From positions 2,108,001 to 2,172,000 of the forward strand of contig NC_020506.1 of NCBI RefSeq assembly GCF_000344785.1: 64,000 nt of DNA, in the 5' to 3' direction. Shown here in pieces: positions 1 through 64,000 of this stretch (position 1 is its first letter; each line of letters begins with the position of its first letter). The notes under the pieces were generated by a model, which was not told the origin of the DNA, ran no database searches, and saw only the letters and a list, made by a program, of their open reading frames with translations. Source of the DNA: Corynebacterium callunae DSM 20147. Lineage in GTDB: Bacteria; Actinomycetota; Actinomycetes; Mycobacteriales; Mycobacteriaceae. The position numbers and the translations under genes are program-made.

Positions 1-111
1 CTGGCGATTTGGCCGGGTCTTGCCATTGCGCTGACTGTGCTGGGCTTTAATCTTTTTGGCGACGGACTCCGTGACGCTATTGATCCACAACGGGAGGTTG
101 GCCGTGCTTAA
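1..111 (+). CDS. ABC transporter permease, C-terminal fragment (DppC/OppC type)
   Basis: The window opens inside this gene. The last 36 codons are visible, ending in TAA at 109-111. They encode a hydrophobic segment followed by the motif [11 protein letters not shown], which is the usual C-terminus of peptide/nickel ABC permeases of the DppC type. The protein would span the membrane and pass di- or oligopeptides (or nickel). Its stop overlaps the start of the following double ATPase by 8 nt, so the two are translationally coupled in one operon. Substrate cannot be read from this fragment. Confidence 0.85.
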
Positions 112-1537
112 AGTCGAAAATCTCAATATCGGCCCGGGTTTAGTCAAAAACATTTCCTTCGACATCGCCCCTGGTGAGCGCGTTGGACTCATTGGCGAAT
201 CCGGCTCCGGCAAATCGCTTACCGCGCTCACCATCATGGGCCTTACCGACCTCCCCCACACCGGCACCACCACCCTCGACGGCGAAGCGTCCTGGACACA
301 TCGCGGCAAACGAATCGCGATGATCTTCCAAGAACCAATGACAGCGCTTAATCCGCTGATGCGCGTGGGCAATCAAATCACCGAAATAATGCAGGTGCAT
401 GGGGTTTCTAAAAAAGATGCGCAGGCGCGCATGAAAAAGATGCTTCTCGACGTCGCCCTGCCGGAGCGAGTTGCGCGTGCCTATCCCCATGAGCTTTCCG
501 GTGGTCAGCGTCAAAGAGCACTCATTGCGATGGCCATGGCAAATGACCCCGAGGTACTCATCTGTGATGAGCCCACCACAGCACTCGATGTAACCGTTCA
601 AAAGCAAATTGTGGAATTGCTGCTTAAACTCAGCGCTGAACGTGGCACTGCCCTGCTTTTTATCACCCATGACCTCGGCCTTGTTGCCCAAACCTGTGCC
701 CGCGTTTTGGTGATGAAAGCCGGCGAAATTGTAGAATCCGGACCGATCTCCACAGTGTTGGAAAGCCCGCAGCACGCCTATACCCAGCGCCTTTTAGAAG
801 CCTCTGTGCTGGATACTCCAGAAATTGTAGAAAACTACGGCGAACCTGTTGTAGAAGTCTCTGAAGTTTCACGCCATTACAAAAAGACCACTGCACTAGA
901 TGCTGTTTCAGTAACCGTGCGCAAAGGCGAAAGACTGGGCATTGTTGGTGGCTCAGGTTCCGGCAAAACCACCTTGCTAAAACTCCTGGCAGGACTGGAT
1001 AAGCCAAGCTCAGGCACCATAAAAGTAGCTGGCGGCACCCAAATGGTCTTCCAGGATCCACAATCCAGCCTTGATCCACGCATGAAAATTCGCGATATTG
1101 TGGCCGAAACCTTGATCGGCTGGCCTGCCGCAGAAAAGATTGCAAGGGTTAAAGAGGTACTTTCCCAGGTAGGACTGGGTGAAGAATCCTTAGATAAATA
1201 TCCGCATGAATTCTCCGGCGGCCAGCGTCAAAGAATTTCCATTGCTCGCGCTCTTGCACCAAAACCAGCTATTTTGCTTGCCGATGAACCCGTCTCTGCA
1301 CTTGATGTTTCCGTGCGTAAACAGGTGCTTGATCTGCTTTTCTCATTGATTTCGGAATATGGCATCACCTTGGTCTTTGTTTCCCACGATCTTGCTGTGG
1401 TTCGCCATATCTGCACCAGCGTCGTGGTAATGAATCAGGGAGAAATTATCGAGCGTGGCCGTGTTGATTTGGTATATGACAATCCGCAAAATGATTACAC
1501 AAAACTGCTGCTAGATGCCGTGCCGAGGCTGGCTTAG
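104..1537 (+). CDS. Peptide-type ABC transporter, two fused ATPase domains (DppD-DppF type)
   Basis: A 477-aa cytoplasmic protein with two complete nucleotide-binding domains. The first has Walker A GESGSGKS near residue 31, ABC signature LSGGQRQR near 131 and Walker [12 protein letters not shown]. The second has Walker A GGSGSGKT near 283, FSGGQRQR near 371 and Walker [12 protein letters not shown]. It should power uptake through the permease whose tail precedes it. I chose GTG at 104 rather than the upstream ATG at 56, because a GGGAGG ribosome-binding site at 92-97 sits just before it and family similarity begins at LKVENL. The stop overlaps that of the convergent thpR-like gene by 4 nt. 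Peptides are the likely substrate, but opines or nickel are possible. Confidence 0.9.
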
Positions 1538-2085
1538 ACCAGCGCGGAGGACAAAGATAGCGTGGCAATAGTGGTATAAAGTGGCCCACCACTTCTACCT
1601 TTTCCTGGTTCGGAGGAGACCAATTCAATTTCCTCCACTGGCCAATCTGGGCCGTCGTATATTGAGAGCGCGTGTACCAAATCCGGGATAACCGGATCCC
1701 AGCCATTGCTTCTTTGCCGTGAAGATGGTCTTGCCACAGTTAAATGCGCTCTTTGGCGTTTGCGTTCTTCTGGATCCAATGAAGAATCTGCCATGAGCTG
1801 GCGCAACTTCTTGGTTTCTCCGCCGACACCCATCCACAGATTTTTGCGATTAAAAGATCCAGCGCCTTTAATCCGAATGGTGAAATCTTCATTTAGCCGG
1901 GCCACCTGGCTGAGATGCTCGATTAGATCTTCCACCGAACCATCGGGCATCTCCCCATAAAAAGCCAAGGTAATATGCCAATTATCGGGGTCTGACCAGC
2001 GCAAATCATCTTTATAGGGGCGCAGGGCAGTAACTAGATGCTCGGTAACCTCAACCGGCGGAGTGATGGCTGCGAACAATCTCAT
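1534..2085 (-). CDS. thpR: RNA 2',3'-cyclic phosphodiesterase (2H family, ThpR/LigT)
   Basis: A 183-aa protein of the 2H phosphoesterase superfamily. It shows both diagnostic HxT motifs, HITL at residues 37-40 and HLTV at 114-117, with the spacing normal for bacterial LigT/ThpR. The family opens 2',3'-cyclic phosphates on RNA ends to 2'-phosphates and can ligate 2'-5' tRNA halves in vitro. The ATG at 2085 is preceded by TAAGAT at 6 nt and no Shine-Dalgarno, so the mRNA is probably leaderless. The 3' end shares the tetranucleotide TTAG with the stop of the convergent ABC ATPase gene. The cellular role in corynebacteria is not known to me. Confidence 0.88.
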   Translation of the reverse strand: MRLFAAITPPVEVTEHLVTALRPYKDDLRWSDPDNWHITLAFYGEMPDGSVEDLIEHLSQVARLNEDFTIRIKGAGSFNRKNLWMGVGGETKKLRQLMADSSLDPEERKRQRAHLTVARPSSRQRSNGWDPVIPDLVHALSIYDGPDWPVEEIELVSSEPGKGRSGGPLYTTIATLSLSSALV

Positions 2086-2091
2086 GCAGCC

Positions 2092-2097
2092 ATCTTA
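2092..2097 (-). promoter_or_regulatory. -10 box of leaderless thpR promoter
   Basis: TAAGAT on the minus strand, 6 nt before the thpR ATG. No Shine-Dalgarno lies between, so transcription probably starts at the start codon. Confidence 0.5.
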
Positions 2098-2183
2098 GTC
2101 ACCACTTCCCCACTTTTAGGAAGAAGTAATGTGCAAAAGAATGTCAGTGGAAAGAACTCGCTCCTCTGACACCTCAAAAATTT

Positions 2184-2200
2184 GGTTGAGGTACTCAACC
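2184..2200. promoter_or_regulatory. Perfect 7-bp inverted repeat
   Basis: GGTTGAG and CTCAACC separated by gta. It could be an operator dyad or a small hairpin; it lies about 90 bp upstream of the thpR -10 box, so no regulated gene is obvious. Confidence 0.4.
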
Positions 2201-2290
2201 TGAGCATCAAATTCATGTGCATTCATCATTGCTGACCATCATAGACCTCACCTTGCCCGAATACACCTCAGCAGGTCCCCCAAGGGTCCC

Positions 2291-2438
2291 GATTTACGCA
2301 GATTCCTGGCTTCAGTCTCGGTTTTGGGGTAAATCGGCACGCTTTGCCCCCTCCCAACCGAGCGGATTTACGCAGAACATTTGTTCGTTTAGTCCAATTT
2401 ACGTAAATCGGCACGCCTTGTGAATAAAACCCCAATTT
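2291..2438. repeat. Two-copy 74-bp imperfect tandem repeat
   Basis: Copies at 2291-2364 and 2365-2438. Each opens with GATTTACGCAGA (2291-2302, 2365-2376) and has GTAAATCGGCACGC 38 bp later (2329-2342, 2403-2416). Spacing between the copies is exactly 74 bp at both blocks, while the sequence between the blocks has diverged. GATTTAC and GTAAATC are reverse complements, so each copy is also a dyad with 31 bp between its arms. Confidence 0.75.
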
Positions 2439-2440
2439 GG

Positions 2441-2479
2441 GCGAAAAACAAGAGGCTCCAGAATCGCTTCTGAGCCTCT
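2441..2479 (-). terminator. Rho-independent terminator on the minus strand
   Basis: AGAGGCTC at 2451-2458 pairs with GAGCCTCT at 2472-2479, and AGAA/TTCT extends the stem. Read on the minus strand it is followed by TTGTTTTTCG. No minus-strand gene ends just before it; the nearest upstream one is aceB, whose stop is about 860 bp away beyond the mutarotase gene. Confidence 0.55.
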
Positions 2480-2565
2480 AAATTTGCATAACCCGACCCA
2501 AAACTCAGAGGAAATTTCCAAGGCCGGAAATCGCCTTTATCCAGCGATACCCAATGGACACTGTT

Positions 2566-2571
2566 TAGAAT
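2566..2571 (+). promoter_or_regulatory. -10 box of mutarotase gene
   Basis: TAGAAT placed 8 nt before the ATG at 2580. There is no Shine-Dalgarno in between, which suggests a leaderless transcript. Confidence 0.45.
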
Positions 2572-2579
2572 TAACAACT

Positions 2580-3341
2580 ATGAACTCTTACTTCTCAACC
2601 GATGCCCTGAAAATCTCCGCAGCCGGCGGCCATCTAGTTTCCGCAAACTCCACAACCGGCGAGCTACTCTTCCTAAGCTCCGCCACTGAGGATGGAGAAG
2701 GCAAAGCAATTCGCGGTGGCGTGCCAATCATCGCACCTTGGTTTGGCACCTTGCTCGGAATCGAACCTTCCCATGGCTGGGCTCAACGATCCGTCTGGGA
2801 AGTCACCGAAAATGAAGGTCTCCACGCCGCCTACTCACAAGCTGGTTTGACGCTAAATGTGCAGGTAAATGAATTGAAAGATGGTTTTAGCATCGCTTTA
2901 CGCCTCACCAATGACACCGATAATGCAGAGACTGTACAACTGGCATTCCACCCCTATTTCAAAGTCTCCGATATTGCAGATGTGCAAGTAGAAGGCTTTG
3001 ATGGGGTGGAAGTTTTGGATCGCCTCACTGATCAGGTGGCTCCCCAAGATGGCGCGATCTCTTTCACTGAGGAATTTGATCGCATTGCTTTGGGCACTCC
3101 AACTGCAATCATTTCCGATGCCGAGCGCACCATCACCATTACTGCTGAGGGCCATGATTCCACGGTTATTTGGAATCCGGGCGAAGCGCGCGCTGCCGAG
3201 ATTAAGGATCTAGGCGCTGGCGAGTGGCGAGATTTTGTCTGCGTAGAACCAGCGCTTTTGGGTGCAGATCAGCAGGGAGTGAAGGTGGCTCCCCAAGAAT
3301 CCATCACCCTTGAGATGACAGTGCGCGCGACTGCTCTTTAA
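2580..3341 (+). CDS. D-hexose-6-phosphate mutarotase / aldose 1-epimerase-like protein
   Basis: A 253-aa soluble protein of the galactose-mutarotase fold. It has the substrate-binding His segments SHGWAQRS and LAFHPYFK and the late Glu in CVEPALLG, as in YeaD-type hexose-6-phosphate mutarotases. The family interconverts alpha and beta anomers of phosphorylated sugars. I start at ATG 2580 rather than 2484: the family N-terminus fits, and a -10 box lies 8 nt upstream. The TAA at 3339-3341 overlaps the stop of the convergent aceB gene, with no terminator between. The exact sugar substrate cannot be read from sequence. Confidence 0.85.
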
Positions 3342-5551
3342 GCCTGCGCCTTGAACTGGCGGCGGCGTGCATGCAGGATCGGCTCCGTGTAGCCAGCTGG
3401 GGATTCCGTGCCCTGGAAGATCAGGTCTTGCGCGGCCTGGAAGGCCACGGAGTCCTGGAAGTCCGGTGCCATGTTGCGGTAGAGCGGGTCCCCGGCGTTT
3501 TGCTTGTCGACGATAACCGCCATCCTCTCGAGCGATTCCTGCACGTCCTTCTCAGATACAACACCGTGCCTAATCCAGTTGGCGAGCATCTGAGAAGAAA
3601 TACGCAGTGTCGCGCGATCTTCCATGAGATCAATGTTGTGGATATCGGGAACCTTGGAACAACCAACACCGTGTTCAACCCAACGAACCACATATCCCAA
3701 AATGGACTGGCAGTTATTGTCTAGTTCCTCGCGCTTTTCCGCAGCACTCCACTCGGTGTTTTGAGCCAAAGGAATGGTGAGGATTTTGCGCAGGCTATCG
3801 CGCCGACCGGCAGCACGCAGCTTTTCCTGAACTTTAAAAACATCAACTAGGTGGTAGTGGGTGGCGTGCAGGGTTGCACCGGTTGGTGACGGAACCCACG
3901 CGGTGTTTGCACCCTCACGTGGCTGAGCGATTTTCTTCTCCAGCATTTCTGCCATTTGCTCGGTCATTGCCCACATGCCCTTACCAATTTGGGCCTTGCC
4001 GGGTAGTCCGCGCTCCAAACCGGCATCTACATTGTTGTCCTCATAGGCCTGCTTCCATGGTGCGGTCTGCATCTCTGATTTACGAACCATCGCGCCAGCT
4101 TCCATGGAGGTATGGATTTCATCGCCGGTGCGATCAAGGAATCCGGTGTTGATGAAGGCGAGGCGATCGGCAACTTCCATGATGCAAGCATCCAAGTTGA
4201 CGGAGGTACGACGCTCCTCATCCATAACACCAACCTTGAGGGTGTGTCGCGGCAAGTCCAGCAAATCTTCAACACGGCCGAAAAGTTCATTGGTGAAGGC
4301 AACTTCTTCTGGACCATGCTGCTTTGGCTTCACAATGTAGATGGAACCCTTGCGAGAATTACGCTTCTTGTTCTGCGGAGCAATACCTGGAATTGCGCAA
4401 AGTGAAGTCAATACTGCATCCATAATGCCTTCGTAGATTTCTTCACCATCAACCAAAATTGCCGGTGAAGTCATCAAATGTCCAACATTGCGAACGAACA
4501 GCAAGGAACGGCCATGCAAAACCAACTCGGTGCCATTGCGACCAATATAAACACGGTCATCGTTTAGCTGGCGGGTGAAAGTCTTGCCATTTTTGGTGAT
4601 ATCCTCATGCAGCTCACCGGTGTTGAGGCCGAACCAGTTTTCATAACCCAAGGTCTTGTCGTCTGCGTCAACTGCTGCAACAGAATCCTCGAAGTCCATG
4701 ATGGTGGTGATTGCGGACTCTAGGACAATGTCTTTTAGCCCGGTCTTATCAGCCTGCCCAATTGGGTGAGTTGGATCAATAAGCAGCTCAATGTGGAGAC
4801 CATTGGTTTCCAACAAGATGGTGTGTGGATCGAGGAAATTACCATTGAAGCCGCGGTAAGAATCGCGGTTTTTCAGGCGGTAGGTGTTGTCACCAATATG
4901 TGCAGCTAGCTTGCCATCGGTGACGTTGTACTTTTCAACATCAGAGTGGGAAGCTCCATCAAGGGGAACAACCTTGTCTAGGAAGTCTCTGCCCCATTCA
5001 ATAACCTTCTGGCCGCGGATGGGGTTGTAGCCTTCTCCCCTTTCTGCGCCATCAGTATCAGGGATAGCGTTGGTTCCATAAAGCGCATCATAAAGTGAAC
5101 CCCAGCGTGCGTTGGCTGCGTTTAGTGCAAAGCGCGCATTAAGGATGGGAACAACCAGCTGTGGGCCGGCAGTACGGGCGATTTCATCGTCAATATTTTG
5201 GGTGCGGATTTCTGCATTTTCCGGCTGCTCAACCAAGTAGCCGATTTCTTTAAGGAAAGCCTCATAAGCTTCTTGATCAATTTCACCGGGGTGCGCCTGG
5301 TGGTAAGCATCAATCTCGCGCTGCAATTCATCACGGCGAGCTAGTAATTCGCGATTACGTGGGGTGAGCTCACGAACGATATCGCCGAAGCCCTGCCAAA
5401 AATTCTCTGCCTCTACTCCAACGCGGGGGAGAACTGATTCGGTGACAAAGTCGTAGAGCACCTGTGCCACTTGCATTCCACCGGCATCGACGCGGACAGT
5501 GTTGTCGTTGTTCTTGGCTGCTTGAGCCAACAACTGTTGCTGTGTAGCCAT
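3338..5551 (-). CDS. aceB: Malate synthase G
   Basis: A 737-aa protein, the length of the G-type monomeric malate synthase. It condenses glyoxylate with acetyl-CoA to malate in the glyoxylate shunt. Visible family blocks include [16 protein letters not shown], the metal/acid region [34 protein letters not shown] and the C-terminal [11 protein letters not shown] that carries the catalytic Asp. A GGAGAT ribosome-binding site precedes the ATG. It is divergent from isocitrate lyase, its pathway partner, with which it shares a 496 bp control region; in C. glutamicum both are induced by acetate through RamA and RamB. Its 3' end overlaps the mutarotase gene. Confidence 0.97.
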
Positions 5552-5840
5552 GGGGATCTCCTTTTTTAAAGCGTGGATTTCAAGATCAAAGTGTGGGGAG
5601 AAGCTCCGCCAAACCTCGGGAAGGTTTGTGCGTTGGGATCAGACTAAGTGATCGGGGTCACCTAGCCAATAGCTTTGCCAACTTTACCTTCGCTTCACCC
5701 CCGCCCCACACCCCAACACGGGCGTTGAATTTGGAGATTATTCATCCAAACCGAGTTATGCAGGTATTTTCCTAAACCGTCCGTTTGTACTGCACAGGGC
5801 ATTACGGCTCCACTTTTGTGAAGTATTTTAAAAATATTAT

Positions 5841-5849
5841 CTTTGCAAA
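5841..5849 (+). promoter_or_regulatory. Putative RamB-binding core
   Basis: CTTTGCAAA matches the core of the RamB consensus as I remember it from C. glutamicum ace and pta-ack promoters (AACTTTGCAAA). It sits between the AT-rich promoter block and a RamA-like pair. Binding is inferred, not shown. Confidence 0.5.
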
Positions 5850-5859
5850 CTTAACAACA

Positions 5860-5874
5860 GGGGTAGTTACCCCC
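5860..5874. promoter_or_regulatory. Putative RamA site pair
   Basis: GGGGT at 5860-5864 and ACCCCC at 5869-5874 form an inverted pair 4 bp apart, matching the simple G-run/C-run sites bound by the LuxR-type activator RamA in C. glutamicum. Assignment is by analogy. Confidence 0.45.
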
Positions 5875-6047
5875 GCGCAAAACTTAAAAAGCCAAAGCCA
5901 TTGACCGCACCATGTCCGATAGCGCAAAGTGTGAACCACGCCACCACAGCACGAGGTGCAGATCACTTAAAGAACTCTCCCTCACACCACCTCACACCTG
6001 AGGATGGCAGCCCCCATTGCGTATTAGCACTTAAGGAAGTGACTCGG

Positions 6048-7346
6048 ATGTCCAACGTAGGAAAGCCACGCACCGCACAGGAAATTCAGCAGGACTGGGA
6101 TAACAATCCACGCTGGAACGGCATCACCCGCGACTACACCGCACAGCAGGTAGCAGAGCTTCAGGGTTCAGTTGTTGAAGAGCACACCCTGGCACGCCGC
6201 GGAGCTGAAATCCTCTGGGATGCAGTATCCCAAGAGGGCGAAGGCTACATCAACGCACTTGGCGCACTTACCGGCAACCAGGCAGTTCAGCAGGTTCGCG
6301 CTGGACTCAAGGCTGTTTACCTTTCCGGTTGGCAGGTCGCTGGAGATGCAAACCTCTCCGGCCACACCTACCCTGACCAGTCCCTCTACCCTGCCAACTC
6401 GGTTCCTTCGGTTGTTCGTCGCATCAACAACGCCTTGTTGCGTGCCGATGAAATCGCGAGAGTTGAAGGCGATGATTCCATCGACAACTGGCTCGTTCCA
6501 ATCGTGGCCGATGGTGAAGCTGGCTTCGGTGGCGCTCTTAACGTCTACGAGCTGCAAAAGGCAATGATCACCGCTGGTGCCGCCGGCACGCACTGGGAAG
6601 ATCAGCTTGCTTCTGAGAAGAAGTGTGGACACCTTGGTGGCAAGGTTTTGATCCCAACCCAGCAGCACATTCGTACCCTTAACTCCGCACGTTTGGCTGC
6701 CGATGTTGCCGATACCCCAACTGTGGTTATTGCTCGCACCGATGCTGAGGCTGCAACCCTGATCACCTCTGATGTTGATGAGCGCGATCAGCCTTTCATC
6801 ACCGGTGAGCGCACCGCCGAAGGTTACTACCACGTTAAGAATGGTCTGGAGCCTTGTATCGCTCGCGCCAAGTCTTATGCTCCATATGCAGACATGATCT
6901 GGATGGAGACTGGTACTCCTGACCTGGAGTTGGCAAAGCGCTTCGCTGAAGGTGTGCGTTCTGAATTCCCAGATCAGCTCCTGTCCTACAACTGCTCCCC
7001 TTCCTTCAACTGGTCTAAGCACCTAGAGGCAGAAGAGATCGCTAAGTTCCAACGTGAGCTGGGAGCTATGGGCTTCAAGTTCCAGTTCATCACCTTGGCT
7101 GGTTTCCACTCCCTCAACTACGCAATGTTCGATCTTGCCTACGGTTACGCTCGCAATGGCATGACCTCCTTCGTTGACCTGCAAAACCGTGAGTTCGCAG
7201 CAGCGGAAGAGCGCGGCTTCACCGCCGTCAAGCACCAGCGCGAGGTTGGCGCAGGTTACTTCGACACCATCGCAACCACCGTGGATCCAAACTCTTCCAC
7301 CACCGCCCTCAAGGGTTCTACTGAGGAAGTTCAGTTCCAGCACTAA
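6048..7346 (+). CDS. aceA: Isocitrate lyase
   Basis: A 432-aa enzyme cleaving isocitrate to glyoxylate and succinate, the first step of the glyoxylate shunt. The catalytic loop [13 protein letters not shown] with the active-site Cys is present, as are [10 protein letters not shown] and the conserved NCSPSFNW block. The ATG at 6048 gives the standard family length and has AAGGAAGTG upstream; the open frame continues upstream without coding signs. It is divergent from aceB and is followed by a strong hairpin. Codon use is biased to C-ending codons, as expected for a gene that is highly expressed on acetate. Confidence 0.98.
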
Positions 7347-7350
7347 AATC

Positions 7351-7366
7351 TCCTTATATATAAGGA
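7351..7366. repeat. 16-bp perfect palindrome after aceA
   Basis: TCCTTATATATAAGGA lies between the aceA stop and its terminator hairpin. Its inner 14 bp recur inside the gene at 13148-13161. Confidence 0.6.
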
Positions 7367-7367
7367 C

Positions 7368-7409
7368 AGCGGATCGCGCAGTCAGCAATGGACTGCACGG
7401 TCCGCTTTG
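7368..7409 (+). terminator. Terminator of aceA
   Basis: A long interrupted stem: AGCGGA and GCAGTC on the left arm pair with GACTGC and TCCGCT on the right arm (7368-7406). The following tail TTTGTG has only a short T run, so it may be an mRNA-stabilising hairpin as well as a terminator. Confidence 0.65.
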
Positions 7410-7608
7410 TGCTGCACGCAGTGACTCCCCAATCACCTTCCAAAAGTCAAAGATATTTGATCACACTTAAGTCCTTGAAGTATCAACTTCCTACTTATTC
7501 GCCTTAGAATTGATTAAAGGCACAAGAGTGGAAACCGATACTCAAAGTGGCGTTTTTCTTTTTGTTCCAGCACCAGCAACCACTTGAAGAGAAACCCAGA
7601 GCATCCCA

Positions 7609-9471
7609 TTGACACAACTGCACTATGAAAAACCACCACAACGGCCCAATCCGCTTAAGCTTTTTATGGCTTTTCACTCGCCTGGCCCTCGTTGGCCCGG
7701 CGCGCTTCGTGCAGCCCTCGCTTTGCTCATCCCTGGTTCCATCGCGCTGCTTTTTGGCTTTGAACAGGAGATGCTACTGATCGCAGCGGGTGGTTTTACT
7801 GTTATTTATGGCGAGGGCCATCCTTTCCGTAAGCGTTTTCAGGTCATGCTCATCGCTGGAATTTTGCTTGCAACTGGTGCGCTATCTGGCGCTTTAGTCG
7901 GTGAAGTAGTGTGGTCACACATCAATGCTGGCGATTCACACTGGTGGTTGTTAATCATCGCGCTTTTCACCACGGCTATTGCCACGGTAGGTGCCTGGAT
8001 TCAAAATGCACTGCGCTTGCCACCACCGGGAAGCTTCTTCATTGTGATGGTGGCCGGTGGTTCCACCATGGTTGCCAAGCTGGGGCTTAATCCAATTGAA
8101 GTAAGTTTGTGGTCGCTAATTGGTGCTGCGACCGGTCTTACTCTTGGCATGTTGCCGATGCTGGTTAATCCACACCGCCCTGAGCAGCAAGCTGTAGAGG
8201 TATTGGAGAAGGCTGTTAAAGATTTTGCTAACTCCCCTGCTCCTTCAATTGCTAAGAATCACCAGGCCGAAACCGCACTTTCTACCGCGTGGTTTGCACT
8301 TTCAGATGCGGGAATTCTTTCTGGTGGCCGGGTGCGCCGCAAGAATCAAAGTGATTTGGTAGCCCGCGTTCACCGCGCACATACCAAGTTGGCCATTCTT
8401 AATACCCGCACCAAGCACACGGAATCAGATGATATTTCTGATAACCCCAACTACCTGGACTTATCGCGAACCGCAATCCCGCACAGCCGTCCGTCGATAA
8501 GCTATCGTTTTTACCGCAGTGCCTCCCTGTACAGCCACGCTACCCAGACTGCCTTGAAGGTAATGATGGCCTCGCTGCTGTGCGGCGTGGCCGGCATTGC
8601 ACTCGGCATGGGTCGCCCTGACTGGGCAATTGTTTCAGCACTGCTGACGCTGCAATGGGGTCCAGATAAGATTCCGGGCACGATCCGTGGCTTGCACCGT
8701 TTGGTGGGTTCGATGGGCGGTATTTTGCTTTATGCCGTTTTCCACCTCGCTGGGGTGCATGGTTTAAGCCTGCTTATCGCGCTGGCAATTTGTCAGTTTT
8801 TTGCGGAGTTCTTTGTGGTCCGCAACTATGCCTTGGCCGTTATTTTCACTACTCCGCTAGCTTTGCTGATGGGTAATGCTGTCACTGAGCCACTGCGTGA
8901 CATTATGGTTTCGCGCACCGTGGAAGTTATGCTGTCAATTTTGTTTGCGCTTTTGGTGCTGTGGTTCTTCCTGCCTGATACGGAAGCTAGGCACCATGAT
9001 CGTTTGCGTCGCCGCACTCACCAGGCCATGGGCGCACTGCTTGGTCGTTTGCTTGCTGCAAAGCCGGCCGATGCTCTCAATGAGCGCCGCGATCTGCAAT
9101 ATGAGCTGCTTGGCGAGCGTCGCGCTGCGCAGACCTTGTCCAGCAATTACCCGGCCCAGGTGGAGCGTATTTGGCCAGAACACCTGAGGCTCCAGCGCGC
9201 GGGATATACCCTGCTGGATTACTGCACCACCAATGACACCCGCGAGCTCAGCCTCGAAGAAATTGGCCAACTAGCTGCGATGGTGCGTGAAACTACTGCA
9301 GTACCGGGCCGTTTTAGTACGGGAGCTCCAAAGAATCCCACAACTGCTGACGCAACAGATGCTCCGGCACCGGCTGCAGATTCCACGCCTCCACGCCCAC
9401 ATCAATCTGACCGCGGCCCGTCATCGGAAACTGCGAGTGCAGATGACCATGAACCAAAAGCGGAACATTAA
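7609..9471 (+). CDS. FUSC-family membrane protein (annotated thiX in C. glutamicum)
   Basis: A 620-aa protein with two hydrophobic blocks. The first half has about six transmembrane segments (residues about 25-200). A soluble stretch (about 200-305) follows, then a second block (about 310-455) of the FUSC type, then a soluble helical tail and a low-complexity Ala/Pro/Thr/Asp-rich end. FUSC proteins resemble aromatic-acid exporters of the AaeB/YccS kind, so export of weak acids is plausible but unproven. The start is uncertain: TTG 7609, or ATG 7666 just before the first membrane block. The last 158 bp lie opposite the metallophosphoesterase gene. From memory this locus is called thiX in C. 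glutamicum, though nothing here suggests a role in thiamine synthesis. Confidence 0.75.
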   Translation: MTQLHYEKPPQRPNPLKLFMAFHSPGPRWPGALRAALALLIPGSIALLFGFEQEMLLIAAGGFTVIYGEGHPFRKRFQVMLIAGILLATGALSGALVGEVVWSHINAGDSHWWLLIIALFTTAIATVGAWIQNALRLPPPGSFFIVMVAGGSTMVAKLGLNPIEVSLWSLIGAATGLTLGMLPMLVNPHRPEQQAVEVLEKAVKDFANSPAPSIAKNHQAETALSTAWFALSDAGILSGGRVRRKNQSDLVARVHRAHTKLAILNTRTKHTESDDISDNPNYLDLSRTAIPHSRPSISYRFYRSASLYSHATQTALKVMMASLLCGVAGIALGMGRPDWAIVSALLTLQWGPDKIPGTIRGLHRLVGSMGGILLYAVFHLAGVHGLSLLIALAICQFFAEFFVVRNYALAVIFTTPLALLMGNAVTEPLRDIMVSRTVEVMLSILFALLVLWFFLPDTEARHHDRLRRRTHQAMGALLGRLLAAKPADALNERRDLQYELLGERRAAQTLSSNYPAQVERIWPEHLRLQRAGYTLLDYCTTNDTRELSLEEIGQLAAMVRETTAVPGRFSTGAPKNPTTADATDAPAPAADSTPPRPHQSDRGPSSETASADDHEPKAEH

Positions 9472-9904
9472 GACGCAGCTCATCGTATCTAGAGGGCATG
9501 CCCGGATGATCTTGCCCCGGGCGCGGAAAATGCGATAAATATACATCTTCGCCCTCCCATTTCACCCGCTGAAAAGGCTGCACGGAATCAAAAACTTCCA
9601 AAAACCGTGCTTGACGCTGATAGGCCTCGCGAAACAGTGGGTGACAGGAATCATGATTTCCGGAAATAAGATGCTTTTCGACGTCGCCTAGCCGGTTGCC
9701 GATCAAGGTCAGCGCGCGCTCTTCAGCGCCGCGGCTGCCACTTGAAAGATCGCCCAAGATCCACAGCTTATCGCCTGGCTGCACCAGCTTTTCTAGACTT
9801 CCCAAGATGACCTCATCATGGTCATCTGGATCTTCGAAGCCACGCAGTGCGGCTACAAAACGATGCCCCAAGTGGAGATCTGAACTAAACCACGTTGCAC
9901 TCAT
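9314..9904 (-). CDS. Calcineurin-like metallophosphoesterase
   Basis: A 196-aa protein with the full metallophosphoesterase motif set: SDLHLGH near the N-terminus, GDLSSG, SGNHD and GHLHS near residue 157. These bind a two-metal centre and hydrolyse phosphoesters; the substrate is unknown. I start at ATG 9904, where the family begins and where TACACT lies 7 nt upstream, rather than at 9961. The GHLHS motif is encoded inside the 158 bp that overlap the opposite-strand FUSC gene, so the overlap cannot be dismissed by shortening this gene. Confidence 0.85.
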   Translation of the reverse strand: MSATWFSSDLHLGHRFVAALRGFEDPDDHDEVILGSLEKLVQPGDKLWILGDLSSGSRGAEERALTLIGNRLGDVEKHLISGNHDSCHPLFREAYQRQARFLEVFDSVQPFQRVKWEGEDVYLSHFPRPGQDHPGMPSRYDELRLNVPLLVHGHLHSQFPMTGRGQIDVGVEAWNLQPVPEHLLRQQLWDSLELPY

Positions 9905-9911
9905 GTCGGCC

Positions 9912-9917
9912 AGTGTA
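9912..9917 (-). promoter_or_regulatory. -10 box of metallophosphoesterase gene
   Basis: TACACT on the minus strand ends 7 nt before the ATG at 9904, supporting a leaderless transcript and this start. Confidence 0.45.
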
Positions 9918-10036
9918 GCTTTTGCTCTCTCGTGTTTGGCCAGCAATACTGGATTGTCCATGCTTGTGTAAAAAACACAGCGTCAATTTTTGTGATCATC
10001 CCCAACCAGCCCGAAACATCCTAAAAAGATGTCATT

Positions 10037-11926
10037 GTGCCTAAAGGAACAGGACTTACAGTGCCCACCACTGCTGGAAACAATCCGCCCCAAGAAGAAA
10101 GCGCGCATTATCCTCATGACACTCACCCTGGCTTGGTGCCAGGAATCTCAGTAGAAGATCAAAGAAATAACTTCGGTATCGATAAAACCGTCTTCGGCGT
10201 CACCGCCTTGCTGATTCTCGGCTTTATCACCTGGGGTATTTTGAGCCCGGAATCTGTGTCCTCAGTATCGTCCTCCATGTTCAGCTGGGCTATGACCAAC
10301 ACCGGTTGGTTGCTCAACTTTGTCATGCTCATTGGTTTGGGCACCATGGTTTATGTGGGTTTCTCCCGCTACGGACGAATCAAGTTGGGCACCGACGATG
10401 ATGAACCCGAGTTTTCCCGCTTTTCCTGGATCGCCATGATGTTTGGCGCCGGCATCGGCGTGGGTATCTTCTTCTTTGGTCCGTCAGAGCCACTGTGGCA
10501 CTATCTCTCCCCACCACCGCATACCGTTGCTGGTTCTACACCTGAATCCCTGCACCAGGCATTGGCGCAGTCTCACTTCCACTGGGGTTTGAGCGCTTGG
10601 GGCCTTTATGCTCTTGTGGGTGGTGCTTTGGCATATTCCAGCTATCGCCGTGGCAGAGTCACCTTGATCAGCTCGACTTTTAGGTCGCTTTTTGGTGAAC
10701 GCACCGAAGGTATTGCTGGTCGTCTCATTGACATTATGGCAATTATTGCCACACTCTTTGGTACTGCAGCAACTCTTGGACTTTCTGCTATTCAAGTGAG
10801 CCAAGGTGTTCAAATTATTTCTGGCGCTTCAGAAATGAGCAATAATATTTTGCTCCTTATCATTGCAGTGCTGACCATCTGTTTTATTATTTCGTCCGTA
10901 TCAGGTGTGGCCAAGGGTGTGCGTTATCTTTCCAACGTCAATATCACTCTTACCTTGGGGCTTATTCTTTTTGTATTTATCTGTGGCCCCACACTCTTTT
11001 TGCTGAATCTCATTCCTTCAGGCGCGTTGGAATATGCCAATCAGTTTTTGTCCATGGCAGGTAAATCCCTATCTTGGGGTCAAGAATCCATAGATTTCCA
11101 AGCTAGTTGGACCGCCTTTTATTGGGCTTGGTGGATTGCGTGGACTCCTTTTGTGGGCATGTTTATTGCACGTATTTCCCGTGGCCGCACCTTGCGCGAA
11201 TTCACCTTGGTTACCATCGCCGTCCCCTCCTTCATTTTGATTTTGGCCTTCACCATTTTTGGTGGCACCGCAATTAGCATGAACCGTGATGGCATCGCTG
11301 GATTTGATGGAACCTCTTCTGAGGAGCAGGTGCTTTTTGATATGTTCGGCAATCTGCCGCTGCAGATGATTACGCCTTTTATCCTTATTTTTGTGTTGGC
11401 AGTCTTTTTTATTACCTCTGCAGACTCCGCCTCTGTGGTAATGGGAACTATGAGCTCCCGTGGCAATCCAGCACCTAAAAAATTGGTGGTGGTGTTCTGG
11501 GGACTGTGCATGATGGGCATTGCGATTGTCATGCTGCTAGCCGGTGGTGAATCCACCTTGACGGGCTTACAGAACCTCACTATTTTGATTGCAATTCCAT
11601 TTGCGCTGGTACTAATCGTGATGGCAATTGCTTTTATTAAGGATCTATCCACTGATCCAGCGGCCATTCGCCATACTTATGCGCGCGCTGCCATCTCTAA
11701 TGCAGTGGTGCGTGGTTTGGAAGAACACGGTGATGATTTTGAGTTGGCCGTGGAGCCAGCGGAGGAAGGTCGCGGTGCTGGTGCGGACTTTGATTCCACT
11801 GCCGATCACATCACCGAGTGGTACCAACGTACCGATGAAGAAGGTAATGATGTGGAATATGACTTCACTACTGGTGAGTGGGCGGATGGTTGGTCTACTG
11901 ACGATGCCACAAAACCTAAGAGTTAG
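10037..11926 (+). CDS. lcoP: BCCT-family compatible-solute transporter (LcoP-like)
   Basis: A 629-aa, 12-segment secondary carrier of the betaine/carnitine/choline transporter family. The family signature around WAWWIAWTPFVGMFIARISRGR is present, with an acidic N-terminal tail and an acidic C-terminal tail. It should couple sodium to uptake of betaine or ectoine-type osmolytes. In C. glutamicum LcoP sits at the same place, two genes after aceA, which is why I use the name; EctP and BetP are relatives that sequence alone separates poorly. The start is GTG 10037 or GTG 10061, the latter with AGGA 6 nt upstream. A perfect bidirectional terminator follows. Confidence 0.85.
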   Translation: MPKGTGLTVPTTAGNNPPQEESAHYPHDTHPGLVPGISVEDQRNNFGIDKTVFGVTALLILGFITWGILSPESVSSVSSSMFSWAMTNTGWLLNFVMLIGLGTMVYVGFSRYGRIKLGTDDDEPEFSRFSWIAMMFGAGIGVGIFFFGPSEPLWHYLSPPPHTVAGSTPESLHQALAQSHFHWGLSAWGLYALVGGALAYSSYRRGRVTLISSTFRSLFGERTEGIAGRLIDIMAIIATLFGTAATLGLSAIQVSQGVQIISGASEMSNNILLLIIAVLTICFIISSVSGVAKGVRYLSNVNITLTLGLILFVFICGPTLFLLNLIPSGALEYANQFLSMAGKSLSWGQESIDFQASWTAFYWAWWIAWTPFVGMFIARISRGRTLREFTLVTIAVPSFILILAFTIFGGTAISMNRDGIAGFDGTSSEEQVLFDMFGNLPLQMITPFILIFVLAVFFITSADSASVVMGTMSSRGNPAPKKLVVVFWGLCMMGIAIVMLLAGGESTLTGLQNLTILIAIPFALVLIVMAIAFIKDLSTDPAAIRHTYARAAISNAVVRGLEEHGDDFELAVEPAEEGRGAGADFDSTADHITEWYQRTDEEGNDVEYDFTTGEWADGWSTDDATKPKS

Positions 11927-11930
11927 GGCA

Positions 11931-11978
11931 TAAAAATTCCCGGATGTGCATATTGCACATCCGGGAATTTCTTTTTGT
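11931..11978. terminator. Bidirectional terminator, lcoP and the 90-aa gene
   Basis: A 15-bp perfect stem, ATTCCCGGATGTGCA and its complement, around a TAT loop (11936-11968), with TTCTTTTT on the plus side and an A run on the other side giving TTTTT on the minus strand. Confidence 0.92.
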
Positions 11979-11982
11979 GGCT

Positions 11983-12255
11983 TTAAGCAGCCATGCCACG
12001 GTTAAGGGCAATGAAGTCAAGCAAATCTGCGTTGACGTTGCCTGCAACCTGCTGCAAAGCTGCGGTAGCTTCGCGGGCAATGAAGATCTTGCTGAACATG
12101 GTGATCTTGGCGTCGCGACCTGCAGCCACGGAGTCAAGAATTGCATCTACGTGGTGAGGGTCAACGAGGCCATCAAATCGTGCATGAAGGTCTTCACGCA
12201 CGCTCCATAGGCTGTCGTGTTTTGCGCCGCTGATGGAAGTGATATTAGTAGCCAT
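11983..12255 (-). CDS. Small helical protein of unknown function (90 aa)
   Basis: I do not recognise this with confidence. It is predicted to be all-helical and soluble, with the pattern LHARFDGLVDPHHVDAILDS, which resembles the three-helix bundle found at the N-terminus of some actinobacterial arsenate-reductase-like proteins. Here that module would stand alone. AAAGGAAA lies 6 nt before the ATG, and a TATAAA box on the minus strand (12291-12296) can serve as its promoter. It ends against a strong bidirectional terminator, so it is a monocistronic unit. Confidence 0.7.
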   Translation of the reverse strand: MATNITSISGAKHDSLWSVREDLHARFDGLVDPHHVDAILDSVAAGRDAKITMFSKIFIAREATAALQQVAGNVNADLLDFIALNRGMAA

Positions 12256-12683
12256 TGTCGTTTTCCTTTCTTGGTCCGAGGGAGTTTAGATTTATACCCC
12301 CGGTTGTTCATCTTCCGTTAACTTTAGTTCACCTATTAGCAATTAACAATGCTGAACTTAACCAAAGTAGTGGGATTGCCCCCATTATCTGCTCCCACCC
12401 TTTATCGGCCAGCCCCCAATAAGGTGAGTAGCAGATTTAACACCACTCCAACTATGCAGCTCAGCCCCTGTATCACAACTTCTTTTAATAGCCGCCTCAC
12501 ATCTGGGCAAAAAGGTGACCGATTCCACCCCCACAGGGTAAGAAAATAACCCAGGATTTCAATTTTTTAGTGCCATATTGGCCCGCTTATGCCTAAGCTT
12601 AAGGCCAAGAAATTCCTTCTTAGCACTTTCATTTGACGCATTTGAGGCAACAAATGCCTGGAACCACAAAGGCAGGGGTCGAG
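12256..12683. other. Intergenic region, 428 bp
   Basis: It holds the divergent promoters of the 90-aa gene and the 332-aa gene. An imperfect palindrome GCCTAAGCTTAAGGC (about 12590-12604) and a small GGGT/ACCC dyad around 12537-12553 are the only structures I see. No convincing ORF or RNA gene. Confidence 0.5.
12291..12296 (-). promoter_or_regulatory. -10 box of the 90-aa gene
   Basis: TATAAA on the minus strand, 35 nt before the ATG and upstream of the AAAGGAAA ribosome-binding site. No clear -35 box is visible. Confidence 0.4.
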
Positions 12684-13682
12684 ATGAACGACTTCGAAAC
12701 CACTATCGACCGCATCACTAAGGAACAAGATCCTGCGATCCGTGGCCGCGTGCAGCAATTTATTGTGGAAACAGTGCGCGCCTTGCCCAACCTCACCACC
12801 AAACAAGGTGCTTCCCTCGCAATTCAATTGCTAGAAACCTTGCGTTTTGCAGATTCAGCTGGAGCATCCAGGGGTTCGTCGACAAGCGCCCACGGCGCCC
12901 AACTCCCCAGCTTTGACGCGCTGAGCACCTTAATTGCTGATCTCGATGTGCGCAGTGACGCCGAATGGCGTTCTTTTGGTTTTCAGCCCACGGAAGAGGC
13001 ACATCCCCTGCTCATTGCCATTCCGGAAATTGAAATTTTTTACCGACACACCGATGTGGCGCCCACCAGCAGCGAATCTGCGGCGCCGAGCTTCCATGAA
13101 AATCAAGCCATGTGGCGGCGTCGCATTGGCTCAGTAACAGAACCCAACCTTATATATAAGGAATTCACCGGCCCTGGACGTGCGCAAAGGGCCGTGGAGA
13201 TGCTGGGTAACCTGTGGAAAATTGGGGCCGTGGTCACCCGTGACACCCAAAGTCGCCTCGGCATGTGCACCCAGGTATACACCCCGGTCAAAGGCGAAAA
13301 GCCTATTCCGCTGATGAGTGAAAAAGACTGTTGGTACCACATTCAAGTCTCTGAAGGTATTGGTGAAAACCAAGTTCCAGAGATCGTGCGCTGTGTGGCC
13401 GAGATCTTCTGCGGATACGTAGCCCAAGTTTGGACCAATGATCCAATCCCCGCAGGCAAACTACGCATTCAAGAATCCGAGGCTGCTGCTTATATAGCCC
13501 TGGCACGTTTGGATCTACCTGCGCGCACCGGTAACACCACTTGGAGCAGCAGCTATTTATCTGCGCAGCCACTCTCCCCCGCTTTCCGCTGGGATGTGGT
13601 GCTAGAAGCTTCACATCAAATTGAAAATCTCCTGCGCGGAGATACAGCTCCGGTAACTGCAATTGGCCCCGAGGCGAGTTAA
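12684..13682 (+). CDS. Protein of unknown function (332 aa)
   Basis: Not recognised. It is soluble, with no signal peptide or membrane segment. The N-terminal 60 residues look helical, followed by a short Ser/Gly-rich linker (about 62-72), then a mixed alpha/beta part with many Trp, Tyr and Arg residues. The ATG at 12684 is preferred because AGGGG lies just upstream; ATG 12654 and TTG 12633 are in frame but lack a site. The base composition is like that of its neighbours. It stands alone between unrelated genes, with no terminator visible after it. Confidence 0.65.
   Translation: MNDFETTIDRITKEQDPAIRGRVQQFIVETVRALPNLTTKQGASLAIQLLETLRFADSAGASRGSSTSAHGAQLPSFDALSTLIADLDVRSDAEWRSFGFQPTEEAHPLLIAIPEIEIFYRHTDVAPTSSESAAPSFHENQAMWRRRIGSVTEPNLIYKEFTGPGRAQRAVEMLGNLWKIGAVVTRDTQSRLGMCTQVYTPVKGEKPIPLMSEKDCWYHIQVSEGIGENQVPEIVRCVAEIFCGYVAQVWTNDPIPAGKLRIQESEAAAYIALARLDLPARTGNTTWSSSYLSAQPLSPAFRWDVVLEASHQIENLLRGDTAPVTAIGPEAS
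13148..13161. repeat. 14-bp palindrome shared with the aceA 3' region
   Basis: CCTTATATATAAGG, identical to the core of the palindrome at 7351-7366, here inside a coding sequence. Confidence 0.5.
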
Positions 13683-13764
13683 TCAAGAGTTCACCTTAAG
13701 ATAAATCGCCGATTACCAATCACACATAGGTTTTTTATGTTCCCTCATAGTTAATTTAAGTTTT

Positions 13765-15393
13765 GTGAAAGTGGTTGAAGTGAATAAGCGCACTCTCCTC
13801 GTCGCACCTGTTGTGGCTTCCCTCGCATTTTGCAACCTCGCTGTTGCACAATCCACCGCCCAGGAAGCAACCTCACCTGTTGTTATCAACGAGGTTGAGT
13901 CAAATGGCGATGCCATCGGTGACTTTGTCGAGCTAGCAAATACTGACACCAACAACTCTGTCGATATCTCCGGCTGGTCCCTCGTGGATGACAAGAACGA
14001 GAACCCCGTTGTACTGCCTGCTGGCACTGAGATCGAATCCGGCGGATACTTCCTTATCTACCCAGATACCGCTGGTATTTCCACCAATAACACTTTCGGC
14101 GCTGGCCACTTTGGCCTTGGCAAGGATGACACCGTTACTCTGCGCGATGCCGAGGGCAATGAAGTAGCTACCTACAGCTGGGCTGACCTCGGTGAGCACG
14201 CAGCAACCACCTATGGCCGTGTGCCAGATATGACCGGCGAGTTCACCACCACCGGCGCTTCCACCCCAGGCCTAGCTAATATTGCAGGTGCAGGCGAGGA
14301 GCAGCCTGAGGAAGAAACCGTCACCCCTAACGCGCAGCTTCCTTTCCACAACGCTGAGGTGCTTCCAGTAGAACTTGGTGGCGCTTTTGTTTCCGGCGAT
14401 ATGTCCGGTGTGGATTTTGATAATAATGGTGTGGCTTGGGTTGTAAACAATGGCAGCGGCGCTATCTACGCACTTGAGCACGATGCAGCAGCCAACACCT
14501 ACACCTTGCTCGGCCAGTGGCAAACCACCTACCCAGAAGGCACCGGCACCCTTGACGCTGAGGGCATCGCAGTTGCAGACAACGGTGATATCTACTTAGC
14601 CACCGAGCGCAACAACTCTGATAAGAATGTTTCCCGCCCATCCATCGTGCGTTTTGCCAACCCATTGGATAAGGAAGGCACCCAGGTTGCATTGCAGGAA
14701 TGGAACTTGGCTGAATTCACCGGCACCCTTGAGGCAAACGGTGGCCTCGAAGCTATCGCTCAGCTGGATGAAAACATCTTTGCAGTTGGCGTTGAGCAGA
14801 CCGGCGATGTGCTCGTTGTAAACACCGCAGCTGAAGCTCCCGAGTTGCTTCAGCGTTATGATTCCGCATTCCCAGGTGTCATGGCACTTGATTACAATGC
14901 AGATTCCAAGAAGCTCACCGTGGCCTGCGATGAGGAGTGTGCTGGTGCCTCTGAGATCTTGACCTGGGACGGCACCCAGCTCACCAAGACCGATGACGCA
15001 ATCTACGAGCGTCCTGCCAACCTCGGAAACTGGGCTAATGAGGGCTTCGCAGCTTATACCACCGAGCTTGAGTGCACCGATGGATCCACCACTACTGTAG
15101 CCAGCTACCTCTGGGCTGATGACGCAGCAACCAACAACTTCAATGCCTTGAATGCTGCACAGGTTGTGGAAGGCGAATGTGAAGTTAGCAACGGCAACGA
15201 CGACGATGGCGACACCCCAGCTACCGAAACCCCTGCTAAGGACAATGGTTCCTCCACCTTTGCAGCCGGCAGCGTAGCTGGTTCCTTGGCTACCACCGTC
15301 CTCGCATTGCTCGGAATTTCTGCAGCTATAGGTGGATTTGTCCAGCAGATCCTCGCTGCTTTTCCACAGCTGAAGGCCTATATCCGCTTCTAA
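13765..15393 (+). CDS. Secreted, membrane-anchored lamin-tail-domain protein with phytase-like propeller region
   Basis: A 542-aa surface protein. A signal peptide (about residues 1-29, ending in AVAQS) is followed by a lamin-tail domain (about 37-145: VVINEVESNG, FVELANT, WSLVDD, TYGRVPD). A propeller-like region (about 175-450) follows, with DAEGIAVADNGDIYLATE and related repeats, like the esterase-like phytase family. Then come an acidic spacer and a C-terminal hydrophobic segment (about 505-530) with a short basic end. Lamin-tail domains in bacteria often accompany extracellular nucleases or phosphatases, so phosphate scavenging or a cell-envelope role is an inference. Four Cys near the end of the propeller could form disulphides. 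The start is GTG at 13765, 13771 or 13780; the last is closest to the signal peptide. Confidence 0.8.
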   Translation: MKVVEVNKRTLLVAPVVASLAFCNLAVAQSTAQEATSPVVINEVESNGDAIGDFVELANTDTNNSVDISGWSLVDDKNENPVVLPAGTEIESGGYFLIYPDTAGISTNNTFGAGHFGLGKDDTVTLRDAEGNEVATYSWADLGEHAATTYGRVPDMTGEFTTTGASTPGLANIAGAGEEQPEEETVTPNAQLPFHNAEVLPVELGGAFVSGDMSGVDFDNNGVAWVVNNGSGAIYALEHDAAANTYTLLGQWQTTYPEGTGTLDAEGIAVADNGDIYLATERNNSDKNVSRPSIVRFANPLDKEGTQVALQEWNLAEFTGTLEANGGLEAIAQLDENIFAVGVEQTGDVLVVNTAAEAPELLQRYDSAFPGVMALDYNADSKKLTVACDEECAGASEILTWDGTQLTKTDDAIYERPANLGNWANEGFAAYTTELECTDGSTTTVASYLWADDAATNNFNALNAAQVVEGECEVSNGNDDDGDTPATETPAKDNGSSTFAAGSVAGSLATTVLALLGISAAIGGFVQQILAAFPQLKAYIRF

Positions 15394-15415
15394 TCACTCC
15401 ATAGTTTTTAGCTCA

Positions 15416-15446
15416 ACCGGCGCCTACTCTAGGTGCCGGTTTTTAC
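15416..15446 (+). terminator. Terminator of lamin-tail gene
   Basis: ACCGGCGCCT pairs with AGGTGCCGGT around a 5-nt loop (one mismatch) and is followed by TTTTT. Confidence 0.85.
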
Positions 15447-15487
15447 TTTGAATGTACCTTTTTCAACCAATTTTCCGAGCATTCCGA

Positions 15488-15493
15488 TACCAT
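15488..15493 (+). promoter_or_regulatory. -10 box of the 127-aa gene
   Basis: TACCAT ends 6 nt before the GTG at 15500; leaderless arrangement. Confidence 0.4.
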
Positions 15494-15499
15494 TAACAC

Positions 15500-15883
15500 G
15501 TGTCTTTCCTCGAGCGTTTCCGCCGCAATAAGCCTGCGCTGATGTCATATCCAAACTCAATTACCCATATCGATGTGCCTTTACTCAAGGTCTATATGGC
15601 AGAAGATTTGGTCATCATCAATATCGACGCCAGCAGCGCGCAAGTGCTTATCGACGCCGCCCAGCATTCCATCCCCACCCGCCTCAGCGGGCCACAAGGC
15701 CGGCCGTTGAGCTTGATTCCAACGGCAGATTCCTCGACTCTTCCAACCCTAGATCCCAACCTCGGCTGGTTACTCCCCCTCTCCCCCGCGGTTAGCGCCG
15801 AGATTTTGGCATCAGGTTTGCCTGTTGGAGACACCGAACTTAGCAGTATCAATGTCGCCTTTGTGGTGGAGGCCCTGAAATAG
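15500..15883 (+). CDS. Protein of unknown function (127 aa)
   Basis: Not recognised. It is a soluble protein with a basic start (FLERFRRNK) and a hydrophobic, Leu/Ser/Pro-rich remainder. The start is GTG 15500: TACCAT lies 6 nt upstream and there is no Shine-Dalgarno, so it is probably leaderless. It is placed between a terminator and a 307 bp non-coding stretch, so it is a single-gene unit. The phrase VLIDAAQHSIPTRL suggests an alpha/beta fold, but this is weak. It could be lineage-specific. Confidence 0.6.
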   Translation: MSFLERFRRNKPALMSYPNSITHIDVPLLKVYMAEDLVIINIDASSAQVLIDAAQHSIPTRLSGPQGRPLSLIPTADSSTLPTLDPNLGWLLPLSPAVSAEILASGLPVGDTELSSINVAFVVEALK

Positions 15884-16190
15884 AAAAGCGGGCCTTACTC
15901 CTACTTCCATGAGCATCCCCCAAGATTTGAAACCATAACCCCAAATATGGGATCATTATTTACGTTTCCCCAGGAACACTTTCAAAATTACCCACATAAA
16001 GGGGTATTCTTAAGCCCCTAATAAAGGGGTGGAAATCTAAAGTTGATCACATTTCGCATTAACTTCCAGGTGAAAGTATGCCCAAGGTTAGTAATTTTGC
16101 ACTCCAGTGAAAGATTATCAAGTGTGTGATTTTTTATTTTTTTACTTATGGGTTTAGATTCTTTTACATGAATCCTCGTACACCTACTTA
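15884..16190. other. Intergenic region with ATAAAGGGGT direct repeats
   Basis: 307 bp without a gene. Direct repeats ATAAAGGGGT at 15996-16005 and 16021-16030, exactly 25 bp apart, flank AAGCCCCT, which can pair with either G-run. An AT-rich stretch (about 16118-16160) with TAGATT at 16155 probably carries the promoter of the 294-aa gene. Confidence 0.5.
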
Positions 16191-17075
16191 GTGGGCAGTC
16201 GCGACAGTCACCTGGAAGTCGAGTTCTCAGACTTAGCGGGGATCAAACAAGCTGTCGCCGAGAAATTTGCCAACATCCCAGAGCACCTCGATGCAGAATC
16301 CATCAAAGAAAAAATTGATAAGGATTTCTGCGAGGCCTTAGTTTTGGCACTCGACCCAAATTTGGGCGTAGACGTCGGCTCCAAAATCCAGATAACCCGG
16401 CAAACGGCTAAAATCATGTCAATACATGAGATCGAGCCAGCCAACGATGACAATTCCTCAGAGCTTGAACCTTTTAGCATTAATACTCTAATTGAAAAGT
16501 CCGCGATGGTCTCCAGCTTTGAGAACCTCTGCGAAAATTACCACTGGCCCCTTGACCCCATTGCCGCCAGTGAAGAACGCATGCGCATTGATGTATTGAA
16601 GGGCCTCCTGTGGCAAACCTCGCGCATGCTTACTGATGATCTTTTTTATGATCTGGAAATCTTAAACAACAGCGACAGCAACATCTCAGACACCCAAGTA
16701 ATCTCTATGCTCCCTGCTCATTTTGCAGAGCATTATGCCGTTGAATTTGTTCGCCGTTTTTTGGTGTGCGTTGTTGAGGTTTCTCGATCCCTCACCGGCA
16801 AATGCATTATGCCCCCGACCATGGCGCACGCTTTGGCCCTACATGTACTTTTTGAGCAGGCTGCGTTTTATGGCGAGTTCTACAATCTCCCATTGCCGAT
16901 CAAATGGCGTGATTGCCTAAACGATCTGGTATTCAAAGACATCGACATCCCTGCGCTTTATAGCCCAGATCCTGTCACGCTAACCTCTGACCTGCACCTT
17001 TTGCACCATGATTTCCTCTGGTGGTTTACCCCCCTGCACAGCGAAAATCTGGCATCGCCTTATACCACCGATTAA
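16191..17075 (+). CDS. Protein of unknown function (294 aa)
   Basis: Not recognised. It is predicted soluble and largely helical, acidic at the N-terminus, with aromatic clusters near the C-terminus (LHHDFLWWF). No catalytic motif is evident. The start is GTG 16191, the first codon after an in-frame break, with no good ribosome-binding site. Other corynebacterial uncharacterised proteins of this shape are expressed as single genes. It ends at a bidirectional hairpin shared with lepA. A copy of the GCTTTTCGACG motif begins 7 nt after its stop. Confidence 0.6.
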   Translation: MGSRDSHLEVEFSDLAGIKQAVAEKFANIPEHLDAESIKEKIDKDFCEALVLALDPNLGVDVGSKIQITRQTAKIMSIHEIEPANDDNSSELEPFSINTLIEKSAMVSSFENLCENYHWPLDPIAASEERMRIDVLKGLLWQTSRMLTDDLFYDLEILNNSDSNISDTQVISMLPAHFAEHYAVEFVRRFLVCVVEVSRSLTGKCIMPPTMAHALALHVLFEQAAFYGEFYNLPLPIKWRDCLNDLVFKDIDIPALYSPDPVTLTSDLHLLHHDFLWWFTPLHSENLASPYTTD

Positions 17076-17081
17076 AAGAGT

Positions 17082-17092
17082 GCTTTTCGACG
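17082..17092 (+). repeat. Dispersed motif GCTTTTCGACG, intergenic copy
   Basis: Exact copy placed between a stop codon and the bidirectional terminator before lepA. See the finding on this motif for all copies. Confidence 0.7.
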
Positions 17093-17097
17093 CCGCA

Positions 17098-17138
17098 AAG
17101 CCCCGCTGAAATTAAGATTTCAGCGGGGCTTAATGGTT
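17098..17138. terminator. Bidirectional terminator between the 294-aa gene and lepA
   Basis: AAGCCCCGCTGAAAT and its reverse complement form a 15-bp perfect stem with a 4-nt loop (17098-17131). The T runs on both sides are short. Confidence 0.8.
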
Positions 17139-18986
17139 TTAAGACTCGTCGGTGGAAAGCGCTGCGACGAATGCTTCCTGTGGAACTTCCACAGAACCGA
17201 TATTCTTCATGCGCTTCTTACCGGCTTTCTGCTTTTCCAGCAGCTTGCGTTTACGGGAAATATCGCCACCATAACACTTGGCCAAGACGTCCTTGCGTAG
17301 TGCACGAATGTTCTCACGCGCAATAACCTTGGAGCCAATTGCTGCCTGAACAGGTACCTCGAACTGTTGGCGAGGAATAAGAGCCTTCAACTTCACGGTC
17401 ATCTTATTGCCGTACCACTGTGCATTATCGCGGTGCACGATGGCAGAGAAAGCATCCACTGGCTCGCCCTGGAGCAAGATATCAACCTTCACCAGATCGG
17501 CTTGCTGTTCGCCAGCTTCCTCATAGTTCAATGAGGCATATCCCTTGGTACGAGACTTCAACATGTCAAAGAAGTCGAAGATAATCTCGCCCAAAGGCAT
17601 GGTGTAACGAAGTTCTACACGGTCCTCAGAGAGGTAATCCATACCGCCCATTTGGCCACGCTTGGTTTGGCACAATTCCATGGTGGGGCCGACAAACTCA
17701 GAAGGCACAATGATGGTGACCTTAACGATTGGTTCATAAACCTCGCGCAACTTACCGCCTGGCCAATCCGAAGGATTATGCACACGGAATTCCTTGCCAG
17801 CTTCATCTACCACGCGGTAATTCACCGAAGGTGCAGTAGAAATCAGATCAAGACCAAACTCGCGTTCGAGGCGGTCACGAGTGATTTCCATGTGCAATAG
17901 ACCCAAGAAGCCACAGCGGAAGCCGAAGCCCAAAGCCACCGAGGTTTCTGGCTCATAGGTCAGGGAGGCGTCGTTAAGCTGCAGTTTTTCCAGTGCGTCA
18001 CGCAGATCGGGGAAATCAGCCTGCGAAATTGGGAATAGGCCGGAATAAACCATTGGGTTGGGATCTTCATACCCCTTTAGGGCTTCTTCAGCACCGTGTA
18101 CGGCAGAGGTGACGGTATCGCCCACCTTGGACTGGCGTACGTCTTTCACACCAGTAATCAGGTACCCAACCTCGCCTGGACCTAAGCCAGCACACTTTTT
18201 TGGAGTGGGGCTAACGATGCCAATTTCTAGCAACTCGTGAGTCGCGCCAGTAGACATCATTTTGATCTTTTGACGAGGAGTAAGACGGCCGTCCATCACA
18301 CGCACGTAGGTGACCACGCCACGATAAGTGTCATAAACAGAGTCAAAAATCATCGCACGAGCTGGTGCGTCATCAGAAATACCCCGGGAAGGTGCAGGAA
18401 TAAGCTCTACAACCTTATCCAGCAATTCTGGCACGCCAACGCCGGTCTTGCCGGAAACACGCAGCACATCTTCTGGCTCGCAGCCGACGATATTGGCAAT
18501 TTCTAGGGCATATTTATCAGGATCCGCCGCTGGCAAGTCGATCTTATTAAGCACAGGGATGATCTCAAGATCATTTTCCATAGCTAGGTAAAGGTTGGCC
18601 AAGGTCTGAGCTTCAATGCCCTGAGCTGCGTCAACCAACAAGATCGCGCCTTCGCAAGCTTCCAATGCGCGGGAAACCTCATAGGTAAAGTCCACGTGAC
18701 CAGGGGTATCAATCATCTGCATGACGATTTCCTGGCCTTCGTATTCACCACTACGGGGTACCCAAGGCAGACGGACGTTTTGGGCCTTGATCGTGATGCC
18801 ACGTTCACGCTCGATGTCCATATTGTCCAGGTACTGATCACGCATATCGCGAGCATCTACAACATTGGAGAGCTGCAAGATACGGTCGGCGAGTGTTGAT
18901 TTACCGTGGTCAATGTGGGCAATGATGCAGAAGTTACGGATCATCGACGGATCCGTAAAAGTCTTTTCTGCAAATTTCTCTGCCAT
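17139..18986 (-). CDS. lepA: Elongation factor 4 (LepA)
   Basis: A 615-aa translational GTPase that back-translocates stalled ribosomes and aids 30S assembly. The G domain has G1 [11 protein letters not shown]3 DTPGHVDF and G4 NKIDLPAAD; the LepA-specific C-terminal domain ends with [18 protein letters not shown] start at ATG 18986, giving the usual length; an upstream TTG at 19007 would only add seven residues, and the GAAGGG preceding it could be the ribosome-binding site for either. It converges on the preceding gene through a shared terminator. Confidence 0.97.
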
Positions 18987-19224
18987 ATGCGTTAGTGGTC
19001 CCTTCAATTAAATATCGAAGTCTTACTCTACCTGAGCTTTCCCCAGCTGTTAAACAGCCGTAGGAGAGGCAGATAACGCCAGATTTCCGGAAAGTAAATT
19101 ACCCCTAAACATACCCCCCCTAAAGGTAACAAATGTTCAATGCTTGCGATATCACTTAAACAGACCCACAATTAGAAAATAGGGTTTAGCAGGAAGATCC
19201 ACTTAGAGTTAAAGGTGAGATGCA

Positions 19225-19827
19225 ATGAGCTCGTCGCTCGCACGCAAAGCTTCAGGCAATGGGAAAAGCCAGCCTGGCTTGATAAAGCGTGCCCTTCGCT
19301 TCCTCACCCATCCCCCACACAAACAGGTTGACAATAGTTTGGCCCATATTCGTGATGGCCTGGGCATTGGGGAAGTAAATAACACGGTGAAATCCTCTAC
19401 TACAGCCACGTCAACATTCCATGAAGCTACTGAAATCAATGTTGTTCCTAGCGAATCCATTGCGCGCATGCTCTTTTATGCACCCGATATGGATGGCCAA
19501 GCCGATTCAGGTGAAGTCGTGTGGATTTGGGCTCCAGCTGAAGCCCCCGGCCGACCACCTCGCGAACGAGCCATGGTGGTTATCGGACGTAATCGCAGCT
19601 CCATTCTGGGACTCCTTGTTTCCTGCAATCCAGAACATCGTGGCGAAGAATCTTGGATTGATATCGGAGCCGGCGGATGGGATCCGCGCGGTCGCCAAAG
19701 CTGGGTTCGCTTAGATCGCGTTTTGGAGGTCTCTGAGCTGGGTATTCGCCGTCAAGGTGCAGTGATTCCGAAGGGCCGCTTTGATCGTGTGGCTAATCGC
19801 CTTCGCAGTGACTTTGGCTGGGTTTAG
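19225..19827 (+). CDS. PemK/MazF-like protein without partner
   Basis: A 200-aa protein with a variable basic N-terminus (1-75) and a PemK/MazF-type barrel (about 90-185) showing PDMDGQADSGEVVWIW, the RERAMVVIG segment and a late helix. MazF/PemK toxins are mRNA interferases, but this branch is long, lies alone and has no antitoxin gene on either side; it appears to be a conserved corynebacterial housekeeping-type member. RNase activity is therefore uncertain. AAAGGTGAG sits 5 nt before the ATG at 19225. It precedes rpsT on the same strand. Confidence 0.7.
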   Translation: MSSSLARKASGNGKSQPGLIKRALRFLTHPPHKQVDNSLAHIRDGLGIGEVNNTVKSSTTATSTFHEATEINVVPSESIARMLFYAPDMDGQADSGEVVWIWAPAEAPGRPPRERAMVVIGRNRSSILGLLVSCNPEHRGEESWIDIGAGGWDPRGRQSWVRLDRVLEVSELGIRRQGAVIPKGRFDRVANRLRSDFGWV

Positions 19828-20024
19828 GCATTTTTGGGTTTAGCCCCAGTACCTGCTATTCTTGACTGCTGTTGTCCATTGTGGAATTTGAGTTTGTTAG
19901 TGACATACGAACAGGACCTTGGGTTCGTAGCACGGCAGGCCAAGCAGAAGAAAAATCTGCGGGAGAAACAATCCACCTTGGGTTTGTACACAACTTTAAC
20001 AAGAAAGTTTAAGAGGCTACTTCG

Positions 20025-20288
20025 ATGGCAAACATCAAGTCACAGATCAAACGTATCAAGACCAATGAGAAGGCACGTCTGCGTAACCAGGCTGTCCGTT
20101 CTGCAGTTCGTACCGAGATCCGCAAGTTCAACGCCACCATTGAGGCTGGCGACAAGGGTGCAGCTGAGACTCAGCTCCGCGTTGCATCCCGCGCACTGGA
20201 CAAGGCAGTCACCAAGGGCGTCTACCACCGCAACAGCGCTGCAAACAAGAAGTCCAACATGGCACGTGCTTTCAACAAGCTTGGCTAA
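20025..20288 (+). CDS. rpsT: 30S ribosomal protein S20
   Basis: An 87-aa basic helical protein binding 16S rRNA in the 30S body. The sequence starts with [18 protein letters not shown] and keeps the C-terminal [13 protein letters not shown], which are typical of S20. The ATG at 20025 is preceded by AAGAGG. A leader of about 150 nt separates it from the upstream PemK-like gene. Codon use is strongly optimised. A near-perfect bidirectional terminator follows. Confidence 0.98.
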
Positions 20289-20297
20289 TTTTGGCTC

Positions 20298-20346
20298 TTA
20301 AAAATGCGGTGTCCGTTCTTTTGAAACGGACACCGCATTTTTTAAT
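20298..20346. terminator. Bidirectional terminator, rpsT and LysE-type exporter gene
   Basis: A 16-bp stem AAATGCGGTGTCCGTT and its complement, loop CTTTTGA (20302-20340), followed by T runs on both strands. Confidence 0.93.
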
Positions 20347-21013
20347 TTATGAGGTGGATGGTGCCCTCATAAATCAAGGCGATACCAGCTAAAACAAAAA
20401 CTACGCCAGCAAGCAGATCAAACCATGGTCCGGTGCGCAGCACTGCTTTGCGGATCTTCTCAGTTGAGACAAAAACACAGATCGTAGAAAACACCACAAA
20501 GGTCTGCACCAGAATTGCCACTACAATGCCGATTGCCAATAGCGGAGATGGATTTGCAGGCATTAACGGTGCCAAAATCGCTGCAAAGTACATCACCACC
20601 TTTGGATTGGAAAGATTGGTAGCAATACCTTGGCGATAAACCTGGGCATGAGTTCCCAAAAATTCTTCTGCATCTGGGATGGGTCGGGCTTCCGCATTAA
20701 ATCGGAAGGAGCGTGCGTCGAAAAGCTCCGGCAACGCCGAGCGCAACATGCGGTACCCCATCCAAGTTAGGTAACTGCCGCCTACCAGCTGGATTATCCC
20801 CAAAATTGAGGGGTAGGTGGACAGCAACGCTGCCGCGCCGAAAACGGTAAGGGTGACCCAGACACTGAGGCCAGTGATGATACCGGCGACGCCAGCGATG
20901 GCATGTGTGCGAGAGCGGGTGGCTAGCCGAAGGAGGAAAAAGGTGTCTGGCCCCGGTGACAAACTGCCGACGATATTAAGCAGAATGAGGGTGCCAAATG
21001 CGGTCCATGCCAC
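20342..21013 (-). CDS. LysE/RhtB-family amino acid exporter
   Basis: A 223-aa inner-membrane protein with about six hydrophobic segments and the family start NIVGSLSPGPDTFFLLR, which contains the conserved Gly/Pro-rich motif. Members export basic amino acids, threonine or homoserine; the substrate cannot be set from sequence. It is the last gene of a leftward run, starting 4 nt after the ankyrin-protein stop, so the two are co-transcribed. A GCTTTTCGACG copy lies inside, encoding LFDA. Confidence 0.88.
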   Translation of the reverse strand: MAWTAFGTLILLNIVGSLSPGPDTFFLLRLATRSRTHAIAGVAGIITGLSVWVTLTVFGAAALLSTYPSILGIIQLVGGSYLTWMGYRMLRSALPELFDARSFRFNAEARPIPDAEEFLGTHAQVYRQGIATNLSNPKVVMYFAAILAPLMPANPSPLLAIGIVVAILVQTFVVFSTICVFVSTEKIRKAVLRTGPWFDLLAGVVFVLAGIALIYEGTIHLIN

Positions 21014-21017
21014 GCCT

Positions 21018-21419
21018 CTATGCCTCGAAGCGCGCTACGAGGTCATCTCGAGCAAACATTTTTGCGGTTTCTACCGCGCTCGGGGTGCCAGCTAGCGGAT
21101 CAGCACCCGCTGCCAACAACGCCTCAATAACACCATCTTCCTTCTTAAAAATGGCACCTGCCAGTGGAGCTTGGTTACGACCATTAAGGCGGTTAACATC
21201 TGCACCCAGCTCAATGAGGGTCTGGACTACCTCTTCATGTCCGGCATAGGCCGCCAACATCAAAAGAGTGTTGCCGTCTTGGTTAGCCAGGTCAACGTCG
21301 ACGCCATTGTCGATATAAGCCTTCAAGGTTTGAGCGGCTTCTGCGCCACCTTCACGTGCAAGTCCAAAAATTTTGTTGACAAGTTCCTGCACATCATCGG
21401 GTAATTGGGATTGTGTCAT
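21018..21419 (-). CDS. Ankyrin-repeat protein (133 aa)
   Basis: A small cytosolic protein made of about three ankyrin repeats: DGNTLLMLAAYAGHEEVVQTL, then NQAPLAGAIFKKEDGVIEALL, with an N-terminal helical cap. Such repeats bind proteins; the partner is unknown. It lies directly upstream of the LysE-type exporter (4 nt gap) and 54 nt after holA. Confidence 0.88.
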   Translation of the reverse strand: MTQSQLPDDVQELVNKIFGLAREGGAEAAQTLKAYIDNGVDVDLANQDGNTLLMLAAYAGHEEVVQTLIELGADVNRLNGRNQAPLAGAIFKKEDGVIEALLAAGADPLAGTPSAVETAKMFARDDLVARFEA

Positions 21420-21473
21420 GGTGGCATATCTTACCCTGTGCTTATACCTGCATCTGAGCCCCCACTGCTGGCA

Positions 21474-22451
21474 TTATTTACGAGCTAGCTCCGCTACTTT
21501 TCGAACCGCAAACTCAATGGCAAACTCTGCGTCGCCGCCCTGACCTTTCACCGCAGCATCCAGTTCAGCCATTAAAATCACCGCATCACTAACGGCAGCA
21601 CCGGACCACTGCCGAGCTTGTTTAGCCACCTTCTCCACCACAAAAGGCGGCATTCCCAACTCGCCGGCCAGCTGATTGCTATTAATCCGACCGCGCGTGG
21701 AATAAAGCCTGGCGATCTGGCCCACCTTCATACTCAGCGCAGCTGCCAACGCCACTGGACTAGTGCCCAATTGCAAAGCTCGCCGAGTACTTGCCACCGC
21801 CTTAGACAGTTGACCAGCACATGCTAAATCGGCGACATCAAAACCGGAAACTTCCGCAATGCCCACATAGTAGGCACGTACCTTGGCAACTGTGACATCT
21901 CCACCGGTATCTGCCACCAACTGGCCCACCGCAGAGGCCAGTTCGCGAAGATCAGAACCCACACCTTCCAGCAGCGCGTGGACTACATCCGGGGTGACTT
22001 TGACATTATGGTTTCTAAATTCTTGTTGTACCCAAGCTGGACGCTCACGGTCTTTGAGCTTATAAGCCTCATGCACGGTGCTAATCTTTTCCAGCTTTTT
22101 CACCATGGCCTTGGTACGCCCACCACCAGAGTGCACAATCACCATATAAATACCTGGCGCTGGGTCAAGCGCTGCAGCTAAAACTAAGTCAGCTGCTTCT
22201 TGGCCTGCCTGATCCATATTGGTCAGTACGACCAAGCGATCTTCGGCAAAGAGCGAGGGGCTAAGCAAATCGAGGAGCTCACCTTTAGTGATCTCACTGG
22301 CCTTCATGGTGGAAACTTGAATTGTCTCTGCGCTGGCGGCACGCTCGCGAATATCTTGAATGATTTGCAGGCGCGCGCGTTCGGCGAGGAATTCATCATC
22401 CCCAAGGATGAGGTGAACCATGGGACGAGGTGAGGTGATTGCGGGTGACAC
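21474..22451 (-). CDS. holA: DNA polymerase III delta subunit
   Basis: A 325-aa clamp-loader subunit, which opens the beta clamp during replication. It shows the family start VHLILGDDEFLAERA, the mid-domain AHALLEGVGSDLRELASAVGQL-like block and a C-terminal helical collar with KVGQIARLY. It follows comEC, a common actinobacterial order. The start is uncertain: GTG 22451 gives a usual length; ATG 22499 lies inside comEC, and ATG 22421 starts directly at the fold. None has a clear ribosome-binding site. Confidence 0.85.
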   Translation of the reverse strand: MSPAITSPRPMVHLILGDDEFLAERARLQIIQDIRERAASAETIQVSTMKASEITKGELLDLLSPSLFAEDRLVVLTNMDQAGQEAADLVLAAALDPAPGIYMVIVHSGGGRTKAMVKKLEKISTVHEAYKLKDRERPAWVQQEFRNHNVKVTPDVVHALLEGVGSDLRELASAVGQLVADTGGDVTVAKVRAYYVGIAEVSGFDVADLACAGQLSKAVASTRRALQLGTSPVALAAALSMKVGQIARLYSTRGRINSNQLAGELGMPPFVVEKVAKQARQWSGAAVSDAVILMAELDAAVKGQGGDAEFAIEFAVRKVAELARK

Positions 22452-22476
22452 GTAATCTATCGTGCCATACCCCACC

Positions 22477-24129
22477 CTAAAAACGCCCGTCGCTAGCATG
22501 TTGGGAACCGTCCGTGTGCAGGTTTACCTCCCCATCGCGATTGGGAAATAACACCGGAATCCCTGCCGGCGTAATGGTTGGTCGTTCAGCTGCCCGTCCC
22601 GTTGCATCACGCACAATAATTAGCTCTATGCCGGCTGGAACCTGCGAAATCTCAGATTCATCATCCAGCACCACGTAGTTCAACTCGCGTGGATCAACTT
22701 GTGGCGGCAGCCTTGCGTTCCACAGTCCCAGCATAAAAAACACTGCATAGGCCGCCAGTATTATTTTGATCAACCCATAGTGCAACGCAACGATTAGCCA
22801 CATAACTGCACAGACAATCCATAAAATCCCCAACCATCCCGGCGCGACATCTATTGTGGAACGAGGTAGTCGCTGGCACCACGTTGCTACTTGAAAGATC
22901 CAATAAGTGCAGGGCTCAATGAGCTTTAGTGCGAAGAATTCTAGAGACCCCGGCAACATGGACAAAACCACAGCCATGAGCCCAATGAGGGTCACCGGTG
23001 CCACCATCGCGTCAACTAAGACATTGGCCAAGACTGCCACCAGGGAAAGTTGTCTAGACATCAGCGCAATAATGGGCATGGTTACTACATCTGCTGCAAT
23101 TGCCACTGCCAAAGCACGGATAACAATATCCGGGGCTGGAATTCTTGCCAGTGCCTTATATAGCAATGGAAAAAGCAAGATAATCCCGGCAGTTGCGGTA
23201 ATTGACAAAATAAAGCCGTAGTGGATTGCCAAATTTGAATCCCACAAAAGCAGCACAATTATGGCGAGGCATAATCCATGCATAGGCTCGATACGGGAAG
23301 AATTCAGCACTGCCAACAGGCTCACCATGCCGGTGGCAGCTGCTCGCAATACACTTGGTTCCCCGCCTACTAACAGCAGATATATGCCCAGCACCGCTAA
23401 GGAAACCACCACTCGAATGCGCGGGCCGACAGTAGCGTAATACAACACCACCACAACAGAGCTCACCAGAATAGCAACGTTACTGCCACTTACTGCAGAT
23501 AAATGTGACAGGCCAGTATCTATATAAAGCTGGGTTTCAACTGGGTCTTGCAATCGAGTATCGCCAAGCACCATGCCAGGGATAAGTCCTTGAGAGGATT
23601 CACCAACTGTGTTAACCACGGCGGTTTGAAAGTTATCGCGGACACCGTTTACCCAGGCGGCATAGCCGCGCGGTGCGCTAATTACCTCCACCGATTGGGC
23701 AGTCATGGTGAATTCCCCAATTCCCACTCTGCTATCTGACTCGATTTTTCCAGCGACAGTCACTACTGTCTGTGGCTGTACGTTTTGATCACTATGTAAA
23801 AAAACCGGCAGATCCACGGGATAACCGGTCACCTGCAGATTAATCAATTGCACACCGGAGCCAAGGCGCTTGGTGGATTGCACGGTGCCTGCTACTGGTT
23901 GGGAAAGCTCAAAGCCCTCAGCAGTTTTTAGCCGGATCCAGGCAATCATCCCACCAACCGTACTAAGGCTGCCAATCACCAATGCTTGGCCCCATTCTTT
24001 AAGAACGGCTGCACATCCCACTCCTAACAGCACCAACAACAGGGGGAATAGCCAAGAACTGGAAATGATCATGCTTAGTACCACCAGCCATAACAATCCT
24101 GCTGCGGGCAATAAGCGCAGCTCTCTCAT
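22477..24129 (-). CDS. comEC: ComEC/Rec2-type competence channel protein
   Basis: A 550-aa polytopic membrane protein. It begins with two or three hydrophobic segments, then an OB-like DUF4131 region (about 70-150), then the competence domain with LIPGMVLGDT and GLSHLSAVSGSNVAIL, and several further membrane segments. The C-terminal metallo-beta-lactamase domain of long ComEC proteins is absent, as is usual in corynebacteria. The family moves single-stranded DNA inward. The start overlaps the comEA stop by 4 nt, so translation is coupled. Confidence 0.92.
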   Translation of the reverse strand: MRELRLLPAAGLLWLVVLSMIISSSWLFPLLLVLLGVGCAAVLKEWGQALVIGSLSTVGGMIAWIRLKTAEGFELSQPVAGTVQSTKRLGSGVQLINLQVTGYPVDLPVFLHSDQNVQPQTVVTVAGKIESDSRVGIGEFTMTAQSVEVISAPRGYAAWVNGVRDNFQTAVVNTVGESSQGLIPGMVLGDTRLQDPVETQLYIDTGLSHLSAVSGSNVAILVSSVVVVLYYATVGPRIRVVVSLAVLGIYLLLVGGEPSVLRAAATGMVSLLAVLNSSRIEPMHGLCLAIIVLLLWDSNLAIHYGFILSITATAGIILLFPLLYKALARIPAPDIVIRALAVAIAADVVTMPIIALMSRQLSLVAVLANVLVDAMVAPVTLIGLMAVVLSMLPGSLEFFALKLIEPCTYWIFQVATWCQRLPRSTIDVAPGWLGILWIVCAVMWLIVALHYGLIKIILAAYAVFFMLGLWNARLPPQVDPRELNYVVLDDESEISQVPAGIELIIVRDATGRAAERPTITPAGIPVLFPNRDGEVNLHTDGSQHASDGRF

Positions 24130-24821
24130 AAGCTCACCGCTGGCTTAATTTGCTCAAATTTAGCTTGGCCAATTCCTTTAACACCAAGTAATTCATCAAT
24201 TGCTTTATAACCACCATTGGCATCGCGATAGTCAATTATTGCTTGGGCTGTTTTCTCCCCTACTCCAGGCAGCGTGACCAGTTCTGCGATGCTGGCGGAA
24301 TTTAGCGAAATCAAACCTGTGCCCGCAGGATCCGATCCGCCTGACCTAGCAGTGCCAGGCGGTGGCGCCTGACCAATAGGAAAGACATTTATTTGGGTAC
24401 CATCATTGAGAATCTGCGCCAAATTAAGTGCCGTGAGATCAGCATCGGGAAATACTTCTGCAGCCCCTAAAGCATCGGCAACTCGCTGGCCTTCTTGCAG
24501 CGTTACTAGTCCGGGTTTAGCCACATGGCCCACCACTGAAACCACAATTTCAGAGCTAGCTGGCTCCGTATTCATCACTTCAGAGTTCGCAGCAGAGCCG
24601 ACGCTTGCGCTCTCACTAAGCAAAGAACTCACACCCGGCGGGGCGGACTGCTGCTGATAAAAAACCCAACCCGCACCTAAAACCACCAAAGCAATAGCTG
24701 CGATTATGGCGTGTTTGAGGGAAATATGAAACCGCGGGTTGGGATAATCCACCCGCAGCAAATCTTCAGTGCCGGTTTGTCTGGTGAGATCTTTTAAGCG
24801 GGCTGCCACATCGGGTTTCAT
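24126..24821 (-). CDS. comEA: ComEA-like DNA-binding competence protein
   Basis: A 231-aa protein with an N-terminal cytosolic tail, one membrane anchor (about 35-55), an SLBB-type middle domain (VVSVVGHVAKPGLVTL) and two C-terminal helix-hairpin-helix motifs (LVTLPGVGEKTAQAI and LLGVKGIGQAKFEQI). It would bind incoming double-stranded DNA outside the membrane and hand it to ComEC. No other uptake gene (pilus, comF) is in this window. Confidence 0.92.
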   Translation of the reverse strand: MKPDVAARLKDLTRQTGTEDLLRVDYPNPRFHISLKHAIIAAIALVVLGAGWVFYQQQSAPPGVSSLLSESASVGSAANSEVMNTEPASSEIVVSVVGHVAKPGLVTLQEGQRVADALGAAEVFPDADLTALNLAQILNDGTQINVFPIGQAPPPGTARSGGSDPAGTGLISLNSASIAELVTLPGVGEKTAQAIIDYRDANGGYKAIDELLGVKGIGQAKFEQIKPAVSL

Positions 24822-24885
24822 GCCTGCAGGTTAAGCCAGCGCTCCCCTGCGCCAAAAACCCCAATATGGCCGTACTGTGGGAAAA

Positions 24886-25710
24886 CTACTTCAGCACAGG
24901 TTTAGCTGTGGATAACTCTGGTGCCTCATTGGCAAACACTGCAGAAACTGATACCGCACCGGGTCCAGCATGTACCGCCAAGGTGGGATCCACATCAACA
25001 AACATAAAACTAGAGCCTTCTGGCAGGCTGACCTGCAACAAAGCCTCTAATTGTTTGGCAGCTTCGCGCGCTTCATTTTGGGTAATGGCCACAAAAACTG
25101 GCTGCCCCTCAGCCCTAATCTGTGCCATTTCCACCAATTTGGCAAAGGCTTTGGATTGGGTGCGGGTTTTGGCAGCAATCTCCATCCGTCCCCCATGAAC
25201 ACGCATGATAGGTCGGGTGGCCAAAGCTGTAGAAACTACCGCAGTAGCTGCAGAAATACGTCCAGATTTACGGATTTCATCAATACGATGCAAATAAATC
25301 CAGGTTTCAGAACGCCTAAGTGTGTCAACGGCAATGTCATAACACTCTTCTAAGGAAGCACCATCTTTGGCTAAACGCGCAGCTGCCATCGCCGCAGCTC
25401 CAACAGCCATTCCCAAAGAAGAGGTATCAACAACGCGCACTGCACCTTCTTCAAAAACTGCAGCCGCAGTTACCGCAGCTGACCAGGTCGAAGAAAGTTC
25501 TTTAGAGATGTGCAGAGCCAATACGCCCTCATCACCGCCACGTTCCAATTGGCGCGCATAGGCGGCAGCCAATTCCAACGAAGACAGTCCTGAGGTGGTG
25601 CGATCTTCGCCGTCTTGCATTACATGCAAATTAATAACGGCGATATCAAGCTCTGCCACCACTTCTTTGGGCAAACACGCCGAGGAATCAATAACTACCC
25701 GCACTGGCAT
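24886..25710 (-). CDS. DegV-family fatty-acid-binding protein
   Basis: A 274-aa protein of the DegV (FakB-like) fold: VVIDSSACLP at the N-terminus, a loop with SKELSSTW, VVDTSSLGMAVG, and the basic RIDEIRKSGRIS. Members bind a fatty acid and present it to a kinase in Firmicutes; in corynebacteria the role is not known. ATG 25710 has GGAGG at 9 nt; the in-frame GTG at 25716 lies too close to it. It is 30 nt downstream of the phosphatase gene. Confidence 0.88.
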   Translation of the reverse strand: MPVRVVIDSSACLPKEVVAELDIAVINLHVMQDGEDRTTSGLSSLELAAAYARQLERGGDEGVLALHISKELSSTWSAAVTAAAVFEEGAVRVVDTSSLGMAVGAAAMAAARLAKDGASLEECYDIAVDTLRRSETWIYLHRIDEIRKSGRISAATAVVSTALATRPIMRVHGGRMEIAAKTRTQSKAFAKLVEMAQIRAEGQPVFVAITQNEAREAAKQLEALLQVSLPEGSSFMFVDVDPTLAVHAGPGAVSVSAVFANEAPELSTAKPVLK

Positions 25711-25740
25711 GGCCACTGACCTCCTCTTTTGTGAAAACTA

Positions 25741-26451
25741 CTATTCGTTAACGCCCATATTCCATCCATCCAAATACCACTGAGCATTGCCCACATTATT
25801 GCGGTCAAAGTTGGGTCCAGCGGTATGAATCTGAGTGTTTTTCAGATCCTCTTCAGGATTTTCACTACCAGCATAGTAGCGCGGACGCGCGGTTAGCTGC
25901 GCCCAGCAAGTATTACCCAGTCCAGAGAACATCGGGTACTGACTATAGTCCAAATCCAAAAGGTTCGAGGTCAGCGCGTTAATTGTGCCACCGTGGGCAA
26001 CAATCAAGACAGTGCCATCATTCCAATCATCAAGAGAAACCATGATCTCATCAACAAATTGACGAGCCCGGCGCGCTACCTCAACTCGTGACTCGCCACC
26101 GGGTGGCGCCCATTGCGGATTGTGGCGCCACTGGGCGCGCGCGCCAGGATAAGCCGCATCAATTTCGCGGTGGGTACACGCTTGCCACTCACCCAGGTGC
26201 GTCTCCCGCAGACGCTTATCGACGCCCACCTCGGCGTCGATAAGCGCCCCAGCGGCCTTGGCCGTCTCATAAGCGCGGGTTAGATCAGAACTGAAGATGT
26301 GACTAATGCTCTGCTGTGCGAGCACAGCAGCTGCCCGCTGAGCCTGTAGAAACCCCAGCTCGGACAGATCAGTGTCCAATTGTCCCTGCATGCGGGAGGT
26401 GGCGTTATATTCTGTTTGCCCGTGACGGAGCAAAATCAGGCGGCGAGTCAT
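25741..26451 (-). CDS. Histidine-phosphatase family protein, GpgP-like
   Basis: A 236-aa phosphoglycerate-mutase-like phosphatase. It has the catalytic LRHGQTEYN at residues 7-15, the acid ETHLGEW block and the second histidine in VAHGGTINA. In mycobacteria the gene at this place, next to rsfS and nadD, is glucosyl-3-phosphoglycerate phosphatase GpgP; synteny suggests orthology, but the substrate in corynebacteria is unproven. It starts 13 nt after the rsfS stop. The coding sequence contains a 14-bp perfect inverted repeat at 26213-26246. Confidence 0.85.
   Translation of the reverse strand: MTRRLILLRHGQTEYNATSRMQGQLDTDLSELGFLQAQRAAAVLAQQSISHIFSSDLTRAYETAKAAGALIDAEVGVDKRLRETHLGEWQACTHREIDAAYPGARAQWRHNPQWAPPGGESRVEVARRARQFVDEIMVSLDDWNDGTVLIVAHGGTINALTSNLLDLDYSQYPMFSGLGNTCWAQLTARPRYYAGSENPEEDLKNTQIHTAGPNFDRNNVGNAQWYLDGWNMGVNE
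26213..26246. repeat. Perfect 14-bp inverted repeat inside the GpgP-like gene
   Basis: CGCTTATCGACGCC (26213-26226) and GGCGTCGATAAGCG (26233-26246) flank a 6-nt loop. Each arm contains GCTTATCGACG, a one-base variant of the dispersed 11-mer of this genome. Confidence 0.75.
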
Positions 26452-26464
26452 GCGCGGTTAGTCC

Positions 26465-26938
26465 TTAGTCTTCCTCGTAGCCAGGCTCGTACTCAGCTGG
26501 CAGCGGTGGCAACTCATCGATGGTTGCGATGTTACGTACATCAGCCTCATCAGCCCAAGAAGCTTCACGCTTCATGGTCTCAATGCCTTCAACCTCAATA
26601 AGAGGGCAATCGCGGTAGAGACGATCCAAACCATAGAAATCACGCTCAGCCTGACGCTGGATGTGGATGACAATGATGCCATAGTCCAGCAGCACCCATC
26701 GGTTCTCGCGGTTGCCTTCACGACGCTTTGGTTCAAAACCAGCGGCGGTCATTTCGGTTTCAATTTCTTCAACGATTGCCGCTACCTGGCGCTCGTTATC
26801 GACAGATGCCAACACGAAGCAATCGGTGATTGCGATCATGTCGGAAACATCGATTACGGCGATGTCATCGGCGTTCTTCTCATCCGCTGCTTTAGCCGCG
26901 ATAGTCGCGATGCGAATTGACTCATTTAGTGCAGACAC
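26465..26938 (-). CDS. rsfS: Ribosomal silencing factor RsfS
   Basis: A 157-aa protein of the Iojap/RsfS family, which binds L14 and blocks subunit joining under starvation. Visible blocks are DIAVIDVSDMIAITDCFVLAS and ENRWVLLDYGIIVIHI followed by the conserved RDFYGLDRLY. It starts at GTG 26938 with AAGGA closely upstream, giving the normal length; the open frame reaching 27046 is leader. It lies between nadD and the phosphatase gene, the standard order. Confidence 0.94.
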   Translation of the reverse strand: MSALNESIRIATIAAKAADEKNADDIAVIDVSDMIAITDCFVLASVDNERQVAAIVEEIETEMTAAGFEPKRREGNRENRWVLLDYGIIVIHIQRQAERDFYGLDRLYRDCPLIEVEGIETMKREASWADEADVRNIATIDELPPLPAEYEPGYEED

Positions 26939-27116
26939 AAAATTCCTTAAAAACTGCTCATTTAGCTCTTCCCGAGCAGGAAGAACCGACGCCAAGGAGA
27001 GATTCCTCGCGTCAACTCCTCCCAGTTTTCCACGAAGCAGGCCCAATCACCTACTTTTCCGCAGAAGTTGAAACTTTTCGACGATTTCCGCCCCTGAAAA
27101 GTCCACCTTTTGGTAG

Positions 27117-27776
27117 TTATTTTCCGGTGGGATCCATATCTTGGTCAGAGCCTTCTGGGCGATAAAGTTGGCGCTTGGCAATATATTGCACCACTCCATC
27201 AGGCACCAAGTACCACACGGGGCGGTCTTCACTGGCACGCTGACGGCAATCCGTAGAGGAGATTGCCATGGCTGGAATATCTACCAAAGAGACGCGATCC
27301 TTATGCACCTCAGGGATAATATTGGCATCAAGTTCATAACCTGGGCGAGTTACTCCAACAAAATTAGCCAACTCGAAAGTTTTCTCCCAGTCGCGCCAAG
27401 TGACAATCTGAGCCAACGCATCAGCACCGGTAATAAAGTACAGCTGCGCATTTGGATATTGTTTACGCAGGTCTTGGAGGGTATCGATGGTGTAGGTATC
27501 GCCACCGCGATCAATGTCTACCCGAGACACAGTAAAGCGCGGATTGGATGCCGTGGCGATCACTGTCATGAGGTAGCGATCTTCTGCAGGGCTTACTTTT
27601 TTATCGGCCTTTTGCCATGGCTGGCCGGTGGGTACATAAACCACCAGGTCCAAATTGAAGCGGTCGGCTACTTCAGAGCCTGCCACCAAGTGGCCATGGT
27701 GGATGGGATCAAAGGTTCCACCCATGATGCCAATGCGGTGTCGGCGCTGTGCCGGAGTGCTCGCCTGTGAGGTCAT
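27117..27776 (-). CDS. nadD: Nicotinate-nucleotide adenylyltransferase
   Basis: A 219-aa enzyme making deamido-NAD from nicotinate mononucleotide and ATP. The nucleotidyltransferase motifs [12 protein letters not shown] and the late SSTDCRQR (the ISSTxIR-type motif) are clear. The ATG at 27776 has TATACT 8 nt upstream and no Shine-Dalgarno, so it is likely leaderless; upstream codons to 27827 are not coding. It heads the nadD-rsfS-phosphatase-degV-comEA-comEC-holA run, although 178 nt separate it from rsfS. Confidence 0.95.
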
Positions 27777-27784
27777 GAAAAGGA

Positions 27785-27790
27785 AGTATA
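27785..27790 (-). promoter_or_regulatory. -10 box of nadD
   Basis: TATACT on the minus strand, 8 nt before the ATG. Confidence 0.5.
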
Positions 27791-27832
27791 ATGACCTACC
27801 CCACAGCCACTCACAATTAAGCACCAAAGTTT

Positions 27833-28819
27833 CTAATTGCTGGCCTTCTTAATCCAAGATCCCACTGTCGCGTAGATTTCCTTATCCCAGGGTTTCTCGG
27901 TGCGGAAATACTGCAAATGCACCTGGTTTAGGCGAGCATCTTCAGTAAGAAATGGCTCCCCTGCCATCTCGGGTCCACTGGCAGATAGTTGCTGGATGCT
28001 GCGGTCACATACAATATCGCCGGGTAGACAATAATTAATTATTGGAGCACCTTTGTTGGGCTCTTCAAGTGAACTAAGAACCCCACCTCTTATTGGTTGG
28101 TGCCCAATTACGGTGGGATCATCAAATTGCAGGGCGGGATTAGCGATATATAAAGATCCGATGTATTGATTCCGCGCCTTGAGTTCTGCTTCGTATCCAT
28201 CAAGCACCAAAACTCCTTGGGAATAGCCCACCAAGAGATACTGTGGGGTACAACCAGATTCCGCCTCAAAGTTTTCGTTGGTGGTCAGCACACTTTCCCG
28301 TCCGCTTGATAGGGAGGCACCAAATTCAATAGCGCTGCTGCCCTGTGAGGAAAGCGGAAGAGCTGCCGGATATTCGGCATCGCTTAGCCCCATCACATAG
28401 ACATCCTTCATCACTGAATTACCGGTTGTCTCGAGTTGATATTGCTCCAGGTGTCCAAAGAATGCCCTGATAGTTCTTTCCTCAAATCCATTGGACGTCC
28501 AGGGCGACTCAGAGGTATAGCGGGTGGGTCGGATTTGAGAGTTTTGTTCGCTACCGCGTGCTACAACGGCTACAACTGCTGGGCATTCCCCAGGTTGCGG
28601 TGGGTCATAAACCTCCCCATATACCTCGGGGTTAAGGGCGGGATGAATTTTTAGGATGCTGTCATCTGTAGGGTTAACGATGCGCGCTAAATATTCCTCA
28701 TGGGTTTCCGTGGCATTCGCACTCTGCCAGCTGCTTTGTGCCAGAGCTGAAGTGTTATCGCCTAAAATCCCCAGTGTAGAGATCGCTAAAATGCTTAAAA
28801 ATGCCCGCCGAATTCTCAT
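27833..28819 (-). CDS. Secreted cutinase-family esterase (intact copy)
   Basis: A 328-aa exported protein with a signal peptide (about 1-28, ending in SALAQ). It belongs to the cutinase fold: [12 protein letters not shown] forms the oxyanion side, [12 protein letters not shown] carries the nucleophile Ser, CLPGDIVCD holds the catalytic Asp with its flanking Cys residues, and LNQVHLQYF supplies the His. Such enzymes hydrolyse mycolate or acyl esters in mycolic-acid bacteria, so a role at the cell envelope is plausible. GGAGATCA precedes the ATG at 28819. It is a tandem paralogue of the frameshifted gene next to it. Confidence 0.88.
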
Positions 28820-28879
28820 ATTGATCTCCACAGCCTCTCCCAATTATGTTCCTAAGGTTACTGCGCGGAGGGGAAAATA

Positions 28880-29865
28880 TTAATGCTCAACCGCTTTAAT
28901 CCAGGATCCAACCGTGTCAAAGATTTCTCCGTCCCATGACCTTTCACTAACAAAATAGTGCGTGTGCTCCCAGCCACTGACTGCATCTCCACTGCTAAGA
29001 AATGCGGTGGACATAGAAGAGCCTGTGCCAAGGAAGTTCAAAAGCGTGCGATCACACACCAGATCACGGGGCAAGCAATAATTAATTTTGTTGGTGATGG
29101 CTGGGGATTCCGCACTTGAAGTTAATAGCCCACCGCGGGCTGGATCGTGTCCAATAATGGAAGGATCCCCGGGTTCCAGGGCCGGATTAGCAAAATAAAG
29201 AGATCCTAAAAACTGCCCTCGACTTATCAATTCGGCTTCTTGATCCTCTATCACCAAGGCGCCCTGAGAATAACCGACCATGAGATACTGCGGAGTGCAA
29301 CCAGTTTCTGATTCAAAATTATCAATGGTGGAGAGCACTCCGGCGCGCCCACTTGAAAGAGAGCTGCTAAACCCAATCGCCGTGCTGCCTACCTCTGCAA
29401 GTGGCATAGAAGCTGGGTAAAGCTCATCGGGTAGACCCAGCACATATACATCTTTCATAATTGACGTACCATCGCTTAGCAGGTGAAATTGCTCCAACCT
29501 GGCGAAAAAGCACGCAGGTTTTCAGCTTCAAAACCATTGGAAGTCCAGGGCGCCTCGGTGCTATAACGAGTTGGGCGAATCTGAGAATTTTGTTCACTGC
29601 CACGTGTAGCAAGGGCCACCACTGCCGGACATTCACCGAAGGTAGGTAGATCCAGCACAGCCTGATAAAGCTCGGGATCTTTATCAGGATGGATCAAAAT
29701 TTTGGTGGAATCATGTGGATCCACAATCTGTTGCAAATAGCCCTCATAGTCTGCAGGTTGTACCACTTGATCTTCCCTGCTTTGGGCAACTGCCTCACCT
29801 GGGGCGACAACTGCAAAAAGCATTGCCACAAGGATTCCCTTGGATAAATGCCTGAGGCCACGCAT
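28880..29865 (-). pseudogene. Second cutinase-family gene, frameshifted
   Basis: This reads as a tandem paralogue of the intact cutinase in two frames. Codons from ATG 29865 (AAGGGG upstream, signal peptide ending AVAQS) run in frame to about 29510; after AENLRAF the frame falls into a stop at 29476. The rest, with LMVGYSQGALVI, CLPRDLVCD and an EHTHYF segment, continues in another frame to 28880. The shift lies at a run of five A at 29505-29509; one extra base restores AENLRAFFARLEQFHL, matching the paralogue. Either a real one-base loss or a sequencing error at the homopolymer explains it. All catalytic motifs are retained downstream, so the decay is recent if real. Confidence 0.8.
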
Positions 29866-29958
29866 AGAAATCCCCTTCCACCAACGCTAATTTCACATAG
29901 ATAATACTGCTAATATGCTACTGGCGCAGAGTGGAAGGGGAAATTCCTAAAGGTGCAG

Positions 29959-31257
29959 CTAAGGCCTGGTTTGACCAGTGCCCTGCAAAATCCACTTGGT
30001 GGAGGTTAGCTCTGGCAAAGCCATTGGGCCACGGGCATGTAGCTTTTGGGTGGAAATACCGATTTCTGCACCCATACCGTATTGCTCACCATCGGTAAAA
30101 GCGGTGGACGCGTTGATCATGATGGCTGCAGCATCCACTCGATCAGCAAAGCGCTGTGCCTTTTCAATATTCTTGGTGGCAATTGCTTCGGTGTGTTGGG
30201 TGCTGTACTTGGTGATGTGCTCAATTGCACCGTCCACGCCGTCTACTACTGCAACGGCAATGTCCATGGTGAGGTATTCGGAATCCCAGTCGGTTTCAGT
30301 TGCTTCGACAACATCGGTGGCGCCAAAAGCAGTCAATTCATCTACTCGTCCATGCACTGTTACTGCTGCGGACTGGAGGGCGCGCACAACCGCAAGCTTG
30401 TCTGAGTCGCTGAGGGCGGCGTCGAGAAGCGCAGTTTCAGTGGCGTTGCAGACGCTGGGGCGTCGGGTTTTGCCATTAAGGAGCATGGCGATGGCCTGCT
30501 CGAGGTTGGCTTCACTATCAATATAAAAGTGGCAATTGCCGGTGCCGGTTTCAATGGTGGGCACCGTGGCGCCGGTGACCACAGCATTAATCAGGCCAGC
30601 GCCGCCACGAGGAATAACTACGTCAACTAAACCGCGGGCGGTAATAAGATCCTGCACCGAATCACGGGTTTCACAAGGCAAAAGCTGCACAGCCTCGCGA
30701 GGAAGATTAAAGCTTGCTAAAACATCTTGCAAAATTTCAACCAGAATGGTGTTGGAATTAACCGCAGTGGAGGATCCGCGCAGCAAAGCTACATTGCCAG
30801 ACTTTAACGCCAGGCCAAAGGCATCAACGGTGACGTTGGGGCGGGCTTCATAAACCATGCCCATAACGCCCAAAGGCACGCGGATCTGCTTCATCTGAAT
30901 GCCATTTTCCATGACGTGGCCACGCAAAACCTCACCAACGGGGTCAGTTAGCGCTGCTACCTGGCGTAAACCGTTAGCAATGCCGACGATGCGAGATTCA
31001 TCTAAAGAAAGGCGGTCAATAAGGGATGCTTCCATCCCAGCCTGCCGGCCTGCTGCGATATCAAGCGCATTTGCTGCGATAATTTCTGCTGCGCGCTTTT
31101 CTAAAGTGTCGGCTGCAGTATGCAGAATTTCATTTTTAATGCCGGTACCCAGCACTGCTATTTCAGGTGCGACCTTTTTGGCGGCGCCTGCCTTTGCTAA
31201 AACTTCTGCTCTTTCGATTTCGCGGATGTCTAGATCTTTGCTCAATGTTGAACTCAT
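29959..31257 (-). CDS. proA: Gamma-glutamyl phosphate reductase
   Basis: A 432-aa NADPH-dependent enzyme making glutamate-5-semialdehyde, the second step of proline synthesis. The active-site Cys lies in [14 protein letters not shown], and the cofactor region has [19 protein letters not shown]. It begins at ATG 31257, the family length, with TACACT 8 nt upstream and no Shine-Dalgarno; the open frame up to 31353 is leader with repeats. proB, encoding the preceding enzyme, lies upstream in the same direction beyond a hydroxyacid dehydrogenase gene. Confidence 0.96.
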
Positions 31258-31265
31258 GGTTGTAC

Positions 31266-31271
31266 AGTGTA
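31266..31271 (-). promoter_or_regulatory. -10 box of proA
   Basis: TACACT on the minus strand, 8 nt before the proA ATG; leaderless arrangement. Confidence 0.45.
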
Positions 31272-31285
31272 CAGACCTTGCAGCC

Positions 31286-31351
31286 GCCGGAGCTGAGTAA
31301 ATTTCTCCTGCTCCGGCACAAGCTCCGGCTTTCAGCGCTGGCACAAGCTCC
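31286..31351. repeat. Repeats in the proA leader region
   Basis: Direct repeats GGCACAAGCTCC at 31315-31326 and 31340-31351 (25 bp apart) and an 8-bp inverted repeat GCCGGAGC (31286-31293) / GCTCCGGC (31310-31317). They lie between the hydroxyacid dehydrogenase stop and the proA promoter. Confidence 0.6.
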
Positions 31352-31371
31352 AACGGCTCAGCCTAAAAAGC

Positions 31372-32286
31372 CTAATAACCAGCGACCACGTCAACTTCGG
31401 TGAGCATCTTCTCCCCTGTTTGGAAAAGCTCAATATTTCGTAGTGTGAGATCGCCGGTTAAACTGCGGATACGCTCAGTGGTGTTGGCAACGTGTGGTGC
31501 AATAACCACATTGTCCATCTCCCACAGTGGATGTCCATCCGGCAGTGGTTCTGGATCGGTCACGTCTAAAGCAGCGCCCGCGATGGTGCCTGCTTGCAAA
31601 GCTGCAACCAGGTCATCGGTATTAATTAGCGGACCGCGGCCCACATTGACAATCACGGCACTGGACTTCATCTTGCCCAAGGTTTCAGTGTTAACAATAT
31701 GGTGTGTATCTGCGGTTAGCGGCATAATCAGCACCAAGATATCGGCTTCTGACCATACGTGATCAGCCTCTGCCATAGCGAAGGTTTCATCGGCGCCAGC
31801 TACCGGGCGTCCAGAATTATTTACCGCAATGGTCTTTACGTTAAACGGCTGCAGCATCTCGATTAGGCGTACACCAATTCCGCCCGCGCCCATAATGGCT
31901 ACCGCCTTGTTGTCATGCAGCCAGGTTTTCTTCTCTTCGACCTCATCACGTACATCCCAGGACTTAGCAAGGCGTGCAATGGCATGCTGATGCATTTGTG
32001 CCAACAACAAACCAAGGGTGGATTCTGCAACGGTATCGGCATAAAGGCCAGCTGCATTCGCCCAACGAGCCTTGTCATTGACTACCCCAGCGCGTACCAG
32101 GGCATCAATGCCAGCCATGGATGCTTGCACAAATTTAATATTGTCCGGCAATTCAGGAAACTCTGGGGCGGAGCCATTAAAGAAAAGAAAATCTGCCTCT
32201 TCAAGCTTTTCCACCCGCGTATGTCCGCCGCCCTCAATGACAGCAGCAGTAGATTCCCACAGGTGAGGATACATTTGAAACTTCAT
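31372..32286 (-). CDS. D-2-hydroxyacid dehydrogenase
   Basis: A 304-aa NAD(P)-dependent oxidoreductase. The Rossmann motif is [13 protein letters not shown] (near 135), and the catalytic residues are Arg in VNVGRGPLI, Glu in [14 protein letters not shown] and His in APHVANTTE. It converts 2-oxoacids and D-2-hydroxyacids; the shortened first domain and its sequence resemble GhrA-type glyoxylate/hydroxypyruvate reductases rather than SerA. AAAGGAG precedes the ATG. It separates proB from proA, the order known in C. glutamicum, where a role in proline synthesis has not been shown to my knowledge. Confidence 0.9.
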
Positions 32287-32350
32287 TTTTCTCCTTTAAA
32301 GATGCTTTTCGAGGCCGCCCCTCGCCTGCCACGCAGGCTAACAGCGGGGG

Positions 32351-33646
32351 TTAAGCGCGGCTTGCGTAATTAGATAAATAATCAGCATGGACAACAGGAC
32401 GCTGCATGCCCTCTGGCAAATCCTGAGTCTGCTGGCCGACCATTGAAATCAAGGTGTCAGAGTCATAAGATACTTCACCGCGACCAATAATCTCACCACC
32501 AGGTCCCAGGATTTCAACGATCTCGCCTTGTTGGAAATCACCGATAATCTCCGTAATTCCCACTGCCAGCAGGGATTTTCCACCGGAGGTCACCGCATCT
32601 ACGGCACCGGCATCTAGGCGAATCTTGCCAGCGGTATCTGCTGCATAAAGAGCCCAGAATTTCCAAGCGGAAAGGCGATTTTCTTTGGGGTGGAACACCG
32701 TTCCTACCTGCGCATGTTCCAGTGCTGGGCCAATATTTGCCGCTGAGGTCAACAGCACTGGCACACCACTGCGGGAAGCTAGGCGTGCAGCAGAAACTTT
32801 GGAAGCCATGCCACCGGTTCCCACTTTGCCGCCGTCTCCGGCGACCACACCTTTAAGGTCATTGCCATCACGAACCTCAGAAATAAAGCGTGCGGTGGGA
32901 TCGGCTGGGTTCTTATCAAAAAGTCCATCAACATCACTAAGCAGCACCAATGCATCTGCAGAAACCAAATGTGCCACGATAGCGGCCAGGCGGTCATTGT
33001 CGCCAAAGTTCACACCGGTGGTTGCCACGGTGTCGTTTTCATTAACGATAGGTACTGCACCTAGCATGCGTAATTTATCAATGGTGCGCTGGGCGTTGCG
33101 GGCGCGGTCGCGCTTTCCAGCGTCTGCAGCGGTCAGCAAGACCTGGCCGATGGGGCGACCATAACGAGCAAAGGAACGTCCCCATTGGTGCATGAGGTGG
33201 ACTTGACCAACGGCGGCTGCTGCCTGTTTAACGGCCAAATCAGTGGGGCGCACACTTAAGCCCAGCGGAGCCATACCGGCAGCAACCGCACCAGAGGACA
33301 CCACAATGAGGTCAGAGCCAGCTTCCATACGAGCTTGGAGGGCATTGACAATGGTGTTGATGCGATTGGGATCCACCGTATGACCATCTTCATCATTGGT
33401 GAGTGAAGAAGATCCAATTTTTACCACCACGCGCTTGGCTTTGGTGATGCGCTCACGCATATCGGACTCATGTCCGTAGGCGGCGCTTTCTTTGGTTTCC
33501 GGGTCAACAGCCGGGAAGGTAGCGCCAATGCTAGCTTCCTGGCTGTAGGGGGTGACGGGAAGTCCCGTCACCGGCGCCATTTGGGTTGGCGTGGGAAGTT
33601 CATCCCGGAGTCGAACGCTTTCAGGAGTATTCTGCGTGTCATTCAT
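32351..33646 (-). CDS. proB: Glutamate 5-kinase
   Basis: It phosphorylates glutamate, the first committed and feedback-inhibited step of proline synthesis. The kinase domain starts at [17 protein letters not shown] and includes [22 protein letters not shown] and [10 protein letters not shown]; a C-terminal PUA domain follows (about the last 80 residues). From ATG 33460 the product has 369 aa, the usual length. From ATG 33646 it gains 62 residues that read as normal codons, and GGTGGGG lies just upstream, so I report the longer form with the shorter as alternative. It sits just downstream of obg (44 nt overlap does not occur with either start). Confidence 0.93.
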
Positions 33647-33689
33647 AGCCCCACCATCGTATACACGCAGACACTCCAAATGTCGGGTT

Positions 33690-35198
33690 TTATCCCTCCC
33701 AGCGGTCGCGGGTAGCTTCCTGGCCTTCGCCGAAGTCGAGCTCATCAATAAGACCACGACGTACCTGAGATGCACGTTTACGTTCTGCAGCGGAGATACG
33801 GCCGGTCTGTTCGAGGCGCACGTCGGTGCCACGACCAGTGAGCAGTGGATCATCACCAGCAGAAGTCATTGGCTCCCATTCGAAGGTAACGCCATTGATG
33901 GTTACAGAAGCACCAACACGTGCTCCCGCCTTACGCAGGCCTTCCTCAATGCCGATCTTTGCCAAACGGTCAGCGAGGTATCCCACAGCTTCATCGTTTT
34001 CAAAGTCGGTCTGCAAAATCCAGCGCTCTGGTTTTTCACCGGTGATGACAAAGCCGCCGGGGATTTCTGGATCTTTATTGATCTGGAACTGGCCCTTGGT
34101 GCGGTGATCCACAGCCTTTGGCTTGATGATGACAGGTTCTGCCAACTTCTCCTTCGGACGCCTTTTGCGGTCCGCCTGCACAATTTCCAGCAGTTTGTAC
34201 TTGAGTGGATCAAGTCCAATTCGGGCAACAGCAGAGATAATAAAGACAGGCCAGCCGAATTTTTCAGCGATCTCATCTTTTAGGAACTCAGCTAGTTCTG
34301 CAGCTTCGGGAACGTCAGCCTTATTGAGCACTACAACGCGAGGACGCTGGCTGAGGTCACCAAGTCCGGTGTCATCGTCCAATGCGGAACGGTAGGCATC
34401 AAGCTCTGCTTCCAAAGCTTCAATATCAGAAATTGGATCGCGACCTGGATCCATGGAAGCGGTATCAACCACGTGCACCAGTACAGAGGTGCGCTCAATG
34501 TGGCGGAGGAAATCAAGGCCTAGGCCCTTGCCCTCGGAAGCACCTGGAATTAGACCAGGAACGTCAGCCATGGTGAAGGTCTCATGGCCTACATTGACCA
34601 CGCCAAGGTTTGGCTGCAGGGTGGTGAATGGGTAATCACCAATCTTTGGCTTTGCTGCTGACATCACAGAAATCAATGAAGATTTACCAGCGGAAGGGAA
34701 GCCAACAAGTCCAACATCGGCCATGGACTTTAGTTCCAGGGTGAGGTCGCGGATTTCACCCGGTTCACCAATCAAAGCGAAGCCTGGAGCTTTACGAGCC
34801 TTGGATGCCAAGGATGCGTTGCCCAGTCCGCCGTTGCCACCTGCTGCGGCAATAAACTTCATGCCAACGGTGGTGAGGTCTGCCAGGACTTCGCCCTTAT
34901 CGTCAACAACAACAGTTCCTGGTGGAACTTCCAAGATGAGGTCGTCACCGCGAGCGCCTGCACGGTGATCGCCGGCGCCGTTTGCGCCTCGCTGGGCTTT
35001 AACGTGGGGGTGGAAGTGGAAGTCCAGCAGGGTATGAACCTGGGAGCTTACTTCAAGGATGATGTCTCCACCGTGTCCACCATTGCCGCCGTCGGGGCCG
35101 CCAAGTGGTTTGAATTTTTCGCGGTGCACCGAGACGCAGCCGTTGCCGCCGTCGCCAGCGGCGAGGTGTAGCACAACGCGGTCAATAAAGCGGTTCAT
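33690..35198 (-). CDS. obg: GTPase Obg/CgtA
   Basis: A 502-aa ribosome-assembly and stress GTPase. It shows the glycine-rich Obg fold (about 1-158; [13 protein letters not shown]), the G domain with [20 protein letters not shown] and LNKADVP, and a C-terminal OCT domain with a long acidic/basic tail. It is upstream of proB on the same strand, 43 nt apart, and downstream of the rplU-rpmA block by family habit, although here a permease and other genes intervene. AGGAG lies 13 nt before the ATG. Confidence 0.97.
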
Positions 35199-35427
35199 AA
35201 GTCGGTGTCACTCCTGATCAAAAACTAATGCGAGCGCCCGTTCACCTATGAAATTTTAAGTGCGTTTGGTCCGAGCGCCAAGGTTCTTCGATCCTACCAG
35301 TGACAATGCCTTCTTGAATAACCGAAAATTTCCCTGTGGTACCCAGTATTTTGTCTGCCTTAGCAAAAAGGTGACAATAGGGGAGAATAAATTTCATATC
35401 GAGGACGAAGGGACACCGCCAATCGCC

Positions 35428-37362
35428 GTGACAATTTCAACTGAACCCCGGGTAAAACACCCGGTAGATCAGGTGCCTCCAGCGCCAAAACTAGCAGCTT
35501 TAGGGCTGCAGCATGTGCTTGCTTTTTATGCAGGCGCGGTTATTGTGCCACTGCTTATTGCACAGTCACTAAACCTTGATACCGCAACCACAATCCATCT
35601 TATTAATGCCGATCTGCTTACTTGTGGCATCGCAACACTAATTCAGTCGGTGGGACTAGGCCGCCACATTGGTGTGCGTTTGCCCATTGTCCAGGGTGTT
35701 ACCACCACGGCGGTAGCTCCAATTATCGCCATTGGTTTGGGTGTTACTGATGGCGCCGGCGGAGTTGCAGCACTGCCTGCCATTTATGGCGCTGTCATCA
35801 TTTCCGGTATTTTCACCTTCTTCGCAGCTCCTGTTTTTGCGCGCTTCCTGAAGTTTTTCCCACCAGTTGTCACCGGCACGGTGCTTTTGGTTATGGGTAC
35901 TTCCCTGCTTTCGGTGTCTGCAAATGACTTTGTGAACTATGCAGAATCCACCCCTGCAGCCCGTGATTTGGCCTATGGTTTTGGCACCTTGGCTGTTATC
36001 ATTTTGGCGCAGCGTTTCTTGCGCGGTTTCTTGGCCACCCTCGCGGTGCTTATTGGTTTGGTAGGCGGCACCGCAGTAGCTGTGCTACTTGGCGATGCAA
36101 ACTTAGACAACGTCGGTACCGCTGAAGCTTTTGATGTCACTACGCCTTTCTATTTTGGCGTTCCAGAGTTTAATGCCGTGGCCATTTTCTCCATGATCAT
36201 CGTCATGATCATCACCATGGTTGAGACCACTGGTGACGTATTTGCCACGGGGGAAATCGTCGGCAAGCGTACTCGCCGTGATGACGTCACGCGCGCCCTG
36301 CGCGCAGATGGCCTGTCCACCTTTATTGGTGGTGTGATGAACTCTTTCCCTTATACCTGCTTCGCTCAGAACGTCGGCCTGGTGCGCATTACCAACGTGA
36401 AGTCACGCTGGGTGGCTGCAGCCGCTGCGGTATTTATGATTATTTTGGGCGTGCTACCTAAGGCTGGTGCCATCGTTGCATCCATCCCCTCCCCAGTGTT
36501 GGGTGGCGCCTCGCTTGCCTTGTTTGCCAACGTGGCCTGGGTGGGTATTCAAACCATCGCTAAGTCTGATCTGCGCGATGGACGCAATTCCGTCATTGTT
36601 ACTTCCGCACTGGGACTCGCAATGCTAGTTTCTTTCCGCCCTGAGGTTGCGCAGGCTTTCCCAGAGTGGGCTCAGATTTTTGTCTCCTCCGGAATGTCCG
36701 TGGGTGCCATTACTGCCATTATGCTTAACCTGCTGTTTTTCCATGTAGGCAAGCAAACCGGCGGCAATATTGCGACTTCTAAGTCCGGTGAGCACCTCAG
36801 CCTGGAGGCCGTAAACCAGATGAATCGCCAGACATTTGTTGATACCTTTGCATCTCTGTTCAACAGCAAGACCTGGCCGCTGGAAACTGCTTGGGAGTCA
36901 CGTCCTTTTGCCAATGTCACGGAGCTGCGCGAGGCTATTCAGATTGCTGTTCTTACCGCTCCTGCCCAGGACCGCGAAGAACTTATCCGCGATTATCCCG
37001 ATATGGCTCAGCTGCTGCTGGCCTCTGAGGAAGAAGCTGCGCTGATTTCCCAGGACCGTGGATCCCTTGGCCTCGTCGAGCTAGACGATGTGGACCGCGA
37101 AAAGCTGTTAACTGTCACCGCACAGTACCGTGAGCGTTTTGGGATGCCTTATGTGGCGTATTTTGACACCATGGACACCGTTGATTCGGTGGTTACCGCC
37201 GGTCTGCGCCGTCTGGATAACTCCAATGAGCAGGAGCACCGCCAGGCTTTGTCAGAGATCATTGAGATCGCCAATGATCGCTTTGATATGTTGCTGGCCG
37301 ATGCCAACCCCGCGCGCACGGCCTTTGACCGCAAGTTCACCGATACCGATTTCATGAACTAA
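35428..37362 (+). CDS. NCS2 purine-type permease fused to an OHCU-decarboxylase-like domain
   Basis: A 644-aa fusion. Residues about 20-445 form a 12-14 segment NCS2 nucleobase symporter with HPVDQVPPAPKLAALGLQH, IVQGVTTTAVAP, ETTGDVFATGEI and AQNVGLVRITNVKSR, typical of xanthine/urate carriers. Residues about 458-635 match OHCU decarboxylase, the last step of urate to allantoin. In that domain the usual catalytic HP dipeptide is YP (IRDYPDMA, near residue 520), and the loop that usually carries a Glu-Gln pair reads SQDRGSLGL, so activity is doubtful. The start is uncertain (GTG 35428, 35371 or 35260); 35428 gives the family N-terminus. Confidence 0.85.
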   Translation: MTISTEPRVKHPVDQVPPAPKLAALGLQHVLAFYAGAVIVPLLIAQSLNLDTATTIHLINADLLTCGIATLIQSVGLGRHIGVRLPIVQGVTTTAVAPIIAIGLGVTDGAGGVAALPAIYGAVIISGIFTFFAAPVFARFLKFFPPVVTGTVLLVMGTSLLSVSANDFVNYAESTPAARDLAYGFGTLAVIILAQRFLRGFLATLAVLIGLVGGTAVAVLLGDANLDNVGTAEAFDVTTPFYFGVPEFNAVAIFSMIIVMIITMVETTGDVFATGEIVGKRTRRDDVTRALRADGLSTFIGGVMNSFPYTCFAQNVGLVRITNVKSRWVAAAAAVFMIILGVLPKAGAIVASIPSPVLGGASLALFANVAWVGIQTIAKSDLRDGRNSVIVTSALGLAMLVSFRPEVAQAFPEWAQIFVSSGMSVGAITAIMLNLLFFHVGKQTGGNIATSKSGEHLSLEAVNQMNRQTFVDTFASLFNSKTWPLETAWESRPFANVTELREAIQIAVLTAPAQDREELIRDYPDMAQLLLASEEEAALISQDRGSLGLVELDDVDREKLLTVTAQYRERFGMPYVAYFDTMDTVDSVVTAGLRRLDNSNEQEHRQALSEIIEIANDRFDMLLADANPARTAFDRKFTDTDFMN

Positions 37363-37365
37363 AGC

Positions 37366-37376
37366 GCTTTTCGACG
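37366..37376 (+). repeat. Dispersed motif GCTTTTCGACG, intergenic copy
   Basis: Exact copy 3 nt after the permease stop codon, just before the bidirectional terminator, in the context AAAGCGCTTTTCGACGC. The same context recurs after the TetR gene at 57402. Confidence 0.7.
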
Positions 37377-37420
37377 CAAAAATCCCGCCCTTTTCGCATA
37401 TGAAAAGGGCGGGATTTCTT
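37375..37420. terminator. Bidirectional terminator, permease and aldo/keto reductase genes
   Basis: AAATCCCGCCCTTTT and its complement (37379-37417) form a 15-bp stem, with T or A runs on each side. Confidence 0.92.
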
Positions 37421-37425
37421 ATGGC

Positions 37426-38382
<957 letters not shown>

Positions 38383-38393
38383 CTACACCTCCC

Positions 38394-38399
38394 TACACT
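38394..38399 (+). promoter_or_regulatory. -10 box of the 218-aa gene
   Basis: TACACT, 8 nt before the ATG at 38408, without a Shine-Dalgarno. Confidence 0.45.
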
Positions 38400-38407
38400 G
38401 GCATACC

Positions 38408-39064
38408 ATGAGCTATGACTTTGTCCTTTTTGAAACCGACGGCGACCCAGGCAGTGCGCGTATTTCTAAATCTCCACTGACCGAACGTATCGATTTTGCC
38501 ACCCCTTCAAGCACTCCAGTGTTGGAATCCTTGGCTGCCGGGCTTGCTGCCACTGCGCCACTGACCGTAAAACTTGAAGAAGATGCCATTCAGCTTTCTG
38601 GAGATCGCTGCCTCTATGTGGTCACCTCCTATAACAGTGCAGAGGAAGCCGCGCAGTGGCTGGCTACCATCGCCCTGGATTATGGTCTGGGCTTGGCCGA
38701 TATGAACTCAGATACCATTTTGCTTTTTGGCGATGAAGACACCGATGCGGTGGTGCAAATTGAGAATTGGTACTCACCGGCTTTTTCCGCCTATGGCCTA
38801 CCCCACCTGCTTATTGAGGTGATGCGTCTTAAAGACACCCAGCTGCCTTATCTACGAGTAACTCGCACTGCGGATGATTCACAGTTCATCCAGACCCTCT
38901 ACCAGGTAGCGGAGAAGCAATGGCTGGTCGAGTACTCCAGCGGCGCAGAGACCTTAGGCACCGAAGTAGCCACCCTTAAAGATGTCATTGGTCTTATTGA
39001 GGCTTGGTTTGCCGGCGCAGCTGATTTTGGGGCCGCGCACTCTTGGACTCCAGTAGAAAACTAA
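38408..39064 (+). CDS. Protein of unknown function (218 aa)
   Basis: I recognise no family. It is an acidic soluble protein with mixed alpha/beta character; the N-terminus MSYDFVLFETDGDP and repeated alternating hydrophobic strands suggest a compact globular fold. There is no signal peptide. It probably has a leaderless promoter and is closed by a strong bidirectional terminator. A gene of this size lies at the same place in C. glutamicum, as I remember, so it is likely a conserved corynebacterial protein. Confidence 0.75.
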   Translation: MSYDFVLFETDGDPGSARISKSPLTERIDFATPSSTPVLESLAAGLAATAPLTVKLEEDAIQLSGDRCLYVVTSYNSAEEAAQWLATIALDYGLGLADMNSDTILLFGDEDTDAVVQIENWYSPAFSAYGLPHLLIEVMRLKDTQLPYLRVTRTADDSQFIQTLYQVAEKQWLVEYSSGAETLGTEVATLKDVIGLIEAWFAGAADFGAAHSWTPVEN

Positions 39065-39066
39065 AC

Positions 39067-39120
39067 ATAAAAAAGCTACTCCCCACAAGCCTTAGAGGTT
39101 TGTGGGGAGTAGCTTTAGTT
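39067..39120. terminator. Bidirectional terminator, 218-aa gene and rpmA
   Basis: AAAGCTACTCCCCACAA and its complement (39072-39116), with an A run before the stem giving TTTTTT on the minus strand downstream of rpmA. Confidence 0.9.
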
Positions 39121-39141
39121 CGTTAAAACTTAGCAGCTGAC

Positions 39142-39408
39142 TTAAGCGTCAACAGCCTCGGTCTCGACGATGTTCACCAGGCGACGGTTGCGCTTGGTAG
39201 AGAACTGGACAGCGCCAGTCTTCAGTGCGAAGAGAGTGTCGTCGCCACCGCGGCCGACGTTCTCACCTGGGTGGAACTTGGTGCCACGCTGACGGATCAA
39301 GATCTCGCCTGCGGAAACCTGCTGGCCACCGAATCGCTTCACGCCAAGGCGCTTGGACTCGGAATCACGACCGTTGCTGGAGCTGGATGCACCCTTCTTG
39401 TGTGCCAT
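39142..39408 (-). CDS. rpmA: 50S ribosomal protein L27
   Basis: An 88-aa protein near the peptidyl-transferase centre. The start [20 protein letters not shown] and the block [15 protein letters not shown] are diagnostic. AAGGAGGG precedes the ATG. It is 49 nt downstream of rplU in the usual rplU-rpmA operon. Confidence 0.98.
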
Positions 39409-39457
39409 GTGGTAATTCCCTCCTTCAAAAGGAAAAACTCAAAGAAAGCCCAGGGGC

Positions 39458-39763
39458 TTACTTGATTCCGGTGACCTTCAGAACGGTCAGGGGCTGACGG
39501 TGTCCCTGGCGCTTCTTGTATCCGGTCTTGTTCTTGTACTTCAGGATCTTGATCTTCGGGCCCTTGGTGTGCTCGACGATCTCGGTGTTGACGCTCACAG
39601 AAGCGAGCTTGTCAGCGGCGGTTGTTACATCGGCGCCATCGACGAGCAGAACCGGGGTGAGAGCCACGGATGCACCCGGCTCACCCTCGATCTTCTCGAC
39701 CTTAACGAGGTCACCTTCGGCAACCTTGTACTGCTTTCCGCCGGTCTTGACGATCGCGTACAT
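39458..39763 (-). CDS. rplU: 50S ribosomal protein L21
   Basis: A 101-aa 23S-rRNA-binding protein: [18 protein letters not shown] at the start and [21 protein letters not shown] near the end, both family-typical. AAGGGG lies 10 nt before the ATG. The 226 bp upstream, up to the rne stop, should hold the promoter; no attenuator is clear. Confidence 0.98.
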
Positions 39764-39989
39764 AGAGGGCTACCCCTTATCTGATTCTCGGCTCAGGCAC
39801 TCGGAGTTGAGTCCCTGATTGGACTTACGTTTTACAATTGCGTTCTAGGCATGAGAACGCCACAAAATGGCTTCCGTCACGCGCTCATTCGCCGCGATAT
39901 TGGCTAATGGGCATTACGGACACAGCCTAAAACAGCGACTGTCCAAGATTACCCCTAAAGGCAGCTTTAATACAAACTGCCCTTATACC

Positions 39990-42900
39990 CTATCTGCGTG
40001 GGGACTTCTTGGTAGCCCGGCGACGGCGACCCGACTGCGCCTCTTTTACTGGCTCAGCCTGCTGTTTTTCCACTTTTTCCGCCTTTTTCACGGGCTGCGC
40101 TGCTGGCTGCTGCGCTTTTACTCGTACCACACGACGGCGATTCCGACGTCCGGCAACCTTCTGGACAACAACCTCAGGTTCTGGGGTGGAAACTACTTCT
40201 GGGGTGACTTCCGCAACGGCCTCAACCGCTGGTTCGGCCATGCGGCGTCGAATAGCGCGCCTTCTACTGCGTCCCGGCGCACCCGCGCTGAGCTCGCTAG
40301 GCAGGTTGCGGCGAGCCGGCTTCTCCGGCGCCTCAGACGCTGCTTTACGACGTCGCGGTGCGGCCACTTCAGCAACTGGCTTGAAATCCTCTGGCTGTGG
40401 AGCACGGTCAGAACGGGAATTTCCGCGGGTATTGCGGCGACGGCGGGGGCTAGCCTCAAATTCCGCCAAGGCTTCCTTATATCCCGCAGCAACCTGGGTA
40501 ACAACCTCAGCCTTTTCTGCTTCCTTTTCTTCCTCCACAAAATCAGAGACATAGGAAGAACCTGAAGGCTCATCCGGATCCTCATCATCAGCGATCTCCA
40601 CAGCAGCCGCAGCAATTGCAGCGATCTCATCAGCAGTATTTTCTACTGGATGAACTTCACGCTTTGCATCACGTTCCCGGCGTGCACGACGGCGTGGGCC
40701 TTCCTCCGGTTCAACGGTGGACTCCACGACAGACTCTTCAGCATCATCAGCATCATCAAGAACCAAAACAGAGGCAGCTAGCTCCTCAAATTCCTGATCC
40801 AAGTCATGCTCATCGTCTTCCACCAAATCACGCATAGCGACAACCATGGGGTGTTCTGCAGGATTTTCTTGCTCTTCCTCCATGCCACGACGGTGACGGC
40901 GAGAGCGCTCTTCAGCCTTGGCCTCCACACGCGCATCTACGTTATCTACTGGGTCTTCTTGAATAATGACACCGCGACCCGCACAGTGCTCACATTCGAT
41001 GGTGAAGGTTTCCAGCAATCCAGCACCAATACGCTTGCGGGTCATCTGTACCAGACCCAGGGAGGTTACTTCTGAAACCTGGTGGCGGGTGCGGTCATTT
41101 TCCAAGGCCTCATTGAGGCGACGCAGTACTAGCTCCTGGTTTTCTTCCAGCACCATATCAATGAAGTCCACCACGATCATGCCGCCGAGGTCACGCAGAC
41201 GCATCTGGCGCACGATTTCCTCGGCTGCCTCAATATTGTTGAGGGTCACGGTCTGCTCTAGGTTGCCACCACCCTTGCCGGTGTAGCGGCCAGTGTTGAC
41301 GTCAATGACCGTCATTGCCTCAGTGCGGTCAATAATCAAAGAACCACCAGAAGGCAGATTGACCTTGCGGGAAAGCGCCTCTTCCAGCTGAGTGTTCAGG
41401 TTAAAGGCTTCAAAGGCATCCTTGCCATCAAAGTCGGCGCGGTTAAAGTGCTCCACACGGCTCACCAGATCAGGTGCCACAGATTGAATATAGGCACGCA
41501 CAGTATTCCAAGCGCGGTCACCGTCAACGATGAGCGCGCTGAAATCCTCATTAAAGAGGTCACGAATAACCTTCACCAGCATGTCAGGTTCTTCATACAT
41601 GGTGATTGGCTTGGCGCCGCGGTTCTTCTTTTCTTGTTTGGTGCGTTCCTGAATCTGCTCCCACAAGGTGTGCAGACGGTTCACATCGGCGGCGATATTT
41701 TCCTCGGATACACCCTCGGCAGCAGTACGAATAATGGTTCCACCGGAAGCTGGCACCACGCGACCCAAAATTTCCTTTAGGCGCTTGCGCTCTGGTCCAG
41801 GCAGCTTGCGGGAGATACCAGCGCTGCGACCGCCTGGTACATACACCAAATAGCGGCCTGCCAGCGAGATCTGAGTGGTCAGGCGAGCACCCTTGTGACC
41901 AACTGGATCCTTGGTCACCTGCACCAAAACTTGATCGCCAGACTTTAGTGCCTGCTCAATGCGGCGACCACGACCACCTAGCCCGGCAGCTTTCCAGTCC
42001 ACTTCACCGGCATAAAGGACACCATTGCGTCCTTTTCCGATGTCAATAAAGGCAGCTTCCATACTTGGCAGCACATTTTGCACCTTGCCCAGGTAAATAT
42101 TGCCCACCATGGACATCTGGGAATCAGAGGTTACAAATTGCTCGACCAATTTATCGTCTTCAATCACACCAACCTGAGTAACCAAACCGGGGTGATCGTG
42201 GCGCTGACGTTCGCGCACCACCATGCGACGCTCAATGGATTCACGGCGTTCCATAAATTCCTGAGTGCTCACCACATGGCGCTTCTTCTTATTTTCCTCA
42301 CGCATTTCACTGCGACGACGGCGCTGCGCCTCCAGGCGAGTAGAGCCCTTAATTCCGATGGGTTCAGAAACCTGCTCTTCAACTTCGCTTGTCGACGCGA
42401 CCTCCTTGGCGGGTGCCACCGTTTCTGCCTCGGTACCGCGTCCACGACTGGTACCCCGACGACCGCGGCGCTTGCGCGCCGAACGTTCGCGGGCTTGTTC
42501 ATCATCGGTATCAGCAATGTCCTCGGTAGGAATCATGGCCGGCGCTTGGAAGATTGGCGCATAGATTGGTGCCTCAGCAGGAGCTGGAGTTACCTCAGGA
42601 ACAATGTCTTCCAAAAGTTCTGCATGAGCTTCTTCTTTGACTGCTGCTTCAAAGTCATTGGGTTCGATGGCTGCTGCCAACTCGCGCTCAATTTTTTCTT
42701 CGATCTGGTGAATTTCATTGGCTACGTTTTTTTCCACGCGCCTTCTGATTTTCTCCACTGGTTCTACTTCAGTTACCACCGGCTGGGAAAGCGTATCGAG
42801 TAGCTTTTCCACTTCTTCTTTGCTCAAATTTGATTGGGCAACCTTGACCAGACCGATGCTATCGAGGGCTACCACAATATCTTTGGAAGCCAGGCCTAGT

Positions 42901-43013
42901 TTTTTAGCCAGTTGGTGCACACGGGTTTTCTCACCCAAGGTACTACGATCAAATTCCGCTGCTAAGACAGCTGAAGATGAAGCTTCAGTTTCATTTACCT
43001 GCTTTTTTGGCAC
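39990..43013 (-). CDS. rne: Ribonuclease E/G
   Basis: A 1007-aa endoribonuclease for rRNA processing and mRNA decay. The N-terminal part (about 1-290) is a charged actinobacterial extension with an IF2-N-like helical segment (VHQLAKKLGLASKDIVVALD). The catalytic half has the S1 domain (GNIYLGKVQNVLPSMEAAFID), the DNase-I-like site DLGGMIVVDFIDM and the zinc link CEHCAGRG. The C-terminal 300 residues are acidic, then Arg/Lys-rich and probably unstructured. GTG 43013 has GGAG 7 nt upstream. It precedes rplU-rpmA on the same strand. Confidence 0.96.
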   Translation of the reverse strand: MPKKQVNETEASSSAVLAAEFDRSTLGEKTRVHQLAKKLGLASKDIVVALDSIGLVKVAQSNLSKEEVEKLLDTLSQPVVTEVEPVEKIRRRVEKNVANEIHQIEEKIERELAAAIEPNDFEAAVKEEAHAELLEDIVPEVTPAPAEAPIYAPIFQAPAMIPTEDIADTDDEQARERSARKRRGRRGTSRGRGTEAETVAPAKEVASTSEVEEQVSEPIGIKGSTRLEAQRRRRSEMREENKKKRHVVSTQEFMERRESIERRMVVRERQRHDHPGLVTQVGVIEDDKLVEQFVTSDSQMSMVGNIYLGKVQNVLPSMEAAFIDIGKGRNGVLYAGEVDWKAAGLGGRGRRIEQALKSGDQVLVQVTKDPVGHKGARLTTQISLAGRYLVYVPGGRSAGISRKLPGPERKRLKEILGRVVPASGGTIIRTAAEGVSEENIAADVNRLHTLWEQIQERTKQEKKNRGAKPITMYEEPDMLVKVIRDLFNEDFSALIVDGDRAWNTVRAYIQSVAPDLVSRVEHFNRADFDGKDAFEAFNLNTQLEEALSRKVNLPSGGSLIIDRTEAMTVIDVNTGRYTGKGGGNLEQTVTLNNIEAAEEIVRQMRLRDLGGMIVVDFIDMVLEENQELVLRRLNEALENDRTRHQVSEVTSLGLVQMTRKRIGAGLLETFTIECEHCAGRGVIIQEDPVDNVDARVEAKAEERSRRHRRGMEEEQENPAEHPMVVAMRDLVEDDEHDLDQEFEELAASVLVLDDADDAEESVVESTVEPEEGPRRRARRERDAKREVHPVENTADEIAAIAAAAVEIADDEDPDEPSGSSYVSDFVEEEKEAEKAEVVTQVAAGYKEALAEFEASPRRRRNTRGNSRSDRAPQPEDFKPVAEVAAPRRRKAASEAPEKPARRNLPSELSAGAPGRSRRRAIRRRMAEPAVEAVAEVTPEVVSTPEPEVVVQKVAGRRNRRRVVRVKAQQPAAQPVKKAEKVEKQQAEPVKEAQSGRRRRATKKSPRR

Positions 43014-43182
43014 AGCAACACTCCTATTTTCTTATCCCAAGATTGCGCAGAAGTCCCGGGCGCTGGCGGGTGAATAACACCCAGCCGCCGCCGCACAGGT
43101 AGAGCGACAATCAACACGTCTCTATAAAAAGTTATCGGCCTAATTTTCTATAGGCCTAATACCATTGTTCCACAACTTATGG

Positions 43183-43210
43183 TTGCGACTGGTATTGCTT
43201 TGGCTATAGT
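43183..43210 (+). promoter_or_regulatory. Promoter of the 233-aa membrane wHTH gene
   Basis: -35 TTGCGA (43183-43188), 16-bp spacer, -10 TATAGT (43205-43210), ending 8 nt before the ATG at 43219. Confidence 0.6.
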
Positions 43211-43218
43211 TTAAAGTC

Positions 43219-43920
43219 ATGGGAGAAATATTTAAGCAACCACAGTGGTGGAAGTTTCTCCCTGCAACCGTATCTTTTACTCTTAGTCGCATTGCCATTG
43301 ATGAAAATCTGATACTCGGTGTGCTTCTATTGGCACTCGGACTAGCGAGTTTGGTGCTTATTTTCCCTAGTTATTCTTTTGCTAAAGACATCGATTCCTG
43401 GAAAATTCACACCACCAAAGGTGATGAGCGTCGCGCCCTCATGCACCTAGCCGCACCAGCAACCGTATTCCTATTGGATATTGTCGGTGGCCAGACGAGC
43501 TTTAACGCTCCCCTACTTTATGGCGCAGCATATGGCGTGACAATTACCTACTCTGCATATCGTCAATCACGCATGCCACTTATTCAAAACCGTGAACGCC
43601 TGCAGGAACTCGTCGACAAGCTCTCTTTAGAAACGGTTAGTGCCGCGCAGCTCAATGTGATTGAGGCGCCCCGATCGCAAGCCCTTATTAAAACCCTTTT
43701 GGGTTTTGGTGCCATAGATGGCACACGTATTAGAGCACGGCAGGTAGCCCGGGTTTTAGATTGGGATCTTCGAGAGGTGCAGGAGGTAGCCCACTCTTTG
43801 CAAGAGCACGGCATCTTAAGTTCCTCGACGATCATGTCCGGTGGTGATCCTGCAAAAGTCTTTTGGGAACTCAGCATTGACGGACTAGCTGCACAGCAAG
43901 CTTTAAAAGACGGACGCTAG
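43219..43920 (+). CDS. Membrane protein with C-terminal winged-helix-like domain (233 aa)
   Basis: No family name comes to mind. Three or four hydrophobic segments lie in the first 110 residues (for example LILGVLLLALGLASLVLIF). The C-terminal 110 residues are soluble and look like a MarR-type winged helix: LNVIEAPRSQALIKTLLGFGAIDG, then RQVARVLDWDLREVQEVAHSL. It may be a membrane-tethered regulator. The gene is followed 42 nt later by the pirin gene, so it may control or share the pirin-AhpD unit. Confidence 0.7.
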   Translation: MGEIFKQPQWWKFLPATVSFTLSRIAIDENLILGVLLLALGLASLVLIFPSYSFAKDIDSWKIHTTKGDERRALMHLAAPATVFLLDIVGGQTSFNAPLLYGAAYGVTITYSAYRQSRMPLIQNRERLQELVDKLSLETVSAAQLNVIEAPRSQALIKTLLGFGAIDGTRIRARQVARVLDWDLREVQEVAHSLQEHGILSSSTIMSGGDPAKVFWELSIDGLAAQQALKDGR

Positions 43921-43962
43921 ATAAACTCTAAACAAAACAATCCTTCAGCCCAGGAGACCGCC

Positions 43963-45006
43963 TTGTCCAATACTGAAACTGCGCCAGAAACCTTTGATTC
44001 TGCGCACAATGCCCCAGGTACCGCCCAAAATCCACAGTGTGAAGACGGCGCAAATGTAGAGATCATTACCGCACGTGAAGTTCCACTTGGTGGGCCGCGC
44101 GCAATGACTGTGCACCGCACGCTCCCCCAGCGCCAGCGTTCATTGATTGGCGCTTGGTGTTTTGTGGATCATTATGGTCCCGATGATGTTTCCCTGACAG
44201 GTGGTATGGATGTGGCACCGCACCCTCATACTGGTTTGCAGACGGTCACCTGGCTTTTTGAAGGCGAGGTCACCCACCATGACGCAGGTGGTAACCATGC
44301 TGTTGTTATGCCTGGCGAGGTCAACCTCATGACCGCCGGCGCGGGCATTTGCCACTCTGAAGTTTCCACCACCTCCACCACAACTTTGCATGGTGTGCAG
44401 CTATGGACCGTATTGCCAGATAAGGACCGCAATGGTCCACGCCGCTTTGATCACTTTGCACCGGAGGAAGTTGCTGTGGACGGTGGCACCGTGCGCGTAT
44501 TCCTCGGTGACCTCTTTGGCCAAAGCTCACCAGTTCCAACCTTCACCCCACTGGTGGGCGCCGAAATTCACATCAATCCCGGCGAGACCATCACCTTTGA
44601 CATCAACCCCGCTTTTGAACATGGTTTGCTTGTCGACGCGGGCGAGGTGCAGCTTGAAGGCATTAACGTCCGCCCCGCTGAGCTTGCCTATACAGGTATT
44701 AATGAAACCCAGCTGCGCATTAAGAACACCGGCACCACCCCGGCACGCACCCTGCTCATTGGTGGCGAACCTTTTAAAGAAGACATTGTGATGTGGTGGA
44801 ATTTTATCGGCCGCGATCACGCTGAAATTGAGGTCTACCGAGAAGAATGGGAAAACCATTCCGATCGATTTGGCGCCACTCATGGATATGTCAGCCATGA
44901 CCGCGATGGTTTGCACCGTCTGCCAGCCCCAGCGCTACCTAAGGCTGCCATTAAAGCCCGCGTGAATCCAGCACCAACTGCACGACCAGAAATGAGAATT
45001 GATTAA
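43963..45006 (+). CDS. Pirin-family protein
   Basis: A 347-aa double-cupin protein. The pirin domain has the metal site residues in HPHTGLQTVTWLFEGEVTH and ICHSEVS, then a second cupin (MWWNFIGRDHAEIE). Pirins bind iron or other metals; some are quercetin dioxygenases, others regulators. The start is TTG 43963 with CCAGGAG 7 nt upstream. Its stop abuts the start of the AhpD-like gene, so the two are co-translated. Confidence 0.9.
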   Translation: MSNTETAPETFDSAHNAPGTAQNPQCEDGANVEIITAREVPLGGPRAMTVHRTLPQRQRSLIGAWCFVDHYGPDDVSLTGGMDVAPHPHTGLQTVTWLFEGEVTHHDAGGNHAVVMPGEVNLMTAGAGICHSEVSTTSTTTLHGVQLWTVLPDKDRNGPRRFDHFAPEEVAVDGGTVRVFLGDLFGQSSPVPTFTPLVGAEIHINPGETITFDINPAFEHGLLVDAGEVQLEGINVRPAELAYTGINETQLRIKNTGTTPARTLLIGGEPFKEDIVMWWNFIGRDHAEIEVYREEWENHSDRFGATHGYVSHDRDGLHRLPAPALPKAAIKARVNPAPTARPEMRID

Positions 45007-45459
45007 ATGCGTTCCGAACATGGCCCATACATCGACAAGTTTTTCCCGGAGCCATATAAGAAAATGCGTGAGGTATCTAAAACCCTCCGCAAGATTTACC
45101 CCGAGGTAGATCTCCCCGAAGTCCTCATCGAACTTGTTAATGTGCGGGTTTCCCAAATTAATGGATGCGGTACTTGCCTGAGCATTCACGTGCCTCAAGC
45201 TCGCCGTGCGGGTGTACCGGAGTGGAAACTTGATGCGCTAGCTGCGTGGCATATGGTTAGCGAGTTCAGTGCCGAGGAACGTGCTGCGCTGCAATTGGCT
45301 GAATCACTGACCTTGTTGCAATCCCATGAGGGACACTTGGCTGCGCGTGCTGCTTGCAGTGTTTTTGCCGAAGAGCAGGTAGCTGCATTGGAATGGGCGA
45401 TTATTACTATTAACGCCTTTAATAGAATCTCCATTGCCAGCGGACACCCACTGCTTTAG
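45007..45459 (+). CDS. AhpD-like carboxymuconolactone-decarboxylase-family protein
   Basis: A 150-aa helical protein of the CMD/AhpD family. The peroxidase-type motif CGTC followed by LSIH (near residue 57-64) is present, so thiol-dependent peroxide reduction is likelier than lactone decarboxylation. The ATG directly follows the pirin stop (TAAATG). Pirin and AhpD-like genes often pair in Actinobacteria; an oxidative-stress function is an inference. A bidirectional terminator follows. Confidence 0.85.
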   Translation: MRSEHGPYIDKFFPEPYKKMREVSKTLRKIYPEVDLPEVLIELVNVRVSQINGCGTCLSIHVPQARRAGVPEWKLDALAAWHMVSEFSAEERAALQLAESLTLLQSHEGHLAARAACSVFAEEQVAALEWAIITINAFNRISIASGHPLL

Positions 45460-45464
45460 CGCAT

Positions 45465-45504
45465 AAAAATGCTCCCAACAACTTGTGTTGGGAGCTTAAT
45501 TTTT
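45465..45504. terminator. Bidirectional terminator, AhpD-like gene and ndk
   Basis: GCTCCCAACA (45471-45480) pairs with TGTTGGGAGC (45486-45495). TTAATTTTT follows on the plus side and ATTTTTATG on the minus side. Confidence 0.9.
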
Positions 45505-45511
45505 GTCTACT

Positions 45512-45922
45512 TTAGACGTTTGGGAACCAGATGGAGATCTCGCGCTCTGCGGACTCTGGGGAATCAGAGCCGTGCACAACGTTCTCGCCAACGGTCAAAG
45601 CGAAATCGCCACGGATGGTACCTGGGGTTGCTTTAGCAACTGGGTCGGTGCCACCAGCAAGCTGACGCCATGCATCGATAGCGCGCTCGCCTTCGACGAT
45701 GCCTGCGATCAGCGGTGCAGAGGTGATGAAATCAACAAGCTCGCCGAAGAAAGGCTTGTCAGCGTGCTCTTCGTAGTGCTTTTCAGCGGTCTCGCGGTCT
45801 GCAACGCGCAGATCCAGCGCAGCCAACTTCAGGCCCTTGCGCTCGATACGTGCGATGATTTCGCCAACGTGTCCGTTGTTAACACCGTCTGGCTTGATAA
45901 GAATAAGGGTACGTTCAGTCAT
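45512..45922 (-). CDS. ndk: Nucleoside diphosphate kinase
   Basis: A 136-aa enzyme equalising nucleoside triphosphate pools. It starts [14 protein letters not shown]; the active-site His lies in [16 protein letters not shown]. The ATG at 45922 matches the family; upstream in-frame codons to 45961 do not. It is followed by a terminator and preceded by a small membrane protein gene on the same strand. Confidence 0.97.
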
Positions 45923-45970
45923 GTTGGAGAATTCTACCCAATGGTGTTCGAACCCGCGCACTAAGGCTAA

Positions 45971-46291
45971 CTAGAGCTGCCTCACAGCATCTGCCACTGC
46001 CTCATTTGAAGCACCTCGACTCCACAATTGCGCCTGCCTAATCGCTGCAGCTTCCTGCCCTCGATTTTTTAATTCCACTAATTGCTGAGTTTGTTCCGCG
46101 CTAAAGACCACCGGTTTATCCTGCAAGGCAGCTCTACTGCGGATTTTCAGACCAACGCCTAAAGCGATAGCTGCCACCACAATGGCAAGAATTGGAACGA
46201 TAACTGGGGATCCTGCAAAACGAGTAATTAGGGCAACTGCACAGAAAAGTACGGCTGCAGAAAACGCCAAAGATGACTGTGGATTGCGCAT
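45971..46291 (-). CDS. Small membrane protein (106 aa)
   Basis: Not recognised by family. Two hydrophobic segments (about 10-30 and 33-52) are followed by a soluble tail with EQTQQLVELKNRGQEAAAIRQ, likely a helix. The ATG at 46291 has TAACTT 7 nt upstream and no Shine-Dalgarno; the open frame reaching 46363 would overlap the divergent acetyltransferase gene. A gene like this sits between ndk and folC in related corynebacteria, as far as I recall. Confidence 0.72.
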   Translation of the reverse strand: MRNPQSSLAFSAAVLFCAVALITRFAGSPVIVPILAIVVAAIALGVGLKIRSRAALQDKPVVFSAEQTQQLVELKNRGQEAAAIRQAQLWSRGASNEAVADAVRQL

Positions 46292-46298
46292 AAGCACT

Positions 46299-46304
46299 AA
46301 GTTA
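46299..46304 (-). promoter_or_regulatory. -10 box of the 106-aa gene
   Basis: TAACTT on the minus strand, 7 nt before its ATG, within the 49 bp shared with the acetyltransferase promoter. Confidence 0.45.
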
Positions 46305-46327
46305 CGGTGGATCGCCAAAATTTTCCA

Positions 46328-46333
46328 TAAAGT
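46328..46333 (+). promoter_or_regulatory. -10 box of the acetyltransferase gene
   Basis: TAAAGT ends 7 nt before the ATG at 46341; leaderless arrangement. Confidence 0.45.
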
Positions 46334-46340
46334 ACACAGC

Positions 46341-46682
46341 ATGACTCTTGTAGACAAGCTCAATAATGAAGTTCAATTCAGCCACAATGAACACCGCAAA
46401 CAATATGAAATCTCTTATGCCGCAGAAGACAAAGCTGCTGGTTTCACCGCTTATGTCGACAATGAAGGTGGCCGAATTTTCTACCACACTGTCGTAGGCG
46501 AAGAATACGGTGGACGTGGCCTTGCATCTATCCTCGTTAAGGCTGCTTTGGAAGATACCCACACAGCAGGACTAACCATTATTCCGCTGTGCCCCTTTGT
46601 AAAGGGATATTTGGAAAAGCACCCAATGGAGGGAGTTCGCCCCGGCACTCGCGAAGATATTGAGATCATCAAAAATCTTTAA
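46341..46682 (+). CDS. Small GNAT-like N-acetyltransferase
   Basis: A 113-aa protein of the small YjdJ/GNAT-like type (about 95 residues in the core). The acetyl-CoA loop motif EEYGGRGLASILVKAAL is clear, and the end has IIPLCPFVKGYLEKHP, the usual closing block of this subfamily. The acceptor is unknown. The ATG at 46341 is supported by a -10 box 7 nt upstream. It is divergent from the 106-aa membrane protein and ends at a bidirectional terminator. Confidence 0.88.
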   Translation: MTLVDKLNNEVQFSHNEHRKQYEISYAAEDKAAGFTAYVDNEGGRIFYHTVVGEEYGGRGLASILVKAALEDTHTAGLTIIPLCPFVKGYLEKHPMEGVRPGTREDIEIIKNL

Positions 46683-46707
46683 TTAAGCTGGCGGTCGACG
46701 TCGCAAA

Positions 46708-46740
46708 GCAAAAAAGAGGCCCTCGGGCCTCTTCTTTTTT
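46708..46740. terminator. Bidirectional terminator, acetyltransferase and DUF4233 genes
   Basis: AAGAGGCCC and GGGCCTCTT around a 2-nt gap, flanked by AAAAA and TTTTTT. Confidence 0.9.
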
Positions 46741-47164
46741 ATAGGTGCTGGGTGCTGAGCAAACCGCGTTTCATTCGGTCAATCAAATTTGAGCGCAGAT
46801 ACAGCAGGTAGGCCCAGACGATAACAAAAATTATCGCCGCGAAGCCCATCGAATAATGCACAAAAAATCCCAATAATGCAGCTACCTGCAAAGCAATATT
46901 GAGCGGAATTGCCCAACTGTACTTTTGCAAAAATGCCGCAACCAAGTGCGCAACTGCTAAAACAGTGACATAAACCCAGTTGAAGGTGGTCCAGTGGACA
47001 CCATTATCAACTCTCAAAATCACCGTAAGCACGAGGGCGATGGTGATGGCCTCCATAACCAAGGTGCCAGCCATGACACCTCGGATACCTTTCATAGGAT
47101 CCTTTACAGGAGCATGCCCAGGTCCAAGTGGTCCGTACTCCACCGCTTCATCGTGCTGGCTCAT
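46739..47164 (-). CDS. DUF4233-family membrane protein
   Basis: A 141-aa protein with four hydrophobic segments after a 25-residue soluble start (KGIRGVMAGTLVMEAITIALVL opens the first). DUF4233 proteins lie after folC in many Actinobacteria, which fits here: its ATG overlaps the folC stop by 4 nt. Function unknown. The C-terminus ends just at the terminator. Confidence 0.88.
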   Translation of the reverse strand: MSQHDEAVEYGPLGPGHAPVKDPMKGIRGVMAGTLVMEAITIALVLTVILRVDNGVHWTTFNWVYVTVLAVAHLVAAFLQKYSWAIPLNIALQVAALLGFFVHYSMGFAAIIFVIVWAYLLYLRSNLIDRMKRGLLSTQHL

Positions 47165-48663
47165 GCAGGTTCCTTTCCAAAGAGCGTGCGTGCATCACCG
47201 GCAGTAACAATGGAACCAGTAATAACCACACCAGAACCGGATTGTACGTCAGTATCCTCCGCCAATTCGATGGCCAATTCCACCGCGCCGGGGAGATCTT
47301 CCTGCACGTGAACGCGCTCATCACCATAAATTTCACGGGCATATTCAGCCAGTTCATAGGCATCAAGAGCACGCTCAGATTTGGTCTGTGTCACCACAAC
47401 TTCATGCAGATAAGGCTCCAAGGCTTCCAAAATGCCACGGGCGTCCTTATCACCAAGAACACCAATAACACCGATGAGGCGACGGAACTCAAAGTCACGA
47501 TCCAGCGCAGCACCTAGGGCAGCTGCACCATGTGGATTGTGTGCTGCATCAATAAAGACAGTGGGAGCTGAACGCAAGCGCTCCAAACGGCCCGGAGATT
47601 CCACCTGTGCAAAACCAGCGCGCACGGTTTCAATATCGAGCATGTGTCCAGCTGATGCACCAAAGAAGGCTTCTACTGCTGCCAACGCCACCGCAGCATT
47701 ATCTGCCTGGTGTGCGCCAGCAAGAGGCAAGAAGATATCGGTGTATTCGCCACCCAATCCCTTGAGAGTTAGCTGCTGACCACCAACTGCAATGGTGGAT
47801 TCCACCACACCAAATTCAGTGTTCAAACGAGCAACAGCGGCATCACAATCGATAGCCTGCTGCAAAATCACATTCATGGCCTCAGGCTCTTGTTTGCCCA
47901 CAATAACCACGTTGCTCTTGGGGTTGATCTCATCTTCAGATGCCGGACGTGGCTTGATAATTCCGGCCTTTTCGCCAGCGATTTCTGCCAAGGTATTGCC
48001 CAGGCGGTCGGTGTGATCCATACCAACTGGGGTGATCACAGAAACTTCTGCGTTGATGACATTGGTGGCGTCCCAACGTCCGCCGAGCCCAACTTCCACC
48101 ACGGCTACATCAACAGGGGCGTCAGCAAATCCGGCATAAGCAAGAGCCACGAGAGCCTCAAATTTGCTCATCTTTGGTCCGCCCTCAGCCTCAGACCAGG
48201 CGTCGGTCATCTCGATATAAGGCTTGATTTCCTCATAGATGCGTACAAAATCACGCGGGTGAATTGGCTTGCCATCAATAGCAATACGCTCGGTGACCAG
48301 CTGCAAGTGCGGGCTGGTAGTACGGCCAGTTCGACGGTGGAAAGCACGCAGTAAAGACTCCACCATTCGAGTGGTCGAGGTTTTGCCGTTGGTACCAGCA
48401 ATATGTATCGCTGGGAAAGAGTTCTGTGGCTGCCCCATCAAATCCATCACGTAGCTCATCCGACGGAAAGTGGGATCGATCTTGGTTTCTAACCAACGCT
48501 GATCTAGTTCGATCTCGACGGCGGCCAGGCGAGCCAAATCCTCTGGAGTTACTTCCACAGGAGCTGGCTTCTCCCTTTCGCCGGCAAGTTCGATGGGTAG
48601 GGAAAGTCCGCTTTCCCCAAGCGTGACATCGCCCATGGTGATGTCATCTTCATGCTGAGCCAC
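47161..48663 (-). CDS. folC: Folylpolyglutamate / dihydrofolate synthase
   Basis: A 500-aa Mur-ligase-type enzyme adding glutamates to folates. The ATP site is HIAGTNGKTSTTRM; later blocks are EVGLGGRWDATNVI and FIDAAHNPHGAAAL. The GTG start shares one base with the valS stop (TAGTG), so translation is coupled. The first 40 residues are a variable acidic extension. Confidence 0.95.
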   Translation of the reverse strand: MAQHEDDITMGDVTLGESGLSLPIELAGEREKPAPVEVTPEDLARLAAVEIELDQRWLETKIDPTFRRMSYVMDLMGQPQNSFPAIHIAGTNGKTSTTRMVESLLRAFHRRTGRTTSPHLQLVTERIAIDGKPIHPRDFVRIYEEIKPYIEMTDAWSEAEGGPKMSKFEALVALAYAGFADAPVDVAVVEVGLGGRWDATNVINAEVSVITPVGMDHTDRLGNTLAEIAGEKAGIIKPRPASEDEINPKSNVVIVGKQEPEAMNVILQQAIDCDAAVARLNTEFGVVESTIAVGGQQLTLKGLGGEYTDIFLPLAGAHQADNAAVALAAVEAFFGASAGHMLDIETVRAGFAQVESPGRLERLRSAPTVFIDAAHNPHGAAALGAALDRDFEFRRLIGVIGVLGDKDARGILEALEPYLHEVVVTQTKSERALDAYELAEYAREIYGDERVHVQEDLPGAVELAIELAEDTDVQSGSGVVITGSIVTAGDARTLFGKEPA

Positions 48664-51365
48664 TAGGCCAATTCCTCCAGACGCTTATTAATACGTTCAA
48701 CTTCTTCTTGAGCGACTTGTTGACGCTCACGAATCTTATCTACCACTGCATCAGGAGCTTTGGACAAGAAAGCCTCATTGCCCAGCTTCTTTCCGGTGGT
48801 ATCCAATTCCTTTTGGGCCGCTGCGAGGTCTTTTTCCAAACGCTTGCGCTCTGCAGCCACGTCCACGGTGCCAGAAGTATCCAGCTCCACGGTCACAGTT
48901 GCAGTGCTCAAACGAATTTCCAAGCTGGCAGAGGCAGCAAAATCTGCTTCTGGAGTTTCAATACGAACCAGGGAACGCACGGACTCTTCCAGATCGCTGA
49001 GATCACAAGCTGCAAAATCCAGGCGTGCTGGAACCTTCTGAGAAGGCTTCACTCCCTGGTCAGAACGGAAACGACGAATCTCAGTAACAAGCTTTTCGAC
49101 GTCAGCAATGCGTCGCTTAGCGTCTGCATCAATCTCAACGCCGCCGTTAGTATCGGCAGCGGTTGGCCAAGTGGACACCACGATGGATTCACCATCAGTC
49201 AATGCCTGCCACAACACCTCAGTAACAAAAGGCATCGCAGGGTGCAGTAAACGCAGCAGGGTGTCTAGGACATGTCCCAAAATCTTTTGGGTGTGTGCGC
49301 CACGTTGGGTGGTGCCCTCGCGAGGGATCTGTACCTTGGCAATTTCTAGGTACCAGTCACAGAACTCATTCCACGCAAATTGGTAGAGCTCTTCATTTGC
49401 CTTAGCAAATTGGTAGTTATCCAGGTAAGCGTCGACGTCGGCGCGGACTTCTTCAAGACGGTCCACGATCCAACGGTCAGCATCGGTGAGTTCTTCACGT
49501 GGTGGCAAACCTTCGGAAACAGCGCCGTTCATCAGCGCAAACTTCGTTGCGTTGAAAAGCTTGGTGGCGAAGTTACGGGAGCTTTGTGCAGAATCCTCAC
49601 CAACTGGGAGGTCAACACCTGGGTTTGCACCACGAGCCAAGGTAAACCGCAGTGCGTCAGCACCGTAGTTTTCTACCCAGTCCATAGGGTCAATGCCATT
49701 GCCCAAGGACTTGGACATCTTGCGACCATGCTCATCGCGAACCAAGCCGTGCAGGAAGAGATCCTTGAATGGAATCTGCGGGCGACCATCGGTGCCGGTG
49801 CCCAAAATCTCTGGGGTTTCCTTGGCAGCGAAAGTGCCGAACATCATCATGCGGGCAACCCAGAAGAACAAGATGTCATAGGCAGTAACCAGCACTGAGG
49901 TTGGGTAGAACTTTGCTAGCTCAGCAGAGTTTTCTGGCCAACCCATGGTAGAAAATGGCCATAGTGCAGAGGAGAACCAGGTATCCAAAACGTCAGGATC
50001 CTGGACATAGCCTTCTGGAGCCTGCTCATCTGGACCAACGCAGACGATCTCACCATTAGGGCCGTACCAAATTGGGATGCGGTGGCCCCACCACAGCTGA
50101 CGGGAAATGGTCCAGTCATGCATATTGTCTACCCACTCAAAGAAGCGAGGCTCCAAAGACTTGGGGTGAATAGTGGTGTCGCCGGAACGAACAGCATCGC
50201 CGGACATCTTGGCTAGCTCTTCAACCTTGACAAACCACTGCAGAGACAGACGTGGCTCAATGGCTTCACCGGAACGCTCAGAGTGTCCCACGGAGTGTAC
50301 GTAGGGGCGAACTTCCTTAACAATGCGGCCCTGCGCTGCCAAAGCTTCGCGGATTTGAACGCGGGCTTCTTCGCGGGTTAGACCATCAAATTGGGTGCCG
50401 GTATCTGCGATCCTGCCGGTCTTGTCCATGATGGTTGGCATGTCCAGGTTGTGGCGCAGGCCAAGAGCATAGTCATTAGGGTCATGAGCTGGGGTGATCT
50501 TAACTGCACCAGAGCCGAACTCAGGGTCAACATAATCATCAGCCACAACCTTGAGGGAAAGGTCATCGCGGAATGGGTGTGGGAAAGTCTGTCCCACTAG
50601 GTCCTTGTAGCGCTCATCGTCTGGGTGAACAGCAATGGCGACGTCACCGAGCATGGTTTCCACGCGGGTGGTAGCCACGATCAGGTGTGGCTCATCATCG
50701 TTGAGGGAACCGTAACGGATGGAGACGAGCTCGCCTTCTACATCCTTGTAAACAACTTCAATATCAGAAACAGCGGTTTCAAGAACTGGAGACCAGTTAA
50801 CTAGCCGGTGTGCTTGATAGATGAGGCCTGCGTCGAAAAGCTTCTTAAAAATGGTTTGGACGGCGCGGGAAAGTCCCTCGTCGAGGGTGAAACGCTCGCG
50901 AGACCAGTCCACGGAATCGCCGATGGCACGCATCTGGCCACCAATTTTGCCGCCGAATTCTTCTTTCCATTCCCAGACCTTGGCAATGAACTCTTCACGA
51001 TCGTAGTCGTAACGAGTCTTGCCTTCGGTCTCCTTGAGCATTGCCTCAACCTTGGTTTGGGTTGCAATGCCGGCATGGTCCATGCCTGGAAGCCACAGCA
51101 CTTCAAAGCCCTGCATGCGCTTACGGCGAGCCATAGCATCCATGAGGGTGTGGTCCAGGGCGTGTCCCATGTGGAGCTGGCCGGTTACGTTTGGCGGCGG
51201 CAAAACAATGGAGAATCCTGGCTTATCACTGGATGGATCCGCGGTGAAATAACCCGCATCTACCCATCCTTGGTAAAGATCCGCCTCCACAGCCTTGGGG
51301 TCCCAAGACTTGGGCAGTTTGTCTGCGCGGTTTTGGCTGGTGTTCTCATTATTCTGCTCAGTCAC
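48663..51365 (-). CDS. valS: Valyl-tRNA synthetase
   Basis: A 900-aa class I enzyme. The HIGH-type motif is [20 protein letters not shown] is [14 protein letters not shown], an editing domain lies between, and a C-terminal coiled coil ends the protein. I start at GTG 51365, because TAAGAT lies exactly 7 nt upstream with no Shine-Dalgarno; the open frame to 51392 would run through the promoter. No T-box is present. A 10-bp inverted repeat overlaps the -10 box. It is first in valS-folC-DUF4233. Confidence 0.97.
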
Positions 51366-51372
51366 GCAGACC

Positions 51373-51399
51373 ATCTTAGCCCCTGTGTCCACATATCAA
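51373..51399 (-). promoter_or_regulatory. valS promoter (leaderless)
   Basis: On the minus strand: -35 TTGATA (51394-51399), 15-bp spacer, -10 TAAGAT (51373-51378), 7 nt before GTG 51365. Confidence 0.55.
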
Positions 51400-51433
51400 G
51401 TACACGGTCTCTGATCTCTGGCCCAGGGGCTAA
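51376..51433. promoter_or_regulatory. 10-bp inverted repeat around the valS promoter
   Basis: TTAGCCCCTG (51376-51385) and CAGGGGCTAA (51424-51433) are perfect reverse complements, 38 bp apart. One arm overlaps the valS -10 box; the other follows the stop of the peptide-binding protein gene. It has no T run, so an operator or a long hairpin are both possible. Confidence 0.55.
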
Positions 51434-51441
51434 AAACTTAA

Positions 51442-53019
51442 CTACTCTTTGGTAATTGCCCAGTAGACTGGAATAGCTTTCCAGTTGACTGAAACATTAT
51501 CTACAGCCTCGGAATAGCCTCCGACAACATTCGGGTACCACAACGGAATAGCTGGTAGATCACTTAAGAGCAATTCTTGAGCTTGTGCATAGGCGACAAA
51601 AGTTTCTTCTTTGGTCGAAGCGGCAGCTGCATTAGCTATTAAGGCATCAAACTCAGGATTGCTGTACTTGGAGTCATTTGAGGCCACACCCGAGGTGTAG
51701 TTGGGCCCTAAGAAATTGCCGATGCTTGGGTAGTCAGCAAACCATGCCGTTCGATAAGCCCCGTCAAGACCGGTGGTCCGATATGCATCTCGGAAGGACT
51801 TGAAATCTGGGAAAGGATTGCCAACTGCGGCAACACCGAGTTCATTACTAATGCTGTTGGCAACGGCATCCACCCAATCGCGATTTGGAACGTCAGCATT
51901 ATAGCTAATTTGCAATTCCCCTTCGAAGGGCTCAATTGCTTCTGCCTTATCCCAAAGTTCACGAGCCTTTTCTGGCTGGAAGGTCAACACATCATTTCCC
52001 GCAAGTTCGGCATTCCAGCCTTCTAGAACTGGAGAGGTGAAATCAACGGCTGGGGTGTAGGTTCCGTTGAAGATTTCTTGGGAGATCTCTTCACGGTTGA
52101 TGGCCATGGAGATTGCTTTTCGACGGAGTGTTCCTGCTTCACCTTCAAAGTTTGGTGACTCCATTCGAATCGACAGCTCCAAATAGGATGCTGCTGGCTG
52201 ATTGACGGAGCGTCCACCCAACTCTTCCTCATAGGTGGTGTAGGCAGATGGTGGAATCAAATCCAGCACATCGAGGTTTCCCGCCAAAAGATCAGAATAT
52301 GCCGCATCGTTTTGGGCATAGAAAACATACTTCAATCCATCATTTTGAGCTTTACGAGGACCCTCATAATTTTCATTGGCAACGATACGCAATTCCATAT
52401 TGTGGTCCCATTGCTCCAGCTTGTAGGGACCACTGGAAATAGGATTTTCACCAAAGGCATCGATGTCCTCCCGAGCTGAAGCTGGCATAGGTGCGAAACC
52501 GTAATAACCAATGCGCTGCGTGAATTCGGAATCCGGTTGGCCCAGTTCAATGGTGAAAGTGCGATCATCGAGAACTTTAAGACCTTCTAGCGTTTCTACG
52601 CCTTCTGCATAACCCTTAATTGGAGAAAAGAAGGAAGTATTTAGCAGTCCATTGGCCACGACGAAGTTCCAGGTATCAACAAAATCAGAAGCTGTAATGG
52701 CTGAACCGTCACTGAATTTGATGCCTTCGCGCAAAGTCACCTTGTAAGTGGTCTCATTATCCTGGGTGATGGTTTCTGCCAGATCGTTCTGTGCCACACC
52801 AGTTTCATCAAAGTAAACCAAGCCGGAGTAGAGCATATCCACCACTCGCCCGCCACCATTTTCATTGGTATCACCGGGGATTAGTCCGCGCTGTGGTTCA
52901 GTTCCATTTACGGATACATAATTGATTTCGGTACTGGGATCGGAGCTGGCACATGAAACCAGCCCGCCTGACAATGCTAAAGCAGTAATAACTGCCATTA
53001 CCTTTTGGGTCCTTCGCAT
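51442..53019 (-). CDS. Peptide ABC transporter substrate-binding lipoprotein
   Basis: A 525-aa extracytoplasmic solute-binding protein (family 5, DppA/OppA). The signal peptide ends in a lipobox LVSC with the lipidated Cys at 23. Family blocks include RVVDMLYSGLVYFDETG and ITASDFVDTWNFVV near the N-terminus. It captures oligopeptides. No permease or ATPase gene is adjacent; the ABC genes at the start of the window are 50 kb away, so it may share a transporter or be an orphan. AGGAG lies before the ATG at 53019. Confidence 0.92.
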   Translation of the reverse strand: MRRTQKVMAVITALALSGGLVSCASSDPSTEINYVSVNGTEPQRGLIPGDTNENGGGRVVDMLYSGLVYFDETGVAQNDLAETITQDNETTYKVTLREGIKFSDGSAITASDFVDTWNFVVANGLLNTSFFSPIKGYAEGVETLEGLKVLDDRTFTIELGQPDSEFTQRIGYYGFAPMPASAREDIDAFGENPISSGPYKLEQWDHNMELRIVANENYEGPRKAQNDGLKYVFYAQNDAAYSDLLAGNLDVLDLIPPSAYTTYEEELGGRSVNQPAASYLELSIRMESPNFEGEAGTLRRKAISMAINREEISQEIFNGTYTPAVDFTSPVLEGWNAELAGNDVLTFQPEKARELWDKAEAIEPFEGELQISYNADVPNRDWVDAVANSISNELGVAAVGNPFPDFKSFRDAYRTTGLDGAYRTAWFADYPSIGNFLGPNYTSGVASNDSKYSNPEFDALIANAAAASTKEETFVAYAQAQELLLSDLPAIPLWYPNVVGGYSEAVDNVSVNWKAIPVYWAITKE

Positions 53020-53217
53020 CTATTTCTCCTTTGGTCCGCCGCTGTTTGCAGCATTAAATCCAGGTCTTAAGCAGGTAACTGATTTGTAACCTTAATAACT
53101 TTCCAATCATATCGTGTGGGAACTCACACTTTTTGAAATTCGGGAATATTTTTAAACCCCTGGGACACCCCACATTCTTTCCCTGCGCTATAAAAAAATC
53201 CTGCTAGGGTCAAATGC

Positions 53218-54672
53218 ATGCGATTTGGAATCGACGTCGGAACGACGCGCACTATTGTGGCAGTTGTCGACCGCGGAAACTATCCAATTGTCAACGTCGA
53301 AGATGCACTAGGTGATGCTCATGAATTCATCCCCTCTGTTGCAGCTCTTGATGGGGCAGAAATCAAGGCTGGCTGGGACGCCGTGACGCTGGGTACCGAC
53401 CATCCCACCTTCACCCGTTCTTTTAAAAGGATCATGTCCGAGCCTTCGATAACCAGCCAGACCCGAGTGCAGCTTGGTGAGCACAGTCGCAGCCTTGGCG
53501 AAGTCTTAAGAGCACATGCCGATACTGTGGTGGCAGCAATTAAGAGCTATCAAGCTCAAAGTAGTGACACCTCGGAGATCGAAGCGGTGCTCGGTGTACC
53601 AGCTAATGCGCACAGTGCCCAGCGTCTCCTCACCCTCTCGGCGTTTAGCGAAGCAGGTATTAAGGTCTTGGGTCTCATTAATGAGCCCAGCGCTGCCGCT
53701 TTTGAATACACCCACCGCCATGCCAATACGCTTAATTCCAAGCGTCAATCAATTGTCGTTTATGACCTCGGTGGCGGTACCTTCGATGCCAGCCTCATCC
53801 GTATCGACGGCACCAGCCACGAGGTGATTTCCTCGCTGGGTATTTCCCGCCTGGGCGGCGATGATTTTGATGAGGCGCTGGCCAAGTGCGCCCTCAAGGC
53901 CGCCGGGCGCGAGAACGACGCCTTCGGCTCCCGGGCTAAAACCAAGCTTTTCGACGAAGCCCGCACTGCCAAGGAAGCCCTGGTCCCACAATCCAGAAGA
54001 TTGGTTTTGGATCTTGGTGATCAAGATGTGCGCATCCCCGTGGCTGATTTTTATCAGGAAATCACTCCGCTGATTGAACAGTCTTTGTCAATCATGGATC
54101 CGCTCATTGGCACTGAAGATCTTAAAGACTCTGATATCGCAGGCATTTATTTGGTGGGCGGTGCCTCTGCCCTTCCACTAGTGCCTCGTATGCTGCGCGA
54201 ACGCTTTGGACGTCGAGTCCACCGCTCACCTTATCCTTCCGGTTCTACAGCTGTGGGTCTTGCCATTGCTGCCGATCCATCCTCTGGATTCCACCTTAAA
54301 GATCGCGTGGCGCGGGGCATTGGCGTTTTCCGTGAATTTGATTCTGGCCGAGCAGTTAGCTTTGATCCGCTTATTGCTCCCGATGCTGATCGTTCCACGG
54401 TAGCCAAGCGAAATTATCGAGCTGCGCACAATGTGGGCTGGTTCCGTTTTGTGGAATACTCAACCGTTCACGCCGATGGCAGCCCTGGCGATATTTCATT
54501 GCTCAGCGAGGTGAAGATTCCTTTTGATGCCTCCATTTCAGATGTGGATAACACTCCAATTCAGAAATTTGCAGGTCCAGAAGTAGAAGAAACCATCACC
54601 GTAAACGATGATGGCGTAGCTTCAATTCAAATTAAGGTACTAGGCGGAGTAACCGTCGAGCACACTATCTAG
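53218..54672 (+). CDS. Hsp70-like ATPase, short form
   Basis: A 484-aa actin-fold protein of the Hsp70 family. Phosphate 1 is GIDVGTTRTIVAV at the N-terminus, the phosphate 2 region is YDLGGGTFDASLI (about 182) and the adenosine motif is YLVGGASALPLVPRML. The rest, about 100 residues, is beta-rich and much shorter than the DnaK substrate-binding domain, and lacks the EEVD/lid region. A dedicated role is likely, not general folding. It has no obvious DnaJ or GrpE neighbour. The stop shares CTAG with that of the convergent LOG gene. Confidence 0.85.
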   Translation: MRFGIDVGTTRTIVAVVDRGNYPIVNVEDALGDAHEFIPSVAALDGAEIKAGWDAVTLGTDHPTFTRSFKRIMSEPSITSQTRVQLGEHSRSLGEVLRAHADTVVAAIKSYQAQSSDTSEIEAVLGVPANAHSAQRLLTLSAFSEAGIKVLGLINEPSAAAFEYTHRHANTLNSKRQSIVVYDLGGGTFDASLIRIDGTSHEVISSLGISRLGGDDFDEALAKCALKAAGRENDAFGSRAKTKLFDEARTAKEALVPQSRRLVLDLGDQDVRIPVADFYQEITPLIEQSLSIMDPLIGTEDLKDSDIAGIYLVGGASALPLVPRMLRERFGRRVHRSPYPSGSTAVGLAIAADPSSGFHLKDRVARGIGVFREFDSGRAVSFDPLIAPDADRSTVAKRNYRAAHNVGWFRFVEYSTVHADGSPGDISLLSEVKIPFDASISDVDNTPIQKFAGPEVEETITVNDDGVASIQIKVLGGVTVEHTI

Positions 54673-55256
54673 TTCCACTTGGGAGCTGGTGGATTCCAGG
54701 CTCGCATGGCATTAAGCAGGTCATGTGGGTCTGATTCCACAATGAGGGATTCAAAGAAATCTCGCTTAATAAACCCACGCTGGGTCATTTGCTCAAGCAT
54801 TTCCAATAGCGGTTGCCAAAAGCCATCCACATCATAAAGAGCGACAGGCTTTTGATGGAATCCCAGCTGCTGCCAGGTCCAGATCTCAAAAAGTTCCTCC
54901 AAGGTACCGGCACCACCGGGCATGGCAATAAAGCCATCTCCGAGTTCAGACATCCGTGCTTTGCGGCTGTGCATATCGGGCACAACTTCCAAACGAGTTA
55001 GTCCACTGTGGCCTAGTTCTTTTTCCATAAGGGATTCTGGGATGACACCTAAAACCTCGCCGCCCTCGGCGAGGAAAGCATCAGCCACAACTCCCATGAG
55101 TCCAACTTTGCCGCCGCCATAAACCAGACCGATGTCTTGAGCTACGGCTGCGGTGGCCAAACTCTGGGCAGCCAGGGAATAAACTGCAGTGCTGCCAAGA
55201 GCTGAGCCAGTAAAGACGGTTACATGATTAAGGATGCGGGGTTCGTCGAAAAGCAC
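54669..55256 (-). CDS. LOG-family protein (cytokinin-nucleotide phosphoribohydrolase type)
   Basis: A 195-aa Rossmann-fold enzyme. The motifs GLVYGGGKVGLMGVVAD, MHSRKARM and PGGAGTLEELFEIW are those of LOG/TIGR00730 proteins, which release ribose-5-phosphate from N6-modified AMP or from AMP. The start is GTG 55256, 9 nt after the mdh stop; no better site is visible. It is the second gene of an mdh-LOG operon. A GCTTTTCGACG copy spans the first codons (LFDE). Confidence 0.92.
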   Translation of the reverse strand: MLFDEPRILNHVTVFTGSALGSTAVYSLAAQSLATAAVAQDIGLVYGGGKVGLMGVVADAFLAEGGEVLGVIPESLMEKELGHSGLTRLEVVPDMHSRKARMSELGDGFIAMPGGAGTLEELFEIWTWQQLGFHQKPVALYDVDGFWQPLLEMLEQMTQRGFIKRDFFESLIVESDPHDLLNAMRAWNPPAPKWN

Positions 55257-55265
55257 CCTTAAAGT

Positions 55266-56240
<975 letters not shown>

Positions 56241-56259
56241 CTATCCTCAATCTTTCTCT

Positions 56260-56277
56260 TAAAACCTTATGGTTTTA
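56260..56277. promoter_or_regulatory. 18-bp dyad upstream of mdh
   Basis: TAAAACC and GGTTTTA separated by TTAT, perfectly symmetrical. It lies in the mdh leader or promoter: an operator or mRNA hairpin. Confidence 0.55.
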
Positions 56278-56550
56278 GCGATTCTGATGCGATCTCTGCC
56301 GACTTAGATTTCCCACGTCTGCTCGACCACTAAAGCCCATGCTATAGGTGCACTGAGTTTCATACCACCGAATTGAAGGTCTGCTGGCTCACTTAGAATC
56401 GAATTTGCTCCAACCCGCTCTTACCCCCGTAGCGCCCAATTATGTACCCCTTATGAGGGAAATTTCTTCGCAGATTCACTTTATAGTGCGAGAAACGAGC
56501 ATTTTGGAAAGAAATCGGGCACCATTTGTTATTGTGGATTGGGTTTTATT

Positions 56551-56600
56551 GAATGGTATGACCTAAAATTCCTTTTTCATACATATAGCTTCTACCATTC
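56551..56600. promoter_or_regulatory. Putative autoregulatory half-sites of the TetR gene
   Basis: GAATGGTA (56551-56558) and TACCATTC (56593-56600) are exact reverse complements 34 bp apart, directly upstream of the regulator gene. Confidence 0.4.
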
Positions 56601-56627
56601 GTTACCTGAAAGGATTTTTGATCGATC

Positions 56628-57401
56628 ATGCCATCCCTAGATCGTGATGCTGAAAACCCGCGTTTCGACGGTAACGACCTTACCGACTCCGAAACCACTG
56701 CAACGCCAGACAAGGTAATTGCTACTGCACTTGAGTTCTTCGCCGAAGAAGGCTTCACCGAAACCAAGCTCGAGAAGATCGCCAAGGCATCGGGTATGTC
56801 CAAACGCATGATTCACTATCACTTTGGCGACAAAATGGGTCTGTATACCAAGACCGTATCCTATGCACTGCAGCTGATTCGCCCCGATGCAGAGTCAATG
56901 CAGCTTGATTCTGCCGTCCCGGTCGAAGGCGTACGCAAAACGGTCGAGGCTGTTTATACCTGCATCACCAAACACCCAGAAGCAGTCCGCTTGCTGCTGA
57001 TGGAAAACCTCCACAACTACGGCGGAGTCGAAGCAGCCAAGGCGCTTACCGATAAGTCCAATGTTTTGCTCAATCTGGATAAACTGCTCATGCTCGGCCA
57101 AGATGCCGGCGCTTTCCGCCCTGGCATTTCCGCCGAAGACGTTCTAGTACTGATCAGCTCTTTGGCTTATTTCCGTATCTCAAACAAGTCAACCATGCAT
57201 AACTTGTATGATTTGGACCTATCTTCAGAGATCAATACCGCTGGAATGCAGCGCATTGTAGTTGATACCGTGCTTGCTTTCCTGACGTCAAACCTGCCAA
57301 ATTCCGGCGCGTCCAGCTACCTCGTTGTCGGTGGTCAAAACACGGAACCCGAAAAGAACGACGCAGTTTATACCTTTAACACCGACGTATTTGAGGATTA
57401 A
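56628..57401 (+). CDS. TetR-family transcriptional regulator
   Basis: A 257-aa repressor-type protein. The N-terminal helix-turn-helix (about 29-75) reads KVIATALEFFAEEGFTETKL and SGMSKRMIHYHFGDK. The ligand-binding part is helical, and the last 35 residues are polar and probably flexible. AAAGG lies 13 nt upstream of the ATG. In C. glutamicum the vanillate genes follow the equivalent gene, as I remember; here the next gene is the AEC transporter gene, so the target is unknown. Confidence 0.9.
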   Translation: MPSLDRDAENPRFDGNDLTDSETTATPDKVIATALEFFAEEGFTETKLEKIAKASGMSKRMIHYHFGDKMGLYTKTVSYALQLIRPDAESMQLDSAVPVEGVRKTVEAVYTCITKHPEAVRLLLMENLHNYGGVEAAKALTDKSNVLLNLDKLLMLGQDAGAFRPGISAEDVLVLISSLAYFRISNKSTMHNLYDLDLSSEINTAGMQRIVVDTVLAFLTSNLPNSGASSYLVVGGQNTEPEKNDAVYTFNTDVFED

Positions 57402-57404
57402 AGC

Positions 57405-57415
57405 GCTTTTCGACG
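57405..57415 (+). repeat. Dispersed motif GCTTTTCGACG, intergenic copy
   Basis: Exact copy 3 nt after the TetR stop, in the context AAAGCGCTTTTCGACGC that also follows the permease gene at 37363. It fills most of the 21 bp before the convergent AEC gene's stop. Confidence 0.7.
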
Positions 57416-57422
57416 CAACCCC

Positions 57423-58355
57423 CTAGCGTCCGAAAATCGCAGCAATCCCCAACATGGCAAACAATGCCAAAAAGGTAGTTAAAAACACCGTATCGCGAGC
57501 GAGAATTTCTCCTTTGCGATACGTTGCTGCATAGTTGTACACATTCTGCGCAGTTGGCAAAGCCGCCAAAATTACAGCTGCATAAAGCAGATCTCCCTCA
57601 AGCCCAAAAGCCTTGGCAATGAGCCACGCGATGGCGGGCATTCCCACAATCTTGATTGCAGTAGCTGTAATAACTCCGGCACGATCAGGTATCGAGGAAA
57701 GCACATTGGTGGATGGCAAGGAAGCACCAAAGCTCATCAGGATCAGTGGGATCGAGGCACCTCCCAAAATAGTGGCTGGTTCCATCACTGCTGTTGGAAT
57801 TTTTATTCCACTCAAACACACAATTAATCCCGCAATGGAGGCCAACACAATGGGACTTAATAGTGAGCCTCTAATGGCTGCCCAAACTTTGGCGCCTCTT
57901 GAGCCAGCACCATCTCCGGAAGTTAAAGCAGCCAGAATCAAAGGCGCAAAAATAACCATTTGCATCACCAAAACTGGTGCCACATATGCTCCGGTTCCCA
58001 GCACATAGATGGAAACCGGCAGTCCAATATTATTGGAATTTACATAAGCCGAGGCAGCTGCACCTGTAGCAGTTGTCGCTACATCTTTTTTAAAGAAGAT
58101 GGCAGAAATTATGCAATATAGTGCCGCGGTGGCAGCAGTGGCCAAGAAGGTCACCACAATTACCGGGGAGAGCAGCTCTGCGGGATCCGATTTTGCAACC
58201 ACGGTAAAAAGCAGTGCTGGTGTTGCTGCATAAAAGGCAATGCGGTTGAGCACTAACCGTTGGCGGTCATCGGCAATTACACCGGTCTTGGCCAGAATCA
58301 GGCCAATGGCAATGACGCTGAGAATAATGGCAAAGCCGGTTATGATGCCCGCCAT
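57423..58355 (-). CDS. AEC-family (auxin efflux carrier-like) transporter
   Basis: A 310-aa inner-membrane protein with about ten hydrophobic segments in two five-helix halves. The half-breaking motifs ASAYVNSNNIGLPVSIYVLG and ALPTAQNVYNYA are typical. Members move malate, malonate or other organic anions. The ATG follows the clpX stop with no gap, so it is a downstream member of that operon. Substrate unknown. Confidence 0.9.
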   Translation of the reverse strand: MAGIITGFAIILSVIAIGLILAKTGVIADDRQRLVLNRIAFYAATPALLFTVVAKSDPAELLSPVIVVTFLATAATAALYCIISAIFFKKDVATTATGAAASAYVNSNNIGLPVSIYVLGTGAYVAPVLVMQMVIFAPLILAALTSGDGAGSRGAKVWAAIRGSLLSPIVLASIAGLIVCLSGIKIPTAVMEPATILGGASIPLILMSFGASLPSTNVLSSIPDRAGVITATAIKIVGMPAIAWLIAKAFGLEGDLLYAAVILAALPTAQNVYNYAATYRKGEILARDTVFLTTFLALFAMLGIAAIFGR

Positions 58356-59639
58356 TTAGGCGGTTTTTTCTTCAGCTACCGATTCCAGCATCTCAGGCTC
58401 AGCTTCGCCACGAGCCACCGCGCCGGTGATAATAACCTCTGCCACATCATCACGATCAGGCAGGTCATACATAATCGGAACCAAAATTTCTTCCATGATG
58501 GCGCGCAGACCGCGAGCACCTGTCTTGCGTTCCAGAGCCTGATCAGCAATAGCTTCCAACGCATCGTCACTGAAGGTCAGCAGCGCATTATCCATCTCAA
58601 AGAGACGCTGATACTGCTTTACCAAGGAGTTGCGTGGTTCAGTAAGTACCTTGACCAAGGACTTTTGATCCAGGTTGGATACGGTGGCAACAACAGGCAG
58701 ACGGCCAATGAATTCTGGAATCAACCCAAATTTCACCAGGTCCTCAGGGCGCACATCCTTGAAGATGTCAACAATATTGGCTTCTTCCTTCTTGGAATGA
58801 ACCTCAACACCAAAGCCCAGGCTCTTCTTGCCATTGCGGTCTGCAATAACCTTTTCCAGACCAGAGAAGGCACCAGCAACAATAAAGAGAATGTTGGTGG
58901 TATCTAACTGAATGAAATCCTGGTTGGGGTGCTTGCGGCCACCTTGTGGTGGAATAGCGGCGACAGTGCCTTCCAAAATTTTCAGCAGGGCTTGCTGCAC
59001 ACCTTCGCCGGAGACATCGCGGGTAATGGATGGATTTTCCGACTTGCGGGAGATCTTATCTACCTCATCGATGTAGATAATGCCACGCTGTGCACGTTCC
59101 ACATCAAAATCGGCAGCCTGCAGAAGCTTAAGCAAAATATTTTCTACGTCTTCGCCAACATAACCAGCCTCGGTAAGGGAGGTGGCATCAGCAATTGCAA
59201 ATGGCACATCAAGCAGCTTAGCCAGGGTTTGCGCTAGGTAGGTCTTACCCGATCCGGTAGGTCCGAGCATAAGGATATTGGACTTAACCAACTCTGCCTC
59301 ATCCTCGTCCTTGCGCCGACGTCCACCAATTTGTTCGCTGGCACGCAAACGCTTGTAGTGGTTGTACACAGCCACCGACAAAATGCGCTTAGCCTGGTCC
59401 TGGCCAATCACGTACTTGTCGAGGAAAGCAGAGATTTGTGAAGGCTTAGGCAGCTCACTGCGCTCTTCATCGTGGCCTTGAGCCTGACCGAGCTCCTCTT
59501 CAATGATCTCATTGCATAGCTCAATGCACTCATCGCAGATATATACTGCTCCGCCCGCGATGAGCTTTTTCACCTGCTTCTGGCTTTTGCCACAAAATGA
59601 GCATTTGAGCAGATCGGCGCTTTCCTGCATACGTGCCAT
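58356..59639 (-). CDS. clpX: ATP-dependent Clp protease ATP-binding subunit ClpX
   Basis: A 427-aa AAA+ unfoldase for ClpP. The zinc-binding N-domain has CSFCGK and CDECIELC, Walker A is GPTGSGKT, the pore loop is GYVGEDVE and Walker B is [10 protein letters not shown]. The ATG at 59639 ([11 protein letters not shown]) matches the family; codons to 59663 are not needed. clpP genes are not in this window. Confidence 0.97.
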
Positions 59640-59770
59640 AAGAGTCTTCAGACCCGCTTCCACAATTGAAAAGTTTTATTACTTACAACTCTAACCAACA
59701 TTATTGGCAAGGGGTTGTTCTATCCTAGCGCTTATTTATTGCTCCACGCAGTTTGTGCAGTGCATTAACG

Positions 59771-59776
59771 TAGCAT
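59771..59776 (+). promoter_or_regulatory. -10 box of the SGNH hydrolase gene
   Basis: TAGCAT ends 7 nt before the ATG at 59784, without a Shine-Dalgarno. Confidence 0.45.
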
Positions 59777-59783
59777 CTAATTC

Positions 59784-60893
59784 ATGCAACATTATAGTGT
59801 CACTCCAAATTTCATCCACGGCGCCATCGAGTTAGAAGTCACAGACCGCGGCCTAGTCCCCCACCGTTTGCCGGCGCAGATTAGAAAGCAATTTCCGGAT
59901 CCGCAATTAATGGCCATGGAACGCCAGCCCTCCGGAGTCCGCATAATTCTGCGCACCTCCGCCCAAAATATCACCCTGGAAACCTGCCACAGCCGTCTCA
60001 TTTACCTCGACTCGGGGCGCCCGTCCGGGCGCATAGATGTGCTTATCGACGAAAAACTGCAGCTTTCTGAGCACACTACTGGCGGAACTAGCACAGAAGT
60101 AAATTTCATGAGTGGCGAGACCACCCAAAAAACCGAGGGCAATCACCTGTGTTCAGTAACTGATTTAGCTCCCACTGAAAAACGCGTGGAATTTTGGCTG
60201 CCTTATAACGAAGAAGTTGAAATTATTGCCATCCACGCAGACGCTCCCATTGCGCCCGTAGCACCCGGGACACGTTGGATTAATTACGGAAGCTCAATCA
60301 GCCAAGGATCCAATGCGGCTTCCCCAAGCCGGATTTGGCCTGCCTTGGTAGCTCAAGAAAAGCAATTGGATCTGCTCAATCTTGGTTTTGGTGGCAGTGC
60401 CATGTTGGATCCTTTTATGGCTCGGCTCATCCGTGATCAACAAGCCGATGTAATTTCGCTAGAGGTAGGCATCAACATTGTTAATAGTGATGCCATGCGT
60501 TTGCGCACCTTTAATGCCGCGCTGCACGGATTCTTAGACACAATTAGAGAAGGCCACCCCACCACTCCGATTTATGTGATCTCGCCTTTCTACTGCGAAA
60601 TTCACGAGCAAAACCCTGGACCTGGCGCCTTTGATACCAGTTCTTTTGGCAGTGGCCAGATTCGATTTATCGCTCCCGAAAAAGATACCTCCAATGGTCG
60701 TTTGACCTTGGAGGTAGTGAGAACTGCAGTGCAGGACATTCTAGACAACCGCGCCGATGAAAATTTGCACCTTATTAATGGTGCAGAAATCTTTTCTGCC
60801 GCCGATGCGGCAGTGCATCCGCTGCCGGATAACCTGCACCCGGACGCGGCCAGCCATGAAATCATCAGTGGCCGCGTCGCAAAGCACTTTTAG
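59784..60893 (+). CDS. SGNH/GDSL-family hydrolase with N-terminal beta domain
   Basis: A 369-aa protein without a signal peptide. The first 165 residues are beta-rich, like the N-domain of carbohydrate esterase family 2-type and related SGNH enzymes. The hydrolase part has block [10 protein letters not shown] with the nucleophile Ser, block II GFGGSAM, block III VGINIVN with the Asn, and block V DNLHPD with the catalytic Asp-His. It is an esterase of unknown substrate. The stop shares TTAG with the convergent pcaJ stop. Confidence 0.85.
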
Positions 60894-61528
60894 GCTTTTA
60901 CTTTAAAGGGAGCTTCGGTAATCTCGCGGAGCTCTTCGACGGTGACGCCATCAGCGCACTCAACGAGGGTGAGGCCTTCAACAGGATCAACATCAAAAAC
61001 AGCGTGGGTGGTCACGATCATGTCCACGCACTTTGCGCCGGTCAGTGGCAGGCGGCAAGCCTCAAGGATCTTAGGCTCGCCCTTCTTGGTCACGTGATCG
61101 GTCATGGCGATGATCTTGGATGCGCCGTGGACCAGGTCCATTGCACCGCCCATGCCCTTAACCAGCTTGCCGGGGATCATCCAGTTGGCGAGGTCACCAA
61201 ACTGTGAAACCTCCATAACACCAAGCACAGCCACGTCAACGGACTTGGAACGAATCATGGCGAAGGAATCAGAGGAGGAAAAGTAGGAAGCACCTGGATT
61301 AACCGTGATGGTTTCCTTGCCGGCGTTGATCAGCTCAGGATCAAGTTCCTCTTCGGTTGGATAAGGTCCAACGCCCAATACGCCATTTTCGGAGTGCAAA
61401 ATAACCTCAAGGCCTTCTGGAACATATCCAGGAATGAGGGTTGGCATGCCGATGCCGAGGTTTACGTACTGTCCATCTTTAAGCTCTTTGGCTACGCGAG
61501 CAGCCATTTGATTGTGATCCCAAGTCAT
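60890..61528 (-). CDS. pcaJ: 3-oxoadipate CoA-transferase subunit B
   Basis: A 212-aa subunit. The motif [16 protein letters not shown] carries the catalytic Glu, and [14 protein letters not shown] follows, as in succinyl-CoA:3-ketoacid transferases. With PcaI it moves CoA from succinyl-CoA to 3-oxoadipate. The ATG shares one base with the pcaI stop (TAATG). It is next to pcaR and pcaF, which fixes the pathway. Confidence 0.95.
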
Positions 61529-62271
61529 TACTTAGACACCGTCCTGTTTTCGATACCGGTTTCCTGTGGGCCAACGTGGACCACGCGGTTGACATAGATG
61601 CCCGGAAGATCAACATCTTCGGGATCAAGTTCGTCGACCAGGTGTTCAACCTGGGCGATGGTAATTTTTCCGCTCATAGCAGCATCTGGGTTGAAGTTCT
61701 GTGCAGTCTTACGGAAAACCAAGTTGCCAAAGCGGTCAGCCTTGTGTGCGTGAACCAAGGCGAAGTCAGCGCGGATTCCCTCTTCGAGGACATAGAGCTG
61801 ACCATTAAATTCGCGGGTTTCCTTGGGCTTAGACACGATTGCCACGGTGCCATCGGTGTTGTAACGCTGTGGTAAGCCACCCTCTGCAACCTGAGTTCCC
61901 ACACCTGCGGTAGTGAAAAATGCTGGAATACCAGCGCCACCTGCGCGCAGACGTTCTGCCAAAGTGCCTTGTGGGGTGAATTCCACGGTGAGCTCGCCTT
62001 CAAGGTACTGGCGGGCATATTCCTTGTTGGAACCGAGGTAGGAGCCAATGGACTTGGAGATCTTCTTGTCCTGCAGCAGCAAGCCGAGGCCAAAGCCATC
62101 GGTGCCGAGGTTATTGGAGATGATCGTCAAATCGCCAGCGCCTTGTTCACGCAGAGCTTCGATGAGCAGAGTTGGAATACCGACGAGACCGAATCCGCCA
62201 ACGGCGATGGAAGCGCCATCTGGGATATCAGCCACTGCTTCGGCAGTGGATGCGAGTGTCTTGTTAATCAT
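61528..62271 (-). CDS. pcaI: 3-oxoadipate CoA-transferase subunit A
   Basis: A 247-aa subunit with the CoA-binding [16 protein letters not shown] and the family blocks [15 protein letters not shown] and [18 protein letters not shown] start at ATG 62271 (MINKTLAST); ATG 62280 adds three residues. The open frame continuing to 62472 overlaps the divergent pcaR gene and is not coding. The gene starts next to palindromes in the pcaI-pcaR interval. Confidence 0.95.
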
Positions 62272-62274
62272 GAA

Positions 62275-62325
62275 GAACATGCTAACGTAATGTTCATCAT
62301 ATGCACAAGAGTTCGCAATACGAAC
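62275..62325. promoter_or_regulatory. Candidate PcaR operators
   Basis: Two dyads lie in the short gap: GAACAT-9 nt-ATGTTC (62275-62295) and GTTCG-CAATA-CGAAC (62311-62325). IclR-type regulators bind such palindromes; the two share GTTC/GAAC ends. Confidence 0.5.
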
Positions 62326-62341
62326 AAAAGGAGTGGTGGTG

Positions 62342-63109
62342 ATGACTGGAAACTCACCAGATTTCGTACAATCTTTTGCGCGCGGTCTCTCAGTAATTCG
62401 CAGCTTCAGCGCAGAAGCGCCGGCCCAAACCCTGTCGGACGTAGCGACCCGCACCGGACTCTCACGCGCCACTGCCCGTCGCTTTCTTCACACCCTCACC
62501 GACCTGGGATATGCAGTGAATGTGGATTCCAGATTTCAACTCACGCCACGGGTGTTAGAACTTGGAACCAGCTATCTATCTGCACTAACACTGCCTGCCA
62601 TCGCCCAACCACGGCTGGAAGTACTCTCCCGCCAGGTCGGCGAATCTAGCTCCATGTCTGTGCTCGAGGGTGCCGATATCATCTACGTCTCGCGTGTGCC
62701 CGTGCGCCGAATCATGACAGTTAATATCACCATCGGCACTAAATTTCCGGCTTATGCCACTTCCATGGGCCGGGTACTTTTAGCCGGATTAAGTGAAGCC
62801 GAGCTGGAAGAAACCCTGGCAGCGTCGCCTCCACAGCAATTAACCACTCGGTCATTGTTCACAGTTCAACAAGTCCGAGAAGAGGTTGCAGCCACCCGTG
62901 AAAGGGGGTGGGCATTGGTAGACCAGGAATTGGAGCCAGGCCTACGATCGTTGGCAGCTCCAATCACTGGGCCCGATGGAGAAGTGGTCGCGGCAATCAA
63001 CATTTCCACCCAATCCGCTTCCCATGCTGTGGAAGATATTCGCCGAGTTGTGCTGCCTCAGCTCCTCGAAACAGCACGGGCAATCTCCACCGACTTATCA
63101 GCTCTTTAA
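62342..63109 (+). CDS. pcaR: IclR-family regulator of the beta-ketoadipate pathway
   Basis: A 255-aa regulator. The N-terminal winged helix contains TLSDVATRTGLSRATARRFL; the C-terminal IclR effector domain includes FPAYATSMGRVLLAGL and RGWALVDQELEPGL. It is divergent from pcaIJ and 23 bp upstream of pcaF, the gene position of PcaR in C. glutamicum. GGAG lies 8 nt before ATG 62342; the GTG at 62333 overlaps it. Confidence 0.92.
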   Translation: MTGNSPDFVQSFARGLSVIRSFSAEAPAQTLSDVATRTGLSRATARRFLHTLTDLGYAVNVDSRFQLTPRVLELGTSYLSALTLPAIAQPRLEVLSRQVGESSSMSVLEGADIIYVSRVPVRRIMTVNITIGTKFPAYATSMGRVLLAGLSEAELEETLAASPPQQLTTRSLFTVQQVREEVAATRERGWALVDQELEPGLRSLAAPITGPDGEVVAAINISTQSASHAVEDIRRVVLPQLLETARAISTDLSAL

Positions 63110-63132
63110 AACACACCTCGAAAGGTATTTTC

Positions 63133-64000
63133 ATGTCCGAGAACCCACAAGACATCGTCATTTGCTCCCCACTACGCACCCCAGTTGGTGCTTATGGCGG
63201 ATCCTTCACCAAGGTTCCAGTCCAGGAACTAGCTACCACCGTAATCAATGCCATCGTTGACGCCACCGGACTCACCGGCGACGACGTTGATGATCTGATC
63301 TTGGGCCAGGCTTCCCCTAATGGTGCAGCTCCAGCCTTGGGCCGTGTTGTTGCCCTCGATTCCAAGCTTGGCCAAAACGTTCCTGGCCTGCAGCTTGATC
63401 GTCGCTGTGGATCCGGCCTGCAGGCAATTGTTACTGCAGCAGCTCACGTTGCCACCGGCGCAGCTGACATCATCATCGCAGGTGGTGCTGAGTCCATGAG
63501 CCGCACTGAATTCACCGTTTCCGGTGATATCCGTTGGGGTGTTAAAGGTGGAGATATGCAGATGCGCGATCGTCTGGCCGAGGCTCGTGAGTCCGCCGGT
63601 GGAGTGAACCACCCAATTCCTGGCGGCATGATTGAAACCGCTGAGAACCTGCGCCGCGAATACGGCATTTCCCGTGAAGAGCAGGATGCACTTTCCGCAG
63701 CTTCCCAGCAGCGTTGGGGCAAAGCTGCTGATGCTGGGCTTTTCGACGCGGAGATCGTGCCAGTTACTGTTCCTGCCAAGCGTCGCGGCCAGGAGCCAAC
63801 CATCGTGTCTCGTGATGAGCACGGTCGTCCAGATACCACCGTCGAAAAGCTTGCTGCACTGCGCCCAATTATGGGCCGCCAGGACGCAGAAGCCACCGTT
63901 ACCGCAGGTAACGCTTCCGGCCAGAATGACGGCGCTGCTGCAGTGGTGGTTACCACCCGCGCCAAGGCTGCGGAAAAGGGCCTGACCCCAATGATGCGCC
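63133..64000 (+). CDS. pcaF: Beta-ketoadipyl-CoA thiolase (3' end outside window)
   Basis: The first 289 codons of a thiolase, cut by the window edge. It starts MSENPQDIVICSPLRTPVG, with the active-site Cys in LDRRCGSGLQAIVTAA and GGAESMSR. The internal TAGNASGQNDGAAAVVV block is typical of acetyl-CoA C-acyltransferases. In the pca context it splits 3-oxoadipyl-CoA into succinyl-CoA and acetyl-CoA. AAAGG precedes the ATG. Two GCTTTTCGACG copies lie inside (63738 on the plus strand, 63840 on the minus). Confidence 0.95.
   Translation, partial: MSENPQDIVICSPLRTPVGAYGGSFTKVPVQELATTVINAIVDATGLTGDDVDDLILGQASPNGAAPALGRVVALDSKLGQNVPGLQLDRRCGSGLQAIVTAAAHVATGAADIIIAGGAESMSRTEFTVSGDIRWGVKGGDMQMRDRLAEARESAGGVNHPIPGGMIETAENLRREYGISREEQDALSAASQQRWGKAADAGLFDAEIVPVTVPAKRRGQEPTIVSRDEHGRPDTTVEKLAALRPIMGRQDAEATVTAGNASGQNDGAAAVVVTTRAKAAEKGLTPMMR

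Follow-up and report, generated by a model that had tools for sequence, protein, structure and literature searches.

A purine permease of Corynebacterium callunae fused to an OHCU-decarboxylase-like domain, probably a regulator or stabiliser built into the importer rather than an enzyme

The NCS2/NAT purine carriers PbuX, PucJ and PucK of B. subtilis, XanQ and UacT of E. coli and UapA of A. nidulans end shortly after their last helices, and the end of an NCS2 carrier lies in the cytosol. The SLC26/SulP carriers have a cytosolic C-terminal STAS domain, which is not of OHCU-decarboxylase fold, and such STAS domains regulate SLC26 carriers. OHCU decarboxylases are dimers. NCS2 proteins probably function as homodimers, as stated in passages of PMC6308229. 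In M. smegmatis the genes msmeg_1293 (xanthine/uracil permease), msmeg_1294 (OHCU decarboxylase), msmeg_1295 (transthyretin) and msmeg_1296 (uricase) stand in this order and are all induced under nitrogen limitation, according to passages of PMC4617892. Passages of PMC4222082 add that nitrogen starvation raises msmeg_1293 about 15-fold, an effect that depends on GlnR, and that uric acid supports GlnR-dependent growth of M. smegmatis, GlnR binding upstream of msmeg_1293 not having been detected. By its gene order, msmeg_1293 may itself carry an OHCU-like domain.

The gene considered here comes from C. callunae and lies in a window of 64,000 nucleotides (the whole stretch of DNA that was analysed, within which positions are counted). 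Its parts are as follows.

35428..37362, + strand: NCS2 permease fused to a pseudo-OHCU-decarboxylase, 644 residues from GTG 35428
35488..36645, + strand: NCS2 (Xan_ur_permease) domain, residues 21-406, by Pfam, TIGR03173 (pbuX) and a UraA/UapA fold
36739..36816, + strand: linker (residues 438-463, approximately), variable and the part that evolves fastest, with low pLDDT at 442-444
36814..37284, + strand: OHCU-decarboxylase-like domain, residues 463-619, by Pfam and predicted fold
36994..36996, + strand: Tyr523, which replaces the catalytic His (His67 of 2o70), by alignment
37054..37059, + strand: Asp543-Arg544, which replace Glu87-Gln88, by alignment; a low-confidence loop in the models
37279..37281, + strand: Arg618, the equivalent of Arg161, by alignment; of 139 fused domains 138 have this Arg and one has a gap

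The frame is open from a GTG at 35260 to the stop at 37360-37362, and the GTG at 35428, which fits the conserved part, is a plausible start. An earlier note on this DNA had read the product as an NCS2 carrier joined to a C-terminal OHCU-like domain, and this reading holds: both Pfam models score above their cut-offs within a single open frame, Xan_ur_permease at 315.2 bits (cut-off 27) and OHCU_decarbox at 112.9 bits (cut-off 24, 2.6e-32). The fused architecture recurs in 174 ORFs from the 235 loci that we examined (some of these loci overlap or repeat a genome), which is far beyond chance, and it is already visible to Pfam and RefSeq. An artefact of one genome is ruled out as well, the fusion being present in 68 of 201 Corynebacterium genomes.

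The permease half reaches 469.8 bits on TIGR03173 (pbuX; cut-off 414.15) and 354.9 bits on TIGR00801 (cut-off 291.8). A full-length model predicted from 55 sequences, the C. callunae fusion and 54 other fused proteins, has a mean pLDDT of 85 and a pTM of 0.70, and the best Foldseek matches of its membrane part are UraA, SVCT1 and UapA (E 2.2e-19 to 6.0e-18), SLC26 carriers matching more weakly. Going by the pbuX model and by the urate genes near its relatives, the carrier would be a cation-coupled NCS2 purine permease of the xanthine/urate type; the genome holds three NCS2 genes above the Pfam cut-off, the fusion included. Since NCS2 carriers end in the cytosol, the fused domain should face the cytoplasm.

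A separate model of the C-terminal domain, predicted from 22 fused sequences, has a mean pLDDT of 88, and its top matches by Foldseek and VIA-align are OHCU decarboxylases and an allantoin synthase. Against the zebrafish OHCU decarboxylase 2o70 it superposes with Z 20.2 and an rmsd of 2.2 A over 164 of 172 residues at 22% identity; other chains reach Z 4.4 or less. The alignment and this fold match rule out that the domain is unrelated to OHCU decarboxylase. Relative to 2o70, His67 has become Tyr, Ser84 has become Ile and Glu87-Gln88 have become Asp-Arg, with Arg161 kept. We take His67, Ser84 and Glu87-Gln88 to be active-site residues of 2o70, His67 being the catalytic one, and Arg161 to be a ligand-binding residue of OHCU decarboxylase. 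The alignment thus confirms what had been noticed from the letters, that the usual catalytic His-Pro is here Tyr-Pro and that the Glu-Gln pair is not obvious; the former Glu-Gln stretch is also the least confident region within the domain in both models. No His aligns at the catalytic position, neither in the C. callunae domain nor in the surveyed fusions. Loss of the catalytic His would be expected to abolish OHCU decarboxylase activity; our literature search on this point found no paper. On the OHCU decarboxylase equivalog TIGR03164 the domain scores 82 bits, under the cut-off of 96.25, and this is a weak test of function because five of six other His-less fusions exceed the cut-off (L161, L182, L136, L109 and L131, with 101.3-132.2 bits; L040, with 72.7, is below).

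How often do the fusion and the change of the histidine occur together, as the earlier note had asked? Our survey set covers 235 loci of Actinomycetota, whose 174 NCS2-fused ORFs and 142 others reduce to 139 and 124 distinct domains; its profile was built from fused sequences. A scan of genome contigs with a single sequence gave 10 loci, and of 169 matching plasmid records 30 were listed and two examined. At position 67 the 139 fused domains have Tyr in 97 cases, Phe in 42 and His in none, while 119 of the 124 unfused copies have His. Of the five unfused rows that lack it, L233, L234 and L235 are partial or degenerate copies, L224 is part of a fusion cut by a contig edge, and L100 comes from a fusion whose frame is broken. 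The survey profile having been derived from fused sequences, we used the Pfam model for a second search of the phylum as a control; it matches 72 of 396 genomes. The control rows stem from 30 loci of this search, 20 long-frame regions, two plasmid records and the C. callunae gene; many of these rows overlap those of the main survey, and five genomes are represented twice. Among them, 50 of the 51 OHCU rows with no in-frame NCS2 keep both His-Pro and Glu-Gln (the exception, L283, is a partial match), and all seven NCS2-fused rows have Tyr or Phe. Many other control rows with an intact OHCU domain are long open frames, some perhaps shadow extensions, which makes them weaker controls. Two uricase fusions (L263, L266) keep His-Pro and Glu-Gln, which speaks against fusion as such being the cause of the loss, and we rejected the idea that it is a by-product of any fusion. 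The loss of His goes with fusion to the permease, and the view of the domain as a degenerate enzyme is strongly supported. In one family (code f18), a 643-aa frame at L182:9172-11174 (also L181, L183) has an intact OHCU decarboxylase at its end and overlaps a 493-aa NCS2 match in another frame; its first 480 residues are probably a shadow frame, in which case the NCS2 gene and the OHCU gene after it are both unfused.

The losses fall mainly in the active-site columns. We counted columns over 122 of the 124 unfused rows and called a column invariant if it exceeded 85% in all 122 and 90% in the 23 of family code f18. Nine of the 14 columns so defined are kept in the fused class (N7, P37, P68, Y111, F115, R138, E146, I157 and R161), and the five that change are H67, S84, E87, Q88 and L162, the last from Leu to Phe in most fused domains. 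Position 45, variable in the enzymes, is Arg in 99% of fused domains. Ser84 and the Glu-Gln pair, too, are lost in most of the 139 fused domains: Ser remains at position 84 in 10; at position 87, 108 have Asp and 8 have Glu; at position 88, 61 have Arg, 59 have His and 4 have Gln. In the fusion of Rubrobacter radiotolerans His67 has become Tyr and nothing else is lost, Ser84, Glu87, Gln88 and Arg161 being intact. As some fused domains keep Glu, Gln or Ser, and this one keeps all but the His, residual or altered chemistry may occur in some of them.

One could go further and suppose an altered enzyme, whose pocket carries out another reaction on a purine or ureide brought in by the carrier, using the Tyr or Phe together with the new conserved residues Arg45 and Phe162. 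The kept pocket Arg, the near-invariance of Arg45 and the Glu or Gln still present in some fused domains would all suit such an enzyme. We nevertheless regard it as improbable, since the key position tolerates both Tyr and Phe, since positions 84, 87 and 88 differ between lineages, and since neither uricase nor HIU hydrolase stands beside any of 51 Corynebacterium fusion loci. The earlier note's suggestion of an altered enzyme that channels an imported purine product is further weakened by the fall of the losses in active-site columns and by the 55 Corynebacterium genomes that keep the domain and have no unfused OHCU decarboxylase, HIU hydrolase or PF01014 uricase. Because the catalytic His is replaced by Tyr or Phe, a role other than catalysis is probable.

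A domain with its catalytic residues gone might also be the decaying relic of a former bifunctional permease-enzyme, and three of the 68 Corynebacterium fusion genes do look frame-broken. We estimated dN/dS by the Nei-Gojobori method with our own script for 11 chosen pairs of corynebacterial fusions, saturated pairs giving no value; because many dS values exceed 1, the ratios are rough. They are 0.027-0.079 for the domain (9 computable pairs), 0.011-0.044 for the NCS2 carrier (10 pairs) and 0.078-0.333 for the linker (10 pairs), which is the fastest part in every pair with values. The domain is thus under strong purifying selection, close to that on the carrier. For the pairs compared, such selection already contradicts a relic; the Arg newly invariant at position 45 and the wide retention of the domain also speak against decay, which we consider the least credible of all the explanations and very improbable indeed.

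What, then, is the domain kept for? In Corynebacterium, PF09349 is found in 74 of 201 genomes, 68 with the fusion and six with only unfused copies. Among the 68, one fusion is frame-broken, one is a piece at a contig edge and two have an interrupted carrier half. The reading frame is interrupted at L100 (G043), L059 (G174) and L046 (G182), by real loss or by assembly error. Uricase PF01014 was found in none of the 201 genomes and HIU hydrolase in 19, of which 13 are among the 68, so that 55 of the 68 fusion-bearing genomes have neither HIU hydrolase nor an unfused OHCU decarboxylase. The 51 corynebacterial fusion loci counted above include four genomes twice; a single one of them has an OHCU match nearby, and this is a fragment of its own broken fusion (L100). 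In C. callunae, where the earlier note had seen no other uricolytic gene near the fusion, genome-wide profile searches agree: PF09349 matches the fusion ORF only, uricase PF01014, HIU hydrolase PF00576, xdhA TIGR02963 and PuuD PF06181 gave no hit, and HpxO NF033623 reaches at best 114.5 of 500 bits, under its cut-off. These alternative urate oxidases, HpxO and PuuD, were sought in 20 genomes. In the 19 Corynebacterium genomes with HIU hydrolase (for example L085 of G030 and L096 of G147) there is also an unfused copy of OHCU decarboxylase, in many cases close to an NCS2 gene that is unfused as well; in these genomes, too, we found no uricase PF01014 and no PuuD PF06181, and HpxO reaches at best 196.1 of 500 bits.

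The neighbourhood of the corynebacterial gene gives no hint of a pathway either. Clustering the neighbours of Corynebacterium fusions yields locus-specific neighbours only, with no purine link among those clustered: in one clade a PFL-like enzyme, a radical-SAM protein and an RNase PH-like protein, in another clade ORFs that match two ORFs of the C. callunae window, presumably obg and proB. Allowing at most one mismatch, a search for the corynebacterial AmtR-type consensus found 7 sites in the window where 11.55 are expected; those closest to the fusion gene lie at 29887 and 43140, so that none is near it. Because the domain is kept in Corynebacterium in the absence of the urate pathway, it most likely serves the transporter itself.

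Outside Corynebacterium the setting is different. The same GTDB family yielded 62 further fusions, 45 of which have enough flank for counts of context (the loci used are L031-L100, L159-L197 and L199-L236; L001-L030 and L101-L158 have too little flank). Beside these 45 stand an unfused OHCU decarboxylase in 41 cases, HIU hydrolase in 38 and uricase in 32, all lower bounds, as some loci span only about 4.5 kb. The corresponding counts are 7, 7 and 7 of 8 in family code f18, 2, 1 and 1 of 2 in f20, and one of one for each enzyme in f6; three Actinomycetaceae fusion loci have no unfused OHCU decarboxylase, HIU hydrolase or uricase alongside. By Pfam, OHCU decarboxylase and HIU hydrolase follow the fusion at L159, uricase and PucR are present at L161, and uricase and HIU hydrolase at L182. 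On the Rhodococcus qingshengii plasmid NZ_AP023173.1 a 637-aa 'solute carrier family 23 protein' with Phe-Pro and Asp-His is followed in order by uraD, with His and Glu-Gln intact, uraH and pucL. The frequent presence of a true OHCU decarboxylase next door (41 of 45) would fit a docking platform, the dead domain recruiting that enzyme and HIU hydrolase to the carrier in a urate metabolon. This could have been the original role outside Corynebacterium; as a general explanation it seems to us a shade less probable even than altered catalysis, for the domain is conserved in the 55 of 68 Corynebacterium genomes that have neither partner enzyme.

The trees suggest how the fusion came about. Trees of the domain were built from 71 of the 263 distinct rows and 2o70, chosen for less than 66% identity within a class and at least 130 residues, leaving out L224 and L100 as pieces of cut or broken fusions. 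With the active-site columns omitted, the 30 fused domains fall on one side of a single branch and the 42 others on the other (UFBoot/SH-aLRT 100/89). The carrier tree likewise separates 28 fused from 23 unfused NCS2 domains by one branch (100/99); L240 and L241 (badly aligned, from the C. callunae genome) and L088 (a long row) were left out, and the grouping is the same with them. Under a midpoint root, the only rooting used, the fused domains lie nearest to enzymes with an intact active site, of which one belongs to family code f59 and many belong to f18; L134, an f18 enzyme, scores 201.6 bits on TIGR03164. The unfused OHCU enzymes of Corynebacterium sit on a long branch far from the fused domains and are not likely to be their source. 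That the R. radiotolerans fusion has changed at His67 only suggests an order in which the His-to-aromatic change came first and the Glu-Gln loop eroded later.

The residues of the chemistry are lost, the other invariant columns and the Arg are kept, an aromatic residue and Arg45 are gained, and the pathway is absent; together this points to a job done for the carrier. Rather than acting as an enzyme, the OHCU-like domain probably regulates or stabilises the importer into which it is built. More specifically, our favoured reading, which we find an evenly balanced call, is that the catalytically dead domain regulates the carrier to which it is attached: a purine or ureide would bind in the former active-site pocket, and transport would be set accordingly. 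In such a scheme the domain would no longer decarboxylate OHCU, the ligand would most simply be the very purine that is imported, and its effect on transport activity would probably run through the carrier homodimer; the model for this gating is the cytosolic STAS domain of SLC26 carriers, which share the fold. Of the two functional guesses in the earlier note, a sensor and an altered enzyme, the sensor fits best, gating and binding themselves being what we infer. The main rival is purely structural, a dimerisation or stability clamp for the carrier that needs no ligand. It would account for the loss of catalytic residues with other invariant columns kept and for the persistence of the domain where the pathway is missing, and it would suit carriers that are probably homodimers, as NCS2 proteins are (PMC6308229 as above). 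OHCU decarboxylases are dimers too. However, a pure clamp would need no Arg161, which all but one of the fused domains keep, unless that Arg is structural, and selection constrains the domain nearly as tightly as the carrier; we hold the clamp to be unlikely, if well ahead of the other alternatives. Returning to the regulatory module, a broader proposal, which we advance somewhat more tentatively, is that in a class of purine carriers of Actinomycetota an enzyme of the urate pathway became a cytosolic purine/ureide sensor and now gates uptake, that this arose once with the His-to-aromatic change as founding event, and that it outlived the pathway in Corynebacterium.

If true, a transporter would here have a pseudoenzyme as its allosteric domain. 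The clean rule seen in the fusions surveyed, that permease fusion means no catalytic His, makes it testable whether an enzyme fold was taken up here for regulation, and in this carrier fold the cytosolic tails are known to be important. We found no description of the fusion or of the dead active site in the literature searched, which covered few subscription papers, and passages of papers on NCS2 carriers (PMC6308229) and on transporter tails (PMC6597760) mention no such domain. There is also a practical side. The 665-aa R. radiotolerans fusion RRADSPS_RS14675 (L238:5624-7621) is named uraD in its record, likely an annotation error, and automatic naming of such permeases as 'uraD' would wrongly complete urate pathways in models.

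Among known systems, the M. smegmatis cluster msmeg_1293-1296 shares its gene order with many fusion loci, whereas the Corynebacterium fusion gene stands alone. The SLC26/SulP carriers have a similar carrier fold, as the weaker Foldseek matches indicate, and a C-terminal domain of another fold, which makes the comparison a functional analogy only. With the NCS2/NAT permeases of B. subtilis, E. coli and A. nidulans the fusion shares a TIGR03173 score above cut-off and the UraA/UapA fold, and it differs from them by about 180 extra cytosolic residues, predicted to be a folded pseudoenzyme. Finally, the fused domain resembles OHCU decarboxylase (UraD; 2o70, 3o7h, 2q37) and allantoin synthase (5z5m) in its fold and in nine of 14 invariant columns, Arg161 included; unlike OHCU decarboxylase, it has neither the catalytic His nor the Glu-Gln pair, is fused to a carrier and is kept where the pathway is gone.
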